Shown here piece after piece: positions 1 through 64,000 of a stretch of 64,000 nt of DNA. The stretch covers positions 124,001-188,000 of the forward strand of contig NZ_LR656168.1 in NCBI RefSeq assembly GCF_902168435.1. Direction: 5' to 3'. The notes below the pieces were generated by a model. It searched no databases. It worked only from the letters and a program-made list of their open reading frames with translations, and had not been told where the DNA came from. Origin of the DNA: Bacillus marasmi. GTDB lineage: Bacteria; Bacillota; Bacilli; Bacillales; Cytobacillaceae. The position numbers were made by a program, and so were the translations under genes. Numbering within the stretch: the first letter of the stretch is position 1; each line of letters starts with the position of its first letter.

Positions 1-852
1 AGTAGCCACCATACCTGCTGCCGCTATCTCATTCATACCAAGTAGTTTCCCAAGTTGTAGCAATGGCTTTTTAAACACCTTAGTGATGATATCAACCATT
101 ACATAAGCACCTGCTAATACAATCGCAATACTTCCTACAACCTGAACCCCTTCCTCAATCGTAGCCGTACCAGGAATAATCGTTATATCTGTTAATGTAT
201 GAACAATCCCAACGGCGAGTCCAAGTGTTGCCACAACCACAACCCCATGACCAAATATTGTGAACCCTTTGATCATTTTTTCCGGAATTTTCCATAAACC
301 TACACAAATTAATGCGGATACTAAGATAATCGGAATAAGGTTTTTCAGAACCATTCCAATTGAAAAACCGGAAACTAAGCCCCCGACTAAACAGCCAATT
401 GGAATAGTAATCATCCCTGCTAATATTCCAGTCGCTAAGAAGCGATGATCCTTTTTCTCGATAATTCCTAATGCAACAGGAATGGAGAATACGATGGTAG
501 GTCCCATCATTGATCCTAAAATAACCCCTGAGAATAAACCTGCGTCCGCGGTTTCAGCCATTTCTTCAGCTAACTGGAAGCCACCCATATCAATCGCTAA
601 CAAAGTTGTCGCAAACATCGAAGGGTCGGCACCTAAAGCACTATAAATCGGTACTATAACCGGACTTAATAAATCCGCTAACACCGGGGCAACAACAATG
701 ATTCCGACCATGGCCAAGGTTAAAGAACCCATTGCCATTACACCTTCATCAAACTTGTCACCGAAGCCAAATTTATTTTTAAAACTCTTATCTAATGCAC
801 CAAGAACCATAAAAATAACCATTAAGTACAAAATAATTTCATTAACACTCAT
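1..852 (-). CDS. eutH: Ethanolamine permease EutH (C-terminus beyond window)
   Basis: Translating the minus strand from the ATG at 852 gives an open frame to the window edge (284 codons seen). It begins MSVNEIILYLMVIFMVLG and is rich in hydrophobic segments with Gly-rich turns such as LLAIDMGGFQLAEEMAE and SGVILGSMMGPTIVFSIP, which are characteristic of EutH. The ATG follows a good AGGAGG-type site. EutH is an inner-membrane protein that helps ethanolamine enter the cell, mainly when little of it is in the uncharged form. It is the last eut gene visible here, 78 bp after eutN, and is probably co-transcribed. The C-terminus is missing only because the window ends. Confidence 0.93.
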   Translation of the reverse strand, partial: MSVNEIILYLMVIFMVLGALDKSFKNKFGFGDKFDEGVMAMGSLTLAMVGIIVVAPVLADLLSPVIVPIYSALGADPSMFATTLLAIDMGGFQLAEEMAETADAGLFSGVILGSMMGPTIVFSIPVALGIIEKKDHRFLATGILAGMITIPIGCLVGGLVSGFSIGMVLKNLIPIILVSALICVGLWKIPEKMIKGFTIFGHGVVVVATLGLAVGIVHTLTDITIIPGTATIEEGVQVVGSIAIVLAGAYVMVDIITKVFKKPLLQLGKLLGMNEIAAAGMVAT

Positions 853-930
853 GATCGGTTTCCTCCTATACGGAATTTTCCAGGAACCCTTTACCTGACA
901 TCATGTCGTTTCTCGAGGCATTTTCTGAAA

Positions 931-1200
931 TTAATCCTCTTCAATATCGATGGAATCCACCACACCTACAACAACAGCGTCAACAGGAAGCTGAGGATTT
1001 TCCAATGATGCCCTCGCACCTCCACCAGTTGTAACTAGAACCGTGTCACTGACTCCAGCACCGGCATTATCGGCTGCAACAAAATAGTCATTTGCTCCGT
1101 CTTTTTTATAAAGAGGTTCAATCACTAAAAATTTTAACCCGTTTAATTTTTCGTCTTTTCTCGTTGCCCATAAGCTCCCGACTACTTTGCCGACAATCAT
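931..1200 (-). CDS. eutN: BMC vertex protein EutN (CcmL/EutN family)
   Basis: This is an 89-residue protein of the usual length for the EutN/CcmL family, which forms pentamers that cap the vertices of the microcompartment shell. The start MIVGKVVGSLWATRK and the Gly-rich stretch DNAGAGVSDTVLVTTGGGAR are typical of the family. Its ATG overlaps the TAA of the upstream gene by one base, so the two are translationally coupled. It acts as a structural part of the ethanolamine microcompartment. No unusual residues were noticed. Confidence 0.95.
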   Translation of the reverse strand: MIVGKVVGSLWATRKDEKLNGLKFLVIEPLYKKDGANDYFVAADNAGAGVSDTVLVTTGGGARASLENPQLPVDAVVVGVVDSIDIEED

Positions 1201-1874
1201 TATGAATTCCCTCTTTCCCTAATAATTGTTATTTGATGGGTACGGACAAAGTCCTGTGCAAGTGGAGTAATAATGCATTTTTTCCCAACAGTAATCTCTT
1301 TAATATTTTGAAGATACAATTTCTGTAAATCAGCCTCAGATATTAGCTTTTTTTGAAGCGAAAAGGACTGAGATAGGATTCGAGTGCTGTCTACCACCGC
1401 TTCAGCAGCTACAACGGGAGCTTCTGAAATATGTAATTCTCGTTTCTCCAATACCTCATCCTTCTGCAAAAACAGTACGCTATAGCCCTTTAATTTTCGC
1501 TCGTACTCTTCATACAGCTTGTAAAGCAACACAGGCGAGCTGCCCTTATAGTCGCGGTATTCAACTCCATCCTGGAGAACAACGACTCTTTTACCTTGTA
1601 ACATGTTAGAGAGCACAAACTGTTCTTCGTCTGTTGCACCGATTCCATTGGCTAAATTTGCGAGCATCGTAACCGTTAAATGCGGAATCACAATCAACTC
1701 AAAATATTTCATTTTATTCTTTTCTGAAAAATAATGAAGCTGATAGGAATCTACTAATATCTTTTCCAACTCATGTTCTTTCGTATCTGACATGATACAA
1801 ACATGAGGGAAACTGTTTACCATCTTTTGCACAATCTCTTGATAAACTAGCTCAACTAATCCATCCAAATCCAT
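1200..1874 (-). CDS. Firmicutes-specific ethanolamine utilisation protein (TIGR02536-type)
   Basis: This 224-residue protein sits between pduL and eutN, the position occupied in non-proteobacterial eut operons by a family of uncertain function sometimes annotated as a flavoprotein. The N-terminus (MDLDGLVELVYQEIVQKM) looks like the amphipathic helix of an encapsulation peptide, followed by a central alpha/beta part (VCIMSDTKEHELEKIL, VIPHLTVTMLANLANGIG). The C-terminus (ITPLAQDFVRTHQITII) repeats a motif also present near the N-terminus of EutT. It is probably luminal cargo. The biochemical role is not known and should not be assumed from the flavoprotein label. Confidence 0.8.
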   Translation of the reverse strand: MDLDGLVELVYQEIVQKMVNSFPHVCIMSDTKEHELEKILVDSYQLHYFSEKNKMKYFELIVIPHLTVTMLANLANGIGATDEEQFVLSNMLQGKRVVVLQDGVEYRDYKGSSPVLLYKLYEEYERKLKGYSVLFLQKDEVLEKRELHISEAPVVAAEAVVDSTRILSQSFSLQKKLISEADLQKLYLQNIKEITVGKKCIITPLAQDFVRTHQITIIRERGNS

Positions 1875-1886
1875 AAATCATCACCT

Positions 1887-2519
1887 CTAGGTACCTTTTT
1901 TCTTGATTCGCCCTAAAGTACCTTTCTCAAAACCACAAGCATTTGCTTCATCATAATCGATATGCATATAGGTTTGGAATTTGTCGCTAACTCTTACCAA
2001 AACATCATCAAAAATGAGCGGTCGATTTCCAAATACTTGCACGCTCACAATTTCTTTATCCTTAACATTAAAGCGGAAAGCAGCTTCTGGAGTCATATGA
2101 ATATGCCTTTTTGCCACAATCACTCCAAACGGTAGGTCTAATTCACTTAAAGCAGTGGCTATTTTTACAGCTGGTGTCCCAGAGAGATTGCCACTTTCAC
2201 GGACGGGAGCCGATAAACCAAGTGTAATAGAATCTGTCAATGACACCTCGACCTGGGTTTCGCCTCGTTCCGGACCTAAAATCACAACATTCTCAAGCCT
2301 TCCTTTAGGTCCGATAACGGTTACCCTTTCTCTGCAAACAAATTGCCCTGGTTGTGATAAGTCACGGTCTTTTGTTAACAAGTATCCTTTACCAAACAAT
2401 TGGTCTATAGCCTTTCTACTTAGATGAACATGCCGACCTGATGCTTCTACTTCAATAAACTCTTTAAAAATCCGCTCAGTTAAAATATCCATAAACTGAT
2501 TTATTTTCGCATCAAACAA
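1887..2519 (-). CDS. pduL: Phosphotransacylase, PduL/EutD type
   Basis: This 210-residue PduL-family enzyme interconverts acetyl-CoA and acetyl-phosphate inside the microcompartment, recycling CoA for EutE. Visible signatures are the duplicated His motifs, SGRHVHLSRKAI near residue 30 and AKRHIHMTPEAAFRF near residue 135, whose histidines bind the two zinc ions in this family. The N-terminal segment (INQFMDILTERIFKEF) resembles an encapsulation helix. The start is a TTG seven bases after GGAGGGG. It belongs to the PduL family, not to the Pta-type EutD of enteric bacteria. Confidence 0.93.
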   Translation of the reverse strand: MFDAKINQFMDILTERIFKEFIEVEASGRHVHLSRKAIDQLFGKGYLLTKDRDLSQPGQFVCRERVTVIGPKGRLENVVILGPERGETQVEVSLTDSITLGLSAPVRESGNLSGTPAVKIATALSELDLPFGVIVAKRHIHMTPEAAFRFNVKDKEIVSVQVFGNRPLIFDDVLVRVSDKFQTYMHIDYDEANACGFEKGTLGRIKKKGT

Positions 2520-2539
2520 TCACCATCCCCTCCTAACAA

Positions 2540-3310
2540 TTAAGATTTATAATGACCAACCCTAAATTTGAACATCATAATATAAATTAAGGAGGATAAA
2601 CGGTTTAATGCTAAAATAATATCGCCTCGGTCAGCATCACCATCAGGAAGTTTAAAAGCCTCGTACGCGGCCAATTCAACCTCTCTGGCTCCACTCCGCA
2701 AAGCATTTAAGCATACTACAACCTCACCCATACTGTAATCAGGGGTAAAATGACCCGTACCAAAATATTTTTCCGGATGATGGGACATTTCCCTTAGATC
2801 TGCTGGAGACATTTTTAGTAGTGTAAACTCTCCCACCTTTTCGCCGAGAACCTCGCATCTTAATAGATTTCTGATAAACAGCAGAACCTCCTGCAGGTCG
2901 GCAACAAGCTTCGTATGCCCCAATTTTTCAGCTGTAATTTGCGTTTCAAGTAACCTTGACTCAAATGAATCAAGTTTTCCTCGAAAAACAATTCGCTTAT
3001 GATCCTTAAAGACGAGCACATTTCCATAGAGAGAGGTCATATGTTCCGGCTTCTCATCCAGATATCCCCCAAACAAGGTCGTGTACCGATAGTGGGACCG
3101 CTTCTTTTTGTCTTCACTTGTCGTAACCGGAGTACCTTCCTCTGGTTTCTGTCCAGGTTCGATGTATTTCAATTGAATTTGGTGATCGGTTAAAAAACCT
3201 TTAGCAGATGGTGTAACAATCGTCCCTTTTTGGATTTCCAGAACATTAACAGACTTTAAGTCTTTTCCTTTTAAGAGATTACGAATTTCACCCTCTGTTA
3301 ACAGTGCCAT
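2540..3310 (-). CDS. eutT: Cobalamin adenosyltransferase EutT
   Basis: EutT makes adenosylcobalamin for ethanolamine ammonia lyase. The ATG at 3310 (256 residues) is preferred because AAGGAAGTG lies just upstream. A GTG 18 bases earlier also gives an open frame but has no ribosome binding site. An N-terminal module (VTPSAKGFLTDHQIQL) precedes the adenosyltransferase domain. The Cys-rich HX11CCXXC metal motif of enteric EutT is absent: only one Cys is seen, in NLLRCEVLGE. This fits the metal-independent EutT class described from Listeria and other Firmicutes. The gene lies between eutM and pduL. Confidence 0.9.
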   Translation of the reverse strand: MALLTEGEIRNLLKGKDLKSVNVLEIQKGTIVTPSAKGFLTDHQIQLKYIEPGQKPEEGTPVTTSEDKKKRSHYRYTTLFGGYLDEKPEHMTSLYGNVLVFKDHKRIVFRGKLDSFESRLLETQITAEKLGHTKLVADLQEVLLFIRNLLRCEVLGEKVGEFTLLKMSPADLREMSHHPEKYFGTGHFTPDYSMGEVVVCLNALRSGAREVELAAYEAFKLPDGDADRGDIILALNRLSSLIYIMMFKFRVGHYKS

Positions 3311-3440
3311 ATTTGTCACTTCCTTCACATGAATAAGGCTGCTTTAGATAAATGACCCACGCTTTTATTAAGCGAATACTAGATTTCCGATATCGTTATT
3401 CCTACACACGTAAGCAGCCCTACTCCATCCTATCCTACTT

Positions 3441-3722
3441 TTATTCACCCTTAGGTAAAATCGCATCAACTTCTGCATGTGGACGAGGAATGACATGAAC
3501 AGAAACTAATTCTCCGACGCGTTCTGCTGCTGCAGCCCCAGCATCTGTAGCTGCTTTGACAGCACCTACATCACCGCGAACCATCACAGTCACTAATCCT
3601 GCACCGATTTGCTCTTTTCCAACTAAAGTAACGTTTGCTGCTTTTACCATTGCATCTGCTGCTTCAATTGCTCCAACTAAACCTCTAGTTTCAACCATTC
3701 CTAATGCGTTTGTGCTTGCCAT
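3441..3722 (-). CDS. eutM: BMC-H hexameric shell protein EutM/PduA-like
   Basis: This is a single BMC-domain shell protein of 93 residues from the ATG at 3722, which is eight bases after AGGAGG. An ATG two codons earlier lies almost on top of the ribosome binding site and is unlikely. The sequence shows the family pattern: [48 protein letters not shown] and the C-terminal [15 protein letters not shown]. It forms hexagonal facets whose central pores pass small metabolites. The gene stands between eutE and eutT. Confidence 0.96.
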
Positions 3723-3821
3723 TTTCATTTCCTCCTCATAAAATCAATATTTTTTTAGTAATGATATCGAAGAGTCTAGGAAAATAATCAAATCTATAAT
3801 CCTACCTCTTCTTACTTAGGG

Positions 3822-5285
3822 TTATTTTAATTGCGCTAATACCTGTTTAATAATCGTTTCGATTAATTCCTTTTGACTGCTCAATTCTACATTCGGCTTG
3901 ACTATTGCCTTTGTATCCCTTAACTCCTCAAGTTCCTTCACGCCATAGGCGATTCGGCGAATATTAATCAAATTAAGCGGACCAATATTATCAGAAGTAG
4001 AACCTCCACCAATGGCTCCGCAGCCTAATGTAAGCGATGGAACTAGGTTAGTCGTCGCCCCAATGCCACCGAGTGCCCCAGGAGTATTAATTAATAATCT
4101 GGATACCGGCTTTTTCAAGGCAAATTCTCTAATAACATCTTTATTTTCCGAGTGAATGATTAGCGTGTGCCCAGCGCCTTCATTAAATAGAATCTCGATA
4201 CACTTATGACAAGCAGTTTCCCAGTTCTTTTCAGTATAGAAAGCTAGGATTGGTGCAAGTTTTTCCCGCGAGTACGGAACATCCTTGCCTACTCTCGTTT
4301 CTTCAGCAATCAAGACTCTAGTGCCAGCCGGAATCTCTAATTCTGCTAATTTAGCAATTTGCTCCACCGTTTTGCCAACAATCGCTGGATTCATGGTGCC
4401 ATTCGCTCTCATAATGAACTTCTCTAATATCTTACTTTCATGGCTTGATAGAAAATAGCCACCTTGTTTCACACATTCCTCGATAACCTGTTCACGGATG
4501 CATTCCTCCACCACAATCGATTGCTCTGATGCGCAAATCACACCATTATCGAAGGTTTTCGAGTCAAAAATCCGCTTAACTGCTAGAGGAATATTGGCAC
4601 TCCTTTCGATAAACGCAGGTGCATTTCCCGGACCAACACCGATTGCTGGTGTCCCAGAGGAATAAGCTGCTTTTACCATTCCCGAACCGCCTGTTGCTAA
4701 AATTAAAGCAATATCCTTACCCTTCATTAATGTATCGGTGCCCTCTAAAGTTGGGTTCGTTAAGACACTAATCGCATCTTCCGGGCAGCCTGCTTTTATT
4801 GCTGCCTCTTTTAGGATTCGAACCGCTTCCAATGTGCAATTTAGCGCTGTTGGATGGGGCGAAAAAATAATCGCATTCCCTGCTTTAATTGCAATCAACG
4901 CTTTAAAAATAGTGGTTGACGTTGGATTTGTTGACGGGATTAAGGCGGTAATCACCCCAAGTGGTACGCCAACCTCCATTATTTTTTGCTGCTCATCTTC
5001 TGCTAAAATTCCCACAGTCTTTAAATCTTTAATTGAATCGTAGACGGTTTGGGAAGCAAAAAGATTCTTTAATACTTTGTCTTCCCAATTGCCAAAGCCC
5101 GTTTCAACGGCAGCAAGCTTAGCTAGCTTTTCGCTGTTTTCTACTCCCGCATCAGCAATTGCTTTCACGATAGTATCTAATTGGCTTTGACTGAATTCAG
5201 TTAATATTTTTTGAGCCACCTTGGCTTTAGCTATTAAGTTCCGAGCCTCTTGTATCGAGCGCAAGTCTTTATCTGCGACAATCAT
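3822..5285 (-). CDS. eutE: CoA-acylating acetaldehyde dehydrogenase EutE
   Basis: This 487-residue aldehyde dehydrogenase converts acetaldehyde, NAD and CoA to acetyl-CoA inside the shell. The catalytic Cys is in DNGVICASEQSIVVEE, and cofactor loops include PSTNPTSTTIFKALIAIKAG and ALILATGGSGMVKAAY. Unlike enteric EutE, it lacks an N-terminal encapsulation extension and starts directly at the region equivalent to SLDDAVAAAKVAQ. Its C-terminus ends in a predicted amphipathic helix (QKELIETIIKQVLAQLK) that could do the same job. The ATG overlaps the TGA of the preceding BMC gene (ATGA), so the two are translationally coupled. Confidence 0.95.
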   Translation of the reverse strand: MIVADKDLRSIQEARNLIAKAKVAQKILTEFSQSQLDTIVKAIADAGVENSEKLAKLAAVETGFGNWEDKVLKNLFASQTVYDSIKDLKTVGILAEDEQQKIMEVGVPLGVITALIPSTNPTSTTIFKALIAIKAGNAIIFSPHPTALNCTLEAVRILKEAAIKAGCPEDAISVLTNPTLEGTDTLMKGKDIALILATGGSGMVKAAYSSGTPAIGVGPGNAPAFIERSANIPLAVKRIFDSKTFDNGVICASEQSIVVEECIREQVIEECVKQGGYFLSSHESKILEKFIMRANGTMNPAIVGKTVEQIAKLAELEIPAGTRVLIAEETRVGKDVPYSREKLAPILAFYTEKNWETACHKCIEILFNEGAGHTLIIHSENKDVIREFALKKPVSRLLINTPGALGGIGATTNLVPSLTLGCGAIGGGSTSDNIGPLNLINIRRIAYGVKELEELRDTKAIVKPNVELSSQKELIETIIKQVLAQLK

Positions 5286-5908
5286 TCACTTGCCCCCTCT
5301 CGACTGTAATCAGTAAGTAGTTGTATCAAAAATTCTTTTCGCCCATATTTTATTTCATTGGGTTTCACATTTTTTATGTGCAGTTTTCGAGCGAGTTTCC
5401 TCAACTCTTCAACCTTTTTCCCTTCAAGTTCATCAGCATCAAAGACTTCCCTGTCGAGGTGTGTGTCCTCTTCAAGAATTAGTTCCTCCGCTGGTATAGG
5501 ATCGTATATCAACTCAATATCAGCTTCGGACACAGCTTCTGAATCCGTTTCGATTCCGGTTACGATTTCAGTATGAGGTTCGACGGCGACTGTGACTTCG
5601 GTCTCGAGCTCAACAGCAGGAACTTCGTCCACCTTTGGTTGTACCAACACCTTCGTCGTTTCCTCATGCGGCCTGGCAATGACATGCGTCGAAATGAGGG
5701 TGCCACATTTTTTAGCAGCTTCTTTCCCAGCATCGACCGCAGCTTTTATCGCTCCAACATCGCCAGACAAGAGCACCGTAACTAGTCCGCTTCGAATTCT
5801 TTCTAATTTTATTAATGTTACATTGGCAGCTTTGAGAGCAGCATCGGCAGCTTCGATTGCTCCGACATAGCCTTTTACTTCAATTAGCCCGAGGGCAGCC
5901 GTTTTCAT
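5282..5908 (-). CDS. BMC-H shell protein with acidic linker and Rho_N/SAP-like C-terminal domain (EutK-like position)
   Basis: This 208-residue protein has three parts. Residues 1 to about 90 form a BMC domain ([45 protein letters not shown]). A roughly 70-residue very acidic linker follows. The last 50 residues contain KVEELRKLARKLHIKNV and GRKEFLIQLL, the helix pattern of Rho N-terminal or SAP-type nucleic-acid-binding modules. It occupies the place of EutK, whose enteric form carries a helix-turn-helix tail after its BMC domain. A minor shell component with a luminal or cytosolic tail is likely. The tail assignment is by eye. Confidence 0.85.
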   Translation of the reverse strand: MKTAALGLIEVKGYVGAIEAADAALKAANVTLIKLERIRSGLVTVLLSGDVGAIKAAVDAGKEAAKKCGTLISTHVIARPHEETTKVLVQPKVDEVPAVELETEVTVAVEPHTEIVTGIETDSEAVSEADIELIYDPIPAEELILEEDTHLDREVFDADELEGKKVEELRKLARKLHIKNVKPNEIKYGRKEFLIQLLTDYSREGASE

Positions 5909-5917
5909 CGCTTATTC

Positions 5918-6571
5918 CTAAAAATTCGTTGGATTTTCTGCGACAAATTGGACTGCTGCTGCAAATGCATCACATGCTGCCTTACATGCTGATTGGCTTC
6001 CTGTCAGTAAGCCGCCGCCAAAGTTGGTTTCTGAAGGAGGACCGTAAAATGCTGCAATTCGAACATCTGCTGCTTTGAGTGCTGCATCAAGTCCATACAT
6101 CGCTTCAAGGGGCGGTGCAATTAAATAAGCAATTGCTTCGCCTTCTGGAATTCCTGCTACCTCTGATAAATAAGAACCCGTTCTCGAAATGCAATGTGCA
6201 TAATATGGAACTGAATTATCATCATTAGCACTGACAAAATTCGCACCATTTTCGATAAAATCAACCGCTGCATTAACACCGCTTCTCACTTCAGCCGGAC
6301 TTGGTCCTGCAAGAATCCCAATGACCTCACCTGCTAATTTCGTTGAAGCATTGGCTGCACCGGCATAAAACGATTTAGCATATACAACATCAACATCAGC
6401 AGCCTTTGTAGCTTCATCCAATGCTGTATATGTCACATCATCACAATCAGAGGTAATCAAACCTAAGCTTTTTTGATGTGGCTTAAGATTCATTTGTACC
6501 GCCATATCCGGACTGACATTGGAAATGATTTTCACACTTAATACGGCAGCTTTTAGTGGTTCGTGCTTCAT
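5918..6571 (-). CDS. eutL: BMC-T tandem-domain shell protein EutL
   Basis: This is a trimeric shell protein of about 217 residues with two fused BMC domains. It closely follows the EutL pattern: KSLGLITSDCDDVTYTALDE, GEVIGILAGPSPAEVRSGV, ISRTGSYLSEVAGI, IAPPLEAMYGLDAALKAADV and GGGLLTGSQSACKAACDAFA. EutL trimers have a gated central pore. The start at 6571 follows AGGAGAAATTG. A TTG one codon upstream is less likely. The gene is directly downstream of eutC. Confidence 0.96.
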   Translation of the reverse strand: MKHEPLKAAVLSVKIISNVSPDMAVQMNLKPHQKSLGLITSDCDDVTYTALDEATKAADVDVVYAKSFYAGAANASTKLAGEVIGILAGPSPAEVRSGVNAAVDFIENGANFVSANDDNSVPYYAHCISRTGSYLSEVAGIPEGEAIAYLIAPPLEAMYGLDAALKAADVRIAAFYGPPSETNFGGGLLTGSQSACKAACDAFAAAVQFVAENPTNF

Positions 6572-6583
6572 CAATTTCTCCTC

Positions 6584-7483
6584 CTATCCCTCACGTTTTA
6601 AATCGATACCAGAGGCTTTTCGATCAATCATGGTTTTAATGACTTCGGCGATATGAGCGCCCGCTTCAACAGGGGAAGTACCACCTTTATGAATGTTGGA
6701 TACAACCGTTCTTCTTGCCTCAGGCATATCAACTGTTGGCTTATAGGCGATATAAGCACTCATTGATTCCGCAGTCACTAGACCAGGACGTTCACCGACC
6801 AACAAACAAACTACGTCTGCGTCCGTTGTTTCACCAATTACATCCATAGCTGGCACGCGGCAGTATTTTACGAATAAGACATGGTCCGTTGCGATTCCAT
6901 ATACCTTTAACCCCTGCTTTATTGCTGAAAGAGCGTCCACCATATTGGCTTCAATGGCTGCAGAGCTTAAACCGTCACCGACAACCAATTGAACCTTTGG
7001 TTCGCCCAAGGTTTCCTTCATGGTTTGAACAGCTTCAGGTGAGAATTGTCGTCCAAGATCCGGTCTTGTTAAATATTCATCCTTGCTACCGCAAACCGTT
7101 TGTGTCGGAATAAGCCCGTGCTCCTTCACGAACTCATCCGGTACATCAGAAAACACCGCATCTTGGGCCGCAGCATGGTCGGCTCTAAAACGCAAACTTG
7201 TAACCGTTTTGTAGCGTGGTCCTGCACGCCATACTCCAATTCTTGCTGGCGTTTTTTCTTTCATTTTTAAATAACCTTCACGGTCAAATGGTTCTGGGAC
7301 AAGGAGTTGCGTTTTCAAATCGGTCTCAGTAATATCATCGATTAATCCATCTTCACAACCTGGACAACTACAGCCGTCCTCAGTTCCTACTTTCATTTCA
7401 GCAGGTTTTTCCTCTTTTATCTCTCCAACCATTTCTTTTAAAATCGATTGAATCAAGGATTTCAATTCAAGTTCGTTCTCCAT
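6584..7483 (-). CDS. eutC: Ethanolamine ammonia lyase small subunit EutC
   Basis: This 299-residue small subunit of the B12-dependent lyase helps EutB bind adenosylcobalamin. Visible family segments are [68 protein letters not shown] and [18 protein letters not shown]. The first 20 residues ([18 protein letters not shown]) look like the encapsulation peptide known from EutC. A Cys-rich stretch ([11 protein letters not shown]) follows in the linker and is unusual enough to note, possibly a metal site or simply variable linker. It lies 18 bp after eutB. Confidence 0.96.
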
Positions 7484-7501
7484 GTTATTTTCCTCCTTTC
7501 C

Positions 7502-8869
7502 TTACATCAAGAATGTAGATGCATCGCCAGCTTTAGCTGTAAGCTTTCCATTACGATCGATAAAGCCCAATTTCAGCATCCATTCTTCAAATTCTTTGAT
7601 TGGTCTTACACCAAGTAATTCCCTTAATGATGGAGTATCATGGTAACCAGTGCATTGGTAATTCAACATGACATCATCACCATGAGGAATTCCCATGAAA
7701 TAGTTAACCCCTGCAGTCGCTAACATGACAGCCAAGTTTTCTATATCATTTTGATCAGCTTTCATATGGTTTGTATAACAAGCGTCACAGCCCATTGGAA
7801 TACCAGTCAATTTACCCATAAAGTGGTCTTCAAGCCCTGCACGAATTACTTGTCTGGAATCATACAGGAATTCTGGACCAATAAAACCAACTACTGTGTT
7901 CACTAAGAACGGCTCGAATTTCTTTGCAAATCCGTAGCAGCGAGCTTCCATCGTTAATTGGTCTACACCGTGATGCGCATTTGAAGATAACTCTGAACCT
8001 TGTCCTGTTTCGAAGTACATCACGTTCGGACCAGTTCCAGTTCCTTCTTTTAGCGCTAATTGACGAGCTTCCTCCAACATATCTGCTGTGATTCCAAAGG
8101 CAGTATTTCCCTTTTCAGAACCAGCAATGGATTGGAAAATCAAATCGGTCGGAGCACCCTTACGAATCGCATCCATTTGTGTCGTAACATGTGCAAGAAT
8201 ACAGATTTGCGTTGGGACATCCCATTTCTTTTTAAACTCATCAAACTTCTTTAACAGCCGGACTACACTCTCAACAGAATCATCAACAGGATTTAAACCA
8301 ATAACAGCGTCACCGACACCATATGATAATCCCTCCATAATTGAAGCGATAATTCCATCAGGGTCATCCGTTGGATGATTTGGTTGCAGACGAGCTGATA
8401 GCGTTCCCTCCAAACCAATCGTAGTGTTACAGGTTGCTGATATACGGATTTTTTTCGCGCCGTAAACCAAGTCTAAATTCGACATTAATTTAGTCACGGC
8501 AGAAACCATTTCCGAAGTTAAACCTCTTGAAACCCGCTTAATCATCGAACCTGTCGTATTTTGATCTAGGATCCACTCACGAAACTCCTGGACGGTCCAA
8601 TTTTTAATTTCGTTATAGATTTTTTCATTCACACCATCCTGAATGACTCTCGTTACTTCATCCATTTCATACGGTACAGCCGGATTGTTGCGCAAGTCGG
8701 CAAGTGTCAGGTTGGACACCACCACCTTTGCTGCAACTCTCTCTTCAGCAGACTCTGCTGCTATTTGGGCTAAGTTATCTCCTGATTTTTCCTCATTCGC
8801 CTTAGCCATGACATCATTAATGCTCTTAAATTGGTATGTACGGCCAAACAGTTTTGTTTTTAAAATCAC
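7502..8869 (-). CDS. eutB: Ethanolamine ammonia lyase large subunit EutB
   Basis: This is the catalytic TIM-barrel subunit that splits ethanolamine into acetaldehyde and ammonia. A GTG start at 8869 is chosen, giving 455 residues that begin MILKTKLFGRTYQFKS. It lies six bases after GAGGAGGA and matches the start of enteric EutB. The longer TTG frame would run through the ribosome binding site. Conserved stretches include ISATCNTTIGLEGTLSARLQ, YGVGDAVIGLNPVDDS, PNVMYFETGQGSELSSNAHH and GIPMGCDACYTNHM. It is followed by eutC. Confidence 0.97.
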   Translation of the reverse strand: MILKTKLFGRTYQFKSINDVMAKANEEKSGDNLAQIAAESAEERVAAKVVVSNLTLADLRNNPAVPYEMDEVTRVIQDGVNEKIYNEIKNWTVQEFREWILDQNTTGSMIKRVSRGLTSEMVSAVTKLMSNLDLVYGAKKIRISATCNTTIGLEGTLSARLQPNHPTDDPDGIIASIMEGLSYGVGDAVIGLNPVDDSVESVVRLLKKFDEFKKKWDVPTQICILAHVTTQMDAIRKGAPTDLIFQSIAGSEKGNTAFGITADMLEEARQLALKEGTGTGPNVMYFETGQGSELSSNAHHGVDQLTMEARCYGFAKKFEPFLVNTVVGFIGPEFLYDSRQVIRAGLEDHFMGKLTGIPMGCDACYTNHMKADQNDIENLAVMLATAGVNYFMGIPHGDDVMLNYQCTGYHDTPSLRELLGVRPIKEFEEWMLKLGFIDRNGKLTAKAGDASTFLM

Positions 8870-8892
8870 AAGAAGTCCTCCTCTCAATCCCT

Positions 8893-10323
8893 TTAATGGA
8901 ACACCAAAGTTTTAATGACAACTGGAAGTACTTTTCCTTCGGCAACCGGATGACCAATATCGATGTAATCACCATTTTCGACATGGATTCCATCAATACA
9001 AATAATTTTTTCTTGTGTACCTAGCTTGGTATAGATGGTCTGACCCAGTACCTTTGCCATATCTTGCTCGGTAATAATGACCAGTGGATATTTTTTTACA
9101 AGCAATTCGTTCATACCAGTGATTAAGCTATCACCGTAAGTCTGAATTTCTTGGAAACTCGGATTTTTCTTCCCTTTAAACGCAACAGCAACATTTTCCA
9201 ATCGATCATCTGTTTTGAACCAGTTTAGCTTTTGTTTAACTGCATAGCTGAATTTAATAGGATCTAATTTTTCCTCATCCTCTGCCAGCTTTATCACTGG
9301 AAGATTTTTCAGAGGAAATAGATTGGATGTATAAGTAATCGTGCTTCCACTAATCTCCGTTGTATGAGAACCTGCACCTACAACGGTTGCCCGAATCGTT
9401 TCTTCCGGCTCAATGACCATAAATTCGGTCATAATCCTTGACTGACGAATTGCCTTGCCTAGCAAAATTCCAATATCACCAAATTTGAACGGGTCTTCAC
9501 TTTGTTGACTGTAAATGTAATCGGCAACACCTCCCGTAAATGATATGTACTTAGCCTTTAACCCTTGTTGCAGGCCTTTATGAGTAAGAATTTGCTCGTA
9601 AAAGAAGGAGTGCGTATCCAATCCAACACTTTCTTCAATTAAATGAACTAGTTCCTGTATTACTGGCTGAAGGGTTTGCTCAGAAACAACATCCCCAACA
9701 TGTATTTCTAAATTTTTCAACGAGATAAGTTCAGCTATTTTTGGTGAGATATAGGTTACTTTCTTTGAACGAGGTTCAATTTTTATTAACCTCCCACCAA
9801 TATCTAAGCAGCCTGTATCCACTACATCACCCTTGTTGAAATAGGCCAGGTTACTTGTACCACCACCTATATCGATATTAATTACCGAGGTAGAATGGTC
9901 CGTTGAATAAAGATGGACGCCCGCACCTTTTGCGGCGATAATACTTTCCAAATCTGGACCTGCAGTCGCGACAACAAAGTCACCGGCAAATCCGCTTAAA
10001 GCCTGGAGCACTTCATTGGCATTTTCTCGTCGCGCCGTTTCACCGGTAATGATTACTGCTCCAGTTTGTATATCAAATTTTTTTATCCCAGCCTTGGCAT
10101 ATTCCTCGCCAACAAATTGTTCTATTTTTGCCATGTCGATTTTGTTGTCAGCTAGAATGGGCGTAAAAATGATTTCGCTCTTATAGATGACTTCCTTATC
10201 GACAATGACTATTCTTGGAACCGTAAAGCTCGACGCCATATTTTCGATGGTGAGAGTCGATAAGACGAGCTGAGTTGTAGATGTGCCAATGTCGATTCCA
10301 ACACTTAAGATCTTTTCATTCAT
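8893..10323 (-). CDS. eutA: Ethanolamine ammonia lyase reactivating factor EutA
   Basis: This 476-residue chaperone-like ATPase removes damaged B12 from EutBC and so reactivates the lyase. The ASKHA-type phosphate loops are visible at the N-terminus ([15 protein letters not shown]) and near residue 150 ([15 protein letters not shown]), with a later GGVADYIY segment. It is the first gene after the third antiterminator leader, which suggests that it starts a sub-block eutA-B-C-L that can be controlled separately. The stop is 24 bp before the eutB start and includes the eutB ribosome binding site. Confidence 0.95.
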
Positions 10324-10382
10324 CTATTCACCTCCTATACTGTTAGCGGTGACAATCCCTTTTTATTTTTGAATAAGAAAAC

Positions 10383-10473
10383 AAAAAGGCTTAAGGGTAC
10401 AGTCATTTCCAAAATTAGAAATTAACCTATAGCCTTAAGCCTCATTGCTTTCAGATTCGACGCGTCATTGCGC
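10383..10473 (-). promoter_or_regulatory. EutV-type dual-hairpin antiterminator and terminator before eutA
   Basis: Read on the minus strand, hairpin 1 (10460-10473) is GCGC-AATGAC-GCGT and hairpin 2 (10437-10450) is AAGC-AATGAG-GCTT. Both have six-base loops with A at position 1 and G at position 4. The right arm of hairpin 2 is also the left arm of a terminator (GGCTTAAGG pairing with CCTTAAGCC, followed by TTTTTG). This is the arrangement bound by ANTAR response regulators such as EutV: stabilising hairpin 2 excludes the terminator. It lies between eutW and eutA. Confidence 0.88.
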
Positions 10474-10497
10474 CATTGCTAGAATATTTAGTTTTGA

Positions 10498-11892
10498 TTA
10501 GAGTTGAAATTGGAACGATATGGTCGAACCTCGGTTAACTTTTGGTACTAGTAATTTCCCTTTTAATTTATCTTTTACATAGCTTTCAACAATGGAAATC
10601 CCAAAGCTTTTTTTCACTTCATTACTATACGCAAAGCCAATTCCATCATCAATTACTGAAATCGAAACATTGTTTTCCATCTTTGAAACCTTAACCTGAA
10701 TCTCACCTTTTTCTTTTCCGACAAAAGCATGGTCATAGCAGTTTTGAACTAATTCATTAATGATTAACGCGATGACAGTAGCTTTATCGCTGTCTATCAA
10801 GAACTCTTCCTTCTCATTAAAAAGCAAAGCAATCTGGTTATTATCCGAATAGCTTCTCTGCAGATTTTGCAGTACAAAACGAATTACTTCATTCAGGTTT
10901 ATTTCATCACTCAATTGTTTTGACAATAATTCATGGGTAGCAGCAATGGATAAAATCCGGTTAACGCTATCGCTTAATATTTCTTTTACCTCCGTATTGT
11001 TACTACGCCGCGACTGCACCCGCAAAAGTGAAGCAATTGTTTGTAAATTATTTTTAATCCTATGATGAATTTCGCGGATTGCCACTGTTTGTAGGGTTAT
11101 TTCCGCTTCTTTGTCTTTTAGCTGCGTTATATCCCGTAATATAATTGCAACCTTAACGTCAGTCTTTTCTACTAATACTTTTTTCATCAAGAAGTAATAG
11201 TTTCCTATTTTAACCTCATGATCAAAGTTAAGCGTTTGGTCTTCCATCAACTGCTCAAACGACATGTCATTAAAGGCTAATTCATAATAATGCTTACCTT
11301 CAATTTCATCCATGATTCCTAAACTTTTATAAAGGATATCCGCCTTGACATTCTTAAACTGGAGAATACCGTATTTGTCAAAAATTAGGATGGCATCATC
11401 TAAATAATCATTTAGGCTCTTAATAGACATTAATGTTGATGGCAAAGATTCGTGATTCTTGTTATTTATATTGAAATTTTTCTCAATATCAAAGCTAATA
11501 TCCCTTTCCGTAATTAAAGTTCCAATCACTTTTTCTCTGTTCCTAATCGGATAGATATTTTGCGTAACATATCGATTTTCCTGCGTTTTTGCTTTAATAT
11601 TTTTTGAATGCTCTCCAGTTGTCATTGTTCGCCACACACCAGGTTCATTTAATCTCATGGCCTTTTCACCGACTGGGGATTCTTTGTACATTGAGACCCC
11701 CTGTGGTTTCCCATGGTAGACTACTATCGCTTCATCCTTTTGATGTGATGGTACATCTATAAAAATATCACATTCAAATGTATTAACCATTAAATCCACA
11801 GCATCAGACATTTTCGTAATGCTTTTTATATCATCATCGGTCAAGGAGCTATATTTTTGGCAAAGCATCGAGATTCTTTGCTTTTTATCCAT
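10498..11892 (-). CDS. eutW: Ethanolamine sensor histidine kinase EutW
   Basis: This 464-residue soluble kinase has an N-terminal sensory region (about 1-145), a PAS-like segment (about 160-255), a HisKA_2-type dimerisation motif IREIHHRIKNNLQTIASLL with the phosphoacceptor at H276 or H277, and a C-terminal ATPase domain (LIINELVQNCYDHAF, ISVIDDGIGF). No membrane segments are seen. In Enterococcus and Listeria, EutW responds to ethanolamine and phosphorylates EutV. Its start overlaps the eutV stop by eight bases, so the pair is co-translated. Confidence 0.93.
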   Translation of the reverse strand: MDKKQRISMLCQKYSSLTDDDIKSITKMSDAVDLMVNTFECDIFIDVPSHQKDEAIVVYHGKPQGVSMYKESPVGEKAMRLNEPGVWRTMTTGEHSKNIKAKTQENRYVTQNIYPIRNREKVIGTLITERDISFDIEKNFNINNKNHESLPSTLMSIKSLNDYLDDAILIFDKYGILQFKNVKADILYKSLGIMDEIEGKHYYELAFNDMSFEQLMEDQTLNFDHEVKIGNYYFLMKKVLVEKTDVKVAIILRDITQLKDKEAEITLQTVAIREIHHRIKNNLQTIASLLRVQSRRSNNTEVKEILSDSVNRILSIAATHELLSKQLSDEINLNEVIRFVLQNLQRSYSDNNQIALLFNEKEEFLIDSDKATVIALIINELVQNCYDHAFVGKEKGEIQVKVSKMENNVSISVIDDGIGFAYSNEVKKSFGISIVESYVKDKLKGKLLVPKVNRGSTISFQFQL

Positions 11893-12457
11893 ACATAATC
11901 AAGATTGTTCGGGCAATCTCTCCTATTGAACAGCGGCGGTCCATGCTTAATTTTCTCAGCATATGATACGCCTCCTCTTCCAAAATGCCTTTGTCCTTCA
12001 TTAATAGCCCTTTTGCTATATCAACCGCTTTTCGGTCTTCAAGCTTCTGGAATACTTTTTTATATTCATTTTCTAGATTTTTAAACTCTGTCCCCTTGGC
12101 TAATGCCATTTCAATTGTTGGAACAAAAGATTTTTCATCTAACGGCTTTACCAAATAACCAAGGGCGCCAATCTCTGCAGCTTGTTGAATATAATCTCGA
12201 TCATTAAATGCACTAAGTAGCAATATGCCACTAGCAAGTTTGTCATGTAGGATAATTTTACTCGCCTTTATTCCATCTAGTACCGGCATTTTAATGTCCA
12301 TAATAACCAGATCGGGAATAAACTTTCGGCATACATCTATTGCTTCGAATCCATCGGAAGCTTCCCCTACAACTTCGTAGCCCGCTTCACAGAGCAAATC
12401 GTTTATATCCATTCTCGTAATAGGTTCGTCATCGACTATTACAATTCGCTTTCCCAT
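11885..12457 (-). CDS. eutV: ANTAR-domain response regulator EutV
   Basis: This 190-residue regulator has a receiver domain at residues 1-120 (IVIVDDEP, phosphoacceptor D54 in LVIMDIKMPVLDG, then LLLSAF and YLVKPLD). A coiled linker leads to an ANTAR RNA-binding domain at about 130-187 (RKAVDIAKGLLMKDKG, EEAYHMLRKLSMDRR). Phosphorylated EutV dimers bind paired hairpins in leader RNAs and prevent termination. Three such leaders are present in this locus. EutV is encoded directly before its kinase EutW and after eutP. Confidence 0.95.
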   Translation of the reverse strand: MGKRIVIVDDEPITRMDINDLLCEAGYEVVGEASDGFEAIDVCRKFIPDLVIMDIKMPVLDGIKASKIILHDKLASGILLLSAFNDRDYIQQAAEIGALGYLVKPLDEKSFVPTIEMALAKGTEFKNLENEYKKVFQKLEDRKAVDIAKGLLMKDKGILEEEAYHMLRKLSMDRRCSIGEIARTILIMYG

Positions 12458-12480
12458 ATGTACACTCCCCGTATATTATG

Positions 12481-12930
12481 TTAGAGCACTTCTTCCTGTT
12501 CTAATTCTAAATAGCTCCTTAGCTCATCAATCCCTTCTCCCGTCATTACCGATGTAATGAATATTTCCTCTGCACCTGCATTGAGCAAATTCTGTTTTGC
12601 ACGTTCCAAATCATCAGCGGTTTTTGCTAAATCACTTTTTGTAATAATTCCAATTGTCGTTTTTGGAAAAATAGATCCAAATGCCGGAGGAAAAAAACTG
12701 TCTTCCTCGGTACAATCCTGTACTAAGCCAATAACATCAGCATCAGCTGCCGTTACGACTAGCGCTTTATAATAAAAACGATTTTCTATGTATTCTCCCG
12801 GAGTATCAATAGCATCCTCATAGGTGTTAACAGCTTGGGTCTTTTGATATTCTATCGATTCCCCATGAAACTTTTGACATAGGGTTGTTTTACCGCAGCT
12901 TGTTTTTCCAATTAAGATAATTCTTTTCAT
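12481..12930 (-). CDS. eutP: Small GTPase-like EutP/PduV family protein
   Basis: This protein has about 149 residues, with a Walker A motif IGKTSCGKTTLCQ at the N-terminus, a second P-loop-type region DTPGEYIENRFYYKAL, and a guanine-recognition-like motif IITKSDLAK. The ATG at 12930 follows AGGTGG; the upstream GTG lies within that site. EutP/PduV proteins are small Ras-like NTPases associated with microcompartments. Acetate kinase activity has been reported for some EutP proteins, so either role is possible. The gene follows eutS with no gap worth noting. Confidence 0.92.
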   Translation of the reverse strand: MKRIILIGKTSCGKTTLCQKFHGESIEYQKTQAVNTYEDAIDTPGEYIENRFYYKALVVTAADADVIGLVQDCTEEDSFFPPAFGSIFPKTTIGIITKSDLAKTADDLERAKQNLLNAGAEEIFITSVMTGEGIDELRSYLELEQEEVL

Positions 12931-12939
12931 GCTAACCAC

Positions 12940-13293
12940 CTATGTTCTTGTAACATTGGTTGTTGAAAATTTTAATATATTTGCTAAACCTGCAATCACT
13001 TCGTTTAAAGCAGACTCTATCGATGAAACATCTCCAGTCAGAACGACTGACCCGCTAAATCGATCAACAAACCCGATTTCTACATTTCCTGCTTTTGTTG
13101 CGATATCTGCAGCAATAATTGATGCTTCACTCGGTGTAATGGTTAAAATTCCAATGGCATCAGACTTGGCTTTCAAAAGTCCGAGTTTCTTATAAATCTC
13201 TTCATTCGGATTGGCAATAATATGGGCTAACGTAACTTGTTTCCCAGGCACATATTCCTGAATGACTCTTTCTTTTCCCACCTTCTCTTCCAT
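12940..13293 (-). CDS. eutS: BMC-H shell protein EutS (circularly permuted BMC)
   Basis: This 117-residue shell protein follows the EutS/PduU pattern: an N-terminal beta segment [19 protein letters not shown], then [40 protein letters not shown] and [11 protein letters not shown]. The permuted BMC fold forms a bent hexamer, thought to help curve or join facets. It is the first gene after the second antiterminator leader and has its own likely promoter. It is transcribed together with eutP, eutV and eutW. Confidence 0.95.
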
Positions 13294-13335
13294 ACAAATC
13301 CACCTTTTTCCTGTAGAGATAAATTATTGAAAAAT

Positions 13336-13413
13336 AACAAAAAGGGGCCTTAGAAAATTTTACTCTTCTAAGCCCCCTTGCTCTCTCAAACAAAAAGATG
13401 CACGCCATTGTGC
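13336..13413 (-). promoter_or_regulatory. EutV-type dual-hairpin antiterminator and terminator before eutS
   Basis: Minus-strand hairpin 1 (13400-13413) is GCAC-AATGGC-GTGC and hairpin 2 (13370-13383) is GAGC-AAGGGG-GCTT. Both loops have A at position 1 and G at position 4. The right part of hairpin 2 is shared with a strong terminator (GGGGGCTTAGAA pairing with TTCTAAGGCCCC, then a T-run) at 13336-13380. This should couple eutS-P-V-W expression to phosphorylated EutV, giving positive feedback. Confidence 0.9.
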
Positions 13414-13420
13414 TATCCTT

Positions 13421-13452
13421 ATTATATCTCTATACTTCCATTTTTTTCACAA
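13421..13452 (-). promoter_or_regulatory. Possible promoter for eutS-P-V-W
   Basis: A perfect -10 TATAAT (13421-13426) stands a few bases before hairpin 1 of the eutS leader, the right distance for a transcript beginning just ahead of it. The best -35 is TTGTGA (13447-13452), but the spacer would be 20 bases, so the promoter is weak or needs help. An inverted pair TTTCACAA / TTGTGAAA with a gap of about 15 bases surrounds this -35 and may be an operator. Inference only. Confidence 0.45.
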
Positions 13453-13475
13453 TGCTTTATTACCGTTTTGTGAAA

Positions 13476-14621
13476 TTATTGTATTTTATCTAATATTTTT
13501 TCAATTTCAAAACTTGAAGGTGATCTTGGATTTGTTTTTGTACAAGCATCATTCAAGGCTGCCTCTATTATTCTTTCTTTTGCTCCCTGTAATTTTTCCT
13601 TGGAAACCCCGCATTTCTTTAGATTTTCAGGGATGTTTAGTAAATTTGATATTTTTGTGATTTGGGCCTGTAATCCTTTCACTCCTGAACGCGGATTGGT
13701 AGATGGACTACCTATGATATTGGCAATATGGGCATATTTCTTTGCCGCTTTTGTATAATGTTTGCCCCGTTCATTAAAATCTGGAAGCGCTGCATTATAG
13801 TCAATGACCGCTGTAAGTAGGATTGCATTCATTCTACCATGGGGAATGTTGAATTGAGCGCCACATGCATGGGCGATGCTGTGATTGATTCCTAGTCCAA
13901 CCATGTTAAAAGCAAGCCCAGCTAAACAAGAAGCATGATGCACTTTTTCTCTAGCCTCCAAGTCATCGCCATCTCTGTACGCTCTTGGTAAATACTTGAA
14001 TATGAGCTGGATGGCCTTTTCGCTAAAAGCATCGGAAAAATCATTTGCTTTTGTTGATACATAAGCCTCTAAAGCATGAGTTAATACGTCCATTCCAGTA
14101 TCCGCTGTAATAGCTGGCGGAACGGACTGAACCAATGACGAATCTAAAATTGCCTCATCTGGCAATAAGGAATCTGCTACCAACGGGTATTTTACTGCTG
14201 CATCTTTATCAGTGATAACTGAAAAAGATGTTACTTCAGATCCTGTTCCACTTGTTGTTGGAATCGCAATAAAGGTCAAGCTTGCTTGATCTCGGTTTAA
14301 TTTTCCCGAAAAATCTTTGATCGCTTTAGCAGCATCTATTGCTGATCCCCCTCCTATTGCAATCATAATATTCGGCGAGAACTGCTGAAGAACTTTTACC
14401 CCAATGGCGACTGTTTCAATTGGCGGATCAGGAATAATCTCATTAAAGATGATGTATGAATTATTGTTTCCATCAATTCTGCAAATGATTTCCTTGATAA
14501 TGCCGGATTTTTCAATAAATGGATCTGTAACAATCATGATTTTTTCGTTTTGGAAGGATTTTAAACGGTCTAGAGCATTTTCTCCCATAATGATTTTTGT
14601 ACGGAAAGTTATTTCTTCCAT
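13476..14621 (-). CDS. eutG: Iron-containing alcohol dehydrogenase (EutG-like)
   Basis: This 381-residue type III alcohol dehydrogenase should reduce acetaldehyde to ethanol and regenerate NAD for EutE. NAD binding is suggested by MIAIGGGSAIDAAKAI and PTTSGTGSEVTSFSV. Metal ligands lie in DTGMDVLTHALEAY and in GINHSIAHACGAQFNIPHG. It is placed between the pduT-like gene and the eutS leader, upstream of the regulatory genes rather than near eutE. The start follows AAAGGAGAAAGGAAA. It could be called EutG or PduQ: family membership is secure and the exact name is contextual. Confidence 0.92.
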   Translation of the reverse strand: MEEITFRTKIIMGENALDRLKSFQNEKIMIVTDPFIEKSGIIKEIICRIDGNNNSYIIFNEIIPDPPIETVAIGVKVLQQFSPNIMIAIGGGSAIDAAKAIKDFSGKLNRDQASLTFIAIPTTSGTGSEVTSFSVITDKDAAVKYPLVADSLLPDEAILDSSLVQSVPPAITADTGMDVLTHALEAYVSTKANDFSDAFSEKAIQLIFKYLPRAYRDGDDLEAREKVHHASCLAGLAFNMVGLGINHSIAHACGAQFNIPHGRMNAILLTAVIDYNAALPDFNERGKHYTKAAKKYAHIANIIGSPSTNPRSGVKGLQAQITKISNLLNIPENLKKCGVSKEKLQGAKERIIEAALNDACTKTNPRSPSSFEIEKILDKIQ

Positions 14622-14668
14622 TTTCCTTTCTCCTTTGCAATTAGCATGGGGTACCCAGGGCCCAGGGC

Positions 14669-15217
14669 TTAGAGTAAACTCGGAATAAGTTGAGGCGAAG
14701 GCGAGGGGATGACTTCTGAATTTACTAAGAAGCCCTTCTCTTGTGCAATCGCTTTTCCTGCCTTAACACCTGATTCAACTGCGGCAACATCTCCGGTAAA
14801 CGTAAAATACGCTTTACCTCCTAAACCATTTCCTAGACGAAGTTCAAGTGCTTGGACATTGGCAGCCTTTAGAATAGCATCAGCACCTAAAATCATGGTT
14901 GCGATAGAGAAAGTCTCCATGATACCCAAGGCCTCGATTTTATCTGGCATTGTCGCTCCAGCTAGGGCAGGGAATACGGCGGCACTAACGTTAGGAATAA
15001 TAATGCAATCTACAAAATATTCTTCTGCGAGCCGTTCACCTACACTGACGGATTCCTGAACGGCTGCAACATCACCATGTACTATCGCAATGTACTTACC
15101 TGGACAATGAGCATTTGCAGTCACAATCTCAACATCTGAAACTTTAACCATCTGATCTGCTACAAATATCCCACGAGCGATACTGACAAATTCTACAATT
15201 CCGATTGCTTTAGACAT
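14669..15217 (-). CDS. pduT: BMC-T shell protein, PduT-like (Fe-S pore type)
   Basis: This is a tandem BMC-domain trimer subunit of 182 residues from the ATG at 15217, seven bases after AAGGAGG. An ATG two codons earlier is too close to the site. The segment NAHCPGKYIAIVHGDVAAV aligns with the PduT region holding the Cys that binds a 4Fe-4S cluster at the trimer pore (PduT has TICPGKF). The second domain shows ALGIMETFSIATMILGADA and TFTGDVAAVESGV. It overlaps the pduS-like gene by eight bases, so the two are a coupled redox pair. Confidence 0.92.
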   Translation of the reverse strand: MSKAIGIVEFVSIARGIFVADQMVKVSDVEIVTANAHCPGKYIAIVHGDVAAVQESVSVGERLAEEYFVDCIIIPNVSAAVFPALAGATMPDKIEALGIMETFSIATMILGADAILKAANVQALELRLGNGLGGKAYFTFTGDVAAVESGVKAGKAIAQEKGFLVNSEVIPSPSPQLIPSLL

Positions 15218-16547
15218 TATCATCCCTCCTTATAGCAATGAAATCATCAGCTATTTCCACAACAGTCCCTGTTATACTTGCGTGAATTGCCGCACCTAAA
15301 CTGTCCACAGGGATTTTTCCAATTAACTTCCCAACACTTACATGTTCGCCCACTGAAACAACGGGAATAGCCGGTGCCCCAAGATGCTGGCTTTTTGCAA
15401 TATAAACAACCTTCGGAGCTACCACTGCCTCGGTCATTGGTGCCGGGCGATTAAATTCTCTTAATCCCAATCTAGCAATAAGACGTTCACTTGGAATCAA
15501 CCGATTTTCACGATTTTTTCGGGCGTGAAAGTTTGTTCCATTCGAGGTATAACGAATATTGTTTTTAGCTAACTTATTTTTGCTATATAGATTTGCAAGC
15601 CGCGGATAAAGACCAATTGGACATGAAAACAAATCACATAAATTACACTGACAGCAAAGGTAAGCCATCTTCTGGTCCTCAATATCATCCAATTTATAAT
15701 TGGTCACTCTCATAATCTTATGGGGCTGCATATTATGACCGAGCAAATAACGAGGGCAGAGGTCTGTGCACATACGGCATTGTTCACAGCTAGTACGATT
15801 CACTCTCCTTGCCTGGTCAATGTTAATCATTTTTCTTTTGATTAAGTAATGCTGTTTTTTTAAAATAATGAACCCTTTTGATTTCTTCGTAACATATCCG
15901 TCTAAATTCATAAGGACTTGCCCCATCATTGGTCCACCATCAATGACAGCATAATCAGCAAAGTTATCGACTCCGCTTAGCTTTAACACATCAAGAATTG
16001 GAGTGCCTACCGGTATTTTGACGGTCAAGCGCTTAGGAACATCGCCGGAAATGGTGATATATGTATCGGTGACAGATTGTTTATGTAAAGCGTGATAAAT
16101 ATTTAACGCAGTTTCGGCATTGATAACAACGCAACCTACATGTATCGGAATACCTGCCTCAGGAACAACTCGCCCGGTTAGCTCGTATACTAAAACCTGT
16201 TCGTCACCTGCCGGGTAAATATCCTTGAGCTCTTTTATTTCAATGAAGCTACTAAGTTTCATTGCAGCAATCCGGTCTTTCAGTAACGGAATCACTTCTT
16301 TATGCTTACCTTTAATGCCAATCAATGCCCGGCGTGCACCTACAAGTTTTCCCGCTGCTTCTAAGCCTTTAATTATTTCATCAGGATACATCGCCATTAA
16401 TTGCTGATCGACTCTTAATAGCGGTTCACATTCAGCAGCGTTAAGAAGGATATATTCTGCGTTTGCTGCTAGTTTTACATGAGTGGGAAATCCCGCTCCA
16501 CCTGCACCAATGACGCCAGCTTCTCTTACCATGTTTAATAGATTCAA
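15210..16547 (-). CDS. pduS: PduS-like cobalamin reductase (RnfC/SLBB, two 4Fe-4S motifs)
   Basis: This 445-residue flavin/Fe-S protein reduces cob(II)alamin in the 1,2-propanediol system and probably serves EutT here. The order is an RnfC-type nucleotide/FMN domain (GVIGAGGAGFPTHVKL, LLNAAECEPLLRVD), an SLBB segment (ISGDVPKRLTVKIPVGTPI), two ferredoxin motifs (CEQCRMCTDLCPRY and CCQCNLCDLFSCPIG) and a lipoyl-like C-terminus (GEHVSVGKLIGKIPVDSLG). The TTG at 16547, six bases after AGGGGTG, is preferred. The longer frame to 16631 would begin inside the terminator hairpin. Confidence 0.92.
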   Translation of the reverse strand: MNLLNMVREAGVIGAGGAGFPTHVKLAANAEYILLNAAECEPLLRVDQQLMAMYPDEIIKGLEAAGKLVGARRALIGIKGKHKEVIPLLKDRIAAMKLSSFIEIKELKDIYPAGDEQVLVYELTGRVVPEAGIPIHVGCVVINAETALNIYHALHKQSVTDTYITISGDVPKRLTVKIPVGTPILDVLKLSGVDNFADYAVIDGGPMMGQVLMNLDGYVTKKSKGFIILKKQHYLIKRKMINIDQARRVNRTSCEQCRMCTDLCPRYLLGHNMQPHKIMRVTNYKLDDIEDQKMAYLCCQCNLCDLFSCPIGLYPRLANLYSKNKLAKNNIRYTSNGTNFHARKNRENRLIPSERLIARLGLREFNRPAPMTEAVVAPKVVYIAKSQHLGAPAIPVVSVGEHVSVGKLIGKIPVDSLGAAIHASITGTVVEIADDFIAIRRDDNV

Positions 16548-16587
16548 TATTGTCACCCCTATCACTTTGGGAGATGTAAAAATTCCA

Positions 16588-16675
16588 TAAAAAAGAGGCT
16601 TTACAGAAAGAAAGTTACTAAAACTCTCCAACTATAAAGCCTCGTTGCTCATACGATATCAACACAACATTGTGC
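16588..16675 (-). promoter_or_regulatory. EutV-type dual-hairpin antiterminator and terminator before pduS
   Basis: On the minus strand, hairpin 1 (16662-16675) is GCAC-AATGTT-GTGT and hairpin 2 (16637-16650) is GAGC-AACGAG-GCTT. Both have A1/G4 hexaloops. Hairpin 2 overlaps the left arm of a terminator (GAGGCTTTA pairing with TAAAGCCTC, then TTTTTT; 16588-16643). Hairpin 1 begins only a few bases after the predicted transcription start, so the whole leader is regulatory. Confidence 0.88.
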
Positions 16676-16682
16676 TAACCAA

Positions 16683-16711
16683 ACTATACTACCATAATAA
16701 AAAACTGTCAA
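16683..16711 (-). promoter_or_regulatory. Sigma-A promoter of the eut locus
   Basis: On the minus strand there is a TTGACA -35 (16706-16711), a 17-base spacer and a TATAGT -10 (16683-16688). This is close to consensus and is placed immediately before the first antiterminator leader. It is the most likely main promoter for pduS-pduT-eutG and, by read-through, for the whole locus. No cre site was recognised next to it. Confidence 0.85.
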
Positions 16712-16730
16712 TTCTAGAAAAGGTGCCGAA

Positions 16731-16761
16731 AAGGTGCCTGTCACCACCCGAATTTTGTCGA
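16731..16761 (+). repeat. Short intergenic repeat, copy 1
   Basis: The copy begins GGTGCCTGTCACC, an imperfect palindrome, and continues into CCCGAATTTTGTCGA after a two-base link. Three further copies lie at 17338, 19252 and 21010, all in the same orientation and all outside genes or at a gene edge. A shorter partial GGTGCC lies just before this copy. The right part contains TTTTGTCGA, which resembles a Spo0A box. The element type is not identified. Confidence 0.8.
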
Positions 16762-16781
16762 TTAATTATTATTCATTTCGG

Positions 16782-16813
16782 AAAAAAAGCTGTCTCATGA
16801 ATATGACAGCTTT
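16782..16813 (-). terminator. Terminator of the VOC gene
   Basis: The minus-strand stem AAAGCTGTCATA pairs around TTCA with TGAGACAGCTTT, followed by a T-run. It is located just after the stop of the VOC-family gene and separates it from the eut promoter. Confidence 0.8.
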
Positions 16814-16838
16814 ACTCTTTCTTTCCAATATTTAGTTT

Positions 16839-17234
16839 CTATTTAGCTTTTTCGTCCGGTTGATGAATTCCGAAAATATTCCCTTCAGTATCTAAATAGT
16901 ACCCTTGCCACGCCATGCCCGGAAGAGCATATTTTGGCAAAGCAACTTTACCACCATTTTCAAGAATTTTCGCTTCTGTCGTATCATAATCCGCAACGCC
17001 CATTGTACATGCATAACCATTCAAACCTTGATTTGCTTCGGGAGGTGGACCCTGTCGTTTCATCAACGCACCATTTATTCCCATTTGATTATCGTCGCCG
17101 GTCACGGCTCCAAAGTACGACATTCCAGCATATTCAGAATAATCCTGGTAAGTCCACCCAAATACATCTCCATAAAACTTCTTCGCGCGCTCCATATCAT
17201 CAACATGAATCTCAAAATGTACTACTCTTCCCAT
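16839..17234 (-). CDS. VOC-family (glyoxalase/bleomycin-resistance fold) protein
   Basis: This 131-residue protein has the paired beta-alpha-beta repeats of the vicinal oxygen chelate superfamily. It starts with MGRVVHFEIHVDDMERAKKF and FYGDVFGWTYQDY, and ends with GMAWQGYYLDTEGNIFGIHQ. Members include glyoxalase I and many small detoxification proteins. The substrate cannot be told from sequence. It stands alone between the eut promoter region and the OFA transporter, flanked on both sides by copies of the short repeat. Confidence 0.85.
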   Translation of the reverse strand: MGRVVHFEIHVDDMERAKKFYGDVFGWTYQDYSEYAGMSYFGAVTGDDNQMGINGALMKRQGPPPEANQGLNGYACTMGVADYDTTEAKILENGGKVALPKYALPGMAWQGYYLDTEGNIFGIHQPDEKAK

Positions 17235-17337
17235 AATAACCCTCCTCCTGTAAAAAACAATTCAAGTATAATTAAGCTTCAACAAACAATAACATAAGAC
17301 CTCTCTATTATAGAAAAGATTTTTGAAACATATACGC

Positions 17338-17367
17338 GGTGCCTGTCACCACCCGAATTTTGTCGAA
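17338..17367 (+). repeat. Short intergenic repeat, copy 2
   Basis: It carries the same two halves as copy 1 (GGTGCCTGTCACC, then CCCGAATTTTGTCGAA). It lies between the start of the VOC gene and the end of the OFA transporter gene. Confidence 0.8.
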
Positions 17368-17390
17368 TGGCATTTTGTTAGCTGAGCATT

Positions 17391-18590
17391 TTATGCAGCA
17401 TTGATTATCGTTTTACAGGAAGTTTTATTTGGTACTTTTACTAGTTTAGCCAGTCCGATTGCTATAACACATAAAAGACTTGCTAACAAAAATGCATTTG
17501 AAAAAGGGAGAACCTTTACAATTAACGGCCCAATAAAAGCAGATAGTCCATAAGCTTGATACATGAAGCCATAATTACTTCCTATATTATTAGTTCCATA
17601 GTAATCAGCTGTTATGGAAGGAAACATGGACAAAAATCCCCCAAAGCAAAAACCGATGATGGAAACAGCCATTAAAAACAATGGATAGTTCATCATTCCC
17701 ATACTCATATAAAACATTACTAATGCTGTTACAACATAGCTCATCAGCAACGTATTCTTTCGACCGAAAGTGTCAGAAGCTTTTCCTAATACAATTCTCC
17801 CAGCTGCATTACATAAGGCAATCACCATTACCGCATTGCCAGCTTGCTCTAAGCTTAAGTTCACTACATCTACACCAATATTCACCGCTATACTTATTAC
17901 CATTAATCCAGACACACTGCCAAATAAGAACATAATCCACAATAAATAAAATGCGGACGTACGGAGCATTTGTTTAGGTGTAAATTGACGTTCATCTTCA
18001 GCCATACCATTTGATTGATTAATTGACAATTGTCCTACTGTTGGCGGATTTTTCAAAAGCTGTGCCCCTGTGACAACTAAAACCATAAAAAGAATACCAA
18101 TATAAATAAATGATGAAGATACACCAAATTGCTCAATAAAATATCCAATCACAGGCTTATATACAAGCCCCCCTAAACCAAACCCGGCTACAGCAATACC
18201 ACTTATAAAACCTCTTTTATCAGGAAACCACTTTACACATGCCGAGAGTGGACATACATAAGTCATTCCGATTCCAATTCCACCAATAACACCATAGAAA
18301 AAATACAGCTGAAAAAGTGTTGTTGCTTGACTTGCCAGCATAACTCCAATTCCTAGAATGATACCTCCAATTGTCGCTACCCACCTAGGCCCGATGCGAT
18401 CTTGGAGTTTCCCCGCGAAAATTGTTACGAACGCAAATACTGAAATAGTAAGGGAAAATGTAACTACAACCTCTTCTCTTTCCCAGCCAAATTTATCGAT
18501 TAACGGTTGATTAAACAAACTCCAAGCATAAACCGCTCCTAGATTCATTTGAATAAGAACTGCTCCAAATACAACTAACCATCGATTCAA
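17391..18590 (-). CDS. MFS transporter, oxalate/formate antiporter (OFA) family
   Basis: This is a 12-helix major facilitator of 399 residues from a TTG at 18590, eight bases after AGGAGG. The frame can be extended to an ATG at 18611, but that would place the ribosome binding site inside the gene. OFA features are GAVYAWSLFNQPL in helix 1, GGIGIGMTYVCPLSACVKWF, PDKRGFISGIAVAGFGLGG and FLSMFPSITADYYG. OFA members carry small carboxylates, but the substrate here is unknown. It is preceded by a strong promoter and a leader of about 200 bases with a terminator-like hairpin, which suggests attenuation. Confidence 0.88.
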   Translation of the reverse strand: MNRWLVVFGAVLIQMNLGAVYAWSLFNQPLIDKFGWEREEVVVTFSLTISVFAFVTIFAGKLQDRIGPRWVATIGGIILGIGVMLASQATTLFQLYFFYGVIGGIGIGMTYVCPLSACVKWFPDKRGFISGIAVAGFGLGGLVYKPVIGYFIEQFGVSSSFIYIGILFMVLVVTGAQLLKNPPTVGQLSINQSNGMAEDERQFTPKQMLRTSAFYLLWIMFLFGSVSGLMVISIAVNIGVDVVNLSLEQAGNAVMVIALCNAAGRIVLGKASDTFGRKNTLLMSYVVTALVMFYMSMGMMNYPLFLMAVSIIGFCFGGFLSMFPSITADYYGTNNIGSNYGFMYQAYGLSAFIGPLIVKVLPFSNAFLLASLLCVIAIGLAKLVKVPNKTSCKTIINAA

Positions 18591-18637
18591 TGATTTATCC
18601 TCCTGCCACATTAATTTTCATAATAGTAAAAATTTAT

Positions 18638-18685
18638 AAAAAAAGAGACCAACAGTGATGTACATTGACATCACCGTTGGTCTCT
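18638..18685 (-). terminator. Attenuator-like hairpin in the OFA transporter leader
   Basis: Stem AGAGACCAACGGTGATGT pairs almost perfectly with ACATCACTGTTGGTCTCT, followed on the minus strand by a T-run. It lies about 45 bases before the transporter start and about 110 bases after the promoter, inside the leader. It would stop transcription before the gene unless a factor or RNA structure opposes it. No known riboswitch consensus or T-box was recognised upstream. Confidence 0.7.
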
Positions 18686-18804
18686 TCTATACTCACATCC
18701 AGTGTTTACGTAAGCAACCAAAACGATTTTTTGATTTAATAATGCAGGTCTAATCTCTTTTACCCTTGTCGACGACATTGGTTAAAGCTATTAGTATTTT
18801 CATG

Positions 18805-18833
18805 ATTATAAGTACTATTGATGTATGTGTCAA
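18805..18833 (-). promoter_or_regulatory. Sigma-A promoter of the OFA transporter
   Basis: On the minus strand there is a consensus TTGACA (18828-18833), a 17-base spacer and a consensus TATAAT (18805-18810). The predicted start is near 18798, giving a leader of roughly 200 bases before the TTG start. Confidence 0.88.
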
Positions 18834-18893
18834 ACGGATTTTCAATTCTTTAATATAATTGTCACAGTTCACAGTTCACGTTTAAGGAGTAAT

Positions 18894-19265
18894 TTAAAAG
18901 CTTTTCTGATAGTTATTAAATAATTTAAAAATCATTATTCTTTCACCAGTAGTTGTGCTTAGATCAGTATGAAAACTCTTCACCTCTTGGTTAGTAATAT
19001 TGAATATAATGCTATATAAATCGCCAATCCCTAATTCCACCATTTCCGAACGAACCTTTTTAATCGTCAGAATACCGTCCTTTGTTCTGCAAACCGCATA
19101 CTCTGCAGGTGTGAGAATGCCCCTTAATGTCACAATAATCATGTCTCTTAAAATATCTGTCTTTACAGAAAGCGATCCACGTCCGAGATAATCCTTCTCC
19201 CACTGCGTAATCGCACTACTAATTTCAGCCTCTACCGTCCCTTTTGATTTCAAGGTGCCTGTCAC
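18894..19265 (-). CDS. DUF2294-family protein with start in a repeat
   Basis: This protein of up to 123 residues matches the DUF2294 family by eye: KGTVEAEISSAITQWEKDYLGRG, then DMIIVTLRGILTPAEYAVC and IGDLYSIIFN. The function of the family is unknown. The GTG that opens the longest frame lies inside copy 3 of the short repeat, and a TTG four codons later lies at its edge. No clear AGGAGG site is present before either. The repeat may have replaced the native start and ribosome binding site, so expression is doubtful although the body is intact. Confidence 0.75.
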   Translation of the reverse strand: MTGTLKSKGTVEAEISSAITQWEKDYLGRGSLSVKTDILRDMIIVTLRGILTPAEYAVCRTKDGILTIKKVRSEMVELGIGDLYSIIFNITNQEVKSFHTDLSTTTGERIMIFKLFNNYQKSF

Positions 19266-19283
19266 CGCCCGAATTTTGTCGAA
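19252..19283 (+). repeat. Short intergenic repeat, copy 3
   Basis: GGTGCCTGTCACC is followed by GCCCGAATTTTGTCGAA, with one base different from copies 1 and 2. It abuts or overlaps the 5' end of the DUF2294 gene and lies 22 bases from the stop of the upstream flavoprotein gene. Confidence 0.8.
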
Positions 19284-19304
19284 TGTTATTGATTGTTAAA
19301 TTGA

Positions 19305-20957
19305 TTATGAAATGAATACTTTTTGATTCTTCGACTCATATTTTGACAAATCTGCTAGGTTCACAGCTTGGAAGCTTCCATCAACATAAACTACATGCTG
19401 CGGCTGCAATTGCCGAGGTGAAGTCAGCCCTGCCGAAGCCGATAAAGCAAACAATTCTTCACGCAAAGTTGTTACATAATTCGTCACACGATATCGTTTC
19501 TCTTCTACTACTAACGCCTTTTGAAGCTTAGGATTAGTAGTAGCCACCCCAACAGGGCAATTTCCTGTCGCGCAGACTCCAGCACTTATACAGCCAGCTG
19601 AAATCATTAATCCCCTAGCAATGACAACGACATCTGCCCCCATCGCCAATGCGATCGCGATTCGATCTGGTGAGAATAATTTTCCGCTCGCAAACACCTT
19701 AAGTTTATCACGTATTCCATAACTAACTAAAAGCTCCTGAGCAATCATCAAAGCAGGCTTAATTGGTAAGCCAACTGAATCGGCCATCGCTTGATAGGTC
19801 GCACCCGTACCACCTTCGCCCCCATCAATTGCAATATAGTCTGGAAAACGCTGATGATAGTCCATATATTGCACAAACTCTTCGAAAGTATCATAACCGC
19901 CAACTACCATTTTAATCCCTACTGGTTTGCCGGATACTTCACGAATTTTTTCAATAAAATCAAACATTGAATCAAAATCATTAAACTCTTCAAATCGGTT
20001 AGCCGAATTAATCGTTTTCCAAGGCTCAACCCCACGTATTTCTGCAATCACGGGAGTCACTTTTGAACCTTCCAAGTGCCCACCCCGAATTTTAGCACCT
20101 TGTCCTAATTTTAATTCAAACGCTCTAACTTGTGGGATTTGGGCCTTCTTATATAATTCATCCCATGAAAAAGAGCCGTCTGGATTACGGAATCCAAACT
20201 TGGCCGGACCTATTTGAGCGATAATATCGACGCCGCTTTTTAAATGGTAAGGAGAAATTCCACCCTCACCAGTATTCATAAACGATTTCGCATCCTTCAA
20301 CCCTAAACCAAGCGCTTCAATCGCATTTTCTCCTAGTGCACCATAAGACATCCCTGACATACCGAGTGGACTTTTCAACACAAACGGATGTTGGCAGGTC
20401 TGTTCACCAATGACAACCGCCTCGTTATCATTGTATAACCAAGGTTTAATCTCTTTTTCTATGAATTTTTCATTTTTCGGGAAAAATAATTCCTGGTATT
20501 GCGTAAGCTTGCTATGCTTTCCAGTTGGCGCATCGACATACACATTCGTCGGAATCAGTTCACTATTATCTGCTTCCAACTCAGTTAGCTGTTTCGCAAA
20601 AAAGGCATTTCGTAAATAAAATTGATTAGGTTGATCAAAATCTCGCTTACTACCAAACGAAATGATATTTTTCCCATACTTTGCGAGCTTTACAATTTGT
20701 TGAAAATCAAGACGAGAAAACGGCTTTCCTTCATGATCTTCATCTAATATATACTGCTTAATTTCAGGGGCAATTTGCTCCATAAAATAGCGAACTCTAC
20801 TTATGACTGGATAATTCCTTCTAATTGCGTGCTGCTGTTGCCCGATGTCCATTCGATAGGTTTTGCGATACAAAATAAAAAGATAACCAACAATTCCAAG
20901 AACCACTGCCAAAACAATAGCAAGAACAATGATCACAATTGCACTTAATATTTTCAT
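19305..20957 (-). CDS. FMN-binding glutamate synthase domain protein (YerD-like)
   Basis: This protein of about 550 residues has one N-terminal membrane helix (IVIIVLAIVLAVVLGIVGYLF) followed by the glutamate synthase central/FMN barrel domain: PLGMSGMSYGALGENAIEAL, FMNTGEGGISPYH, KLGQGAKIRGGHLEGSKV, AIDGGEGGTGATYQAMADSV, and a Cys-rich Fe-S segment SAGCISAGVCATGNCPVGVAT. It resembles B. subtilis YerD. It lacks the glutaminase domain, so the substrate is uncertain. The second ATG (20957) has better spacing from GAGGGG than the first (20963). Confidence 0.88.
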   Translation of the reverse strand: MKILSAIVIIVLAIVLAVVLGIVGYLFILYRKTYRMDIGQQQHAIRRNYPVISRVRYFMEQIAPEIKQYILDEDHEGKPFSRLDFQQIVKLAKYGKNIISFGSKRDFDQPNQFYLRNAFFAKQLTELEADNSELIPTNVYVDAPTGKHSKLTQYQELFFPKNEKFIEKEIKPWLYNDNEAVVIGEQTCQHPFVLKSPLGMSGMSYGALGENAIEALGLGLKDAKSFMNTGEGGISPYHLKSGVDIIAQIGPAKFGFRNPDGSFSWDELYKKAQIPQVRAFELKLGQGAKIRGGHLEGSKVTPVIAEIRGVEPWKTINSANRFEEFNDFDSMFDFIEKIREVSGKPVGIKMVVGGYDTFEEFVQYMDYHQRFPDYIAIDGGEGGTGATYQAMADSVGLPIKPALMIAQELLVSYGIRDKLKVFASGKLFSPDRIAIALAMGADVVVIARGLMISAGCISAGVCATGNCPVGVATTNPKLQKALVVEEKRYRVTNYVTTLREELFALSASAGLTSPRQLQPQHVVYVDGSFQAVNLADLSKYESKNQKVFIS

Positions 20958-21009
20958 ATACATATCCCCTCTCCCCTAATACTATATTAACATATAATTG
21001 GGAATTGAT

Positions 21010-21042
21010 AAGGTGACAGGCACCACCCGAATTTTGTCGAAT
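21010..21042 (+). repeat. Short intergenic repeat, copy 4 (palindrome inverted)
   Basis: The right half CCCGAATTTTGTCGAA is the same as in the other copies. The left half reads GGTGACAGGCACC, the reverse complement of the other three. This suggests that the left palindrome can flip independently. It lies after the stop of the downstream-transcribed membrane protein gene. Confidence 0.8.
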
Positions 21043-21058
21043 TTTATGCTCGTCAAGT

Positions 21059-21565
21059 TTAGTAGTTTGGGTGAAGGGACATCGACCATTGCTTGCTGTC
21101 TCTAGGGAAATTGGAAAATTCTATCACATAGTCGCCTTTTTTAAATATTAAATTATCGTCTTTTTCCTTGTATGGATCTCCCATTCTTTTCAAGATTTCT
21201 TTCCGTTCCATCTTCATTTCAACATAACAGGCATGAATCCTGTCATCCTCAATGTTTTCATCATAGGTGACTCTTAGCCCCTTTTTAACATATGTATGCA
21301 TTTGGAAATCCTGATGATCAGCTGTATCGTCAGGTTCCCCCCACTCTTCTCTTACAGTCTTCATCGTAAATCTCTGTCCCTCACTGGGATTAACGATTCC
21401 TTTAATTATGCCTTTTTCAAATAAGGCAACGGTTTCTTCATCAAGCGTCACAATGTTTTCTTCGATAATTCGCTGGTTTACTCTCTTCTCATAAAAATGA
21501 TTAAGAAAATAGCCTACTCCCAGCAAGAACACACTAAGAGTAAGCCATAGTATTAGTTTTTTCAC
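21059..21565 (-). CDS. Membrane-anchored protein of unknown function
   Basis: This 168-residue protein was not assigned to a family. One N-terminal hydrophobic helix (LILWLTLSVFLLGVGYFL) without a lipobox Cys suggests a signal anchor, with the rest outside the membrane. The body contains two similar halves, EEWGEPDDTADHQDFQMHTYV and RMGDPYKEKDDNLIFKKGDYV, reminiscent of the repeated fold of DUF4309/BamE-like proteins. It lies 47 bp from the YehS-like gene on the same strand. Confidence 0.65.
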   Translation of the reverse strand: MKKLILWLTLSVFLLGVGYFLNHFYEKRVNQRIIEENIVTLDEETVALFEKGIIKGIVNPSEGQRFTMKTVREEWGEPDDTADHQDFQMHTYVKKGLRVTYDENIEDDRIHACYVEMKMERKEILKRMGDPYKEKDDNLIFKKGDYVIEFSNFPRDSKQWSMSLHPNY

Positions 21566-21611
21566 CCCTACACCTCCGATTTAGTAGGAAGCAAATCATG
21601 TTGGTAACCAA

Positions 21612-22109
21612 TTATCCTCTATATCTCAACGTTAATCCTTTTAAGAAGTTTCTGGCGTAGCGATCGCCGCACTCCTTGTAATTCTTATGTCCAACTTTCC
21701 GTAAAATTGCACTTAATTCACCTTTTGATACTGATACGCCTGCTTCTTGTAAAATATCAAGGATATCATCACTCGTTAAAGCTAGAGCAATTTTCACTTT
21801 CTTTAGCAGCATATTATTTACGCATTCCGTTGTTTTGCCGGGCTGCACTTGGGGTTCAACATGCCCTGGCTTAGGTTCTTGTTTCCCTCTTTTAAAAGTA
21901 ATAAAGCCATTTAAAAATGCTTCAAGCTTTATATTATTTATTTTATTTATGTATTCTTTTTCATCTTCTTCATTTACTGTCTTCGTTAATAAGTCTAAAA
22001 CTTCTTCCTTAGTTGTTTCGATACCGCCCAGCTTAAAAATCTCAACCATATCAGAATTTTTTATATCCAAGGCATATCTTAACCGAACTAATATATCATT
22101 ATTTTCCAT
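21612..22109 (-). CDS. DUF1456 family protein (YehS-like)
   Basis: This protein of about 165 residues has two copies of the DUF1456 helix repeat: NNDILVRLRYALDIKNSDMV and LLKKVKIALALTSDDILDIL, each followed by a segment like GVSVSKGELSAILRKVGHKNY. The ATG at 22109 (MENNDILVRLRYAL) or a TTG two codons earlier is the likely start after GGAGG. The longer frame begins on the ribosome binding site itself. The function is unknown. Confidence 0.85.
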   Translation of the reverse strand: MENNDILVRLRYALDIKNSDMVEIFKLGGIETTKEEVLDLLTKTVNEEDEKEYINKINNIKLEAFLNGFITFKRGKQEPKPGHVEPQVQPGKTTECVNNMLLKKVKIALALTSDDILDILQEAGVSVSKGELSAILRKVGHKNYKECGDRYARNFLKGLTLRYRG

Positions 22110-22203
22110 AGTCAATAAAACCTCCATTTAATCTAAATTCACTGTCAACGTTATATGCAATTTCATTATTATAGCTTTTTTCCTTCCCATTTTCTATAAT
22201 AAC

Positions 22204-22230
22204 AAAAAGCCTTTCTCAATAGGAAAGGCC
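22204..22230 (-). terminator. Terminator of the metal ATPase gene
   Basis: Minus-strand stem GCCTTTC pairs around CTATTGA with GAAAGGC, followed by TTTTTGTT. It lies just after the ATPase stop at 22250. Confidence 0.75.
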
Positions 22231-22249
22231 CAACATCCATATTTCTTTT

Positions 22250-24130
22250 TTAAGTACCTGCTATTACTACTTTAGTCCCTTTGTGATTATACCTTAATAA
22301 TCTCATCGCATTCACAATAACCAGCAATACGCTCGCCTCGTGAATAAACATACCTGATGCTAAGTGAACAGAACCCATTAAGACCCCTATTAGTAAAATA
22401 AAGACCGTCATAACTGCAAGCATCGTATTTTCTTTCATATTACGAATAGTCGCTTTCGAAAGTGAATACGCATGGGAGAATTGCATTAATTTATCCGCCA
22501 TCAGAACGACATCCGCTGTTTCCATTGAAATATCCGTTCCACCTTCACCCATAGCTAATCCAATATCGGCTGTTGCAATAGCAGGCGCATCGTTAATTCC
22601 GTCGCCGGCCATTGCTACCACGTGACCTTGTTCTTTTAATTTTTTCACATAATTCACTTTATCCTCTGGTAGTAACTCCGCATAAAATCCATCTAAACCT
22701 AATTGATTGGCGACTAATGCAGCGGTATGTTGATTATCTCCAGTCAACATAATGATGTTCTTAATACCATTTTTCCGCATTTCGGCTAATGCTCTTGGGG
22801 CATCTTCACGAATTTGATCGGCGATCGAAATAATTCCGGCCACTTTTCCATCTGTAGCTGCAAAGATTGCAGTATTGCCTGTCTTCTCACGGAGCTCAGC
22901 ATAACGATCTACCTCATTAGGAAAATCTATTTTTTCTAGTGACAACAATTTACGGTTTCCAGCGATAATGACTCGGCCTTCAAGCTCAACTCGAATTCCA
23001 TGTCCTTTAAGCACCTCACCAGCTTCAAGCTCACCCATCACATTCAAGTTACGCGCCTTTGCCTCTTTCACGATTGTTTGTCCTAAATGATGTTCTGAAA
23101 TAGCCTCAGCCTGTGCTACCATCCGGAGCAATTCATTCTCTTCAAAATCTCCAAAGATTTTAATATCCGTTACCTCAGGTTTACCCTTTGTTAAAGTTCC
23201 GGTTTTATCAAACACAAGTGTATCTACCTTGGAGAATTTGTCCATTACCTCTCCACCTTTAACCAACACACCATTTTTTGCACCATTTCCAATACCCGCT
23301 ACATTGGATACGGGAGCGCCAATGACTAACGCACCAGGACAAGCAATGACTAGGAAAGTGATTGCCACATGAAAGTCACGTGTAAATGCAAGGACTGCTA
23401 TTGCGAAAATAACGACAGCTGGCGTGTAGTAGTTGGAGAACTTATTAAGGAACTTTTCTGTTTTAGATTTTGACTCCTGAGCCTCTTCCACTAATTCAAT
23501 AATTTTGGCAAAGGTTGTATCATCTCCAACCTTTTCAGCAACGATTTCAATAAACCCATTATCAACAATCGTTCCACTAAAGACTTTGTCGTCCACTTGT
23601 TTCATTACAGGAACGGCTTCACCTGTTACTGCAGCCTCGATTAACGAAGCATTTCCTGATAAAATCATTCCGTCAACCGGAACCTTCCCACCAGATTGAA
23701 TAATCACTCGTTCCCCTCTATCAACCTCCTCAACAGGCACAGTGATACGGTTTCCATTACGAATCACAATCGCTTCCTGTGGAGCCATATCGACTAATTG
23801 CTTTAAGGATGAACGTGTTTTCGCTAATGTACGGGCTTCTAGAAAATCACCAAATAAGAACAAAAACGTTACAACTGATGATTCAACATATTCATGGATA
23901 AATAGCGCTCCAATTACGGCAATTATCACCAATAATTCAATGCTAAACATTTTCATTCTTAACGATTGGAATGCTTTAATGGCAATTGGTATTCCAGCAA
24001 GAATTGTGGCAAGGACTAGCAAAATATTTCTAATACTGCCAAACTCCATCACACCTGCCACCAATCCAAGCACTATTAATAGAAATGCGATGGCAGTGAT
24101 ATGGTTTTTATATTTATTAATCTTAATCAA
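22250..24130 (-). CDS. P1B-type heavy-metal ATPase with CPG transmembrane motif
   Basis: This 626-residue P-type ATPase resembles the CadA/ZosA group. Visible features are the phosphatase motif AAVTGEAVPV, the phosphorylation motif FDKTGTLTKG, HLGQTIVKEA (the HP-type locus reads HHLG here) and the hinge MAGDGINDAPAIATADIG. The transmembrane metal motif reads IACPGALVIGAP where most members have CPC, so the second Cys is Gly. There is no fused N-terminal metal-binding domain; a separate HMA protein is encoded just upstream. The start is TTG after GGTGGAGTG. The metal is uncertain. Confidence 0.9.
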   Translation of the reverse strand: MIKINKYKNHITAIAFLLIVLGLVAGVMEFGSIRNILLVLATILAGIPIAIKAFQSLRMKMFSIELLVIIAVIGALFIHEYVESSVVTFLFLFGDFLEARTLAKTRSSLKQLVDMAPQEAIVIRNGNRITVPVEEVDRGERVIIQSGGKVPVDGMILSGNASLIEAAVTGEAVPVMKQVDDKVFSGTIVDNGFIEIVAEKVGDDTTFAKIIELVEEAQESKSKTEKFLNKFSNYYTPAVVIFAIAVLAFTRDFHVAITFLVIACPGALVIGAPVSNVAGIGNGAKNGVLVKGGEVMDKFSKVDTLVFDKTGTLTKGKPEVTDIKIFGDFEENELLRMVAQAEAISEHHLGQTIVKEAKARNLNVMGELEAGEVLKGHGIRVELEGRVIIAGNRKLLSLEKIDFPNEVDRYAELREKTGNTAIFAATDGKVAGIISIADQIREDAPRALAEMRKNGIKNIIMLTGDNQHTAALVANQLGLDGFYAELLPEDKVNYVKKLKEQGHVVAMAGDGINDAPAIATADIGLAMGEGGTDISMETADVVLMADKLMQFSHAYSLSKATIRNMKENTMLAVMTVFILLIGVLMGSVHLASGMFIHEASVLLVIVNAMRLLRYNHKGTKVVIAGT

Positions 24131-24161
24131 TTTTCACTCCACCTTCTTAATGGATTTGCTT

Positions 24162-24383
24162 TTATATAACTTTAGCGGATAATACCTGATAGCCTAATCT
24201 TTCAATCGTTTCCTCTAGCAGGCTTGCAGTCACTTGATTACCATCAAACTCTGTTTTTACTTTACTAGAGTTGAACATTACTTTAGCAATCTCTACCCCT
24301 ACCATTTTATTAAGGGCTGTTTCTATTTTCTTAATACATGATGGACATGTTAATGGCTCTAATTGGAATACCGCTTTTGTCAT
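24162..24383 (-). CDS. HMA-domain metallochaperone-like protein
   Basis: This 73-residue protein is a single HMA domain (CopZ-like fold) with the metal-binding CxxC in PLTCPSCIKKIETALNKM. It ends with the usual ETIERLGYQVLSAKVI. It lies 31 bp upstream of the P-type ATPase and is surely co-transcribed, acting as the detached N-terminal domain of that pump. The ribosome binding site is AAAGGAGG. Copper, zinc or another soft metal could be the ligand. Confidence 0.9.
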   Translation of the reverse strand: MTKAVFQLEPLTCPSCIKKIETALNKMVGVEIAKVMFNSSKVKTEFDGNQVTASLLEETIERLGYQVLSAKVI

Positions 24384-24414
24384 CGTATATTTCCTCCTTT
24401 TGATTTATATTTTT

Positions 24415-24456
24415 ATTTTAAAGTCATTCTTAAAAATAAGAATTGATGTACATCAA
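24415..24456 (-). promoter_or_regulatory. Promoter with FNR/CRP-type palindrome before the HMA-ATPase operon
   Basis: A perfect 14-base palindrome TTGATGTACATCAA (24443-24456) fits the FNR-type consensus TTGAT-N4-ATCAA. Downstream on the minus strand are TTCTTA, 16 bases, and TAAAAT (24415-24420). With a start about seven bases further on, the palindrome is centred near -41.5, the classical position of a class II activator. The -35 is poor, as expected for an activator-dependent promoter. The regulator is inferred only. Confidence 0.55.
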
Positions 24457-24520
24457 GCAAAAATAATTAATCATAGAATTTCAAAATCGCCTAGTAAAGC
24501 AGTCATATACTAAAAGGACA

Positions 24521-24551
24521 AAAAAAGAATCCATACAAAATGTATGAATTC
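24521..24551 (-). terminator. Terminator of the lipoprotein gene
   Basis: Minus-strand stem GAATTCATACA pairs around TTT with TGTATGGATTC, then TTTTTTTG. It directly follows the lipoprotein stop. Confidence 0.8.
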
Positions 24552-24558
24552 CTTCTTG

Positions 24559-25107
24559 TCATTCAATTTCAGATATTTTTTGGAATTTGAGGATTTTCCC
24601 ATTCTGGTCCACCGTTAAGATACCGTTTGAAAGTGAAACAATTTCAAAAGTTAAGCTTTCCGGATAATCTTCTATTGAATTTTCTTCATTTTTGGCTCGC
24701 TCGACGTTCAAAATAATTTGCTTGTTAATTGAATCAAAGGACCATGTGCCAGAATAGAAAATATCATCGATAGCATAACTCATCATATGGCCAAATCCCA
24801 TCAAGTTTAATCCTCGATATTCTTCACTTTCAATTCCAAGTGTCCAAAACGCAATTAATTCTGATTCTTCGATTACGCTTAGTTCGGTAGATGAATCATG
24901 TTTTGATGATGTCGCTGGTATTTCTTCAGAAGAAGCTGCATCCTTTACTTGCGTCGCACTAACTTCCGAGGGCTTTTCGCCGTTTTGAGCCTCTTGGATT
25001 CCTTCATTTAAACTCTTTTCGAAACTATCAGCAGACTGGCACCCTACCATAAAAGCTCCAATTACAGTTGCAAGCACCAATATTATTAATATATTGTTAG
25101 ATTTCAA
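24559..25107 (-). CDS. Putative lipoprotein of unknown function
   Basis: The preferred start is a TTG at 25107, nine bases after GGGGGA. It gives a 182-residue protein beginning MKSNNILIILVLATVIGAF with a lipobox ending in MVGC, so it is probably a membrane-anchored lipoprotein. The longer frame would add 23 residues without a ribosome binding site. A low-complexity Ser/Glu-rich linker follows, then a folded C-terminal part with GLNLMGFGHMMSYAIDDIFY and SLTFEIVSLSNGILTVDQNG. No family was recognised. Confidence 0.7.
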   Translation of the reverse strand: MKSNNILIILVLATVIGAFMVGCQSADSFEKSLNEGIQEAQNGEKPSEVSATQVKDAASSEEIPATSSKHDSSTELSVIEESELIAFWTLGIESEEYRGLNLMGFGHMMSYAIDDIFYSGTWSFDSINKQIILNVERAKNEENSIEDYPESLTFEIVSLSNGILTVDQNGKILKFQKISEIE

Positions 25108-25348
25108 TGCTTTAATCCCCCGTTTTTTTGCATCAATCCCTATATTATCCAAATTATATACTAAAAAAAATATCAAAAACGAAAGATATTGTGATTTTTT
25201 AAAAAATATTCAAAAATTTTTAAAAAATAAAACTACTTAATTTGTTTTACTACCAGTTTGTTTATTGAATTTTTTATACTATTATAATTATTGAGGCAAT
25301 TATTATTTAACTTGGATAAAATACATATTTATTAAAGGAGTTTTTCAA

Positions 25349-26032
25349 ATGAATCTGAAGTACTCAGGTAAAACAAAAGATGTTTATTCATTGGAAGATG
25401 GCAATTATTTACTAAAGTTTAAAGATGATGTAACAGGAGTGGACGGTGTTTTTGATCCTGGAGCTAATACAGTTGGTCTTACATTGGAAGGTGCCGGTCG
25501 TGCAGGGTTAAAACTAACCAAATTCTTTTTTGAAGTATTAAAAGCAAAAGGAATTCCAACTCATTATATTGATGCTGACATCGAAAATGCGACGATGACT
25601 GTTACGCCTGCAGAAGTTTTTGGTAAAGGTCTGGAAGTAATCTGCAGATACCGAGCAGTAGGAAGCTTTTTACGTAGATATGGCTTATACGCAGAGGAAG
25701 GTCAAGCACTTGATGCTTTCGTTGAAGTAACATTAAAAGATGACGGCCGCGAAGATCCACCAATTAGTGAAGATGCATTAGATATGCTTGGAATCTTATC
25801 TAAAGACGAATACAAAGTGCTAAAGGGATTAACTCAGCAAATCGGATATGTGGTTAAAGAGGAACTTGCTAAAAAGGGCATCGAATTGTACGACATCAAA
25901 TTTGAGTTTGGTCGCGCAGGAGTAGACAAGCAAATCGTTTTAATCGATGAAATCTCTGGTGGAAATATGCGTGCTTATAAAGACGGAGAGTACATCGAAC
26001 CATTAGAATTAGAAAAATTGTTCTTATCATAA
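25349..26032 (+). CDS. purC: SAICAR synthetase-like protein PurC (stand-alone)
   Basis: This 227-residue member of the phosphoribosylaminoimidazole-succinocarboxamide synthase family (purine pathway) follows AAAGGAG. Family segments are YSGKTKDVYSL, KAKGIPTHYID, EVICRYRAVGSFLRRYGLYAEEG, DPPISEDAL and DIKFEFGRAGVDKQIVLIDEI. It is not in a pur operon: it is flanked by a lipoprotein and a Gre-like gene and has its own terminator. It may be a second copy or a specialised paralogue. Catalytic residues look intact on inspection. Confidence 0.88.
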   Translation: MNLKYSGKTKDVYSLEDGNYLLKFKDDVTGVDGVFDPGANTVGLTLEGAGRAGLKLTKFFFEVLKAKGIPTHYIDADIENATMTVTPAEVFGKGLEVICRYRAVGSFLRRYGLYAEEGQALDAFVEVTLKDDGREDPPISEDALDMLGILSKDEYKVLKGLTQQIGYVVKEELAKKGIELYDIKFEFGRAGVDKQIVLIDEISGGNMRAYKDGEYIEPLELEKLFLS

Positions 26033-26081
26033 AACAAACGAGATTTTACATTCCAGTACAGATAAGATGAATAAAAACGTT

Positions 26082-26114
26082 AAAGAGCAGGAATATGCAA
26101 TCTCCTGCTCTTTT
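26082..26114 (+). terminator. Terminator after purC
   Basis: Stem AAAGAGCAGGA pairs with TCCTGCTCTTT around a 10-base loop, followed by T residues, 50 bases after the purC stop. Confidence 0.85.
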
Positions 26115-26193
26115 AAATATGAGTAATCATTATCTAATAATCAATCATCAAGGTTGTTGACCTATTTTAATAAAAAACCGAAAATGGCGTCGT

Positions 26194-26661
26194 TCATGCT
26201 TCTTTAATCTGTTTTTGTCCAAACATCAAGCTTCCACCAAAAGATATTTCCTTTATGGTTACAGAAACACTTCCTGTAGGAATTTTCAAGGAAATATTTT
26301 CTCCAATTTTCCTTAGCAACAGTTGTTTGCCTACTGGTGATAAAAATGAAATATATCCTTCATCGGGATTAGATTGCTCAGGAAAACAAATAACATAATC
26401 CTCTGTTTCATCATCGTCCTCGTACAAAACGGTCACCTTTGTTCCGATAAATACCTTTGGAAAATCATGAACAGACCTATTTCCTTTATTCTGTTTTAGC
26501 AGATCTTCCACCTCTAAGGTGTACAAATGATAGAAATTTTTGATCCGTTCCTGCACAGGAGTTGATGCAATATAAAGCTCCGTTAACTCTTGAATGTTTT
26601 CATCAATGTAAACCAACTGTTTTAGTAACTCTTCCTTATTTTGATGGAAACTATGGTTCAT
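26194..26661 (-). CDS. GreA/GreB C-terminal-domain protein
   Basis: This 155-residue protein has an N-terminal helical region (NKEELLKQLVYIDENIQELTE) and a C-terminal FKBP-like domain of Gre transcript-cleavage factors: IGTKVTVLYEDDDETEDYVI, SPVGKQLLLRKIGENISLKI and VSVTIKEISF. The tip residues of the GreA coiled coil (two acidic residues) cannot be placed with certainty, so it may bind polymerase without cleavage activity. Its ATG overlaps a 22-codon upstream ORF and has no strong site of its own, which suggests translational coupling. A structured leader precedes both. Confidence 0.8.
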   Translation of the reverse strand: MNHSFHQNKEELLKQLVYIDENIQELTELYIASTPVQERIKNFYHLYTLEVEDLLKQNKGNRSVHDFPKVFIGTKVTVLYEDDDETEDYVICFPEQSNPDEGYISFLSPVGKQLLLRKIGENISLKIPTGSVSVTIKEISFGGSLMFGQKQIKEA

Positions 26662-26719
26662 AGTATATAGCCCCCAAACTTGGATTGAATCTCTTGCAAC
26701 ACTTTGTAAACCCTTTCAT
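26651..26719 (-). CDS. 22-codon leader ORF overlapping the Gre-like gene
   Basis: This short frame starts at an ATG after a strong AGAGGAGG and reads MKGFTKCCKRFNPSLGAIYY plus two residues. It stops ten bases inside the Gre-like gene. It has the best ribosome binding site in the leader, whereas the main ATG has only GGGGGC upstream. Translating it would deliver ribosomes to the main start. Whether the peptide itself matters is unknown. The paired Cys and basic residues are noted but not interpreted. Confidence 0.45.
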   Translation of the reverse strand: MKGFTKCCKRFNPSLGAIYYEP

Positions 26720-26743
26720 TTCTATTTCCTCCTCTAAAAAAAT

Positions 26744-26818
26744 AAGACTTTCTGAAATATTGACATTACATTTTCCCGGTAGGAATGAAGCAATGCCACT
26801 ATATCCAAGCAAAGTCTT
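26744..26818 (-). ncRNA. Structured leader RNA upstream of the Gre-like gene
   Basis: On the minus strand an 8-bp outer stem AAGACTTT / AAAGTCTT encloses asymmetric internal loops, a 6-bp stem GGCATT / AATGTC and an inner stem CATTCC / GGAAAATG with loop TACCG. The 3' arm of the outer stem is followed by ATTTTTTT and then the AGAGGAGG of the leader ORF. This looks like a riboswitch or protein-binding leader. The stretch CTACCGGG resembles part of purine riboswitches, but the conserved first junction is missing. Confidence 0.5.
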
Positions 26819-26941
26819 ATATCAATCTTATCATAATTATAAAAATAAATCCTATGTATCAAATCCAACTTACTATCTCCCATTAAAACATTAGGGTAGT
26901 TTATAAAAGGAAGAAGAATATTTCGAACATTTTAATCCGAC

Positions 26942-26970
26942 TTGACTAATAAGATTAATTATATTAATAT
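26942..26970 (+). promoter_or_regulatory. Sigma-A promoter of tcyP
   Basis: TTGACT (26942-26947), a 17-base spacer and TAATAT (26965-26970) lie about 33 bases before the tcyP start. The region just upstream is A/T-rich. A CymR operator is expected in Bacillus but was not confirmed by eye. Confidence 0.7.
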
Positions 26971-27003
26971 TTCAACATAATAAAAAATGAATAGAGGGAT
27001 AAA

Positions 27004-28386
27004 ATGAACACCATTCTCATCATCTTGAATGTTGCAATCATATTATTATTAATGTTTGGTTTGTTCATGATGCAAAATAAGCATGTTTCTTTTTCAAAAC
27101 GTGTTTTCACCGCATTAGGTATAGGTTTAGTATTTGGATTCATTATTAATCTTATTTATGGAACTTCATCTGAAGTTACAACAGGAACAATGGATTGGTT
27201 TAGCATCGTTGGCTCAGGTTATGTAAAACTATTGCAAATGATTGTTATGCCCCTAGTCTTCATCTCCATTGTTGGTGCTTTTACAAAGTTAAAACTGACA
27301 AAAAACATCGGAAAAATTAGTTTTCTTGTTATCGGTATCTTACTTGGAACAACAGCGATTTCTGCAGCAATCGGAATTGGAGCTTCATTAGGATTTGATC
27401 TTGATGGCATTCAAATCACTGCTGGAGATGCCGAAAATGCTCGGAATGTCGAGCTTGAAGAAAGACTTGTTACAGTTGAAAGTATGACGGTTCCACAACA
27501 AATTCTGCAAATGTTTCCTGGTAATCCATTTGCTGATTTAACAGGTGCTCGTCCGACTTCTACCATCGCAGTCGTTATTTTTGCAGCCTTTATTGGTATT
27601 GCCTACCTTGGAGTAAAACGCAAGGAACCTGAACATGCAGAACTTTTCGCAAAAATCATCGATACTTTATACTCGATTACGATGAGAGTAGTTACGCTTA
27701 TTCTCCGTTTAACACCATACGGAATCTTAGCAATCATTACAAAAGTTGCCGCAACTAGTAACTATGAAGCGATTGCGAAGCTAGGAAAGTTTGTCATTGC
27801 CTCTTATGTTGCGCTAATCGCCATGTTTATTGTTCAATTATTATTAATTTCATTGGTAAAATTAAGCCCAATGAATTTTGTTAAAAAAGGTTTGCCGACT
27901 TTAACGTTTGCGTTTACTTCTCGCTCAAGTGCCGGCACTTTGCCTTTAACTATTAAAACGCAAACAAAGGATTTTGGGGTGTCGGAAGGAATTGCAAACT
28001 TTGCGGGATCCTTCGGATTAACCATTGGTCAAAATGGATGTGCGGGTATTTATCCAGCGATGTTAGCCGTAATGGTCGCACCAGCTGCGGGGATTGACCC
28101 AACTAGTCCATCTTTTATCGCAACGCTTATTCTTGTAGTAACGATAAGTTCATTCGGTGTTGCCGGTGTCGGTGGCGGTGCAACATTTGCTGCTCTGATC
28201 GTCTTATCTGTCATGAACCTACCAGTTGCTATTGTCGGATTACTTATCTCTGTTGAACCTTTAATCGACATGGGCCGTACAGCTTTAAACGTTAGCGGAG
28301 CGATGACTTCTGGGGTAATTACAAGTAGATTAACAGGCGAATTGGAAGCTGAAGTGTACCAACAACCACAAATTGTAGAAGCCTAA
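27004..28386 (+). CDS. tcyP: L-cystine symporter TcyP
   Basis: This 460-residue secondary transporter belongs to the dicarboxylate/amino-acid:cation symporter family and is most like TcyP, which takes up cystine. Features are the multiple membrane helices, KLLQMIVMPLVFISIVGAF, the TM7 region TFAFTSRSSAGTLPLTI, GQNGCAGIYPAMLAVMVAP and the glycine-rich FGVAGVGGGATFAAL. It is expressed from its own promoter and ends at a strong terminator. It is divergent from the Gre-like gene. Confidence 0.93.
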   Translation: MNTILIILNVAIILLLMFGLFMMQNKHVSFSKRVFTALGIGLVFGFIINLIYGTSSEVTTGTMDWFSIVGSGYVKLLQMIVMPLVFISIVGAFTKLKLTKNIGKISFLVIGILLGTTAISAAIGIGASLGFDLDGIQITAGDAENARNVELEERLVTVESMTVPQQILQMFPGNPFADLTGARPTSTIAVVIFAAFIGIAYLGVKRKEPEHAELFAKIIDTLYSITMRVVTLILRLTPYGILAIITKVAATSNYEAIAKLGKFVIASYVALIAMFIVQLLLISLVKLSPMNFVKKGLPTLTFAFTSRSSAGTLPLTIKTQTKDFGVSEGIANFAGSFGLTIGQNGCAGIYPAMLAVMVAPAAGIDPTSPSFIATLILVVTISSFGVAGVGGGATFAALIVLSVMNLPVAIVGLLISVEPLIDMGRTALNVSGAMTSGVITSRLTGELEAEVYQQPQIVEA

Positions 28387-28400
28387 AAGGTTTGATAAAT

Positions 28401-28444
28401 AAAAGGGGCGATTGAAAATGGAAACTTTTTCAATCGCCCCTTTA
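28401..28444. terminator. Bidirectional terminator after tcyP
   Basis: Near-perfect stem AAAGGGGCGATTGAAAA / TTTTCAATCGCCCCTTT lies between the convergent tcyP and acetyltransferase genes, with A/T runs on both sides. Confidence 0.9.
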
Positions 28445-28456
28445 AATTATCATTAT

Positions 28457-28858
28457 TTATGATTTTATTCTTTTCATCCCACAAGAATTAGGCTCAGTAT
28501 GCACAAAACCAAATTGAGAATAAAGCTTATCTGCTGGTTTATCGGCAATAAGGCACACATAGGCAGAATCATCTGTATTCTCTTCCAGATACCTATCAAT
28601 CTCTTTCATAATCAGCTTTCCAAATCCCTGCCTTTGATAGTTCGGATCTACCATAATATCAGACACAATAAAGGTTATTCCTCGATCCCCTACAACCCTT
28701 CCAAATCCAATCAGCTTTTCCTTCTCCCATAAAGATACACTGAAAAGTGAATTCCTCAAGGCGATTTCGCTATTGTTAATAGCTTTTTGAGACATACCCG
28801 TTCTTGCTCGTAAAGCTATGTATTCCTGCGCTGTTGGTGCAGTAAAAATCATTTCCAT
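28457..28858 (-). CDS. GNAT-family N-acetyltransferase
   Basis: This 133-residue protein starts at the ATG at 28858 (MEMIFTAPTAQEYIALRART), five bases after AGAGGAAAA. The longest frame adds 14 residues but runs through this site. The acetyl-CoA motif is VDPNYQRQGFGKLIMKEIDR, followed by CLIADKPADKLYSQFGF, as in GNAT enzymes. The substrate is unknown. It lies 20 bp after the ABC permease gene and may be co-transcribed with it. Confidence 0.87.
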   Translation of the reverse strand: MEMIFTAPTAQEYIALRARTGMSQKAINNSEIALRNSLFSVSLWEKEKLIGFGRVVGDRGITFIVSDIMVDPNYQRQGFGKLIMKEIDRYLEENTDDSAYVCLIADKPADKLYSQFGFVHTEPNSCGMKRIKS

Positions 28859-28877
28859 GTGTATTTTCCTCTCTGTT

Positions 28878-31442
28878 CTATTCATTCGACTTAAGCGCAT
28901 CTATCATATTAATATGTTTTAACTTGAAATGAGCAATCGCTATTACTAAAAGGTTGAACACCATTGTGATAATCCCTGAATAAACAAAACTTTCCAAGTG
29001 AATCTCTAGCGGGAAGACAATATTTCCACTCTCTGCGGTTGTTAAAATAAACCTGTGTAAATAGGTGCCAACAAAAAATCCTACAAAAATCCCCATTACA
29101 GAGAGTAAAATATTTTCGCGCATTACATACGCAGTTACTTCTTTGTTATAAAAGCCTAACACTTTAATCGTTGATAATTCTCGAATTCGTTCCGATATGT
29201 TGATATTGGTTAAATTGTACAATACCACCAAAGCTAGAGCACCCGATAATACAATCAAGATGATTACTACAGAATTTAATGAACCGAATTGCTCAACTCC
29301 TCCACTTTCTTCGAAGAAGCTAACATTTTTCACCTCATCATTTTCTAGCAAACTTGAGGTTAAACTTTTTTGTTCTGCGGCTGACATTTTTTCCGTTTTT
29401 ATTAAAACTGATGTTGGATTAAAACCTTCTTCGAAAAGCTCCTCATAATAGCTTGGAGTAATATAAATAAAGTGTCCTAAATAGTTTTTAGCAATGGCTT
29501 TTATAGTAAATTTTATTTTTTTATTTCCTCTTTTAATGTACAGAGTATCACCAGTTTCAACATTCATGTCATCTGCTAATTTCTCTGTTATGACAACTCC
29601 CGACTTAGGTAGCGTAAATTCCATGCCATCATTATTAACATCACGCAATGTCACATATTGATTAAAGTTGTTCACATCACTTGGTGATATCATACTGACC
29701 GTTTGGGAGACGCTTTTTTCATTTTCCACACTTAATGACTCAACAATAGCGTTCATGTCATCCTTAATTAGAGAATGATTAGTCAGTGTTTTAACCTGAT
29801 CCATCGTTACGATGGCTTGATAATGAAGAATCTCGTTAAACTGCTTAGGCTTCAAGTCATCGGTAGAGTTTTTTATCCCATATCCAGCCAAAATCAGGCC
29901 GGTACACCCAGCAATCCCCACTATCGCCATAATCATTCGAGATTTATATCGAAATAGATTACGATAACTCACCTTTTGGTTGAAGCTTATTCTCCTCCAA
30001 ATAGGAGAAATCCGCTCAAGAAAAATTCGCTTACCTGACTTAGGTGCTCTCGGTCTCATCAGCATTGCTGGTTTCTCTCTTAGATCTTTCCATAATACAT
30101 ATAATGCCGACCCTAATGTCGCAAATAAACCTGCGATAAGTGCTGGAATGATATAATTCCAATGATATTCGCCAACAAACGTTGGAATATTATAGTCTTT
30201 TAGGATATTGAAAATAAATGGCGGAAGAGTTTTAGTTCCAATAATGGTGCCTAAACCAACACCTAAAAGTCCTGCCAACAGCGTGTAAATGATATATTTC
30301 TGAGCAATTTCTACTTTAGAATACCCAAGCGCTTTTAGCGTACCAATTTCGCCACGGTTTTCTTCTACCATTCGTGACATCGTTGTAAATGTTACTAATA
30401 CTGCTATGAATAAAAAGAAAGCTGGAAAAACGCTTGCAATCGCAGCAATGCTTGTGGCGCTATCAAAATAATCCTGATAGCCTGGAATCGAAGAACGTGT
30501 ATTAAAGTAATATACAGGTTTTTCCATCAATTCCACTTCTGATAATTGAGTTTCCAGTTCATTTTCTACGCTGTCTAACTTTGATATTTCCTCATTCAAT
30601 GTTGTTAGGTCAACACCTGGATGCATTTTTGCTGCTTCAATCTGTTCTTTAGCAACGGTAATTTCTTGCAAGTTAGTATTAATAGTTTCTGTTGTATTTG
30701 ATTGAATTTCATTTAACCGTTCTTGTGGTCTACTCGCAAAGAGCTTCTCTATTTTTATTACATTCTCGTCTAAAACATTAGAGTATTCACTGCTATTTGC
30801 CACTAAATTGTCTGTATTAGAAAACTTGATAAACAACTGGCTATAGACCTCTTGATAGAAATTTTCTTCAGGTAAATACCCAAAATAACTGATATTTCCA
30901 CTACCGTTATTCGTGCTTCCACGATCAGATTTACTTATGTATAGAGGAGAATAAGCAAAACCAACAATTTTAAACGACTTATCTTTAATCGATGGTGAAT
31001 TGAGTTTATATGTATCTCCCAATTTGTAGCCAAGTTCTTTGGCTTTTACATCTAGTACGATTTCATTTGTAGAATCAGGAAGTTTGCCCTCAACGACTCT
31101 CAGCTTATTCAAATCGGAATCCTTTGAAAAGGAGAGAATTTGTAGAATTTCATCTTTATTTTTTTCAAGAGTAGCTTGAAACCCAGCCTCCACGACTAAA
31201 CCTTTTTCTTCTTTCAAAACTTGCAAATCATCTTCTGTTAGTCCCATCGTGGATACAATTTGCAAATCATATAAGTCATACTTGTTAACGTAGGTGCTAG
31301 CTGAGTTACTCAAATCTGGTCCCGTTGACCTGACTCCCACAAAAATTAAAGTCCCTAGAAGGATAATGATAATAATCGAAATAAATTTCCCTTTTGAACT
31401 TTTTATTTCCCGAAACGACGATTTAAGATAGACATTTTTCAT
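28878..31442 (-). CDS. FtsX-domain ABC transporter permease (MacB-like)
   Basis: This large permease of about 854 residues has an N-terminal helix, a long extracytoplasmic region with a coiled-coil segment (about residues 240-310), and two FtsX domains: helices around FLFIAVLVTFTTMSRMVEENRG, and the C-terminal set with SGALALVVLYNLTNINISER. The segment MVEENRGEIGTLKALGYSK is the coupling region typical of these permeases. With the adjacent ATPase it forms an efflux or cell-envelope stress transporter. The ATG at 31442 after GGTGGGAG is preferred. It is transcribed after the ATPase gene with a short gap. Confidence 0.88.
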   Translation of the reverse strand: MKNVYLKSSFREIKSSKGKFISIIIIILLGTLIFVGVRSTGPDLSNSASTYVNKYDLYDLQIVSTMGLTEDDLQVLKEEKGLVVEAGFQATLEKNKDEILQILSFSKDSDLNKLRVVEGKLPDSTNEIVLDVKAKELGYKLGDTYKLNSPSIKDKSFKIVGFAYSPLYISKSDRGSTNNGSGNISYFGYLPEENFYQEVYSQLFIKFSNTDNLVANSSEYSNVLDENVIKIEKLFASRPQERLNEIQSNTTETINTNLQEITVAKEQIEAAKMHPGVDLTTLNEEISKLDSVENELETQLSEVELMEKPVYYFNTRSSIPGYQDYFDSATSIAAIASVFPAFFLFIAVLVTFTTMSRMVEENRGEIGTLKALGYSKVEIAQKYIIYTLLAGLLGVGLGTIIGTKTLPPFIFNILKDYNIPTFVGEYHWNYIIPALIAGLFATLGSALYVLWKDLREKPAMLMRPRAPKSGKRIFLERISPIWRRISFNQKVSYRNLFRYKSRMIMAIVGIAGCTGLILAGYGIKNSTDDLKPKQFNEILHYQAIVTMDQVKTLTNHSLIKDDMNAIVESLSVENEKSVSQTVSMISPSDVNNFNQYVTLRDVNNDGMEFTLPKSGVVITEKLADDMNVETGDTLYIKRGNKKIKFTIKAIAKNYLGHFIYITPSYYEELFEEGFNPTSVLIKTEKMSAAEQKSLTSSLLENDEVKNVSFFEESGGVEQFGSLNSVVIILIVLSGALALVVLYNLTNINISERIRELSTIKVLGFYNKEVTAYVMRENILLSVMGIFVGFFVGTYLHRFILTTAESGNIVFPLEIHLESFVYSGIITMVFNLLVIAIAHFKLKHINMIDALKSNE

Positions 31443-31455
31443 ATCTCCCACCTGC

Positions 31456-32157
31456 TTACCATTCGATCAAATCAATCGATAGTGGATTAGAGTTTAGTTC
31501 AATTGAGCGAACCTTTGCATCATTGATTTTAATCACTTTGTCTGCCATTGGAGCTAGTGCTGCATTGTGCGTAATGATAATCACTGTAGTGCCAGTACGC
31601 CGTGAAGTATCTTGTAGTAATTTCAACACTTGTTTACCAGTTGTGTAATCTAAAGCCCCTGTAGGTTCATCACATAATAATAGCTTAGGATTTTTCGCCA
31701 GTGCCCTTGCAATTGCAACTCTTTGTTGTTCTCCACCAGATAATTGTGCCGGAAAATTATCCATGCGATTACCTAGCCCCACCTGTTCAAGCGTTGTCAC
31801 AACATCTAGAGAGTTAGGCGAAACTTGTGAGGCTAATTCAACATTTTCCTTCGCCGTCAAATTAGGAACCAAATTATAAAATTGAAAAACAAAGCCAACC
31901 TCAGTTCTTCGATACTGAGTTAATTGACGTTCATTGTATTTAGCAATATCCTGTCCATCAATCAATATTTCGCCTTCGTCTGACTGATCCATTCCACCGA
32001 GAATGTTTAATACTGTTGATTTCCCTGCTCCACTTGGACCAAGTATGACAACCAATTCTCCTTTTTCAATATCAAAACTGATGTCCTCATTTGCGGTAAT
32101 CACATTGTCTCCCATATGATAACGTTTAGATACGCCTTTTACTTGTAAAAATGTCAT
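31456..32157 (-). CDS. ABC transporter ATP-binding protein (LolD/MacB type)
   Basis: This 233-residue ATPase has a Walker [19 protein letters not shown], the signature [16 protein letters not shown], a Walker [13 protein letters not shown] and the H-loop [13 protein letters not shown]. Its family pairs with FtsX-type permeases like the one encoded next to it. No sensor kinase or response regulator gene of the BceRS kind is adjacent, so the inducer cannot be guessed. Upstream is a 245-bp gap with A/T-rich promoter-like sequence. Confidence 0.93.
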
Positions 32158-32334
32158 AAGACATGTCCCTTCCTATGCTAAAGTTACTAATAAAAAACAA
32201 AAATCACATGGTAAAAAGCTAAAGCTCCTGTTTGAACTTACCATTAGATAATTATACCAACATTATATCATTAAGTTTCTAGGCACCATGACTGCCCTAG
32301 TGGTTTGTTTACGAAATTACCATTATTCTGCATA

Positions 32335-32361
32335 ATAAAAAGCCCAATCCTTAGATTGAAC
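32335..32361 (-). terminator. Terminator after the Vat-like gene
   Basis: Minus-strand stem GTTCAATC pairs around TAAG with GATTGGGC, followed by TTTTTATT, about 40 bases after the acetyltransferase stop. Confidence 0.7.
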
Positions 32362-32402
32362 TTTTAAACAATAAATAACCTTAAAGTACGCTAATTATCA
32401 TA

Positions 32403-33047
32403 TTAATTCTCCAATAAGCTCTTAACTGTCGCAATATCATGGGCGGAGACTAATAGTTCAAGATTGTTAAATATCTTTTGCTCATCCCAATTCCACCATT
32501 GAAGCCTCTGTAACAATTCAATCATTTCATCGCTAAAGCGTTTCTTGATAAACTTCGCAGGGTTACCGCCATAAATAGTATAAGGTTCAACATTTTTAAC
32601 GACTGTTGAGTTAGCTGCAATGATCGCTCCGTCACCAATTTTTATTCCTGGCATAATCGTTACGTATTCGCCTATCCAAACATCATTGCCAATCACCGTA
32701 TCACCCTTAAACGGTAGCTGTTCGACTGTAGGCGTGACCTTTTCCCAACCACCAGCAAAAATATTAAATGGATAGGTTGTGATTCCGTCCATTCTGTGGT
32801 TTGCACCGTTCATGATGAATTTAACGCCCTCCGCAATTGCACAGAACTTCCCAATAATGAGCTTATCGCCTAGGAATTCATAGTGGTGTTTAATGCTATC
32901 AAAAAACTTCTCCGGAGATTTTTGATTATCACTATAGTATGTATACTCTCCAATCTCAACATTGGAGCGCTTCGGAAGGTTACTTATAAAACATACTGTT
33001 TTAATATTATCGTTCGGATATAGCTTATTCTTGTTTGGTCCAGTCAT
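32403..33047 (-). CDS. Vat/CatB-type xenobiotic O-acetyltransferase
   Basis: This left-handed beta-helix (hexapeptide) acetyltransferase has 214 residues from the ATG at 33047, six bases after AAGAGGTG. It follows the streptogramin A acetyltransferase (Vat) pattern closely: GPNKNKLYPNDN, NVEIGEYTYYSD, LIIGKFCAIAEGVKFIMNGA, NHRMDGITTYPFNIF (the catalytic His is in NHRMD), GDTVIGNDVWIGEYVTIMPG and IYGGNPAKFIKKRF. It may modify streptogramins or similar compounds. Chromosomal Bacillus homologues often have unknown natural substrates. Confidence 0.88.
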   Translation of the reverse strand: MTGPNKNKLYPNDNIKTVCFISNLPKRSNVEIGEYTYYSDNQKSPEKFFDSIKHHYEFLGDKLIIGKFCAIAEGVKFIMNGANHRMDGITTYPFNIFAGGWEKVTPTVEQLPFKGDTVIGNDVWIGEYVTIMPGIKIGDGAIIAANSTVVKNVEPYTIYGGNPAKFIKKRFSDEMIELLQRLQWWNWDEQKIFNNLELLVSAHDIATVKSLLEN

Positions 33048-33062
33048 AAAACGCACCTCTTT

Positions 33063-35291
33063 TTAGCTATTAGAAAACAAGTATTCACAAACCTTGCTAG
33101 AGTTCAATCTAACCGCTACATATGGGGGTTGGATGCCTTTCGCACCTTCAAGCGGAATCCCTAGCCACAATACCTTCTCATCCAACATTACAAAAGGGAA
33201 CGGAAACTCAGCTTCCTTCCAGACATCAGCTAAGCTACATTCTTTCTTAGAAATAATCGTCAATTTGGCTTTCTTTCCTCTGTTTAGTAACTGCTGATTC
33301 CATTCTTCATTTAGGATGATTCCCTCCGGTTTGGAGATGACAATCGATGATTTCGCTGATTGCATGTCATGAAAAACTGCTGATAATTTCCGTGCATGAA
33401 ACCACCTTAATCTCGGATGCTGATTCCGAATCCACGAACCAATTTCTTTTGTAGTGACCGTCTGTTTGTGCAAGACTTGATGGTCAACGAGTTGGCGCAA
33501 TGTTTTTCCTTGATAAACGTGCTTTTCGATAAAGCTTCTGTTGCTGACGTGAAGAAATTTCCCCTTCGTCCTCGTAATCGCAACATTAATCAGTCGCTCA
33601 CTATCCTTACCAGTTAACAGCATACCAGCCCGCTCCTGCGGGAAACTATCAACCGTATCAAAGATGATTACATCCCGTTCGCTTCCCTGAAATCGGTGAA
33701 CAGTAGCTGCGACAATATCTCCTTTGGAGCACTCTTCTTCGTAAATCTCCCCCAACAGCAGCTCCATCAAATTCGCCTGAGCACGGTAGGGCGTCACATA
33801 TCCAATTGATTTTGCCCCATCAAGGTTAGCCTCATGGATTAATTGAAAAGATTGCAATAGTTGCCAAAGATTAAATCTTGAGTTCGTTGCTTTATCGTTG
33901 ACACAATGTAAGCCTGTAAAACTTGTGTCCAAAAGAACTACTGCTTGCTCTTTAAAAGGAGCACGACTTACGATTTTATTTCTATTTTTATAAACACTTT
34001 CGTGATTTCCTACTAGATTTTGATAGATATACCGATTGGTAAAAGCCGAAATATCAGGATGCATTCTTCGCTGTTCTTTTAATAAAAAAAGCTGGGGGTG
34101 AAGGTTTCCTTGATTTAGCGAATCCACCACTCCAGCATGATGGAATACATCCTCCTTCAGCCACTTAGCTACTAGCGGGTTGCGACTCGTCGCAATCGGT
34201 GGCAATTGTTTAAAATCTCCACATATTATGATTCGCTTGCCTAAGCTCGCAGCAAAAGCAACTTGCGGAACATAGGCCATACTAGCTTCATCTAGAATAA
34301 CGACGTCATAATCCAGTTCATATATCGCACTATCACTAGCTGCCTTTGCTAGTGTCGAGCCAACTATAAAAGCCTCTTTTACTAATTGAACTTCTTTTTT
34401 CCTAATTTTATCCAAAACCCTGGCAATCTTCGTTTCTAGTTCTAGCAATTGATCAGAATCTCGCTTACTGAAAGAATGAGATAAATCTTGCTTTAACGAA
34501 CGCCTTTCCTTCACCAGTCTCTCTCGATCGTGAGCCAGGAGCGGATCTTGCTTTTCAATAAGTAAATTTGTGGTGATTTCATGGTGGTTTGCCACGGTTT
34601 CTCCGTAGTTTCCGCCATAGCGGAGCACATCTCCTTCAATAAATCGGTCTTTCTTTTTAATAAACTCAGTCAGTTCATCCATCAACACATCGACAGCTTG
34701 GTTGCTATGCGATAATATCAATACCTTTTTCTTCTTTAAATAATGATTAGCTGCCGTCCGTGCTAACGTGTAAGTTTTTCCTGTTCCTGGTGGGCCCCAA
34801 ACAAATGTGACTGGATTATATTTGGAGCGCAAAAGCAATTCGTGGACATTGCCCTTTATCTTCTCTACGGGATGCTTGGTTTCATTCGACGGATTCATCA
34901 ATCTCTTAACTCTAAGTCGCTTTTGCTTCGTTTTTTTGATTTCATCCAACCGCAAGATTAATTGTTCAAGCAGCTCCCAAGGATCATGAAGCAAATACGC
35001 CTCCGACAAGGAATCACCAAAGTTTCGCTCTATTGCTAAGATCATTCCCGCGCCCTCTGAAGATAGAACTTTACCACTTGTTTTCATCGTTCCCCATTCC
35101 AATTTTATTGCGGAACCAACCGGTATCCTCAAAGGGAATGGTGTATCAAAATAATAACTATACGAACCATCGTTTGATAGCAGCCTTCCATTTGTTATTG
35201 TATATCGACTACCACCAAACTTCTTCAAGTGATTAATCTCAAGCTGCAGCGCTTGCTGCCACTCATTTATGTAGGTTTTAATTGTTGTCAT
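33063..35291 (-). CDS. Superfamily I AAA helicase (UPF1/DNA2-like)
   Basis: This 742-residue helicase-like protein has Walker A WGPPGTGKTYTLARTAANHY, motif Ib around LILSHSNQAVDVLMDEL, motif II VVILDEASMAYVPQ, motif III CGDFKQLPPIAT, motif V VHRFQGSERDVIIFDT and motif VI NVAITRTKGKFLHV. This order is that of UPF1-like SF1B helicases. The C-terminal 130 residues look like a separate phospholipase D or nuclease-like or accessory segment, but no catalytic HKD motif was seen. It lies 16 bp upstream of the Vat-like gene. No defence-system partner genes were recognised. Confidence 0.85.
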   Translation of the reverse strand: MTTIKTYINEWQQALQLEINHLKKFGGSRYTITNGRLLSNDGSYSYYFDTPFPLRIPVGSAIKLEWGTMKTSGKVLSSEGAGMILAIERNFGDSLSEAYLLHDPWELLEQLILRLDEIKKTKQKRLRVKRLMNPSNETKHPVEKIKGNVHELLLRSKYNPVTFVWGPPGTGKTYTLARTAANHYLKKKKVLILSHSNQAVDVLMDELTEFIKKKDRFIEGDVLRYGGNYGETVANHHEITTNLLIEKQDPLLAHDRERLVKERRSLKQDLSHSFSKRDSDQLLELETKIARVLDKIRKKEVQLVKEAFIVGSTLAKAASDSAIYELDYDVVILDEASMAYVPQVAFAASLGKRIIICGDFKQLPPIATSRNPLVAKWLKEDVFHHAGVVDSLNQGNLHPQLFLLKEQRRMHPDISAFTNRYIYQNLVGNHESVYKNRNKIVSRAPFKEQAVVLLDTSFTGLHCVNDKATNSRFNLWQLLQSFQLIHEANLDGAKSIGYVTPYRAQANLMELLLGEIYEEECSKGDIVAATVHRFQGSERDVIIFDTVDSFPQERAGMLLTGKDSERLINVAITRTKGKFLHVSNRSFIEKHVYQGKTLRQLVDHQVLHKQTVTTKEIGSWIRNQHPRLRWFHARKLSAVFHDMQSAKSSIVISKPEGIILNEEWNQQLLNRGKKAKLTIISKKECSLADVWKEAEFPFPFVMLDEKVLWLGIPLEGAKGIQPPYVAVRLNSSKVCEYLFSNS

Positions 35292-35362
35292 TCTTCTTCC
35301 TTTATTACTGGGTAAATTTCAAAATTTTTTTGTTTCGAAAAATCCAGACATGTGTAAATTTT

Positions 35363-35932
35363 TTAAACCCTTAATAAGCCTCGGAAACCCCTAGCAGCAT
35401 AGTAGGATTCTGCTCCGTTATGGTACATAAAGATAGAGTCATAGCGCCGGTCACAAAAGATGGCCCCGCCTAGTTTTCTAATCTCAGCAGGCGTTTCCAC
35501 CCAACTCGAGGTTTTATTATCAAATTTGCCCAGTTTCTGTAGCTCTCGATATTGTTCTTCCGTTAATATTTCAATCCCCATGTCAGCTGCCATCCCAATG
35601 GCACTGTTTTCTGGTTTGTGCTGTTTCCTAGATTCAAGCGCTTCATGATCGTAACATACACTTCTGCGTCCTTTAGGACTTTCCGCTGAACAATCATAGA
35701 AAATGTATTCATCCTTCTCTTCATCATATCCTACAACATCAGGTTCACCGAGAGTTCTTTCCATTTCATTAAGCGACCAAACTTTATCAGGCGCAGCAAC
35801 AAGCTTCGCATGGACGCTCGACCATTCAATTCCCTCATGGCGATTCATATTTTTCTCAAAACGAGTCTTCAATGTTTTGTATAATTCTTCACGGTGCTCT
35901 GTTGTTAACTCTTGTTTATGGTTTTTAGACAT
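35363..35932 (-). CDS. DUF4256 family protein
   Basis: This 189-residue soluble protein matches the DUF4256 family by eye: LYKTLKTRFEKNMNRHEGIEW, LNEMERTLGEPDVVGYD, FYDCSAESPKGRRSVCYDHE and the C-terminal SIFMYHNGAESYYAARGFRG. The function of the family is unknown. It has a good AAAGGGG site before the ATG. It stands alone on the minus strand upstream of the helicase gene, separated by 71 bp. Confidence 0.85.
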   Translation of the reverse strand: MSKNHKQELTTEHREELYKTLKTRFEKNMNRHEGIEWSSVHAKLVAAPDKVWSLNEMERTLGEPDVVGYDEEKDEYIFYDCSAESPKGRRSVCYDHEALESRKQHKPENSAIGMAADMGIEILTEEQYRELQKLGKFDNKTSSWVETPAEIRKLGGAIFCDRRYDSIFMYHNGAESYYAARGFRGLLRV

Positions 35933-36018
35933 ATATCATTCCCCTTTATATGATTAAAATTAATATTACAACACCATTTTTTCCTCAATTCACATTGTTC
36001 AAACCAACGTTAGTTCTA

Positions 36019-36591
36019 TTATCCTGAAATTATATAGTAAATAGTGATTACAAACATGATTAGACCGAACGCAATACCAATAGCAACAGCAATAAGATTC
36101 GACCGCCAAGTATAGCCTTTCAAATCTGTTTCCGAGGTAGATCGATCAACTTTTCTAAAATGAATAATTAAATTAGTATTTATGATAACTAAAATGATTA
36201 TTGTCATGATGAACATAAACACAGGCTCTATTTCCAAAATATTATCTGGTGAATGACGATTCCAGTAAAATTGTAAAAACATTAGACCACTAAATAATAA
36301 ATTCATAATATAGCCCGATTTTCTTTGTTTGTACCATTCACTTCCCATTTTTTGTTTTTCATAGATTGCTACTTTTTCAAAAATCGGTATAAGTGAATTC
36401 GTTGAGTTACCCCTTATTAGGCCAAAAACACCTTGAAAAAGAACTAAAATCCCTAGAACTAAGAAGAAGTTTGCAAATGGAATCGTAAAAATTTTTGTTA
36501 TAAAGAAAAGGATGATAATACCTCCAAGCATAAGCCCATTCGTAACAGCAACCTGTTTTAATCTCATATCACTTAACTCTTTTGTGTCCAT
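36019..36591 (-). CDS. Predicted membrane protein of unknown function
   Basis: This protein of about 190 residues starts at the ATG at 36591, after GAGGAGGGAATAAA. Five or six hydrophobic helices are visible: GLMLGGIIILFFITKIFTI, FANFFLVLGILVLFQGVFGL, YIMNLLFSGLMFLQFYW, FMFIMTIIILVIINTNLII and VAIGIAFGLIMFVITIYYII. No family was recognised. It is divergent from a second membrane protein gene at 36822, with an intergenic region of about 230 bp. Confidence 0.7.
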   Translation of the reverse strand: MDTKELSDMRLKQVAVTNGLMLGGIIILFFITKIFTIPFANFFLVLGILVLFQGVFGLIRGNSTNSLIPIFEKVAIYEKQKMGSEWYKQRKSGYIMNLLFSGLMFLQFYWNRHSPDNILEIEPVFMFIMTIIILVIINTNLIIHFRKVDRSTSETDLKGYTWRSNLIAVAIGIAFGLIMFVITIYYIISG

Positions 36592-36821
36592 TTTATTCCC
36601 TCCTCTAGTCTTGCAGTCAAAACTCATGATTATATTAGTTTCTTTTTCAAAAAATATTATTTTCTAACCTTACTGTAACATGCCTTAGAATTAAATATCT
36701 AAAATTACATAAAGATTTCTCCATACTACTCGAATAGAGTTTCCATTGTGTATTTCTTCAAAAATAACAAAGGAATATAATTAAACTGTCAATAGATTAC
36801 ATTTAAATGGGGGAGAATGTT

Positions 36822-37532
36822 GTGGCAAACTCTAATTTATCCTTTGAGCAAAAAGCAGCGGGTAAAGATTTGTCCATCATTGTTGGCATCACACTCGTCA
36901 CTTTGACCATTGTAATGATTTTCAACTCGCCAATCATGACTTTTGCTAAAAATCCTGAAAAACCTCTATTATTGCGAACGCTATTTATGGCTATGTTTCA
37001 GTTCGGCCTCACCGGTTTGGGGATTACTGCAGTTGCTTTATACAGGAAGGAAAGCTTCCTAAAATTCGGGCTTACAAAGAAAAATCTTGCTAAAACGATT
37101 CTTCTTTCTATATTAGTGCTTCTACCGTACATCATTTTTGAATTTACGACTGGGGAAATCAGTACCTATATGCCATTTCATACTGTCCTTTTTACGAAAG
37201 ATTTGCTTGAGGTCGGGTTCCCAACCGGTATTATAGGTATATGTATTATCGCGCTTACTTGGGGCTTTTTTGAAGGATTCAACTATGTAGTTATTAGCGA
37301 TAAAATTAATCAACGTTACCCTACTAAAAGTGTTTGGCTTAACTGGGGTGCAATTACCAGTGGGATATTTTGTCTGCTAATTCACGGGATGGTAGGAGTT
37401 ACTCCAAGTGCGCTAGCAGAAGCAGTGTCCATTTTTATTATTATCTACGGGATGCTGATTGTTAAAGAATATACAGGCAACGCTTGGGGGTGCGTTTTGA
37501 TCTTTTTATTTTTCTGGAATGCAATTAGTTAA
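36822..37532 (+). CDS. CPBP-like intramembrane protein, degenerate motif
   Basis: This polytopic protein of about 236 residues starts from a GTG six bases after GGGGGAG. An ATG five codons upstream overlaps that site. Helices and a segment WGFFEGFNYVVISDKINQRY, followed by GIFCLLIHGMVG, are reminiscent of CPBP (CAAX-protease-like) proteins, but the EExxxR motif is not intact (only one of the two Glu is present). Enzyme activity is therefore doubtful. It is followed by a strong terminator. Confidence 0.6.
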   Translation: MANSNLSFEQKAAGKDLSIIVGITLVTLTIVMIFNSPIMTFAKNPEKPLLLRTLFMAMFQFGLTGLGITAVALYRKESFLKFGLTKKNLAKTILLSILVLLPYIIFEFTTGEISTYMPFHTVLFTKDLLEVGFPTGIIGICIIALTWGFFEGFNYVVISDKINQRYPTKSVWLNWGAITSGIFCLLIHGMVGVTPSALAEAVSIFIIIYGMLIVKEYTGNAWGCVLIFLFFWNAIS

Positions 37533-37560
37533 AAGGTGAATAGATTAGTCACTAATGAAT

Positions 37561-37613
37561 GCCGGCAAGTTCATAATCTTTTCCATAAGGTCATGAATTT
37601 GCCGGTTTTTTTT
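37561..37613 (+). terminator. Terminator after the CPBP-like gene
   Basis: Stem GCCGGCAAGTTCAT pairs with ATGAATTTGCCGG, followed by a run of eight T residues. Confidence 0.88.
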
Positions 37614-37650
37614 ATTAAGTACCTTTAACCTCCAGCACACTATAACCTGG

Positions 37651-38052
37651 TTATGATGTTTTAATAACGTATGTAGTAATTGCATTAATTTTTGAATTTT
37701 TACCAAATCCAGCGAATTTATAGACATCACAAAAAGCAAACTTTTGTTCATCTTTTAGTATTAAAGTACCATTTACAGAACCTGAATTTCCATGGGTGAT
37801 GATGTTATGAATGGTTAGTTGTTGAACGTTTTTATCATTCATTTCCTTCATCGCTTTCTCAACAGCGCTTTTTCCCCGAATTAACTTATCACCGATAATA
37901 TCCCAGACCACATCATCCTTCATAAAATCCATACAGAAGTCTATTTGATTTTTGGCAAAAGCTATATTGATATCCCTAAGCAGCTCTTTTTTTGGTGAGT
38001 TCCCACAATTCTCAGCACAATCTACCTTTAAGTTTTCAGAATGAGTATTCAA
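37651..38052 (-). CDS. SnoaL/NTF2-like fold protein
   Basis: This 133-residue protein with an NTF2-like pattern begins at a TTG after GAAGGAGAAG. The core runs LLRDINIAFAKNQIDFCMDFM, DDVVWDIIGDKLIRGKSAVEKAM, then beta strands LTIHNIITHG, GTLILKDEQKFAFCDVYKFA and INAITTYVI. Such proteins bind or convert small ligands, but no substrate can be named. An N-terminal stretch has two Cys (DCAENCGNS). The stop is in the 40 bp after the CPBP terminator. Confidence 0.75.
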   Translation of the reverse strand: MNTHSENLKVDCAENCGNSPKKELLRDINIAFAKNQIDFCMDFMKDDVVWDIIGDKLIRGKSAVEKAMKEMNDKNVQQLTIHNIITHGNSGSVNGTLILKDEQKFAFCDVYKFAGFGKNSKINAITTYVIKTS

Positions 38053-38327
38053 CGCTATCTTCTCCTTCTATAAAGCTTATTTCTTATTCTACTGCTTAAA
38101 ACTTGATGTTAAAATAATTGAGTTTATTCCATCAGCCATGTTTATTTTTGGTATTGCTGGTGGGATTCCTAAATTGTATAATGCAGTGAGCTTTATGTTG
38201 TTCTTTCTTATCAACTTTCAAAACTATACTACTTATAAATGGCTAGAGGCTATATTAAACATCAATTATAATGCTATCGACAGTTCATCTTCAATTATAT
38301 TCACAAAAAATTCTAGGAGTAGAAATT

Positions 38328-39074
38328 ATGATTTTACCATTATCCAATTCTGATAAAAAACGACTATTAACCCCCATAAAGAAAACAATATTACAATACA
38401 AAATGATAGAAGATGGTGATAGAGTTGCGATAGGATTATCAGGTGGAAAAGATAGTTCAACCCTGCTATATTTATTGACCCTTCTAAGACGACAGCTTCC
38501 ATTTGATTTTGAGTTAATTCCTATCTCACTTTCACTAGGATTTAAGGATTTTGACATCTCGCCATTAAAAACATTTGTTGAAGAGCTTGGACATGAGCTT
38601 TACTTAAAAGAAACAAACATTAGTCAAATTGTTTTTGAGTATAAGCAAGAAAAAAACCCGTGTTCCTTATGCGCAAACTTAAGGAGAGGAATCCTTTTTG
38701 AATACGCAGCCTCATTAAATTGTAATAAATTGGCTTATGGGCACCATTTAGATGATGGGATTGAGACCTTTTTGATGAACCTTATATATGGAGGTAAATT
38801 AGGTGTTTTTAAGCCAATGACTCATATGGACCGTTCTAACATTACCTTAATCCGTCCAATGCTGGCTATCGAAGAAAAGACAATCAAACAATTTGTTAAA
38901 TCAAAAAACATCCCTGTCATTCATAATCCTTGTCCCGCTAATAAAAATACTAAACGCGAGGAAATGAAAGAACTTGTAAACAATTTAAGTATGAAGTATC
39001 CCGATTTACGTAAAAATTTTATGACTGGGGCTATGAATGTCCAAGAAGAGGATTTTTGGAAAATTAATCGATAG
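38328..39074 (+). CDS. PP-loop ATPase, TtcA/TtuA-like tRNA thiolation family
   Basis: This 248-residue protein starts at the ATG at 38328 after TAGGAG. The longer frame to 38271 has no site. It carries the PP-loop VAIGLSGGKDSSTLLYLLTL and a CxxC in NPCSLCANLRRGILFEYA. A later YGHHLDDGIETFLMNLIYGG and NPCPANKNTKREEMKELV complete the pattern of TtcA-like enzymes, which use an Fe-S cluster to thiolate tRNA. B. subtilis-type bacteria are not known for 2-thiocytidine, so the actual substrate is open. Confidence 0.87.
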   Translation: MILPLSNSDKKRLLTPIKKTILQYKMIEDGDRVAIGLSGGKDSSTLLYLLTLLRRQLPFDFELIPISLSLGFKDFDISPLKTFVEELGHELYLKETNISQIVFEYKQEKNPCSLCANLRRGILFEYAASLNCNKLAYGHHLDDGIETFLMNLIYGGKLGVFKPMTHMDRSNITLIRPMLAIEEKTIKQFVKSKNIPVIHNPCPANKNTKREEMKELVNNLSMKYPDLRKNFMTGAMNVQEEDFWKINR

Positions 39075-39196
39075 ACGGGAATATAGTAAGAGCCAACCAC
39101 GGCTGGTTTATACGTTGCATTCCATTTTTATATTCATCTCGTAAATACATGCTTTAGTGGTTGGATCCTCTTCTAACACAACTTAGTTTTTCTTTT

Positions 39197-39589
39197 TTAC
39201 ACATCAGTAGGTGAGTCGACTACCTCTACATTAATATCACCTATCGTATCAATATGAAGTTTTTCTTCCTTTAATGTGTCACTTACCTTTATTACCTCTT
39301 CAACTTGCTGGGTATCAACTGAAATATTATTCAACACAGTAGGGTGAAGAGTAACTTCCACTCGTTCCTCACTCAGAGGGATTCGGGTCACCTCAACGTC
39401 CGAATAAGCTGAAGTGAGTCCTTTTTTTTCGACAACTAGTTCTTCATGGATAACCGGTACCAAAATTTGCTTCACTTCTTGATATGTATTTTTATAAACC
39501 TTAACATCAGCAGTCTCAACGCGTTCCTTGGTAATATCAAGCTTTTCTTTATGTAGCTGGAATGTCACATCTTGTGTTTCATCCTTCAA
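39197..39589 (-). CDS. YsnF/AvaK (DUF2382) domain stress protein, short form
   Basis: This 130-residue protein consists of the repeated strand pattern of YsnF/AvaK domains: LHKEKLDITKERVETADVKV, VPVIHEELVVEKKG, VTRIPLSEERVEVTLHP and QVEEVIKVSDTLKEEKLHID. B. subtilis YsnF is a general stress protein. It lies 59 bp after a paralogous gene on the same strand, so the pair arose by duplication. Confidence 0.85.
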   Translation of the reverse strand: MKDETQDVTFQLHKEKLDITKERVETADVKVYKNTYQEVKQILVPVIHEELVVEKKGLTSAYSDVEVTRIPLSEERVEVTLHPTVLNNISVDTQQVEEVIKVSDTLKEEKLHIDTIGDINVEVVDSPTDV

Positions 39590-39648
39590 TGTCTATCCCT
39601 CCAATTTAAAGGATCTGACCCCACCATGGAGGTGAGGCCAGACTTCAA

Positions 39649-40152
39649 TTAGCTGTTAATATTACTAGGATCAGTTCCATCGGAAACAATATCGACACCA
39701 CCAGTTGTATCCACTTTCGCTTCCTCCCGTCTCAGTGTTTCTTCGATTTGCTGAGTCTCTGAAACCTGGCGTTTAGAAGCTGAAATTTCTTCCGTTGTAA
39801 CAGTGTGTTTGTGTGCATCTACTTGTTCTTGACTAACAGGAATGTGAATCGATTCATCACTGCTAATCGCAGCGGTACTTGACTGGTCATTAACCGGCCT
39901 TCTGGTAATGACCACTTCCTCATGCATCACTGGAACCTCAACGGTCTTTTGCTCCTCCACTATTTCTTTGGAAAGAACAACCTCACCTGCATTGACGGTG
40001 TTTTTTGTAATATCAAGCTCTTCCTTATGAAGTTCCAATTTGCCATCATTTTGACTGCTCTGTGTATTGGAAGCTGTATCGTTCATTTGAGTATTTGCAT
40101 TATCATTGTTTTGTGATTTGTCATCACCAAATAGTCCGAAAAAATCTGCCAT
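39649..40152 (-). CDS. YsnF/AvaK (DUF2382) domain stress protein
   Basis: This 167-residue paralogue of the downstream gene begins with a short Phe/Gly-rich start (MADFFGLFGDD) and a Gln/Asn-rich stretch. The domain follows: ELHKEELDITKNTVNAGEVV, VPVMHEEVVITRRPVND, IHIPVSQEQVDAHKHTVTTE and TQQIEETLRREEAKVDTTGG. The ribosome binding site is GGAGGGGG, with an A/T-rich spacer. No sigma-B promoter could be assigned with confidence in the 750-bp region upstream. Confidence 0.85.
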   Translation of the reverse strand: MADFFGLFGDDKSQNNDNANTQMNDTASNTQSSQNDGKLELHKEELDITKNTVNAGEVVLSKEIVEEQKTVEVPVMHEEVVITRRPVNDQSSTAAISSDESIHIPVSQEQVDAHKHTVTTEEISASKRQVSETQQIEETLRREEAKVDTTGGVDIVSDGTDPSNINS

Positions 40153-40294
40153 AAAAAAATCCCCCTCCGTCTAATAGTTATGGTCAAGCCTTTATAGAAT
40201 CTGCACTATCGTGAGTTCTATTCGGCTAAGAGAAAAAATGAAAAAATGAATTTTCCTTACCATAATTATTAATACTGAGCGAAGGGAGCCAAGC

Positions 40295-40435
40295 TTAAGC
40301 AGATACTACTTTTTCTCTGCGATGTAAAAATATATCTGTATCAACGCTAGAAATATTTTCAGCGCCATTCGAACTCATTGGAACTTGTTGACTTATTTGA
40401 ATTAGTTGATTCTCTACATTCTCATAAACCCCCAT
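40295..40435 (-). CDS. Possible 46-codon ORF
   Basis: This frame on the minus strand from ATG to TAA begins MGVYENVENQLIQIS and ends FLHRREKVVSA. The composition looks protein-like, with an amphipathic N-terminus. However, the only purine-rich site (AAGGAC) is about 18 bases upstream, too far for a usual start. No homologue was recognised. It could be a remnant. Confidence 0.2.
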   Translation of the reverse strand: MGVYENVENQLIQISQQVPMSSNGAENISSVDTDIFLHRREKVVSA

Positions 40436-40804
40436 TTAATTAAGAAGTCTTGTCCTTAATTAAGTAATTTGCTGAAGCGAAATAAGGGGAGTTTTTCCCG
40501 CTAAATGCAGAATGGCACTCATTTTGGGGGTAAATAAGGGGAATTTTTCCCGTTATGTAAAGAATAATCCTCCATTTTCACGTCTTTCGATTCAATAAGC
40601 GGAATTTCTCCCTCTATTCAAGCAATTTTTAATGCAATTTAAGAATTAAGCGGAATTTTTCCCTCTATTCATCAGTTCGGGCCCTTAACATTACCTAAAT
40701 CCCCCAAGCAATAAGAACGATCCTCATGATTCCAGATCCATGTCCTACACAATCTGGCCAGATTATTGAATAAAGAGTTGATAAATATTTTTAAAGGTCA
40801 ATAA

Positions 40805-40836
40805 CAAAAAGAGCTTACCCTAATAAGCTCTTTTTT
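40805..40836 (-). terminator. Terminator after the RNA methyltransferase gene
   Basis: Minus-strand stem AAGAGCTTA pairs around TTAGGG with TAAGCTCTT, followed by a T-run. Confidence 0.82.
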
Positions 40837-40902
40837 ACCTTTTTTATTTTGTTAGTTGTAGCAATGCGAAGTTTTCCACGTAGCTTGAATAATGCTCACA
40901 GA

Positions 40903-42285
40903 TTATTTCAAAATTAGCTTCGATACGCACTCAACATGGCTTGTTTGCGGAAACATATCAACTGGTTGAATGTAATCTACTGTAAACTTTGTACTCAACA
41001 CCTGAATATCCTTTGCTAAGGTTGAAGGATTACAGGACACATAAATAACCGTCTTCGGCTCAACCTGAAGAATTGTGTTTAGGAGCTGATTGTCTAGGCC
41101 AGTTCTTGGTGGGTCGACGACTATACAATCTGGTTTCCAGCCTTTTTTCGTCCATTTTGGGAGGACTTCTTCAGCTTTGCCTGGGACATATTTTGTGTTG
41201 GTGAAACTGTGGCGCTTAGCGTTTTTCTTCGCATCATCGATTGCTTCAGGGATGATATCCATGCCGCGAATTTCACCAGCTTTGTCAGCGAGCCATAAGC
41301 CGATTGTTCCGACTCCGCAATAGGCGTCGACCACTTTTTCGACTCCAGTCAGTGCTGCCGCTTTTTTAACCTCATCATAGAGCTTTACTGTTTGTTCCGG
41401 GTTTAGTTGGAAAAATGTCCGTGCTGATAGCTCGAACGACAAATCTCCAAGAGTATCTTGAATGAACTCTTCTCCCTCTAGTGCAACCGTTTCTTCTCCA
41501 AAAATAAGTGAAGTCTTTGCCCCGTTAATATTTTGCATAATCGACTTAACATCAGGAAGTGCATCTAAAATTCTTTCGACGATATAATCTCTTTTCGGTA
41601 GCTCCTGTTGTGCTGTGATTAACACGATTTGCAGCTGACCCGATTGAACTCCAACTCTTGAAACGATCGTTCTAACGACACCTTTACGTTTCTTTTCATT
41701 ATAAATAGGAATTTGAAGATCCTGTAAAATTTTTCTGACAGTTTCTGTTGCCTTATTCGTTTGCGGATGCTGCACAGCGCATTGTTGAATATCGATGAGC
41801 TGATGCGAGTTCATGCCGTACAAACCAGCAAGCACCTTGCCTGTTGCATTCAATCCCACCTGGAACTGACTTTTGTTCCGGTAGCCCCATGGGTTGTCCA
41901 TGCCGATTGTCGGGCGAATATCAAGCTGCGCTACTGGTAATTTCGTATGCCGCTCCAATGATTGAATGACAATGTCGCGCTTTTCCTTAAGCTGCTGATC
42001 ATAGGCTAAATGCTGCAGCTGACAGCCCCCGCACTGGTCATAAACCGGACAAAGCGGCTGAACACGATGCGGTGAAGGCTTTCGTATCTTTTTGATTTTC
42101 CCCTCTGCGAACTTAGGGTTAATCGTAGTTGCCTCGACCACAACCTCTTCTCCTGGCAAAGCACCAGGTACAAACACGACCTGACGTTTGAAGTAGCCTA
42201 CACCTTCGCCATTGATTCCGAGTCGCTTGATTGTTAACGGGAAGGTTTGTCCCGGGGTAATTTTTACAGTTTCTTGTTTTTGCAT
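40903..42285 (-). CDS. TrmA-family 23S rRNA uracil-5 methyltransferase (RlmCD/YfjO-like)
   Basis: This 460-residue SAM-dependent RNA methyltransferase has an N-terminal TRAM domain ([21 protein letters not shown]) and Fe-S cysteines in [20 protein letters not shown]. The catalytic Cys is in [15 protein letters not shown], and the SAM motifs include [20 protein letters not shown] and [10 protein letters not shown]. Its position next to the yfjP-like glycosylase gene and pdaA matches B. subtilis yfjO rather than yefA (rlmCD), so the target uridine is uncertain. It lies 16 bp after the glycosylase gene. Confidence 0.9.
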
Positions 42286-42300
42286 AATTTTTCACTCCAA

Positions 42301-43167
42301 TTATTCAATACTGCGCCATAAATATAGTGAGGCGTAGCTTAAGTACGGGTCCCAATCTTTCTTGTAATGCTCCATTTCTTCAATGGTAGGCTTCCGGTCC
42401 ATTTCGAACAGCTTTTTGATTGCGTTTTGAATGCCAATATCAGCAATCGGGAACAAGTTTGGTCGACCAAGTCCAAACAGCAGGAAGTTTTGCACTGTCC
42501 ATGGTCCAACCCCACGGAGTTTTATCATGTTCTGCAGAACTTCTTCATCCGTCATATGTTTTAATTTTTCCAAATCCAGCTGACCTTCAACGATCGCCTT
42601 GCCGACACCGATTACATATTCCGCTTTACGTGTGCTGAATTGAAGTTCACGAAGTTGGTCTATCTTGATTTTCGCAACAATTTCCGGACGCGGATAAAAC
42701 CAAACGCCGTCGACTTCCTTACCAAAGGTATGGACGAATCTAGTCGATAACGTGTGAGCGAATGCCATGTTAAGCTGCTGATGAATGATGCATTTGAGGA
42801 GACAGCCGTATGGGTCAAACTCCAATACAAGCGGTGCACCATAATGCTCGTTAAACAACTCTTTTAGATTTGTTTTTTTAAAATGTTCAATAACTGAATT
42901 CAACGGAATATTCCATTGAAAAATCTCCGTCAGCTTGTCGATGGCCTTTTTGTGGGCCACCTGCTTACTTCCGCTAACCGCAAAGCTTGGAGACTCCGTT
43001 GTTCCAGTTGCCTGAACCTTAACAGCGGTAGGGGTTCCATCAATCCATAACGGGACCTTTACCCATCGTTCATTTAGCGATAAAACATGTAATGGGTCAA
43101 ATGTTTGCCGTCTAATAACTTCATCAAAATTGTACGGGCCATTTATTTTAATGTTTTCTTGCCACAC
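42301..43167 (-). CDS. DNA-3-methyladenine glycosylase, AlkA-like (YfjP)
   Basis: This 288-residue base-excision enzyme of the HhH-GPD superfamily shows MIKLRGVGPWTVQNFLLFGL (helix-hairpin-helix) followed by LFPIADIGIQNAIKKLF, which holds the catalytic Asp. The N-terminal part (about 1-110) matches the AlkA_N-like beta domain. It removes alkylated bases from DNA. The start is GTG, and the preceding site is weak (GGACGGAAT). It is co-transcribed with the downstream RNA methyltransferase gene, as in B. subtilis yfjP-yfjO. Confidence 0.88.
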   Translation of the reverse strand: MWQENIKINGPYNFDEVIRRQTFDPLHVLSLNERWVKVPLWIDGTPTAVKVQATGTTESPSFAVSGSKQVAHKKAIDKLTEIFQWNIPLNSVIEHFKKTNLKELFNEHYGAPLVLEFDPYGCLLKCIIHQQLNMAFAHTLSTRFVHTFGKEVDGVWFYPRPEIVAKIKIDQLRELQFSTRKAEYVIGVGKAIVEGQLDLEKLKHMTDEEVLQNMIKLRGVGPWTVQNFLLFGLGRPNLFPIADIGIQNAIKKLFEMDRKPTIEEMEHYKKDWDPYLSYASLYLWRSIE

Positions 43168-43374
43168 AGGTCTATTCCGTCCTTTTATTGTTCATTATCC
43201 CGTATTATATCATTTTCATAAAAATAAAACCCGAAACATTCTAGTGATGATGGATTTCCAACGGGGCATAAAATTTCTTTATTGTGCATATAGTCAAATT
43301 ATTATTTTATTAAAATAAACAAGATTATGCGATATATTGGATGTATCTAAAACTGCTGCTGAGGTGAAGTTGAT

Positions 43375-44328
43375 TTGCAAGCGATCTTGATTGGAATTTG
43401 TGCAGCATTATTTTTTGCTTTTACCTTTGTTTTAAATGCATCCATGGAGCTTTCTGGTGGAAGCTGGATTTGGAGCGCCTCACTCAGGTATATTTTCATG
43501 GTTCCATTTCTGTTAGGCATTGTTTTAATCAGAAAAAATCTAAGGCCACTTTTAATAGAAATGAAAAGGCAACCCGTAATATGGTGTTTTTGGAGTTTGG
43601 TCGGCTTCGGGCTATTTTATGCTCCGTTATGTTTTGCCGCTGCTTATTCACCCGGTTGGCTCATAGCCGGAACTTGGCAAATAACCATTATCTCAGGTTC
43701 TCTGCTTGCTCCATTATTTTTCGAAACCATACATACCAATAACGGACCTATCCAAATAAGAGGAAGGATTCCCTTTAAGGGTCTTATCATGTCATCAGTT
43801 ATTCTATTAGGAATTGTGCTCATGCAAATGGAACATGCACAAAGGCTGTCTTTGAAAATCCTTTTGCTTGGCATAATTCCAGTCCTGATTGCCTCATTTG
43901 CCTATCCTTTAGGAAATCGTAAAATGATGGCCGTGTGTGACGGGCGCTTAGATGCCTATCAAAGAGTATTGGGAATGACTTTGGCAAGCCTTCCATTTTG
44001 GCTGTTACTTTTTATATACGGCTTACTTACAGAGGGACTTCCAAGCAAGGGGCAGAGTTTTCAAGCGTTAATCGTGGCAATTAGTTCAGGTGTCATTGCA
44101 ACAGTATTATTTTTCCAAGCAACAGATTTGGTCAGGAACAACATGAAAAAACTAGCAGCTGTAGAGGCAACACAATCAATGGAAGTACTGTTTGCATTAG
44201 CTGGAGAAGTTTTGATTTTATCAATCGCCATTCCTTCAACAGTTGCATGGATCGGTATTGTATTTGTCATCGTCGGCATGATTATGCATAGCTTTGTATC
44301 TAGCTTAAAAAGAGAAAGCCATATTTAG
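43375..44328 (+). CDS. EamA/DMT-type multidrug resistance efflux family protein
   Basis: This protein of about 317 residues has ten predicted membrane helices and starts from a TTG after GAGGTGAAG. It begins QAILIGICAALFFAFTFVLN and contains MELSGGSWIWSASLRY. The C-terminal repeat ends with IAIPSTVAWIGIVFVIVGMI. The drug/metabolite transporter fold is clear; the substrate is not. It stands on the plus strand between the minus-strand glycosylase and pdaA genes and has its own terminator, so it looks inserted into the syntenic block. Confidence 0.85.
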   Translation: MQAILIGICAALFFAFTFVLNASMELSGGSWIWSASLRYIFMVPFLLGIVLIRKNLRPLLIEMKRQPVIWCFWSLVGFGLFYAPLCFAAAYSPGWLIAGTWQITIISGSLLAPLFFETIHTNNGPIQIRGRIPFKGLIMSSVILLGIVLMQMEHAQRLSLKILLLGIIPVLIASFAYPLGNRKMMAVCDGRLDAYQRVLGMTLASLPFWLLLFIYGLLTEGLPSKGQSFQALIVAISSGVIATVLFFQATDLVRNNMKKLAAVEATQSMEVLFALAGEVLILSIAIPSTVAWIGIVFVIVGMIMHSFVSSLKRESHI

Positions 44329-44338
44329 AAATTTTTTA

Positions 44339-44368
44339 CCCCGGATACTTGTTGATCCGGGGGTTTTT
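44339..44368 (+). terminator. Terminator after the DMT transporter gene
   Basis: Stem CCCCGGAT pairs around ACTTGTTG with ATCCGGGG, followed by GTTTTTC. The convergent pdaA gene ends right after it. Confidence 0.85.
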
Positions 44369-44374
44369 CAATGC

Positions 44375-45175
44375 TTAATAAAGCATCGGATCCTTGAAGG
44401 TATCCTCCAAAATAAGATCATCAAGGCTTCTAAATTGATAGCCTTCTGATTTTAAGTCCTGGATGACCTTTTGTAGCGCTTCTGCATTGTCCTTGGAAAC
44501 CGAGTGAAGCAGAATAATTGAGCCCGGGTGGACCTGACGCATGATGTTGTCATAGGAATACTTCCAGCCCTTTTGACTATTTGTATTCCAATCAATGAAT
44601 GCGAGCGACCAGAATACATGAACATAACCGAGCTCTCTTGCTTTTTCCAGGGATCGTTCTGTAAAAATCCCCCGTGGTGGCCTTAAGTATGTCATTTCTT
44701 TTTGCCCGGTCAATCGAGCTGTTTCCTCTTTGACCATTTCTAATTCCTTGGCTAATTTTTCTTCGCTAACCTGGGAAAAATCAGGATGATGCCACGAATG
44801 ATTCCCGATGATATGACCCTCTTTTACCATTCGCTTAACCAGGTCAGGTGCGCTTTTTAAATAATGACCTGTCACGAAAAATGTTGCCGGGACGTTTTCC
44901 TTTTTTAGCACATCAAGGATTTGTTCGGTGTAGCCATTTTCATAGCCATTATCGAAGGTCAAATAAAGCGTCTTGCGGTCCGAATTGCCTTTGTAGTATG
45001 CTCCATATTTTTCGAGCAGGCCTTCGAGCATTTGGCCTGCATCAGCCGGTTGACCTTTGTAACCTTTTTTAAATCCCCAATGAATGGCTGAATTACTTGT
45101 TTGTGCCTGAGCAACAGTAGCAGTGGATACGAAAAGTACACACAGGATACTCAGATATTTGATGAATTGTTTCAT
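44375..45175 (-). CDS. pdaA: Delta-lactam-biosynthetic de-N-acetylase PdaA
   Basis: This 266-residue polysaccharide deacetylase has a Sec signal peptide (LSILCVLFVSTATVAQAQ). The spore-cortex-specific motif TLYLTFDNGYENGYT has Asn where most deacetylases have Asp. Metal ligands are in NHSWHHPDFS, with later motifs LRPPRGIFTE and IILLHSVSKDN. PdaA removes the acetyl group from N-acetylmuramic acid so that cortex muramic-delta-lactam can form, which germination enzymes require. It is usually expressed in the forespore; the sigma-G promoter was not confirmed by eye. Confidence 0.94.
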   Translation of the reverse strand: MKQFIKYLSILCVLFVSTATVAQAQTSNSAIHWGFKKGYKGQPADAGQMLEGLLEKYGAYYKGNSDRKTLYLTFDNGYENGYTEQILDVLKKENVPATFFVTGHYLKSAPDLVKRMVKEGHIIGNHSWHHPDFSQVSEEKLAKELEMVKEETARLTGQKEMTYLRPPRGIFTERSLEKARELGYVHVFWSLAFIDWNTNSQKGWKYSYDNIMRQVHPGSIILLHSVSKDNAEALQKVIQDLKSEGYQFRSLDDLILEDTFKDPMLY

Positions 45176-45313
45176 CTGTGCTCCCCCATGATGATATTTG
45201 ATTTGATGTAACTTAGTAATTAAACGCTGATTCGTTTGTTATTATTCCCAGCTTTGAATTGAAATAATAAGGTGGGAAAAATTAACTTATTTGTAAACAA
45301 GTGCGCTTTGATA

Positions 45314-45671
45314 CCCATTTTTCTTCGTTGCAAAGTTTTTTGGGCATCTATCCTCCTCTTTGGTTCCCATTTTTCTTCATTGCAAAATTTTTGGGCATCA
45401 ATCCATCTCTTTGATTCCCATTTTTCTTCATTGCAAAATTTTTGGGCATCAATCCATCTCTTTGATTCCCATTTTTCTTCATTGCAAAATTTTTGGGCAT
45501 CAATCCTCCTCTTTGGTTCCCATTTTTCTTCATTGCAAAATTTTTGGGCATCAATCCATCTCTTTGATTCCCATTTTTCTTAGTTGCAAAATTTTTGGGC
45601 ATCAATCCTCCTCTTTGATTCCCATTTTTCGTCGTCACAAAATTTTTGGGCATCTATCCAACAATTCCTAT
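45314..45671. repeat. Tandem repeat, 51-bp unit, seven copies plus a degenerate one
   Basis: Units start at 45314, 45366, 45417, 45468, 45519, 45570 and 45621, with a decayed eighth after 45660. Each begins CCCATTTTTCTTCATTGC and contains AAAATTTTTGGGCATCAATCC. All copies after the first are exactly 51 bp long, a multiple of three, so frames stay open across the array on both strands. Repeats differ by a few substitutions (CATCTC versus CCTCCTC; GATT versus GGTT). Confidence 0.93.
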
Positions 45672-45683
45672 TTTTCCATAACG

Positions 45684-45715
45684 CAAAAAACCAGAGTGCA
45701 TCGTTACACTCTGGT
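45684..45715 (-). terminator. Terminator after fumarase
   Basis: Minus-strand stem ACCAGAGTG pairs around TAACGATG with CACTCTGGT, followed by TTTTTTGCG. Confidence 0.85.
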
Positions 45716-45740
45716 CTAAAGCTTTAATTCAATTTAGAAA

Positions 45741-47288
45741 TTAAAATACTTTCTCTTTGAACTTTGCTAATTTTTCTAATGAAGATTTGTCTACATCTTC
45801 ATGAAGGCTGTTGCCGTGTGAATCCATTGTTACAACAGCTGTGAAGCCTTCAACTTTAAGGTGCCACATTGCTTCTGGAATACCGAAGTTTAATAGGTCA
45901 ACACCTTCAACAGACTTGATACAGTCAGCATAGTATTGTGCCGCACCGCCGATTGCGTTTAAGTACACGCCACCGTGCTCTTTAAGAGCTGCAAGCGTTT
46001 TTGGACCCATTCCGCCTTTACCCATAACGACGCGGATACCGAAACGTTTCATGACATCACCTTGGTAAGGCTCCTCACGAATACTTGTAGTTGGTCCAGC
46101 AGCTTTAACATGCCATTTTCCTTCGTCATCTTTAAGCATAACAGGTCCACAGTGGTAGATAACTTGACCATTTAAATCCACTGGAGCATCATCGCGCTCA
46201 GATAGATATTTATGAATCGCATCACGACCAGTGTACATTAAGCCGTTAATTTTAACGACATCGCCCACTTTTAATGTACGAATTTGCTCTTCAGTGATTG
46301 GAGCTTGAAGTGTAACCACATTTGGCTCATTTTCTGAAGAAGCTGCAACTTCACTCGCTGCAGGTTGAGCAAAGTCGATTTTTTCGCCTTCTTGATATAA
46401 CCATTCGTTGATTTCGCCTGTTTCAGGGTTGATTTTAACACCTTGACGACGGAATGCCCAACAGTTATAAGCAACAGAAACGAAGAAGCTTGCTGGAAGA
46501 CGGTTATAAACTCCAACTTTACAGCCTAGTAGAGTTGTTTCACCACCGAATCCCATAGTTCCGATGCCAAGCTCGTTTGCTTTTTCCATAATATATTCTT
46601 CTAGTTTACGAAGATCTTCATTCGGATTTACATCGTCGTTTGAACGGAAAAGCTGATCTTTCGCTAATTCATAGCCAGAAGTACGGTCTCCACCGATACC
46701 AACTCCGATAAATCCTGCACTACAGCCTTGACCTTGTGCTTGGTATACAGAGTGAAGTACACATTTACGGATACCATCTAAGTCACGGCCTGCGCGTCCA
46801 AGACCTTCGATTTCTGCTGGAAGGCTGTATTGGATGTTTTTATTTTCACAGCCGCCTCCTTTTAAAATAAGGCGAGCATCGATGTAATCTTCTTCCCATT
46901 GGTAAAACTTGATTACTGGAGTACCTTCCCCAAGGTTGTCACCAGTATTATCACCAGTTAAAGAATCAACTGAATTGGAACGTAGTTTTCCGTCCTTTGT
47001 AGCTTGAGCAATTGCAGTGCGAATTGCTTTCACCATTTCGATTTGATTGGCACCAACTGGAGTTTTAATTTTGAAGGTTGGCATACCAGTGTCTTGGCAA
47101 ATTGGCGATACATTATCTTCTGCCATTTTGATATTTTCCGCGATAGTTGCCAAGCTCATTGCTGATCTTGTGCCAGCGCTTTCACGTTCTTTCGCAGCTG
47201 CAACAGCGCGTCGAACATCCTTAGGCAGGTTTGTAGACGTTTCAACGATTAGTTGATACATACTCTCCTGAAACTTTTCGATATTCAT
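45741..47288 (-). CDS. fumA: Class I (Fe-S) fumarate hydratase
   Basis: This 515-residue oxygen-sensitive fumarase converts fumarate and malate in the TCA cycle. The N-terminal alpha part has cluster Cys in PICQDTGMPTFKIKTP, LKGGGCENKNIQYSL and GQGCSAGFIGVGIGGDRTSG. The C-terminal beta part carries AGPTTSIREEPYQGD and VVMGKGGMGPKTLAALKEHG. Both parts are fused as in enteric FumA/B. It has a strong GGGGAAGGGG site. Most bacilli rely on class II FumC, so this is an additional or alternative enzyme. Confidence 0.92.
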   Translation of the reverse strand: MNIEKFQESMYQLIVETSTNLPKDVRRAVAAAKERESAGTRSAMSLATIAENIKMAEDNVSPICQDTGMPTFKIKTPVGANQIEMVKAIRTAIAQATKDGKLRSNSVDSLTGDNTGDNLGEGTPVIKFYQWEEDYIDARLILKGGGCENKNIQYSLPAEIEGLGRAGRDLDGIRKCVLHSVYQAQGQGCSAGFIGVGIGGDRTSGYELAKDQLFRSNDDVNPNEDLRKLEEYIMEKANELGIGTMGFGGETTLLGCKVGVYNRLPASFFVSVAYNCWAFRRQGVKINPETGEINEWLYQEGEKIDFAQPAASEVAASSENEPNVVTLQAPITEEQIRTLKVGDVVKINGLMYTGRDAIHKYLSERDDAPVDLNGQVIYHCGPVMLKDDEGKWHVKAAGPTTSIREEPYQGDVMKRFGIRVVMGKGGMGPKTLAALKEHGGVYLNAIGGAAQYYADCIKSVEGVDLLNFGIPEAMWHLKVEGFTAVVTMDSHGNSLHEDVDKSSLEKLAKFKEKVF

Positions 47289-47360
47289 TTGGTTTCCCCT
47301 TCCCCATGGTTCGAAAGTTTTTTCGATAATTAGAATATTTTATTATTTCTCACGACTCCT

Positions 47361-47389
47361 ATTATACTCTGAACACGAATAGATGAAAA
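47361..47389 (-). promoter_or_regulatory. Likely promoter of fumarase
   Basis: A TATAAT -10 (47361-47366) on the minus strand has a 17-base spacer to a weak TTTTCA -35. It lies about 70 bases before the gene. Confidence 0.5.
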
Positions 47390-47481
47390 GTATCACGATT
47401 TGGTGAACATTGTCAGAAAAGCAGAAAAAGGCTGAATATCAGCCTAATGGACTTGAGCAAGACACTATCTTCATGATTGAA

Positions 47482-47514
47482 TAAAAAAATAGCCAGTCTG
47501 TGACTTGGCTATTC
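47482..47514 (-). terminator. Terminator overlapping the end of the SE1561-type gene
   Basis: Stem AATAGCCAAGTC / GACTGGCTATT on the minus strand is followed by TTTTTTATTC. The 5' base of the stem lies within the last codons of the gene. Confidence 0.78.
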
Positions 47515-47697
47515 CTGTTCTCGATTATTAAATTCGCGGCATTTAGATTCGAGCTCATCAATAAATGAAATGAGACGGTCGATATCTTCTAATTCAGTAT
47601 CCTCTGGATCAATAGCGTCAAGGACATCTAAAAACATGTTCAAACGATGCTTTAAAAAATCGACTTGCTTTTCTTTATCATGGACTTTGCTACCCAA
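47509..47697 (-). CDS. SE1561 family small protein
   Basis: This 62-residue, helical and acidic protein starts at a TTG after GGGGGAGAACG. The pattern KQVDFLKHRLNMFLDVLDAI, DPEDTELEDIDRLISFIDEL, ESKCREFN identifies the SE1561 family of unknown function found in bacilli and staphylococci. Its position relative to pdaA and yfkD suggests that it is the counterpart of the small B. subtilis gene in that interval. This is inferred from order only. Confidence 0.8.
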   Translation of the reverse strand: MGSKVHDKEKQVDFLKHRLNMFLDVLDAIDPEDTELEDIDRLISFIDELESKCREFNNREQE

Positions 47698-48277
47698 AAC
47701 GTTCTCCCCCTTCTATTATCGATACCATCCTACCGAAAATAACGGATATAAGCAATGATTTATTGTATTATCCCCTAAATTCGATGGTGATACAACGATG
47801 ATATGGTATGTGATGTAAGCCAAATACAATAAGTCCATTCATTTAGGCTATTTTTTTGATGTAGTTTTATTATTAAGTAGTCAATACCACTCATTGACTA
47901 CTTGGTTTGATTGCACCACTTAATTCTAAGTAGTCAATATCCCCCATTGACTACTTGGTTTGATTACAACACTTAATTCTAAGTAGCCAATAACCCTCAT
48001 TGACTACTTGGTTTGATGGCATCACTTAATTCTAAGTAGCCAATTACACTCATTGACTACTTGGTTTGATTGCAACTCTTAATTCTAAGTAGCCAATAAC
48101 CCTCATTGACTACTTGGTTTGATCACAACACTTAATTCTAAGTAGCCAATTACCCTCATTGACTACTTGGTTCGGGTTTGACCCCTTGAATTGTAAGTAC
48201 CCAATAAGCTGCTTCATTTCCCCTAGACCTAGAACACTCAACTCAATCTAAAGAAAAAACGCCACAAAGGGCGTTTT
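47698..48277. other. Intergenic region dominated by a hairpin array
   Basis: No gene is visible in this 580-bp gap. It contains the TTG gene's upstream region, the 53-bp tandem repeat (47875-48172) and the yfkD terminator at 48253-48279. The stretch between 47760 and 47870 is unremarkable. Confidence 0.7.
47875..48172. repeat. Tandem array of six 53-bp units, each with an inverted repeat
   Basis: Units start at 47875, 47928, 47981, 48034, 48087 and 48140 (spacing exactly 53). A decayed seventh is near 48195. In unit 1, AAGTAGTCAAT and ATTGACTACTT form an 11-bp stem with a 7-base loop. Later units mostly read AAGTAGCCAAT, giving one mismatch. The conserved link is GGTTTGAT-N7-CTTAATTCT. Loops and links vary slightly. 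It is not a CRISPR array because both segments are conserved. Confidence 0.93.
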
Positions 48278-48279
48278 TT
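48253..48279 (-). terminator. Terminator after yfkD
   Basis: Stem AACGCCC / GGCGTT on the minus strand around TTTGT, followed by TTTTTTC, adjoins the gene end. Confidence 0.8.
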
Positions 48280-49108
48280 AACGTGGGCGCTCTGCTGCTG
48301 CAAAGCTAAATGAAACATGATCTTGGATTGGAATCCATGCCCCAACCCCTTGTGATGTCACATTCTTAATGACAATGACTTTTTTATTTCCTTTTAACAT
48401 TAAATACACTTCACCATAGGTCACTTTTCCTTTTTCATTCACAGCTGGGGCGAAGCTGTACAAGTAACCAAGCCGTTTTGGCGGGATGTTATAGATTTGC
48501 TCATTTTTTGTACCCTGACCAATTACTGTTTCAAATGCTAATGGAAGGTTTGTTTTTTCCATCGCCTTTAATAGCATCATTTTCTTAACATCCTCGGAGT
48601 TCGGAATCTTCGTTGTTAAACCACCACGAATGAGCTTTTGAGCTTCCTGTACGTAGTGAATTTGATAGGGCTGGTTGCCACCTCGGTTATCGTAGTAGTT
48701 TGTATTGATTTTTTGATATTCCCAATTTGGCGCTGTTTCAGAAGACTCATAATTAAGCGGCCATTGCCCAAGGTATATGACTGCACGATAGCCTAACGCA
48801 AATGGTGTGCTATTAATTGTGGATTCATTCAGCATGCGAATTAAATCTGGATTCTCGATTTTTATCTTCGTTGATTCTAGAAGCCTTTCTGTTAGTTCAC
48901 TTGGCTGAAGCCTAGGCATATCCTGGGCAGGATTAGGATATGTATTCTCTTTCGCGATGTTTTTCACTGAATTTGGCACATGGTATTTTGCTACTTTTTC
49001 AACTTTCGGTTGAGCTGATTTTTCTTTAGCTTTTTCTGCAAAGGTGGAAGGTAAGAATGAAAGCATGACGAAACAGCAAATCGTCATAATGGTTAAGATT
49101 TTTCTCAT
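48278..49108 (-). CDS. yfkD: YfkD-like secreted protein
   Basis: This 276-residue protein has a Sec signal peptide (ILTIMTICCFVMLSFLPSTFAEK). Its family is known only from bacilli and has no assigned function. Segments such as NSTPFALGYRAVIYLGQWPLN, YVQEAQKLIRGGLTTKIPN and VIVIKNVTSQGVGAWIPIQD support the YfkD match. It lies next to the Ca2+/H+ antiporter gene, as in B. subtilis. It is probably expressed alone, given the terminators on both sides. Confidence 0.85.
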   Translation of the reverse strand: MRKILTIMTICCFVMLSFLPSTFAEKAKEKSAQPKVEKVAKYHVPNSVKNIAKENTYPNPAQDMPRLQPSELTERLLESTKIKIENPDLIRMLNESTINSTPFALGYRAVIYLGQWPLNYESSETAPNWEYQKINTNYYDNRGGNQPYQIHYVQEAQKLIRGGLTTKIPNSEDVKKMMLLKAMEKTNLPLAFETVIGQGTKNEQIYNIPPKRLGYLYSFAPAVNEKGKVTYGEVYLMLKGNKKVIVIKNVTSQGVGAWIPIQDHVSFSFAAAERPR

Positions 49109-49223
49109 GGTGACAAACTCCTTTCATTTCCTAGAAGCGCTAATACTAGTTTTTTCGGAGTCCACAAAAATTATCCATTGAAACCAAAAATTTAAACTCA
49201 GTGAACTTGATTACTTTGAACAA

Positions 49224-49256
49224 CAAAAAAAGCCCCGCATAACGAAATACGGAACT
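49224..49256 (-). terminator. Terminator after the antiporter gene
   Basis: Minus-strand stem GTTCCGTAT pairs around TTCGTT with ATGCGGGGC, followed by TTTTTTTG. Confidence 0.78.
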
Positions 49257-49270
49257 TTTCCAAAAAACAC

Positions 49271-50326
49271 TTATAATAGATAAAAACCGATACCCATAAT
49301 CAAATAGGCACCTAACAATGTCAAGCCTTCAAACCAGTTTGTTTCACCGTCATTTGAAATAGCAATCATCAACAATACTGACGAAACCATTGCTACAAGC
49401 TCTGGCAAAGTGAACACAAGCGGCATTTGAGTAGGAAAAAATAGAGAAACAAGCATCAGCACTGGGGCGACAAACATCGCCACCTGCAATGTTGAACCAA
49501 CTGCAATTTCAACCGCAATATCCATTTTATTTTTATAAGCCATGATAATAGCTGAAGCATGCTCGGCAGCGTTACCCACTATCGCAACGATAATGACCCC
49601 GATAAAGAGCTCAGTCCAACCAAAGGAATGGGCTACTGCTTCAAAGGTATGAACGAGATTTTCTGAAACATACGCAACGGCAACGGTTGCCAATGCTAAA
49701 ATTGTAATCGCCTTTCCTTTGCTCCATTCTGGTTCTTCCTCATGATGCTCTTCTCGTTCATTATGCTGATAAACCCCGCGGTGTGTAACGAGCTTGAAAA
49801 ACAATGCAGCCAAATAAAGAGCAATAAGAATCACAGAAATCCCGATACTTAAATTAATTGTTTTTGTATCATTCATTTCCATTGAAAATACTTCTGGAAT
49901 GACGAAAGCTACAAATACCGCAAACATTAATAATCCGGAATTATGTCTCGCATCATATACATTGAATTTTTGACGCTTAAATTTTATTCCGCCAATAAAG
50001 AACGATAATCCAGCAACAAGCAATAAGTTCCCTAGCACGGATCCTGTTAAAGATGCTAAAACGACTCCAATAAGCCCTGCCTTTAAGGCAAAGATTGAAA
50101 TAATTAACTCGACCGCATTACCGAATGTCGCGTTAAGTAAACCACCGATTCGAGGTCCAGTAACAATTGCTAAGCTTTCTGTGGCTCTCCCCATAAAACT
50201 TGCTAACGCGATGATTGTTAAGCAATAAATAATAAAAAGCATAATACTAGGCCAATGCATCAGCGTCCCCACAACTGAAAGTGGTACACCGATTACGGTC
50301 ATTAAGAAAAAGATCTTATTTACCAT
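49271..50326 (-). CDS. chaA: Calcium/proton antiporter (CaCA family, YfkE/ChaA-like)
   Basis: This 351-residue protein starts at the ATG at 50326 after AAGGAGAAG. The longest frame adds 45 residues without a site and overlaps the divergent MFS promoter. Two copies of the CaCA alpha-repeat are present: GLLNATFGNAVELIISIFAL and IIVAIVGNAAEHASAIIMAY, each with the key Glu. An acidic/His loop EREEHHEEEPEW lies between the halves. The family exports Ca2+ in exchange for protons. The order matches B. subtilis yfkE. Confidence 0.92.
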   Translation of the reverse strand: MVNKIFFLMTVIGVPLSVVGTLMHWPSIMLFIIYCLTIIALASFMGRATESLAIVTGPRIGGLLNATFGNAVELIISIFALKAGLIGVVLASLTGSVLGNLLLVAGLSFFIGGIKFKRQKFNVYDARHNSGLLMFAVFVAFVIPEVFSMEMNDTKTINLSIGISVILIALYLAALFFKLVTHRGVYQHNEREEHHEEEPEWSKGKAITILALATVAVAYVSENLVHTFEAVAHSFGWTELFIGVIIVAIVGNAAEHASAIIMAYKNKMDIAVEIAVGSTLQVAMFVAPVLMLVSLFFPTQMPLVFTLPELVAMVSSVLLMIAISNDGETNWFEGLTLLGAYLIMGIGFYLL

Positions 50327-50485
50327 TTTAACTTCTCCTTCTTTCAATATAGGAAATAATTTCCTCACCAATAAAGAGATTACACTATTTTTTTCGTGGA
50401 GGGAATATCCATAACAATTTTTCTTGCAAAGTCTATTATTTCCATTTACCATCAAAATCAAGAAGTAAATTATGGAGATATAATA

Positions 50486-51667
50486 ATGATAAATATTAAT
50501 TCACAAGTACGCTTTTGGATTCTCGTTGGCATTGTTGCCATCTCTGGGTATTCGCAAGGGATGTTACTGCCGCTGATTGCAATCATTTTCGAAGAGGATG
50601 GACTTTCTTCCTCATTAAACGGTTTCCATGCAACAGCCCTATATATTGGCGTTTTGCTTGTTTCCCCATTCATGGAGGGTGTTTTACGAAAGGTCGGCTA
50701 TAAACCAATTATTTTGACAGGTGGCATAGCCGTTGTGCTTTCAATTGCTTTGTTTCCAATTTGGAAGTCGTTTTGGTTTTGGTTTGTTTTACGTTTAATT
50801 ATCGGAATTGGCGATCACATGCTCCATTTTGGAACACAGACCTGGATCACTTATCTTTCCCCAGCAAACAAACGAGGACGCAATCTGTCTTTATATGGTT
50901 TGTTTTTTGGATTAGGCTTTGCAGCTGGCCCATATATGACGAGACTCGTTCATGTAAATGAAGCTTTGCCGTTTATTGTTGCCTCACTTGTGAGCCTTGC
51001 CGGGTGGTTAACCGTTTGGTTATTGAAAAATGAGTTTCCTGAAAAAACTACGGAGAAGGACTCTTTTTTCAGCACCTTCAAGCGGTTCAACCAAGTTTTT
51101 AAATATGCCTGGGTCGCCTTCCTTCCGCCATTTGGCTATGGTTTTTTAGAAGCATCCTTAAATGGTAACTTCCCAGTTTATGCACTCAGAAATGGGATTG
51201 ATGTTAGTGGCGTTTCAATTATATTGCCATCGTTTGCAATTGGTGGGATTATTTTTCAACTACCACTAGGAATGCTAAGTGACTACTTCGGCCGCAAGCA
51301 TGTTTTAACGACGATTATGCTGCTCGGTTTCGTCAGTTTTACTAGTGCTGGACTCCTGCAGGATTCAGTGATTGGCCTTACGATTAGCTTTTTTATAGCC
51401 GGTATGCTCGTCGGCTCAACCTTTTCGCTTGGAATCAGCTATATGGCTGATTTATTGCCACGTGAACTACTACCGGCTGGTAATCTTATGTGCGGGATTT
51501 TTTACAGCATCGGAAGTATTTCTGGTCCTTTTATTGGCGGATTAGCAATTCAATTTTTACCAGAAGGCAGTTTTTTCTATTGTTTAAGCCTAATGCTCCT
51601 GTTTATTTTTATTGCTTTGACCCTCTTCAGAGTAGAACACACCACTGAAGCAAAAGCGTCGGGATAA
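50486..51667 (+). CDS. yfkF: MFS transporter (YfkF-like)
   Basis: This 393-residue permease starts at the ATG at 50486 after GGAGAT. The longer frame (to 50396) overlaps the divergent antiporter region. Twelve helices are visible, with the MFS loop motif DYFGRKHVL in the second half and GDHMLHFGTQTWITYLSPANK in the first. The substrate is unknown. It is divergent from the Ca2+/H+ antiporter gene, which matches the yfkE-yfkF pair in B. subtilis. Confidence 0.85.
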   Translation: MININSQVRFWILVGIVAISGYSQGMLLPLIAIIFEEDGLSSSLNGFHATALYIGVLLVSPFMEGVLRKVGYKPIILTGGIAVVLSIALFPIWKSFWFWFVLRLIIGIGDHMLHFGTQTWITYLSPANKRGRNLSLYGLFFGLGFAAGPYMTRLVHVNEALPFIVASLVSLAGWLTVWLLKNEFPEKTTEKDSFFSTFKRFNQVFKYAWVAFLPPFGYGFLEASLNGNFPVYALRNGIDVSGVSIILPSFAIGGIIFQLPLGMLSDYFGRKHVLTTIMLLGFVSFTSAGLLQDSVIGLTISFFIAGMLVGSTFSLGISYMADLLPRELLPAGNLMCGIFYSIGSISGPFIGGLAIQFLPEGSFFYCLSLMLLFIFIALTLFRVEHTTEAKASG

Positions 51668-51689
51668 ATTTTAAGAACAATTTTTAAAT

Positions 51690-51796
51690 AAAAATAACCC
51701 GTATTGCTACTTCTTATACTTCCTAAACACGTAAAACGAGAAATACACTTTTCTATACAAAAAGGAAGTATATGATATTTAGCAAACGGGTTATTT
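51690..51796. repeat. 107-base imperfect hairpin between convergent genes
   Basis: Three nested arms are perfect or nearly so: AAAATAACCCGT / ACGGGTTATTTT (outer), TTGCTA / TAGCAA (middle) and TATACTTCCT / AGGAAGTATA (inner). The loop is A/T-rich. It sits between the MFS gene and the LPDTA protein gene and probably ends both transcripts. The size is unusual for a terminator and fits a MITE-like element, but no target duplication was identified. Confidence 0.75.
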
Positions 51797-51820
51797 TCCT
51801 ACCTAATAATTATTCAATTA

Positions 51821-53353
51821 CTAAGCTTGCTTTCTATATTGCTTGCGTAATAAAATGAATCCTGTCATAGCTAGGCCGAAACCAAATATTATGCCATTTC
51901 CGTTATTTCCCGCAGTATCCGGCAATCTTTCTCCTCCTGCAGTTTGCACTTGCTGAGAACTAGTTTGACTCGCTTGAACTTGCACTTCACTTTTAATATT
52001 ATCCGTGTTATTTACGTTTTCATTTACAACTTCAGTTTCTTCTTCATTAGGTTCTTCTTGATTTTCATTCTCATCATCATTAGGCTGTTCATTTGGCTCT
52101 ACACCGCCTAAAAACTCTGCAGGAACAGTAATATCTGCAAGTAGCATTCCATCTAGATTATATAATTCGATTCCTAAATCATATCCATTGGTCGTTATCA
52201 TTGTAAGCATTTCTTGATCAGAAACAGTAATTCTTTCAGTTCCTTTGATTAGAAAATACTTAGCTTGTAATTGATACAAGTTCATCATCTCTTGGAACGA
52301 GCTGACAAGAATTGTCTTTTGTTCTTCCGTCAGATCAGAAGGGCTTTCAAGATCACCTAATTCTAACAGTCTATTTTCCAATTCAGACATTTTCTCTATA
52401 AATGCCGGATCCGTCATGTCAATGCTTAAGAAATGCTTAACAATATTCTTGAGTTCATTTTTATCAAGCCCAATCCCTAGCTCTTCTAAAAATTCATCAG
52501 ATTCTTCGATAGACATATACATAGCGACGGAAAAATAAAGCTCGTCGATGGTTTGATAACTTTCCAAAGAATCTTCATATTGCAATAATAAAGCTGATAA
52601 CTCTTCAAAGGTTAGCTCAAAAACTTCAATTAAATCCTGAAGATTTTTGTCAGTTACCGGTACGCCATACTCCAATAGTTTAATTTCTAGATCATCAATT
52701 TTGCTATATTGTTCAAGAGAATCATTTTGATCTATTAAAATACTATTTAATTGTTCAAGTGTAAGACCATAATTTTCAAGCATGATATTAAGTGTTTGCT
52801 CAGTGATTGGCACTCCGTATTGAAGTAGCATCGTCTCAATATCTTCGATAAACTCATAATCTTCTAATGTATCATTATTACTGACGAAAATTTGATTTAA
52901 TTCTTCGAGGGTTAATCCATATGTATCAACAAGCTCCTGCAAATTTTCATCTGTTTTCGGAATGATAGGAAGGCTGTAGATTGTACTTTCTAAAGCATCA
53001 ACGTAAAGAAACGTCGTTTGAAGGTCTTGACCCTCTTCTAGTTTCTGATTTTTGATTAGTAAGGACATCAATTCTTCTTCATTTAAAAAATTATTATCTT
53101 CCAATAATTGTTGAAGGTTTTCATCGGAAATCTTTTCTCCTAAAAACTCATCTAATTCGGCAATGGTTTCAAAATCTTCAGGTGTCAGCCCCCAATAATA
53201 ATCTGATAAATGAGCGGACAACTGTTCTTCAGTTAAACCTTCACTCTCCAAAAAACTAGCAAGGTCTTCATTTGATAAAGCAAAACTTACAGACGGCGAA
53301 ACTCCTAGCAGTAAAACGCAAGTTAGCAATAAATAATAAAATCGCCTCATCAT
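51821..53353 (-). CDS. Processed acidic surface protein with LPDTA sorting signal
   Basis: This 510-residue, highly acidic secreted protein has an N-terminal signal peptide (YYLLLTCVLLLGVSPSVSFA). About four tandem 60-residue repeats follow, built like LLEYGVPVTDKNLQDLIEVF plus LTFEELSALLLQYEDSLESY. A second domain (about 330-420) and a Glu/Asn-rich linker come next. The C-terminus carries LPDTAGNNGNG, a membrane helix and RKQYRKQA. LPDTA-type signals are used by class D sortases such as B. subtilis YhcS. No sortase gene is in this window. It interrupts the yfkF-yfkH order. Confidence 0.9.
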   Translation of the reverse strand: MMRRFYYLLLTCVLLLGVSPSVSFALSNEDLASFLESEGLTEEQLSAHLSDYYWGLTPEDFETIAELDEFLGEKISDENLQQLLEDNNFLNEEELMSLLIKNQKLEEGQDLQTTFLYVDALESTIYSLPIIPKTDENLQELVDTYGLTLEELNQIFVSNNDTLEDYEFIEDIETMLLQYGVPITEQTLNIMLENYGLTLEQLNSILIDQNDSLEQYSKIDDLEIKLLEYGVPVTDKNLQDLIEVFELTFEELSALLLQYEDSLESYQTIDELYFSVAMYMSIEESDEFLEELGIGLDKNELKNIVKHFLSIDMTDPAFIEKMSELENRLLELGDLESPSDLTEEQKTILVSSFQEMMNLYQLQAKYFLIKGTERITVSDQEMLTMITTNGYDLGIELYNLDGMLLADITVPAEFLGGVEPNEQPNDDENENQEEPNEEETEVVNENVNNTDNIKSEVQVQASQTSSQQVQTAGGERLPDTAGNNGNGIIFGFGLAMTGFILLRKQYRKQA

Positions 53354-53473
53354 ATTCCTCCGAAAAAGTATTTAAATGCATAAATATCATATAAAATTCC
53401 TACCCTTTTGAATAGATACACCCATCGAAATATTATATAAATATAAATAGTTCTGAATAATTTAGACACAAAT

Positions 53474-53503
53474 AAAGGGAAGTGCTAAACGCACTTCCCT
53501 TTA
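53474..53503. terminator. Bidirectional terminator after the 35-codon gene
   Basis: Stem AAAGGGAAGTGC / GCACTTCCCTTT around TAAAC lies just beyond the small gene's stop, with A/T-rich flanks. Confidence 0.85.
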
Positions 53504-53508
53504 ATAAA

Positions 53509-53616
53509 TTAGTGATAACCATTTGAACCGTTTGCTGAACCTGATGTTTTTTGTTTCGGACTGTTTTTCTTCCCTTTTTGCTTTGTACTTCCATCTTTTT
53601 TAGTATGCTTAGTCAT
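53509..53616 (-). CDS. 35-residue basic hydrophilic small protein
   Basis: This short frame starts at an ATG after GGAGGGATTAAG. It reads MTKHTKKDGSTKQKGKKNSP, then a Ser/Gly/Asn-rich tail ending NGYH. It is followed at once by a terminator, so it is a complete transcription unit. The very basic, structureless sequence is like small acid-soluble or minor spore proteins of bacilli, but no exact family was recognised. Confidence 0.65.
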   Translation of the reverse strand: MTKHTKKDGSTKQKGKKNSPKQKTSGSANGSNGYH

Positions 53617-53708
53617 CTTAATCCCTCCATATTTAAGCTTCAAATTTCCCCTTCCTTATTTTGAAACGGAAGCAGAAATTTACTAGAGGTAAGTTAAGGT
53701 AAAGAAGA

Positions 53709-54530
53709 CTAACAATTGCTTTTTTTCATAGTATAATACGCATTTATTTCTCCTCCTAAAATAATCACAAATCCCGATAAATAAAACCAAATCATCAGTA
53801 CGATGATTGCGCCAATACTTCCATACGTTGCGGAATAGTTGGCAAAATTGCCAACATAATAGGAAAAAGCCAGTGAAGTTAGCACCCAGCCTATTGTTGC
53901 AAAAGCTGCACCAGGTATTGCGCTTAAGCAGCTGATTTTTTTATTAGGAGCAATCCAATACAGCCCCATAAAAACAATAAATAAGAACAGTGAGCTAAAT
54001 AGCCATCTTAGCGCATTCCAAACCTTTAAAAATTGTTCTGATAGACCAAATTCAGTAAACAGGAACAGACCAATTTGTCGTCCAAACACTGGAAATAATA
54101 GCGCTACTACAATTACCGCAATCATTCCAATCGTTAGCATAATGGCAATTCCACGTTCAACCACAAAGGTTCTATTTTCGACCACATCATACGCCTTGTT
54201 AAAGGCACTGACAATTGCGTGTATTCCGTTGGAAGCTGACCATAGAGTTGCAATCACCCCAAATGACAACAGCTTCCCGTTTTTATCCATTACATCCTTT
54301 AAGCTTGTCTCGATTAACTCCATCGTTTCACCTGGAGCATAATCCTTAATAAAACTTAGCAAATATTCCTGCGACATTGAAAAATATGGAAGCAGTGTCA
54401 CTAAAAAAATTAACATCGGAAACAAGGAAAGTAAGAAAAAGTAAGCCAATTGTGCGGCCAGGCCGGAGATATCATCTCTTCCAATCCTTACCCATAAATG
54501 CTTGATGATGGATGTATTGATGGACCCCAT
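53709..54530 (-). CDS. yfkH: YihY/BrkB-family membrane protein (YfkH)
   Basis: This protein of about 273 residues has six helices. Family segments are LAYFFLLSLFPMLIFLVTLL, LWSASNGIHAIVSAFNKAYD, FSSLFLFIVFMGLYWIAPN, and the end GSIGAIIVLMIWFYLSGFVI followed by GGEINAY. The family is often called ribonuclease BN-like by mistake; its function is unknown. The ATG at 54530 follows AAAAGGTG; the GTG three codons earlier lies within that site. The gene order agrees with B. subtilis yfkH. Confidence 0.88.
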   Translation of the reverse strand: MGSINTSIIKHLWVRIGRDDISGLAAQLAYFFLLSLFPMLIFLVTLLPYFSMSQEYLLSFIKDYAPGETMELIETSLKDVMDKNGKLLSFGVIATLWSASNGIHAIVSAFNKAYDVVENRTFVVERGIAIMLTIGMIAVIVVALLFPVFGRQIGLFLFTEFGLSEQFLKVWNALRWLFSSLFLFIVFMGLYWIAPNKKISCLSAIPGAAFATIGWVLTSLAFSYYVGNFANYSATYGSIGAIIVLMIWFYLSGFVIILGGEINAYYTMKKSNC

Positions 54531-54566
54531 TTGAATCACCTTTTCTTGTATGTAATAGTTCTTTTG

Positions 54567-54926
54567 TTACTTCAGTGGATCTTGCTCCGTTTCAGTATAT
54601 GTATCTTTGTTATCTAAAAATACATCCTTTGTCTCTTTTACAACATTAACAACATAAGGAGTAGCTTCGGTTATTTCCTCAACCTTTTCTTTAATAAAAT
54701 ATAGATCATCGCTTACCTGTGCAACTGTTTGCCGTACCTGTTCTGAGGTAGTCTTCACCTTGTCTACTACTTCAGATGGATTTTTTATCACATACACCAC
54801 TTTTTTGGTAGCTGTTTTACAATTCGTTGTAACAGCTTGTCTCGTTGGTTTATCAAGCAAACTTAATGCCCCGCCTGCCAAAGCTCCTAACAATACACCC
54901 TTCCAAAAATTCCTTGCCTCACCCAT
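54567..54926 (-). CDS. YtxH-like general stress family protein (YfkI position)
   Basis: This protein of about 119 residues has an N-terminal glycine-rich membrane helix (FWKGVLLGALAGGALSLLD) and a long helical tail (PSEVVDKVKTTSEQVRQTVA) with coiled-coil character. The ATG at 54926 is eight bases after AAAGGTGG; the GTG four codons upstream lies within that site. It is encoded between the phosphatase and YihY-family genes, the place of B. subtilis yfkI. The role is unknown. Confidence 0.78.
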   Translation of the reverse strand: MGEARNFWKGVLLGALAGGALSLLDKPTRQAVTTNCKTATKKVVYVIKNPSEVVDKVKTTSEQVRQTVAQVSDDLYFIKEKVEEITEATPYVVNVVKETKDVFLDNKDTYTETEQDPLK

Positions 54927-54941
54927 ATTATTTTCCACCTT

Positions 54942-55409
54942 TCAAAGCTCTATTTTTATTTTTTGAAGTAGCTGTTCACAGCCCTGTTTGACTAATTGAT
55001 AAACCTCATCAAAATTTCCTGTATAATAAGGATCTGGTACATCCTTTCCTCTATGTTCATCAGTTAAATCAAGGAGTTTAAGGATATTAGATTGATTCTG
55101 CTCCGAACCACTTAATCTGATAATATCCATTTCATTATTACGATCCATTGCAATAATATAATCAAATTTGGAAAGGTCATCACAATTAATTTGACGTGCT
55201 ACTATACCTTCTGCACTAATCTGATTTTTACTTAATACTTCCCTTGTACCTTGATGTGGTGGATGACCAACATGCCAATCCCCAGTCCCGGCAGAATCGA
55301 TGATTATTTTATCTTTCAAGCCTTCCCTTTTAACAAGGTCTCGAAACACTGCTTCGGCCATCGGAGAGCGGCAAATATTCCCCAAGCAAACAAATAATAC
55401 ATGAATCAT
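54942..55409 (-). CDS. yfkJ: Low-molecular-weight protein-tyrosine phosphatase (YfkJ)
   Basis: This 155-residue phosphatase has the CX5R active site in FVCLGNICRSPMAEAVFRDL at residues 8-14 and the general acid in VPDPYYTGNFDEVY. The length is normal for LMW-PTPs. In B. subtilis, YfkJ contributes to ethanol and other stress resistance and removes phosphate from tyrosine or arginine depending on the enzyme. Start: ATG after AAAAAGGAGGAAGT. The next gene downstream on the strand is the YtxH-like one. Confidence 0.92.
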   Translation of the reverse strand: MIHVLFVCLGNICRSPMAEAVFRDLVKREGLKDKIIIDSAGTGDWHVGHPPHQGTREVLSKNQISAEGIVARQINCDDLSKFDYIIAMDRNNEMDIIRLSGSEQNQSNILKLLDLTDEHRGKDVPDPYYTGNFDEVYQLVKQGCEQLLQKIKIEL

Positions 55410-55550
55410 ACTTCTTCCTCCTTTTTCTATATTTTCCTCATATCAGCATGAAGTTTCAAGTGAATTTCTCCTGTATTGTATGTGTTTTCGTTGACTTTCC
55501 GTTTTGAACATGAAAAGATGTGAATATTACACTGTGAAAGGATGACTTGT

Positions 55551-55772
55551 GTGAATTTATCGCAAAAATCTGTAGAAAACGTGGAATTTATGATTGAAAA
55601 AATAAAAGAAAAATTAAAAGTAATGAATTTTGGCGCCATCAAGCCTTCGCATTTTGATGAAGAAATGTATGAGGAGTTAAAGGATATTTATAACCTGGTG
55701 ATGAAAAAGGACTCATTCAGCATCAGCGAAATGCAAGCAATTGTAGAAGAGCTAGGCAGTTTACGAAAATAA
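55551..55772 (+). CDS. yfkK: DUF1128 family protein (YfkK)
   Basis: This protein of about 73 residues starts from a GTG six bases after AAAGGA. A frame from an ATG three codons earlier also exists. Pattern [38 protein letters not shown] and [14 protein letters not shown] identify the DUF1128 family. It is divergent from the phosphatase gene, as in B. subtilis yfkJ/yfkK. The function is unknown. Confidence 0.88.
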
Positions 55773-55856
55773 CAGAATTTGAAAAGTGTACTAAGTGGTA
55801 AGCTTATGCAAGTAGCTTTCCTTTCTGTGCTAATTTGCCTTTTGGTGATTATAAGT

Positions 55857-55904
55857 CAAAAAAATCCCTTCAAGTATCGAAATCTTGAAGGGATTTGATT
55901 TTTT
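55857..55904. terminator. Bidirectional terminator before methionine aminopeptidase stop
   Basis: Stem AAATCCCTTCAAG / CTTGAAGGGATTT lies between the convergent yfkK and map genes, with T-runs on both sides. Confidence 0.88.
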
Positions 55905-55915
55905 CCGCAAACTTA

Positions 55916-56662
55916 TTACTGCTCCGTTAATATGACTGGACCATCCTTCGTAATGGCAATTGTGTGCTCGTATTGCGCTGAGTTCTTACCGTCAATCGTT
56001 CGAGCTGTCCAACCATTGTTATCCATCTTTGATTCATAGCTTCCAACATTAATCATAGGCTCGATTGTGAAAACCATACCTTCTTTGATGCGCGCTCCCT
56101 TACCAGGAAGTCCGAAATGCGGGACATCCGGCTTTTCGTGAATTACCGCGCCGATACCGTGACCAATAAAGTTTCGGACAACAGAAAATCCCTCGCCTTC
56201 CGCATACACTTGGATTGCATGCCCAATATCTCCAATTCGATTACCTGGTTGCGCCTGTTCAATTCCTTTATAAAGTGCTTCCTTGGTCACCAATAACAGT
56301 TTTTTATTTTTCTCAGATAGTTTCCCAACTCCGTAGGACCATGCCGAATCTGCAAGGGGACCATTGTAATTAACCACCATATCGATCGTTACAATATCTC
56401 CATCCTTCAGAGGCTGTTTACGTGGAAAGCCATGACAAATTTCATCATTTATACTGGCACAAGTGGCATATTCGTATCCCCGATAGCCCTTTTGCTCAGG
56501 TGTTGCGCCCCTTTCTTTAAGGAACTTTTCAACAAATTCATTTAACTCCCATGTTGTTACGCCTGGCTTCACAAGTTTGGCTAGCTCTTTATGGCATGCA
56601 GCAAGGATTTCTCCTGCCTTCTTCATTCCAGCGATTTCCCGTTCTGATTTTAATACAATCAT
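55916..56662 (-). CDS. map: Methionine aminopeptidase, type I (YflG-like)
   Basis: This 248-residue metallopeptidase removes the initiator Met. Metal ligands are visible in VTIDMVVNYNGPLADSAW, FIGHGIGAVIHEKPDVP, GMVFTIEPMINVG and SAQYEHTIAITKDG. It is the usual length for MetAP without the N-terminal zinc region. Bacilli have a map gene in the ribosomal protein cluster, so this is probably the second enzyme (YflG). It has a good GAAGGAAG site. Confidence 0.93.
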   Translation of the reverse strand: MIVLKSEREIAGMKKAGEILAACHKELAKLVKPGVTTWELNEFVEKFLKERGATPEQKGYRGYEYATCASINDEICHGFPRKQPLKDGDIVTIDMVVNYNGPLADSAWSYGVGKLSEKNKKLLLVTKEALYKGIEQAQPGNRIGDIGHAIQVYAEGEGFSVVRNFIGHGIGAVIHEKPDVPHFGLPGKGARIKEGMVFTIEPMINVGSYESKMDNNGWTARTIDGKNSAQYEHTIAITKDGPVILTEQ

Positions 56663-56896
56663 TTAATCACTTCCTTCTCTCCCACTATAAAGAATACAAA
56701 CTTTATACTCATAAAATAGTATCCAATTCATACCATATATTATAACATGCTTGCACTTAGCGAATTATCCCCTATTTAATTAAGCCATTATTCCTAAAAA
56801 TATGTTATTTCAAAAAAATTTACCGTTCGTTGTATGGAACATTTCCCAGACCTTTGGTATAATGTGATTATATATTAATAAGGTGTGTGAAGCTTA

Positions 56897-57220
56897 ATGA
56901 TAGGAGATCGTGTAAAAAGGCTTCGTCAAGAAAAGAAAATGTCATTGACAGAACTTGCTGACCAGGCTGGCGTTGCGAAATCATATTTAAGTTCTCTCGA
57001 ACGGAATCTGCAATCAAACCCTTCGATTCAATTTCTAGAAAAAATCGCAACTGTACTTGGCGTTTCTGTAGACTATTTCATCTTAGAAAGGCCAAACACA
57101 GAACAACTCGATAGTGATTGGGTTGATTTAGTAAAAGAGGCTATGGGCTCTGGGGTTACAAAGGAACAATTTCGTGAGTATCTAGAGTTTAATAAATGGA
57201 AAATAAATCAAAACAAATAA
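56897..57220 (+). CDS. sinR: SinR-type transcriptional regulator
   Basis: This 107-residue protein has an N-terminal HTH (MIGDRVKRLRQEKKMSLTEL, AKSYLSSLERNLQSNPSIQF) and a C-terminal SinI-like dimerisation segment (LDSDWVDLVKEAMGSGVTKE, QFREYLEFNKWKINQ). This is the arrangement of B. subtilis SinR, which represses biofilm matrix genes. It starts at an ATG after AAGGTG. It faces sinI, encoded on the opposite strand just downstream, and the two share no operon. Confidence 0.9.
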   Translation: MIGDRVKRLRQEKKMSLTELADQAGVAKSYLSSLERNLQSNPSIQFLEKIATVLGVSVDYFILERPNTEQLDSDWVDLVKEAMGSGVTKEQFREYLEFNKWKINQNK

Positions 57221-57245
57221 AAAGAGGCGTAGGCCTCTTTTTCAT
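57219..57245. terminator. Terminator between convergent sinR and sinI
   Basis: Stem AAAGAGGC / GCCTCTTT around GTAG is followed by TTTTTC on the plus strand; A-rich sequence on the other side serves the reverse direction. Confidence 0.82.
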
Positions 57246-57300
57246 TTTAGAATTGTGCTAACATCAATTCCCTATTATGTATTACAATCTCCGCAATACA

Positions 57301-57429
57301 TTAACCAACTTTTTTCTCTTGTAAAAATAAGCGAATTTCTTCCTTATCGATTCCCAGGTCTAGTGCTTCCAAAATTAGTTGAACCCATTCGATATCCAAC
57401 TCTTCAATTGATTTCAAATGTGTAGTCAA
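57301..57429 (-). CDS. sinI: SinI-family anti-repressor (42 residues)
   Basis: The TTG at 57429, four bases after GGAGGATC, opens a 42-codon frame beginning MTTHLKSIEELDIEWVQLIL and ending EIRLFLQEKKVG. It matches the SinI domain and the C-terminal part of SinR (compare LDSDWVDLVKEAMGSGVTKE). SinI forms a heterodimer with SinR and frees its target genes. Instead of preceding sinR on one transcript, it lies on the opposite strand downstream of sinR. Its own leader contains a c-di-GMP riboswitch. Confidence 0.88.
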   Translation of the reverse strand: MTTHLKSIEELDIEWVQLILEALDLGIDKEEIRLFLQEKKVG

Positions 57430-57450
57430 TTTTGATCCTCCATTTATTAT

Positions 57451-57545
57451 GTAGGAAGTCCAGCCATCTTAGTACATACTTTCTACATTGACGACCTTAG
57501 ATCTGTGACTTTGCGTCCCTATTTTTCAATAGGTTTGCCTTTATC
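57451..57545 (-). promoter_or_regulatory. Cyclic di-GMP-I riboswitch (GEMM) in the sinI leader
   Basis: On the minus strand the conserved blocks are in order: AAGGCAAACC, a GAAA tetraloop stem (CCTATT-GAAA-AATAGG), GGGACGCAAAG, GATCTAAGGTC (tetraloop receptor side) and GATGGCTGGACTTCC at the end. These match the class I c-di-GMP aptamer core. About ten bases separate the aptamer from the sinI ribosome binding site, so the platform probably controls translation. No terminator with a T-run is seen between the aptamer and sinI. Confidence 0.85.
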
Positions 57546-57599
57546 TAACTTTCTAGTTTTTTCTATTTTACATTGTTTTAGGTGAAAAATGTACACAAT

Positions 57600-57752
57600 T
57601 TTGTCAAATGTGTAAAAAATATTCTTACAATTTATGACACCATCATAATAAATTAGGCCTAATTTTTAAAAATAATACGAATAATTTCTACAAAAAATGG
57701 CTATATTAACCTATGTAAAAATAATCGAATAGTTGGTTGATTTCTTGTCGAA
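57600..57752. promoter_or_regulatory. Spo0A-box-like sites upstream of sinI
   Basis: TTTTGTCAAA (57599-57608, plus) and TTGTCGAAA (57745-57753, plus) resemble the Spo0A box TTTTGTCRAA. The first lies about 55 bases upstream of the aptamer on the sinI side; on the minus strand it reads TTTGACAAAA. In B. subtilis the sinI promoter is activated by phosphorylated Spo0A. No convincing -35/-10 pair was found. The A/T-rich sequence between 57560 and 57860 holds no gene. Confidence 0.5.
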
Positions 57753-57867
57753 ACTTATTTTTAAATCTTGTGAACTTTTTGTGTCTATTTTCAGAAAATT
57801 CCGATAAAATTATATTAACGACAACATAATACTATTAGCACTGTATTTATATCGAGGAGTGATGTTC

Positions 57868-57984
57868 ATGACTTTTTGGCATGTAGTTAACGTTGTTTTC
57901 CCTGTCGCTGCGATGGTTGGTTTCGGTTATTTTCTGGATCATGTTACAAAACCAGATGTATCTACAGAAGAAAGCCAAGATTAA
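57868..57984 (+). CDS. 38-residue single-span membrane peptide
   Basis: This short frame starts at an ATG after GAGGAGTG. It contains one hydrophobic helix, WHVVNVVFPVAAMVGFGYFL, then DHVTKPDVSTEESQD. It is followed by a terminator-like hairpin at 58009-58044, so it is a stand-alone gene. No family was recognised. It is divergent from sinI, and the two share the intergenic region of about 440 bp that carries the Spo0A-box-like sites. Confidence 0.65.
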   Translation: MTFWHVVNVVFPVAAMVGFGYFLDHVTKPDVSTEESQD

Positions 57985-58008
57985 TCAAATGAAAGAAATA
58001 CGGTGTTT

Positions 58009-58044
58009 AAACGGACATGAATCCTTCATGGCCGTTTTATTTTG
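58009..58044 (+). terminator. Terminator after the small membrane peptide gene
   Basis: Stem AAACGGACATGAA / TTCATGGCCGTTT around TCC, followed by TATTTTG. Confidence 0.75.
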
Positions 58045-58292
58045 TAAGCGCATACAATTGGAGGCAGAAAAATGATGCTCCTGGGGGGGAAGCATCATTT
58101 AGGTGTTATATAAGTTAATATTCTAATGGGGGTTTGTGAACCTTTGAACAATTTGATTATATAACGACTACTCCTTTTTGTCTGTGAAAAAATTGTGAAA
58201 TATTTCACATTAAATCCTTCATTCTTCCTCTTCTCACATGAAATAATCACACTTTGGGCATGATACATCACAGAACGAAAGGAGTGGTAGTA

Positions 58293-58457
58293 ATGGGCCG
58301 AGGGCAAAACTTTGACCATAAGAAAAAAAATCATCCCGGAGACTTTCCGAAAAACAGCCAAACTGAAAAACAATCTAGAGAAAGAATTGGTGATGAGGAA
58401 TTAATTGTTACCCAGGAAGCCTTCAAAAATCGCGTTGGCGGTGAGGAAAATACTTAA
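58293..58457 (+). CDS. 54-residue hydrophilic small protein
   Basis: This frame starts at an ATG after AAAGGAGTGG. It begins MGRGQNFDHKKKNHPGDFPK and ends EAFKNRVGGEENT. It is highly charged, lacks hydrophobic segments, and may be partly disordered. It lies upstream of, and convergent with, topB. No family was recognised; spore-associated small proteins have similar composition, which is only a suggestion. Confidence 0.6.
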   Translation: MGRGQNFDHKKKNHPGDFPKNSQTEKQSRERIGDEELIVTQEAFKNRVGGEENT

Positions 58458-58463
58458 ACGTTT

Positions 58464-58492
58464 AGAGGATGACTCACATGTAAGTCATCCTC
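58464..58492. terminator. Hairpin between the small protein gene and topB
   Basis: Stem GAGGATGACT / AGTCATCCTC around CACATGTA lies between the two convergent genes. T-runs are short, so the strength is uncertain. Confidence 0.65.
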
Positions 58493-58500
58493 TTGATTTA

Positions 58501-60693
58501 CTATTTTAATTTTAAGTTTTTCAAAGCATCAGCCAAAGCCGTATTGATAGGCTCTTCTTGTTTGTTTTGTTGTTTTAAATATTTCTGTACAGTTCGTTTA
58601 TCAACTTTACCGCCAGCATCCTTCTTCCGGCGTTCTTGGAATGAAGACATTTTTTCGCGGTAACCACATTTACAAGTGAAGATTTGTCCATCACCTTCCC
58701 CACGTAGCTCCAGCTTTTTATGGCATTGTGGACAGCGTGCATTTGTAACGCGAGCGACATTTTTTCGATGTCCACATTCACGGTCCTGACAAACCAACAT
58801 TTTCCCCTTCTTCCCATTTACTTCAAGCAAAGGCTTTCCGCATTCAGGGCAGGATTTTGTGGAAATATTATCATGCTTATATTTTTTATTACTAGCTTTA
58901 ATCTCAGCAACAATTTCTTTAGTGTAGCCTTTCATTTCCCCAATGAAAATTTCCTTCTTTAACTTTCCTTTAGCAATAGCCTCTAGCTTTTGTTCCCACT
59001 GTGCTGTTAAAGTTGGGGATTTTAAATCTTCAGGGACAAGCTCCAATAGTTGTTTTCCTTTTGATGTTAAATATATATCTTTGCCTCGCTTTTCAATTAA
59101 AAAAGAATTAAACAGCTTTTCAATAATATCCGCCCGTGTTGCCACTGTGCCTAATCCACCAGTTGATTTTAATGTTTCCGCGAGCTTTTTATCATGAGTT
59201 TCCATATATTTGGTTGGGTTCTCCATTGCCGAAAGCAATGTTGCTTCATTAAAATGCGCAGGAGGTTTTGTTTGACCAGATGTTTGGACGATTAAATTGA
59301 TATTTAATTGATCGCCTCTTTCGATCCGCGGTAGGATTTGTTCCTTCACCTCGTCAATCGCCTCCTCCTCTTCAAAGCGATTTTCATATACCTCTTTCCA
59401 GCCGCTTGTTAAAATTGTTTTCCCTCTAGCAATGAAGCTCTCATCACCAATTTTTGCATGAAGTGTTAATTGCTCGTACTCAAAAGCAGGGAATAGTACA
59501 GCTAAAAAGCGCTTTACTACTAAGTCATAAATTTTTCGTTCTTTATCTGTGAAAGCCGAATAGTTTACATAGCCTTCCGTTGGAATAATGGCATGATGAT
59601 CCGATACTTTACTATCATCAACAAATGCCTTTGAAGCCTTTATTGGCTTATTTAGTACTTTATGTGCGAGCTGGCGATATTCACCTACCCCACACGCTTT
59701 CAAGCGTTCTGGAATCGTACCAACGATGTCAGAAGAAATATAGCGTGAATCCGTACGCGGATAGGTTAGTACCTTATGTTGTTCATACAGCTTTTGCATA
59801 ATGTTCAGCGTTTCCTTAGCAGAATAACCAAAGATTTTATTCGCATCACGTTGCAATTCAGTTAAGTCATAAAGACCTGGTGCAAAGGACTTCTTCGTTT
59901 TTTTGTCAATTTCCGTAACAAGAGCAGCTTTATTTTTACCTATTGTATTTATGATTGCTGCGATTTTCTCTTGATCAAAACTACTGCGGTTTCCTTTTGA
60001 GTCATGCCAAGTCAGCTTTAAATTATTTGCTGTTTGAGCTTCAATGCCGTAAAAATCTTTAGCCTTGAAGTTTTTGATTTCAGCTTCACGGGCTGCAATC
60101 ATGGCAACAGTAGGTGTTTGTACCCGACCACAGTTTAGTTGGGCATTAAATCTAGTTGTTAAGGCACGTGTAGCATTGAGTCCGATATACCAGTCCGCCT
60201 CTGAACGTGCTACAGCTGAATGGAATAAGTTTTCATATTCTTTTCCATTTTTTAACTTTTGAAATCCTTCTTTAATTGCTTTGTCGGTAACTGAGGATAT
60301 CCAAAGTCGTTTTATCGGTTTATTGACTTTTGCTTTCGCAATAATCCATCGGGCAACTAATTCGCCTTCACGTCCTGCATCAGTAGCAATAATGATTTCA
60401 CTCACATCATTACGAACAAGTTGGGATTTAACTGCGTTATATTGTTTTCCAGACTGCCTAATGACTGTTAATTTCAATCTTTCTGGAAGCATTGGCAGGT
60501 CCTCTAATTTCCAGGACTTATATTTTTCATCATAGCTTTCTGGATCAGCAAGTGTAACCAAGTGCCCCAATGCCCACGTGACAATATACTTATCACCTTC
60601 CAAAAAGCCATTACCTTTTTTATTACAGTTCAATACTCGTGCAATATCACGAGCAACTGAAGGTTTCTCAGCAAGTACTACGCTTTTTTTCAC
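58501..60693 (-). CDS. topB: DNA topoisomerase III (TopB)
   Basis: This 730-residue type IA topoisomerase relaxes and decatenates DNA. The Toprim domain starts VVLAEKPSVARDIARVLNC and includes IIATDAGREGELVARWI. The catalytic Tyr is in LTYPRTDSRYISS. The C-terminus holds zinc ribbons: SCPECGKPLLEVNGKKG with CQDRECGHR, and CPQCHKKLEL with CKCGYR. The length and domain order are normal for Bacillus TopB. It has no neighbour on its strand. Confidence 0.95.
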   Translation of the reverse strand: MKKSVVLAEKPSVARDIARVLNCNKKGNGFLEGDKYIVTWALGHLVTLADPESYDEKYKSWKLEDLPMLPERLKLTVIRQSGKQYNAVKSQLVRNDVSEIIIATDAGREGELVARWIIAKAKVNKPIKRLWISSVTDKAIKEGFQKLKNGKEYENLFHSAVARSEADWYIGLNATRALTTRFNAQLNCGRVQTPTVAMIAAREAEIKNFKAKDFYGIEAQTANNLKLTWHDSKGNRSSFDQEKIAAIINTIGKNKAALVTEIDKKTKKSFAPGLYDLTELQRDANKIFGYSAKETLNIMQKLYEQHKVLTYPRTDSRYISSDIVGTIPERLKACGVGEYRQLAHKVLNKPIKASKAFVDDSKVSDHHAIIPTEGYVNYSAFTDKERKIYDLVVKRFLAVLFPAFEYEQLTLHAKIGDESFIARGKTILTSGWKEVYENRFEEEEAIDEVKEQILPRIERGDQLNINLIVQTSGQTKPPAHFNEATLLSAMENPTKYMETHDKKLAETLKSTGGLGTVATRADIIEKLFNSFLIEKRGKDIYLTSKGKQLLELVPEDLKSPTLTAQWEQKLEAIAKGKLKKEIFIGEMKGYTKEIVAEIKASNKKYKHDNISTKSCPECGKPLLEVNGKKGKMLVCQDRECGHRKNVARVTNARCPQCHKKLELRGEGDGQIFTCKCGYREKMSSFQERRKKDAGGKVDKRTVQKYLKQQNKQEEPINTALADALKNLKLK

Positions 60694-60826
60694 TTTTTAT
60701 AAACATCCTTTCGGAACAACATTTAATTTTTAATATATCATACAAATCAATATATTGCAGATTACCATGATAGCCGTTTCTTTTGTTTTACTGATATAAT
60801 TATTTCCGGAGAAACGGTGGTGGAAT

Positions 60827-62110
60827 ATGAGACTGAGAGATTGGGATCGAAATTTAAAGGTCCGTTTATATGGGGAATCCTTGATGAACATTTCATTTTG
60901 GATGTTCTTTCCTTTTGTTACAATTTATTTTGCCGAAGAGTTTGGTAAGGATAAAGCCGGCTTTTTATTGATTTTTTCACAAATATTTTCGGTTTTTGCT
61001 AATTTACTTGGAGGCTATTGTGCCGATCGCTTTGGCCGCAAAAAGATGATGGTCCTCTCCGCAGGAGGCCAAGGCATTAGCTTCATGATATTTGGATTGG
61101 CTAACACAGATTGGCTTGATGCTGCTTGGATTAGCTTTGTCTGCTATACCTTTGTTGGCATTTTTAGTGCCTTTTATTGGCCTGCAAGTCAAGCGATGGT
61201 TGCTGATGTCGTCGAAGAAAAAGATCGAAATCACGTTTTTGCTATTTTTTATACATCTATAAATATCGCAGTTGTCATTGGGCCGTTAATAGGGGCCATT
61301 TTCTACCCAACATATCGGGTTCACTTAATGGTTATCGCTGGAGGAGCCTGCATCCTTTTAGGTTTCCTTTTAGCAAAATGGACTCGTGAAACAGCACCGA
61401 GGTTCAATGCTAAAGGTTTGGATGGCAATAAACATTGGTATTCTTTTATCGGAAGACAATTAAAGGAGTACTATATCATTCTAAAAGACAAAGTTTTTCT
61501 GCTATTTATTATTGGCGGGGTGTTGTTAGCGCAAACATTCATGCAGCTTGATTTATTAATCCCTGTGTATACAAAGGATAATGTGCAGGAACAAACTTTT
61601 ATTTCCTTGAAAAATTGGACCTTTACGATTGAAGGGGAACAGGCCTTTGGCATTCTCTTATCAGAAAATGGCCTTTTGGTTGCCTTGTTAACCGTTTTAG
61701 TAACAAAATGGATGGGGAAATTTCACGAAAGAAATGTGTTTATTGGATCTTCGTTAATCTATGCAATTGCCATTTACCTTTTCGGACAAACAACATGGAT
61801 TTGGGGGTTGGTGTTCGCTATCGGACTATTTACCCTTGGCGAGTTGATGACAGCTGGCTTACAGCAAACCTTTGTATCAAAGTTAGCCCCTGAGCATTTG
61901 CGAGGCCAATATTTTGCAGCAGCAAGCCTACGCTATACCATCGGTAAAACGATTGCGCCCATCTCTATCCCATTAACCGTATGGATAGGTTATGATTGGA
62001 CGATTGGCTTGCTCAGTTTTTTAGCCATTTTAAGCGCAGTTATCTTTTGGTTGATGTTTGCAATTTTTGAAAAAGAGAAGCAATCTAAGCGACTGAAGGG
62101 GTCGGCATAA
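60827..62110 (+). CDS. MFS drug/proton antiporter-type transporter
   Basis: This 427-residue permease has twelve membrane helices. The loop 2-3 motif is GGYCADRFGRKKMMVLSAGG, followed by FYWPASQAMVADVVEEKDRN and HVFAIFYTSINIAVVIGPLI. A longer central loop (about 195-220 and 255-285) is present. This fits the DHA1 drug efflux group, but the substrate cannot be told. The start ATG follows GGTGG. The intergenic region with topB (133 bp) includes a TATAAT. Confidence 0.88.
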   Translation: MRLRDWDRNLKVRLYGESLMNISFWMFFPFVTIYFAEEFGKDKAGFLLIFSQIFSVFANLLGGYCADRFGRKKMMVLSAGGQGISFMIFGLANTDWLDAAWISFVCYTFVGIFSAFYWPASQAMVADVVEEKDRNHVFAIFYTSINIAVVIGPLIGAIFYPTYRVHLMVIAGGACILLGFLLAKWTRETAPRFNAKGLDGNKHWYSFIGRQLKEYYIILKDKVFLLFIIGGVLLAQTFMQLDLLIPVYTKDNVQEQTFISLKNWTFTIEGEQAFGILLSENGLLVALLTVLVTKWMGKFHERNVFIGSSLIYAIAIYLFGQTTWIWGLVFAIGLFTLGELMTAGLQQTFVSKLAPEHLRGQYFAAASLRYTIGKTIAPISIPLTVWIGYDWTIGLLSFLAILSAVIFWLMFAIFEKEKQSKRLKGSA

Positions 62111-62621
62111 AAGGGGACATCTTAATTTTTTTCAAAATTAATATTAAGAAGCACTAAACTGTTCGTTATTAAAACCTTTTTATGTAGGACTATAATTAAA
62201 GTTCAGTGTTGATTTTCATATAGGTATGAGAATCTAAATAAGAGTAGAATTTCCCCTTATTGTATGTAAGGGGGGCTAAATGAGCTGAAATAAGGGTAGA
62301 TTTTCCGCTTAACTACTCCCCAAAAGACAAAATCAATTGATTTTTATGAAAAAACTCCCGTTATTCTAAGGGAAATATGGGTCATTTCCAAAATAAGCGT
62401 AATTCCTCCGCTTATTTTCAAACACAAGGAAATCAACATTCGGATTTACAGACCTACAGGCAAAAAAAATTGCACTCAATGTGTGATCCACATTTATTTC
62501 AGGGTAGTTCTATAGTAAATAGGAATAAGAAAATCGAACTATTAGGAAATTCAAAGTAGAATTTCGCATGATAGTTCGGTTTTTTGTTTAGCTGAAATAC
62601 TTTTGTCCCAGCCTCCTTTTT
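62111..62621. other. Intergenic region with palindromic repeats and a terminator
   Basis: This 510-bp gap has no recognised gene. Copies of the AATAAG...TTTTCC-type imperfect palindrome lie at about 62236-62261, 62287-62311, 62350-62375 (reverse orientation) and 62392-62419. They are related to those at 40.5 kb. A terminator-like hairpin is at 62535-62586 (CGAACTAT / ATAGTTCG then GTTTTTTG). Confidence 0.7.
62535..62586. terminator. Hairpin terminator before the small lipoprotein gene end
   Basis: Outer stem CGAACTAT / ATAGTTCG and an inner stem GAAATTC / GAATTTC surround a 6-base loop, followed by GTTTTTTG on the plus strand. It can serve the convergent lipoprotein gene as well. Confidence 0.72.
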
Positions 62622-62855
62622 TCATTGTCTGGAATTTTGTTGAATTCGAATATATTCACGCGGCAAAAAATTAATTGTTATTTGGTCAAACATTGAACCT
62701 TGATTAATTTTTACATTTGATATATTCATGGTACCCTCTCGTCCCTCAGTAACCTGCATTTCCTCCGCGGTTCTCGCTTGCTTCTGATCTAAAAACCAAC
62801 ACCCCGAGAATAACAAAAGAAAAATCCCTAATGCAACGCCAATTTTCCTTTTCAT
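62622..62855 (-). CDS. Small putative lipoprotein (77 residues)
   Basis: The protein starts at the ATG at 62855 after GGTGGTGAAAAA. The longer frame adds 28 hydrophobic residues and has no site. The signal sequence KIGVALGIFLLLFSGCWFLD carries a lipobox (LFSGC), so it is probably anchored outside the membrane. The remaining 55 residues show no recognised domain. It is divergent from mrpA. Confidence 0.65.
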   Translation of the reverse strand: MKRKIGVALGIFLLLFSGCWFLDQKQARTAEEMQVTEGREGTMNISNVKINQGSMFDQITINFLPREYIRIQQNSRQ

Positions 62856-62963
62856 TTTTTCACCACCCAAAATTAGGATGAGAAAAAAACGAACTAGGTA
62901 TACTAAGGAAAATTGCCATTGAAACAATTGTTTTTGCAAAATGAGTAAGGAGGTTTTATCGTT

Positions 62964-64000
62964 TTGTCATTATTGCATGTAGCAATACTATCGCCATTAA
63001 TTTTCACAATTGTCGTACCAATTGTGTATAAATTTTTTCGCAACGTACATACAGGTTGGTTTATTTTGCCACTGCCGGTCCTCTTAACTAGTTACTTTAT
63101 AACATTTGTCTCTGTGACAAAAGACAATCGTTCAATCGGAGAGACACTATCATGGATCCCATCACTCGGTATTAATTTTACGGTGCGAGTTGATGGTCTT
63201 GGACTTTTATTTGCACTCCTCATTACAGGAATTGGTTCACTTGTTGTGCTTTACTCCATTTATTATTTAAATAAAAAAACAGAACAGTTAAACACCTTCT
63301 ATATTTATCTTTTATTATTTATGGGCGCCATGCTTGGAGTTGTTCTTTCAGATAACTTAGTTGTTCTCTATATGTTTTGGGAATTAACCAGCTTTTCTTC
63401 CTTCTTTTTAATTGGTTATTGGTATAAACGGGACAAATCACGTTTTGGAGCGCAAAAATCAATGATCATCACCGTATTAGGTGGATTGTGTATGCTTGGA
63501 GGAATTATTCTCCTGTATTTGATGACAGGCACCTTTAGCATCTCAGAAAGCATGGAATTTTTTTATCCTAATTACGTCAAGGATTCGTACTTTATACCAG
63601 CTTTAATTTTCATATTATTAGGAGCTTTTACAAAGTCTGCTCAATTTCCTTTTCATATTTGGCTTCCTGACGCCATGGAAGCTCCAACACCAGTTAGCGC
63701 CTACCTACATTCCGCTACGATGGTCAAAGCAGGAATTTATTTAGTTGCTAGATTTACTCCTTTTTTTGGAGAACATCCATTATGGTTTTGGCTCGTTTCG
63801 GGCATAGGACTACTGACACTTTTCTGGGGCTCCTTTAATGCAGTAAGACAAACTGACTTAAAGGGAATCCTCGCATATTCAACGATTAGTCAGCTAGGAA
63901 TGATCATGTCCTTACTTGGGGTAGGAGCTGCCGCTCTGAAATTTAGCGACACAAACGATAACTATTATCTCGTCGCTACAACTGCTGCAATTTTTCATTT
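62964..64000 (+). CDS. mrpA: Na+/H+ antiporter subunit A MrpA (5' part, continues beyond window)
   Basis: The TTG start at 62964 follows AAGGAGG by nine bases. Reading on, SLLHVAILSPLIFTIVVPI, GINFTVRVDGLGLLFALLIT, YMFWELTSFSSFFLIGYWYK, AQFPFHIWLPDAMEAPTPVS and LKGILAYSTISQLGMIMSLL match MrpA, the large subunit related to complex I NuoL. It belongs to a multi-subunit antiporter used for alkali and salt tolerance, with mrpB and the other subunits expected beyond the edge. About 345 codons are visible. Confidence 0.94.
   Translation, partial: MSLLHVAILSPLIFTIVVPIVYKFFRNVHTGWFILPLPVLLTSYFITFVSVTKDNRSIGETLSWIPSLGINFTVRVDGLGLLFALLITGIGSLVVLYSIYYLNKKTEQLNTFYIYLLLFMGAMLGVVLSDNLVVLYMFWELTSFSSFFLIGYWYKRDKSRFGAQKSMIITVLGGLCMLGGIILLYLMTGTFSISESMEFFYPNYVKDSYFIPALIFILLGAFTKSAQFPFHIWLPDAMEAPTPVSAYLHSATMVKAGIYLVARFTPFFGEHPLWFWLVSGIGLLTLFWGSFNAVRQTDLKGILAYSTISQLGMIMSLLGVGAAALKFSDTNDNYYLVATTAAIFH

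Follow-up and report, generated by a model that had tools for sequence, protein, structure and literature searches.

A class I c-di-GMP aptamer before sinI in Bacillus marasmi and its relatives, and the translational ON switch it may form

In Bacillus marasmi, the leader of sinI, the gene for the antagonist of the repressor SinR, contains a class I c-di-GMP aptamer. Far from being confined to this genome, the arrangement is usual in the family and occurs in other families of the class. The locus lies in a 64,000-nucleotide stretch of contig NZ_LR656168.1, called the window below. We consider it probable that sinI is driven by Spo0A~P and governed in translation by a c-di-GMP ON switch that frees the Shine-Dalgarno sequence, setting SinI against SinR. 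SinI and SinR form a textbook bistable biofilm switch, which in the B. subtilis view is driven by Spo0A~P, with sinI under Spo0A control.

In the mechanism we propose, sinI would be its own mRNA, made from a promoter upstream, the probable activator of which is Spo0A~P, and its leader would be a class I c-di-GMP riboswitch controlling translation. Without ligand, the aptamer bases C92 and C93 and the 3' strand of helix P1 would pair into the Shine-Dalgarno region and hide it. With c-di-GMP bound, C92 would touch the ligand, P1 would form, the Shine-Dalgarno sequence would be freed and SinI would be made, which would neutralise SinR. sinI would then act as an AND gate of Spo0A~P, at transcription, and c-di-GMP, at translation. 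If many relatives gate SinI translation by c-di-GMP in this manner, two global signals would be combined within some 40–60 codons, and conclusions drawn in B. subtilis would not carry over simply.

The sinI locus of the window

The SinR-type repressor is encoded on the plus strand (sinR, 56897..57220, 107 aa). It carries an HTH_3 domain and a C-terminal SinI-type domain (Pfam), and residues 1–105 align with the solved structure of SinR (PDB 1B0N_A, E 2.1e-36). Facing it on the minus strand is sinI (57301..57429), a short protein of 42 aa read from a TTG start, which scores 43.3 bits with PF08671 (SinI; cut-off 31.4) and aligns weakly with SinI in 1B0N_B (E 6e-4). With the NCBIfam equivalog NF046031 (AntRepSinIBacil) the ORF reaches 39.1 bits, below the cut-off of 80, and so it is a SinI at the level of Pfam that stands outside this equivalog. 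The convergent sinR and 42-codon sinI described in the first-pass annotation are thus borne out by the Pfam SinI model. Judged from the sequences, SinI would antagonize SinR in Bacillus marasmi. A terminator scan placed one terminator-like hairpin between the two genes (57219..57242, minus strand in the scan; shuffle mean 0.1), the T-run of which we read as present on the plus strand as well.

Two further small ORFs deserve mention. A divergent ORF of 41 aa lies upstream of sinI (57859-57984), and Pfam and NCBIfam gave no family above cut-off for it. Elsewhere in the genome there is a second small ORF with a SinI domain (48 aa; L296 1952-2098, G000:C30), with no sinR-like ORF among the neighbours listed and with the genome's RF01051 matches not near it.

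The first-pass annotation had placed a class I c-di-GMP aptamer in the sinI leader, and the Rfam covariance models agree. RF01051 matches 57451-57549 on the minus strand with 71.4 bits (gathering 35), and RF03167 matches 57450-57548 on the same strand with 62.6 bits (gathering 59) and the best E-value of the clan (2.1e-12). In a scan of the whole window the aptamer was the sole match at gathering level, one lower-ranked overlapping match of the same clan being omitted from the output. Overall the aptamer spans 57450..57549, with a GAAA tetraloop and a canonical pocket (the equivalents of G20, A47 and C92), and ends about 20 nt before sinI. The Shine-Dalgarno sequence GGAGG (57437..57441, minus strand) is separated from the aptamer by 8 nt and from the TTG by 7 nt. 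The C92 equivalent is at 57455 (minus strand); alignment A1 and the fold predict that it contacts the ligand when bound and joins an anti-Shine-Dalgarno helix when free.

The genome encodes 26 GGDEF domains, a large c-di-GMP network, yet has only two RF01051 riboswitches above cut-off. Some 400 nt downstream of the second (66.3 bits; L002, G000:C30:20537-20620, plus strand) are a 60-aa ORF and a 164-aa ORF, which we take to resemble a Flp-type pilin and a prepilin peptidase, respectively.

Spread of the arrangement, the shared hairpin and Spo0A boxes

Of the 193 family genomes, 188 have a SinI-domain match and 189 an RF01051 match. For the comparison of loci we took the best SinI-domain locus from each of 110 genomes, 30 of them top-scoring and 80 hand-picked to span genera (hence not a random sample), plus the window, 111 in all. 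A covariance model built from 17 sinI aptamers (R1) scored at least 75 bits, the threshold for family loci, at 93 of the 110 loci besides the window (42/50 and 51/60), 16 of the 93 being in the model; weak matches at L069 and L132 were left out of the count. An aptamer with a sinI ORF directly downstream was present at 94 of the 111 loci, in 19 of 22 genera. The remainder comprised 12 loci with sinI and no aptamer and five with neither, two of these at contig ends. A sinR ORF accompanied 93 of the 94 aptamer–sinI pairs, 91 convergent and two on one strand. Rfam gave gathering-level matches in 18 of the first 20 family loci (14 RF01051, 4 RF03167). R1 also matched 69 of 80 named loci, in which only the aptamer was scored and many of whose genomes overlap the 111-locus set; the positives include Cytobacillus, Neobacillus, Mesobacillus, Robertmurraya and strains labelled Bacillus methanolicus and Bacillus infantis. 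Of the named relatives, Bacillus sp. DNRA2 (L146) is the nearest.

Among 398 genomes drawn from the class, 79 had a SinI match, and the matches listed from those 79 supplied a class set of 67 SinI loci. R1 matched 34 of these, 33 with a SinI ORF downstream on the same strand; in the other (L228) the aptamer is present and the SinI ORF absent by HMM. When 20 class loci were re-scanned with Rfam, 19 passed gathering and one (L248) failed. The 19 represent 15 families, and with f2, through three genomes of genus g28, the arrangement is confirmed by Rfam in 16 further families; families f5 and f41 come from R1 matches alone. In two of the g28 genomes (G370 and G389) the sinI riboswitch is the sole RF01051 match. 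One class genome (G225) has two SinI ORFs, each with its own aptamer (L241 and L265, R1 81 bits), and neither stretch holds a sinR ORF of at least 90 aa.

The order of the genes varies in the 33 class loci: riboswitch, sinI and sinR follow one another in 17, sinI and sinR converge in 13, and sinR is missing from the stretch in three. As the aptamer stays before sinI in convergent and tandem layouts alike, sinI is its constant partner. This comparative evidence makes a direct c-di-GMP input to sinI, as the first-pass annotation supposed, very likely.

The region between aptamer and start codon is conserved as well. Directly 3' of the aptamer, most family leaders contain the hairpin CCUGGAAUAC-loop-GUAUUUURGG or a near variant; its 3' arm extends into the G-rich Shine-Dalgarno sequence, and a T-run is absent. 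Its first C corresponds to C92, and the 3' strand of P1 follows, which makes hairpin and bound aptamer mutually exclusive. A near-identical hairpin, CCUGAARUAC-loop-GUAUUUURGG, is present in nine class leaders from seven other families (f2, f5, f8, f10, f13, f14 and f15), which speaks for common ancestry.

Alignment A2 covers 90 of the 94 family leaders, 76 of them distinct, four leaders of genus g1 being omitted. On the 76 distinct rows, 94.9% of cells pair, compared with 28.5–57.2% in slid registers. The covariation score was matched by 1 of 500 shuffles, the number of cells changed on both sides by 17 and the further pair types by 27; two pairs are changed on both sides, a number reached by 130 of 500 shuffles and not above chance. 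In 88 of 94 family leaders, and in 23 of the 32 class leaders that could be parsed (L241 and L265 were not), C92 anchors a helix of 5 bp or more that reaches the Shine-Dalgarno sequence, and this helix beats shuffles at p≤0.05 in 78 family and 21 class leaders. The nine parsed class leaders in which no such 5-bp helix was found are L231, L233, L248, L249, L251, L264, L281, L290 and L293. The energy of the hairpin from C92 to the Shine-Dalgarno sequence beats mononucleotide shuffles at p≤0.05 in 90 of 94 family leaders. Across 58 distinct pairs, arms from the same leader give −5.1 kcal/mol, against −3.7 (s.d. 0.2) for exchanged arms, with none of 300 exchanges as good.

When the aptamer end is withheld from pairing, predicted openness of the Shine-Dalgarno sequence rises from a mean of 0.30 to 0.67, with a rise in 85 of 94 family leaders; removing a pairing partner tends to raise this value by construction. 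The rise exceeds 0.2 in 65 leaders and does not exceed that value in the other 29; nine of the 94 do not rise at all. The platform is a defined, testable RNA, and it would explain how sinI could be set apart from sinR in translation where both lie in one operon.

Upstream of the aptamer are candidate sites for Spo0A, for which we assume the consensus TGTCGAA. The window has one exact box (57746..57752, plus strand), some 200 nt ahead of the aptamer when read in the sinI direction, and two sites with one mismatch, TGTCAAA (57602..57608, plus) and TGTAGAA (57686..57692, minus). Taken alone, these could be chance. An exact box is found in three of the four riboswitch-bearing members of the genus, at a shared distance in L067 (196 nt) and L019 (193 nt). 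Across the family, however, an exact TGTCGAA stands no more than 300 nt ahead of the aptamer in 35 of 93 loci, where a first-order Markov model expects 2.1; upstream of sinR the count is 4 of 93, with 2.15 expected. With one mismatch allowed, the counts are 87 of 93 against 43 expected before the aptamer and 44 of 93 against 49 before sinR. In the class set the box occurs at 5 of 34 loci. The Spo0A-box-like sites seen at first pass are therefore present and, in the family, enriched, which is consistent with binding of Spo0A ahead of sinI.

Strength, sign, level and ligand of the switch

A match to an aptamer model is no proof of regulation. According to one report, the Bc1 aptamer of B. thuringiensis showed no c-di-GMP response when transcribed in vitro, nor did the genes downstream of it track c-di-GMP in the cell (PMC11218506). 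An alternative for the window, which we regard as unlikely, is that the switch is decaying in its own genome, with an aptamer that still folds and a platform too weak to regulate. The platform is shorter in the window's genus. The hairpin predicted for the window, UCCUACAU-AAUAA-AUGGAGGA (57436..57456, minus strand), uses C92 and C93 of the aptamer and has one A.G mismatch; in the minimum free energy (MFE) fold it pairs UCCU with AGGA and CAU with AUG. It is weak (−2.2 kcal/mol from C92 to the Shine-Dalgarno sequence, shuffle p 0.055), its contiguous C92-anchored helix has 4 bp (p 0.34), and withholding the aptamer end lifts Shine-Dalgarno openness from 0.25 to no more than 0.42. The register CUUCC:GGAGG was discarded as the window's helix, being not favoured there (pair probability just 0.17–0.18); elsewhere in the genus its probability is 0.05 in L067, at most 0.01 in L066 and at least 0.99 in L019. 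Loss also occurs: among the five members of the genus that were examined, L009 has sinI and no aptamer, as do 12 of the 106 family loci with sinI.

Against decay, the window's aptamer and pocket are intact at 71 bits, and P1 is retained through a paired change, UAG/CUA for CAG/CUG. The MFE folds of all four riboswitch-bearing genus members (the window, L066, L067 and L019) contain an anti-Shine-Dalgarno hairpin that includes C92, formed by different pairs in each, and the exact Spo0A box described above is kept in three of the four. The platform mechanism is accordingly modelled with good support for the family and less for the window's own leader.

Decay would also fit the state of a possible SinR target. 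A search of the genome with PF12389, which we take to be the TasA family, with B. subtilis as control, gave no match, and we rejected TasA as the target of SinR here on this ground; the model matches in 94 of the 193 family genomes. The first-pass annotation had tied the locus to the biofilm decision: the direct c-di-GMP part of that proposal is very likely to stand, whereas the biofilm part is weaker in a genome with no match to the TasA model. In one relative (G025), where the aptamer scores 103 bits and sinI is convergent, no more than about 2.5 kb separates a PF12389 gene (G025:C1:1686601-1687185) from the SinR match, and the same proximity is seen in G001, G036 and G062.

If the switch works, its sign is likely to be ON and its level translation, as modelled from the folds. 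An OFF switch, in which c-di-GMP would lower SinI and leave SinR active, is improbable. Both signs are in print for B. thuringiensis, 'off' on mcpA and 'on' on cbpA (PMC7793685), and the window's openness of 0.42 with the aptamer end withheld is modest. In most family leaders, however, the helix that covers the Shine-Dalgarno sequence is built from C92 and the 3' strand of P1, the bases that the bound aptamer needs. Ligand binding would in this case dismantle the helix and favour translation.

The same hairpin bears on the level of control. Termination of transcription is the mode of many Bacillus riboswitches, and the platform, a hairpin, follows immediately on the aptamer as a terminator would. 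This reading is very improbable. The 3' arm of the hairpin reaches the Shine-Dalgarno sequence and the start codon and no T-run follows, which points to translation as the likely level and led us to reject a terminator platform. The terminator scan moreover found no terminator-like site in the interval between aptamer and sinI of the window, and in tandem loci a terminator before sinI would also cut off sinR.

The ON switch proposed here presupposes c-di-GMP as its ligand. Since the GGC variant RF03167 gives the best E-value, and cmscan assigns this model to the window and several relatives, another cyclic dinucleotide might be bound instead, a reading to which we give very little weight. RF01051 outscores RF03167 on the window in bits. 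We placed G20, A47 and C92 on alignment A1 by Vc2 numbering, and their equivalents are invariant, with a GAAA tetraloop in P2 and predicted P3 pairs, among the 17 sinI aptamers aligned there. Among 128 aptamers (94 from the family, including the window, and 34 from other families, counted by regular expression and by reading of 17 exceptions), A47 never varies, C92 is retained in 126 and G20 in 124. Position 47 of the window is A where the GGC consensus has G, and its other two pocket bases are canonical. c-di-GMP is hence the likely ligand, given the roles ascribed to these bases (PMC9049102, PMC11218506), and the GGC-variant ligand was set aside. Two sinI aptamers, in L083 (G067), where sinI and sinR share a strand, and L269 (G414), read A at position 20. 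An A at this position shifts preference to c-AMP-GMP.

Barely credible, finally, is a riboswitch that controls sinR in antisense, the mode put forward for a SinR homologue of Paenibacillus (PMC9943018): the convergent layout would allow it (seen in 91 of the 93 family loci that have aptamer, sinI and sinR ORF, and in 13 of 33 class loci), but a SinI ORF stands directly behind the aptamer, a terminator-like hairpin separates sinR from sinI in the window, and where the two genes share a strand (17 of 33 class loci) the aptamer keeps with sinI, its constant partner, and so we set this reading aside.

Known systems and the B. subtilis group

A predicted aptamer before sinI is already in print. For B. 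methanolicus MGA3, one sentence of the text and one entry in Table 4 list a c-di-GMP riboswitch before sinI (PMC4342826), the same aptamer class and the same gene as here; platform, sign, layout and conservation are absent from the available part of that report. In our searches of the open-licence literature, which leaves subscription papers outside its coverage, we found neither the platform nor its spread nor the remnant presented below.

In Paenibacillus sp. FSL P4, a c-di-GMP-I riboswitch lies opposite a SinR homologue, as in the window, and the available text reads it as acting in antisense on sinR (PMC9943018). In genus g51, which is probably Paenibacillus, 9 of 11 loci have an aptamer that faces sinR with a SinI ORF of 50–65 aa directly behind it. 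These nine are for this reason probably ordinary sense sinI riboswitches, and they offer another reading of the reported antisense case.

The c-di-GMP-I riboswitches of B. thuringiensis, for example Bc1, are of the same class and, in the parts available, serve other targets, namely motility and adhesion genes (PMC11218506, PMC7793685), and Bc1 uses terminators. The portion of the report available does not list sinI of B. thuringiensis as a riboswitch target, though its expression is up when a c-di-GMP synthase is overexpressed (PMC7793685).

Genus g26 belongs to the same family (f2) as the riboswitch-bearing g28. The SinI of one member (L274) aligns over all 57 residues with 1B0N_B, and that of L261 reaches 43 bits; from this closeness to B. 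subtilis SinI we take g26 to be the B. subtilis group. RF01051 found no aptamer at sinI in six g26 genomes, three of which have no match at all and three one elsewhere. With filters off, R1 gave at most 8.4 bits in L261, L262 and L274. The hairpin CUGAAAUAC-loop-GUAUUUUAGGAGG is kept in all six g26 leaders examined, and the simplest reading of these sequences is that the aptamer was lost and the hairpin retained.

The 20 nt before the hairpin resemble aptamer 3' ends at 15 of 20 positions in L274, 13 in L303 and 15 in L304, a likeness equalled by 2, 32 and 0 of 3,000 shuffles, respectively, which makes L303 marginal; two registers were tried on the six leaders and one matched. In all three C92 is replaced by G, and in L274 the R1 match itself (8.1 bits, E 2.9) sits on this segment. 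These leaders, which are similar to one another and not independent, are likely to hold a remnant of the aptamer 3' end; the same test gave no significant match in L261, L262 and L305. Hairpin-like sequence also precedes sinI in L071 and L133, and L132 has a very weak aptamer match upstream of sinI (17.4 bits); these are possible further remnants.

We are evenly divided on whether, across Bacilli, the SinI/SinR module has long had a translational c-di-GMP ON switch as a standard component, a state from which B. subtilis is derived by loss of the aptamer, with the hairpin as its fossil. The prediction that follows is that the B. subtilis sinI leader contains the remnant hairpin. Induction of sinI by 0A~P is reported (PMC12270306), and B. 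subtilis sinI–sinR (1B0N) is the same protein pair as that of the window, with the difference that the aptamer is missing at sinI in the six g26 genomes. If the proposal is true, B. subtilis would lack direct second-messenger input to SinR, whereas most members of the family studied here, and about half of the SinI loci sampled from other families, would have one.
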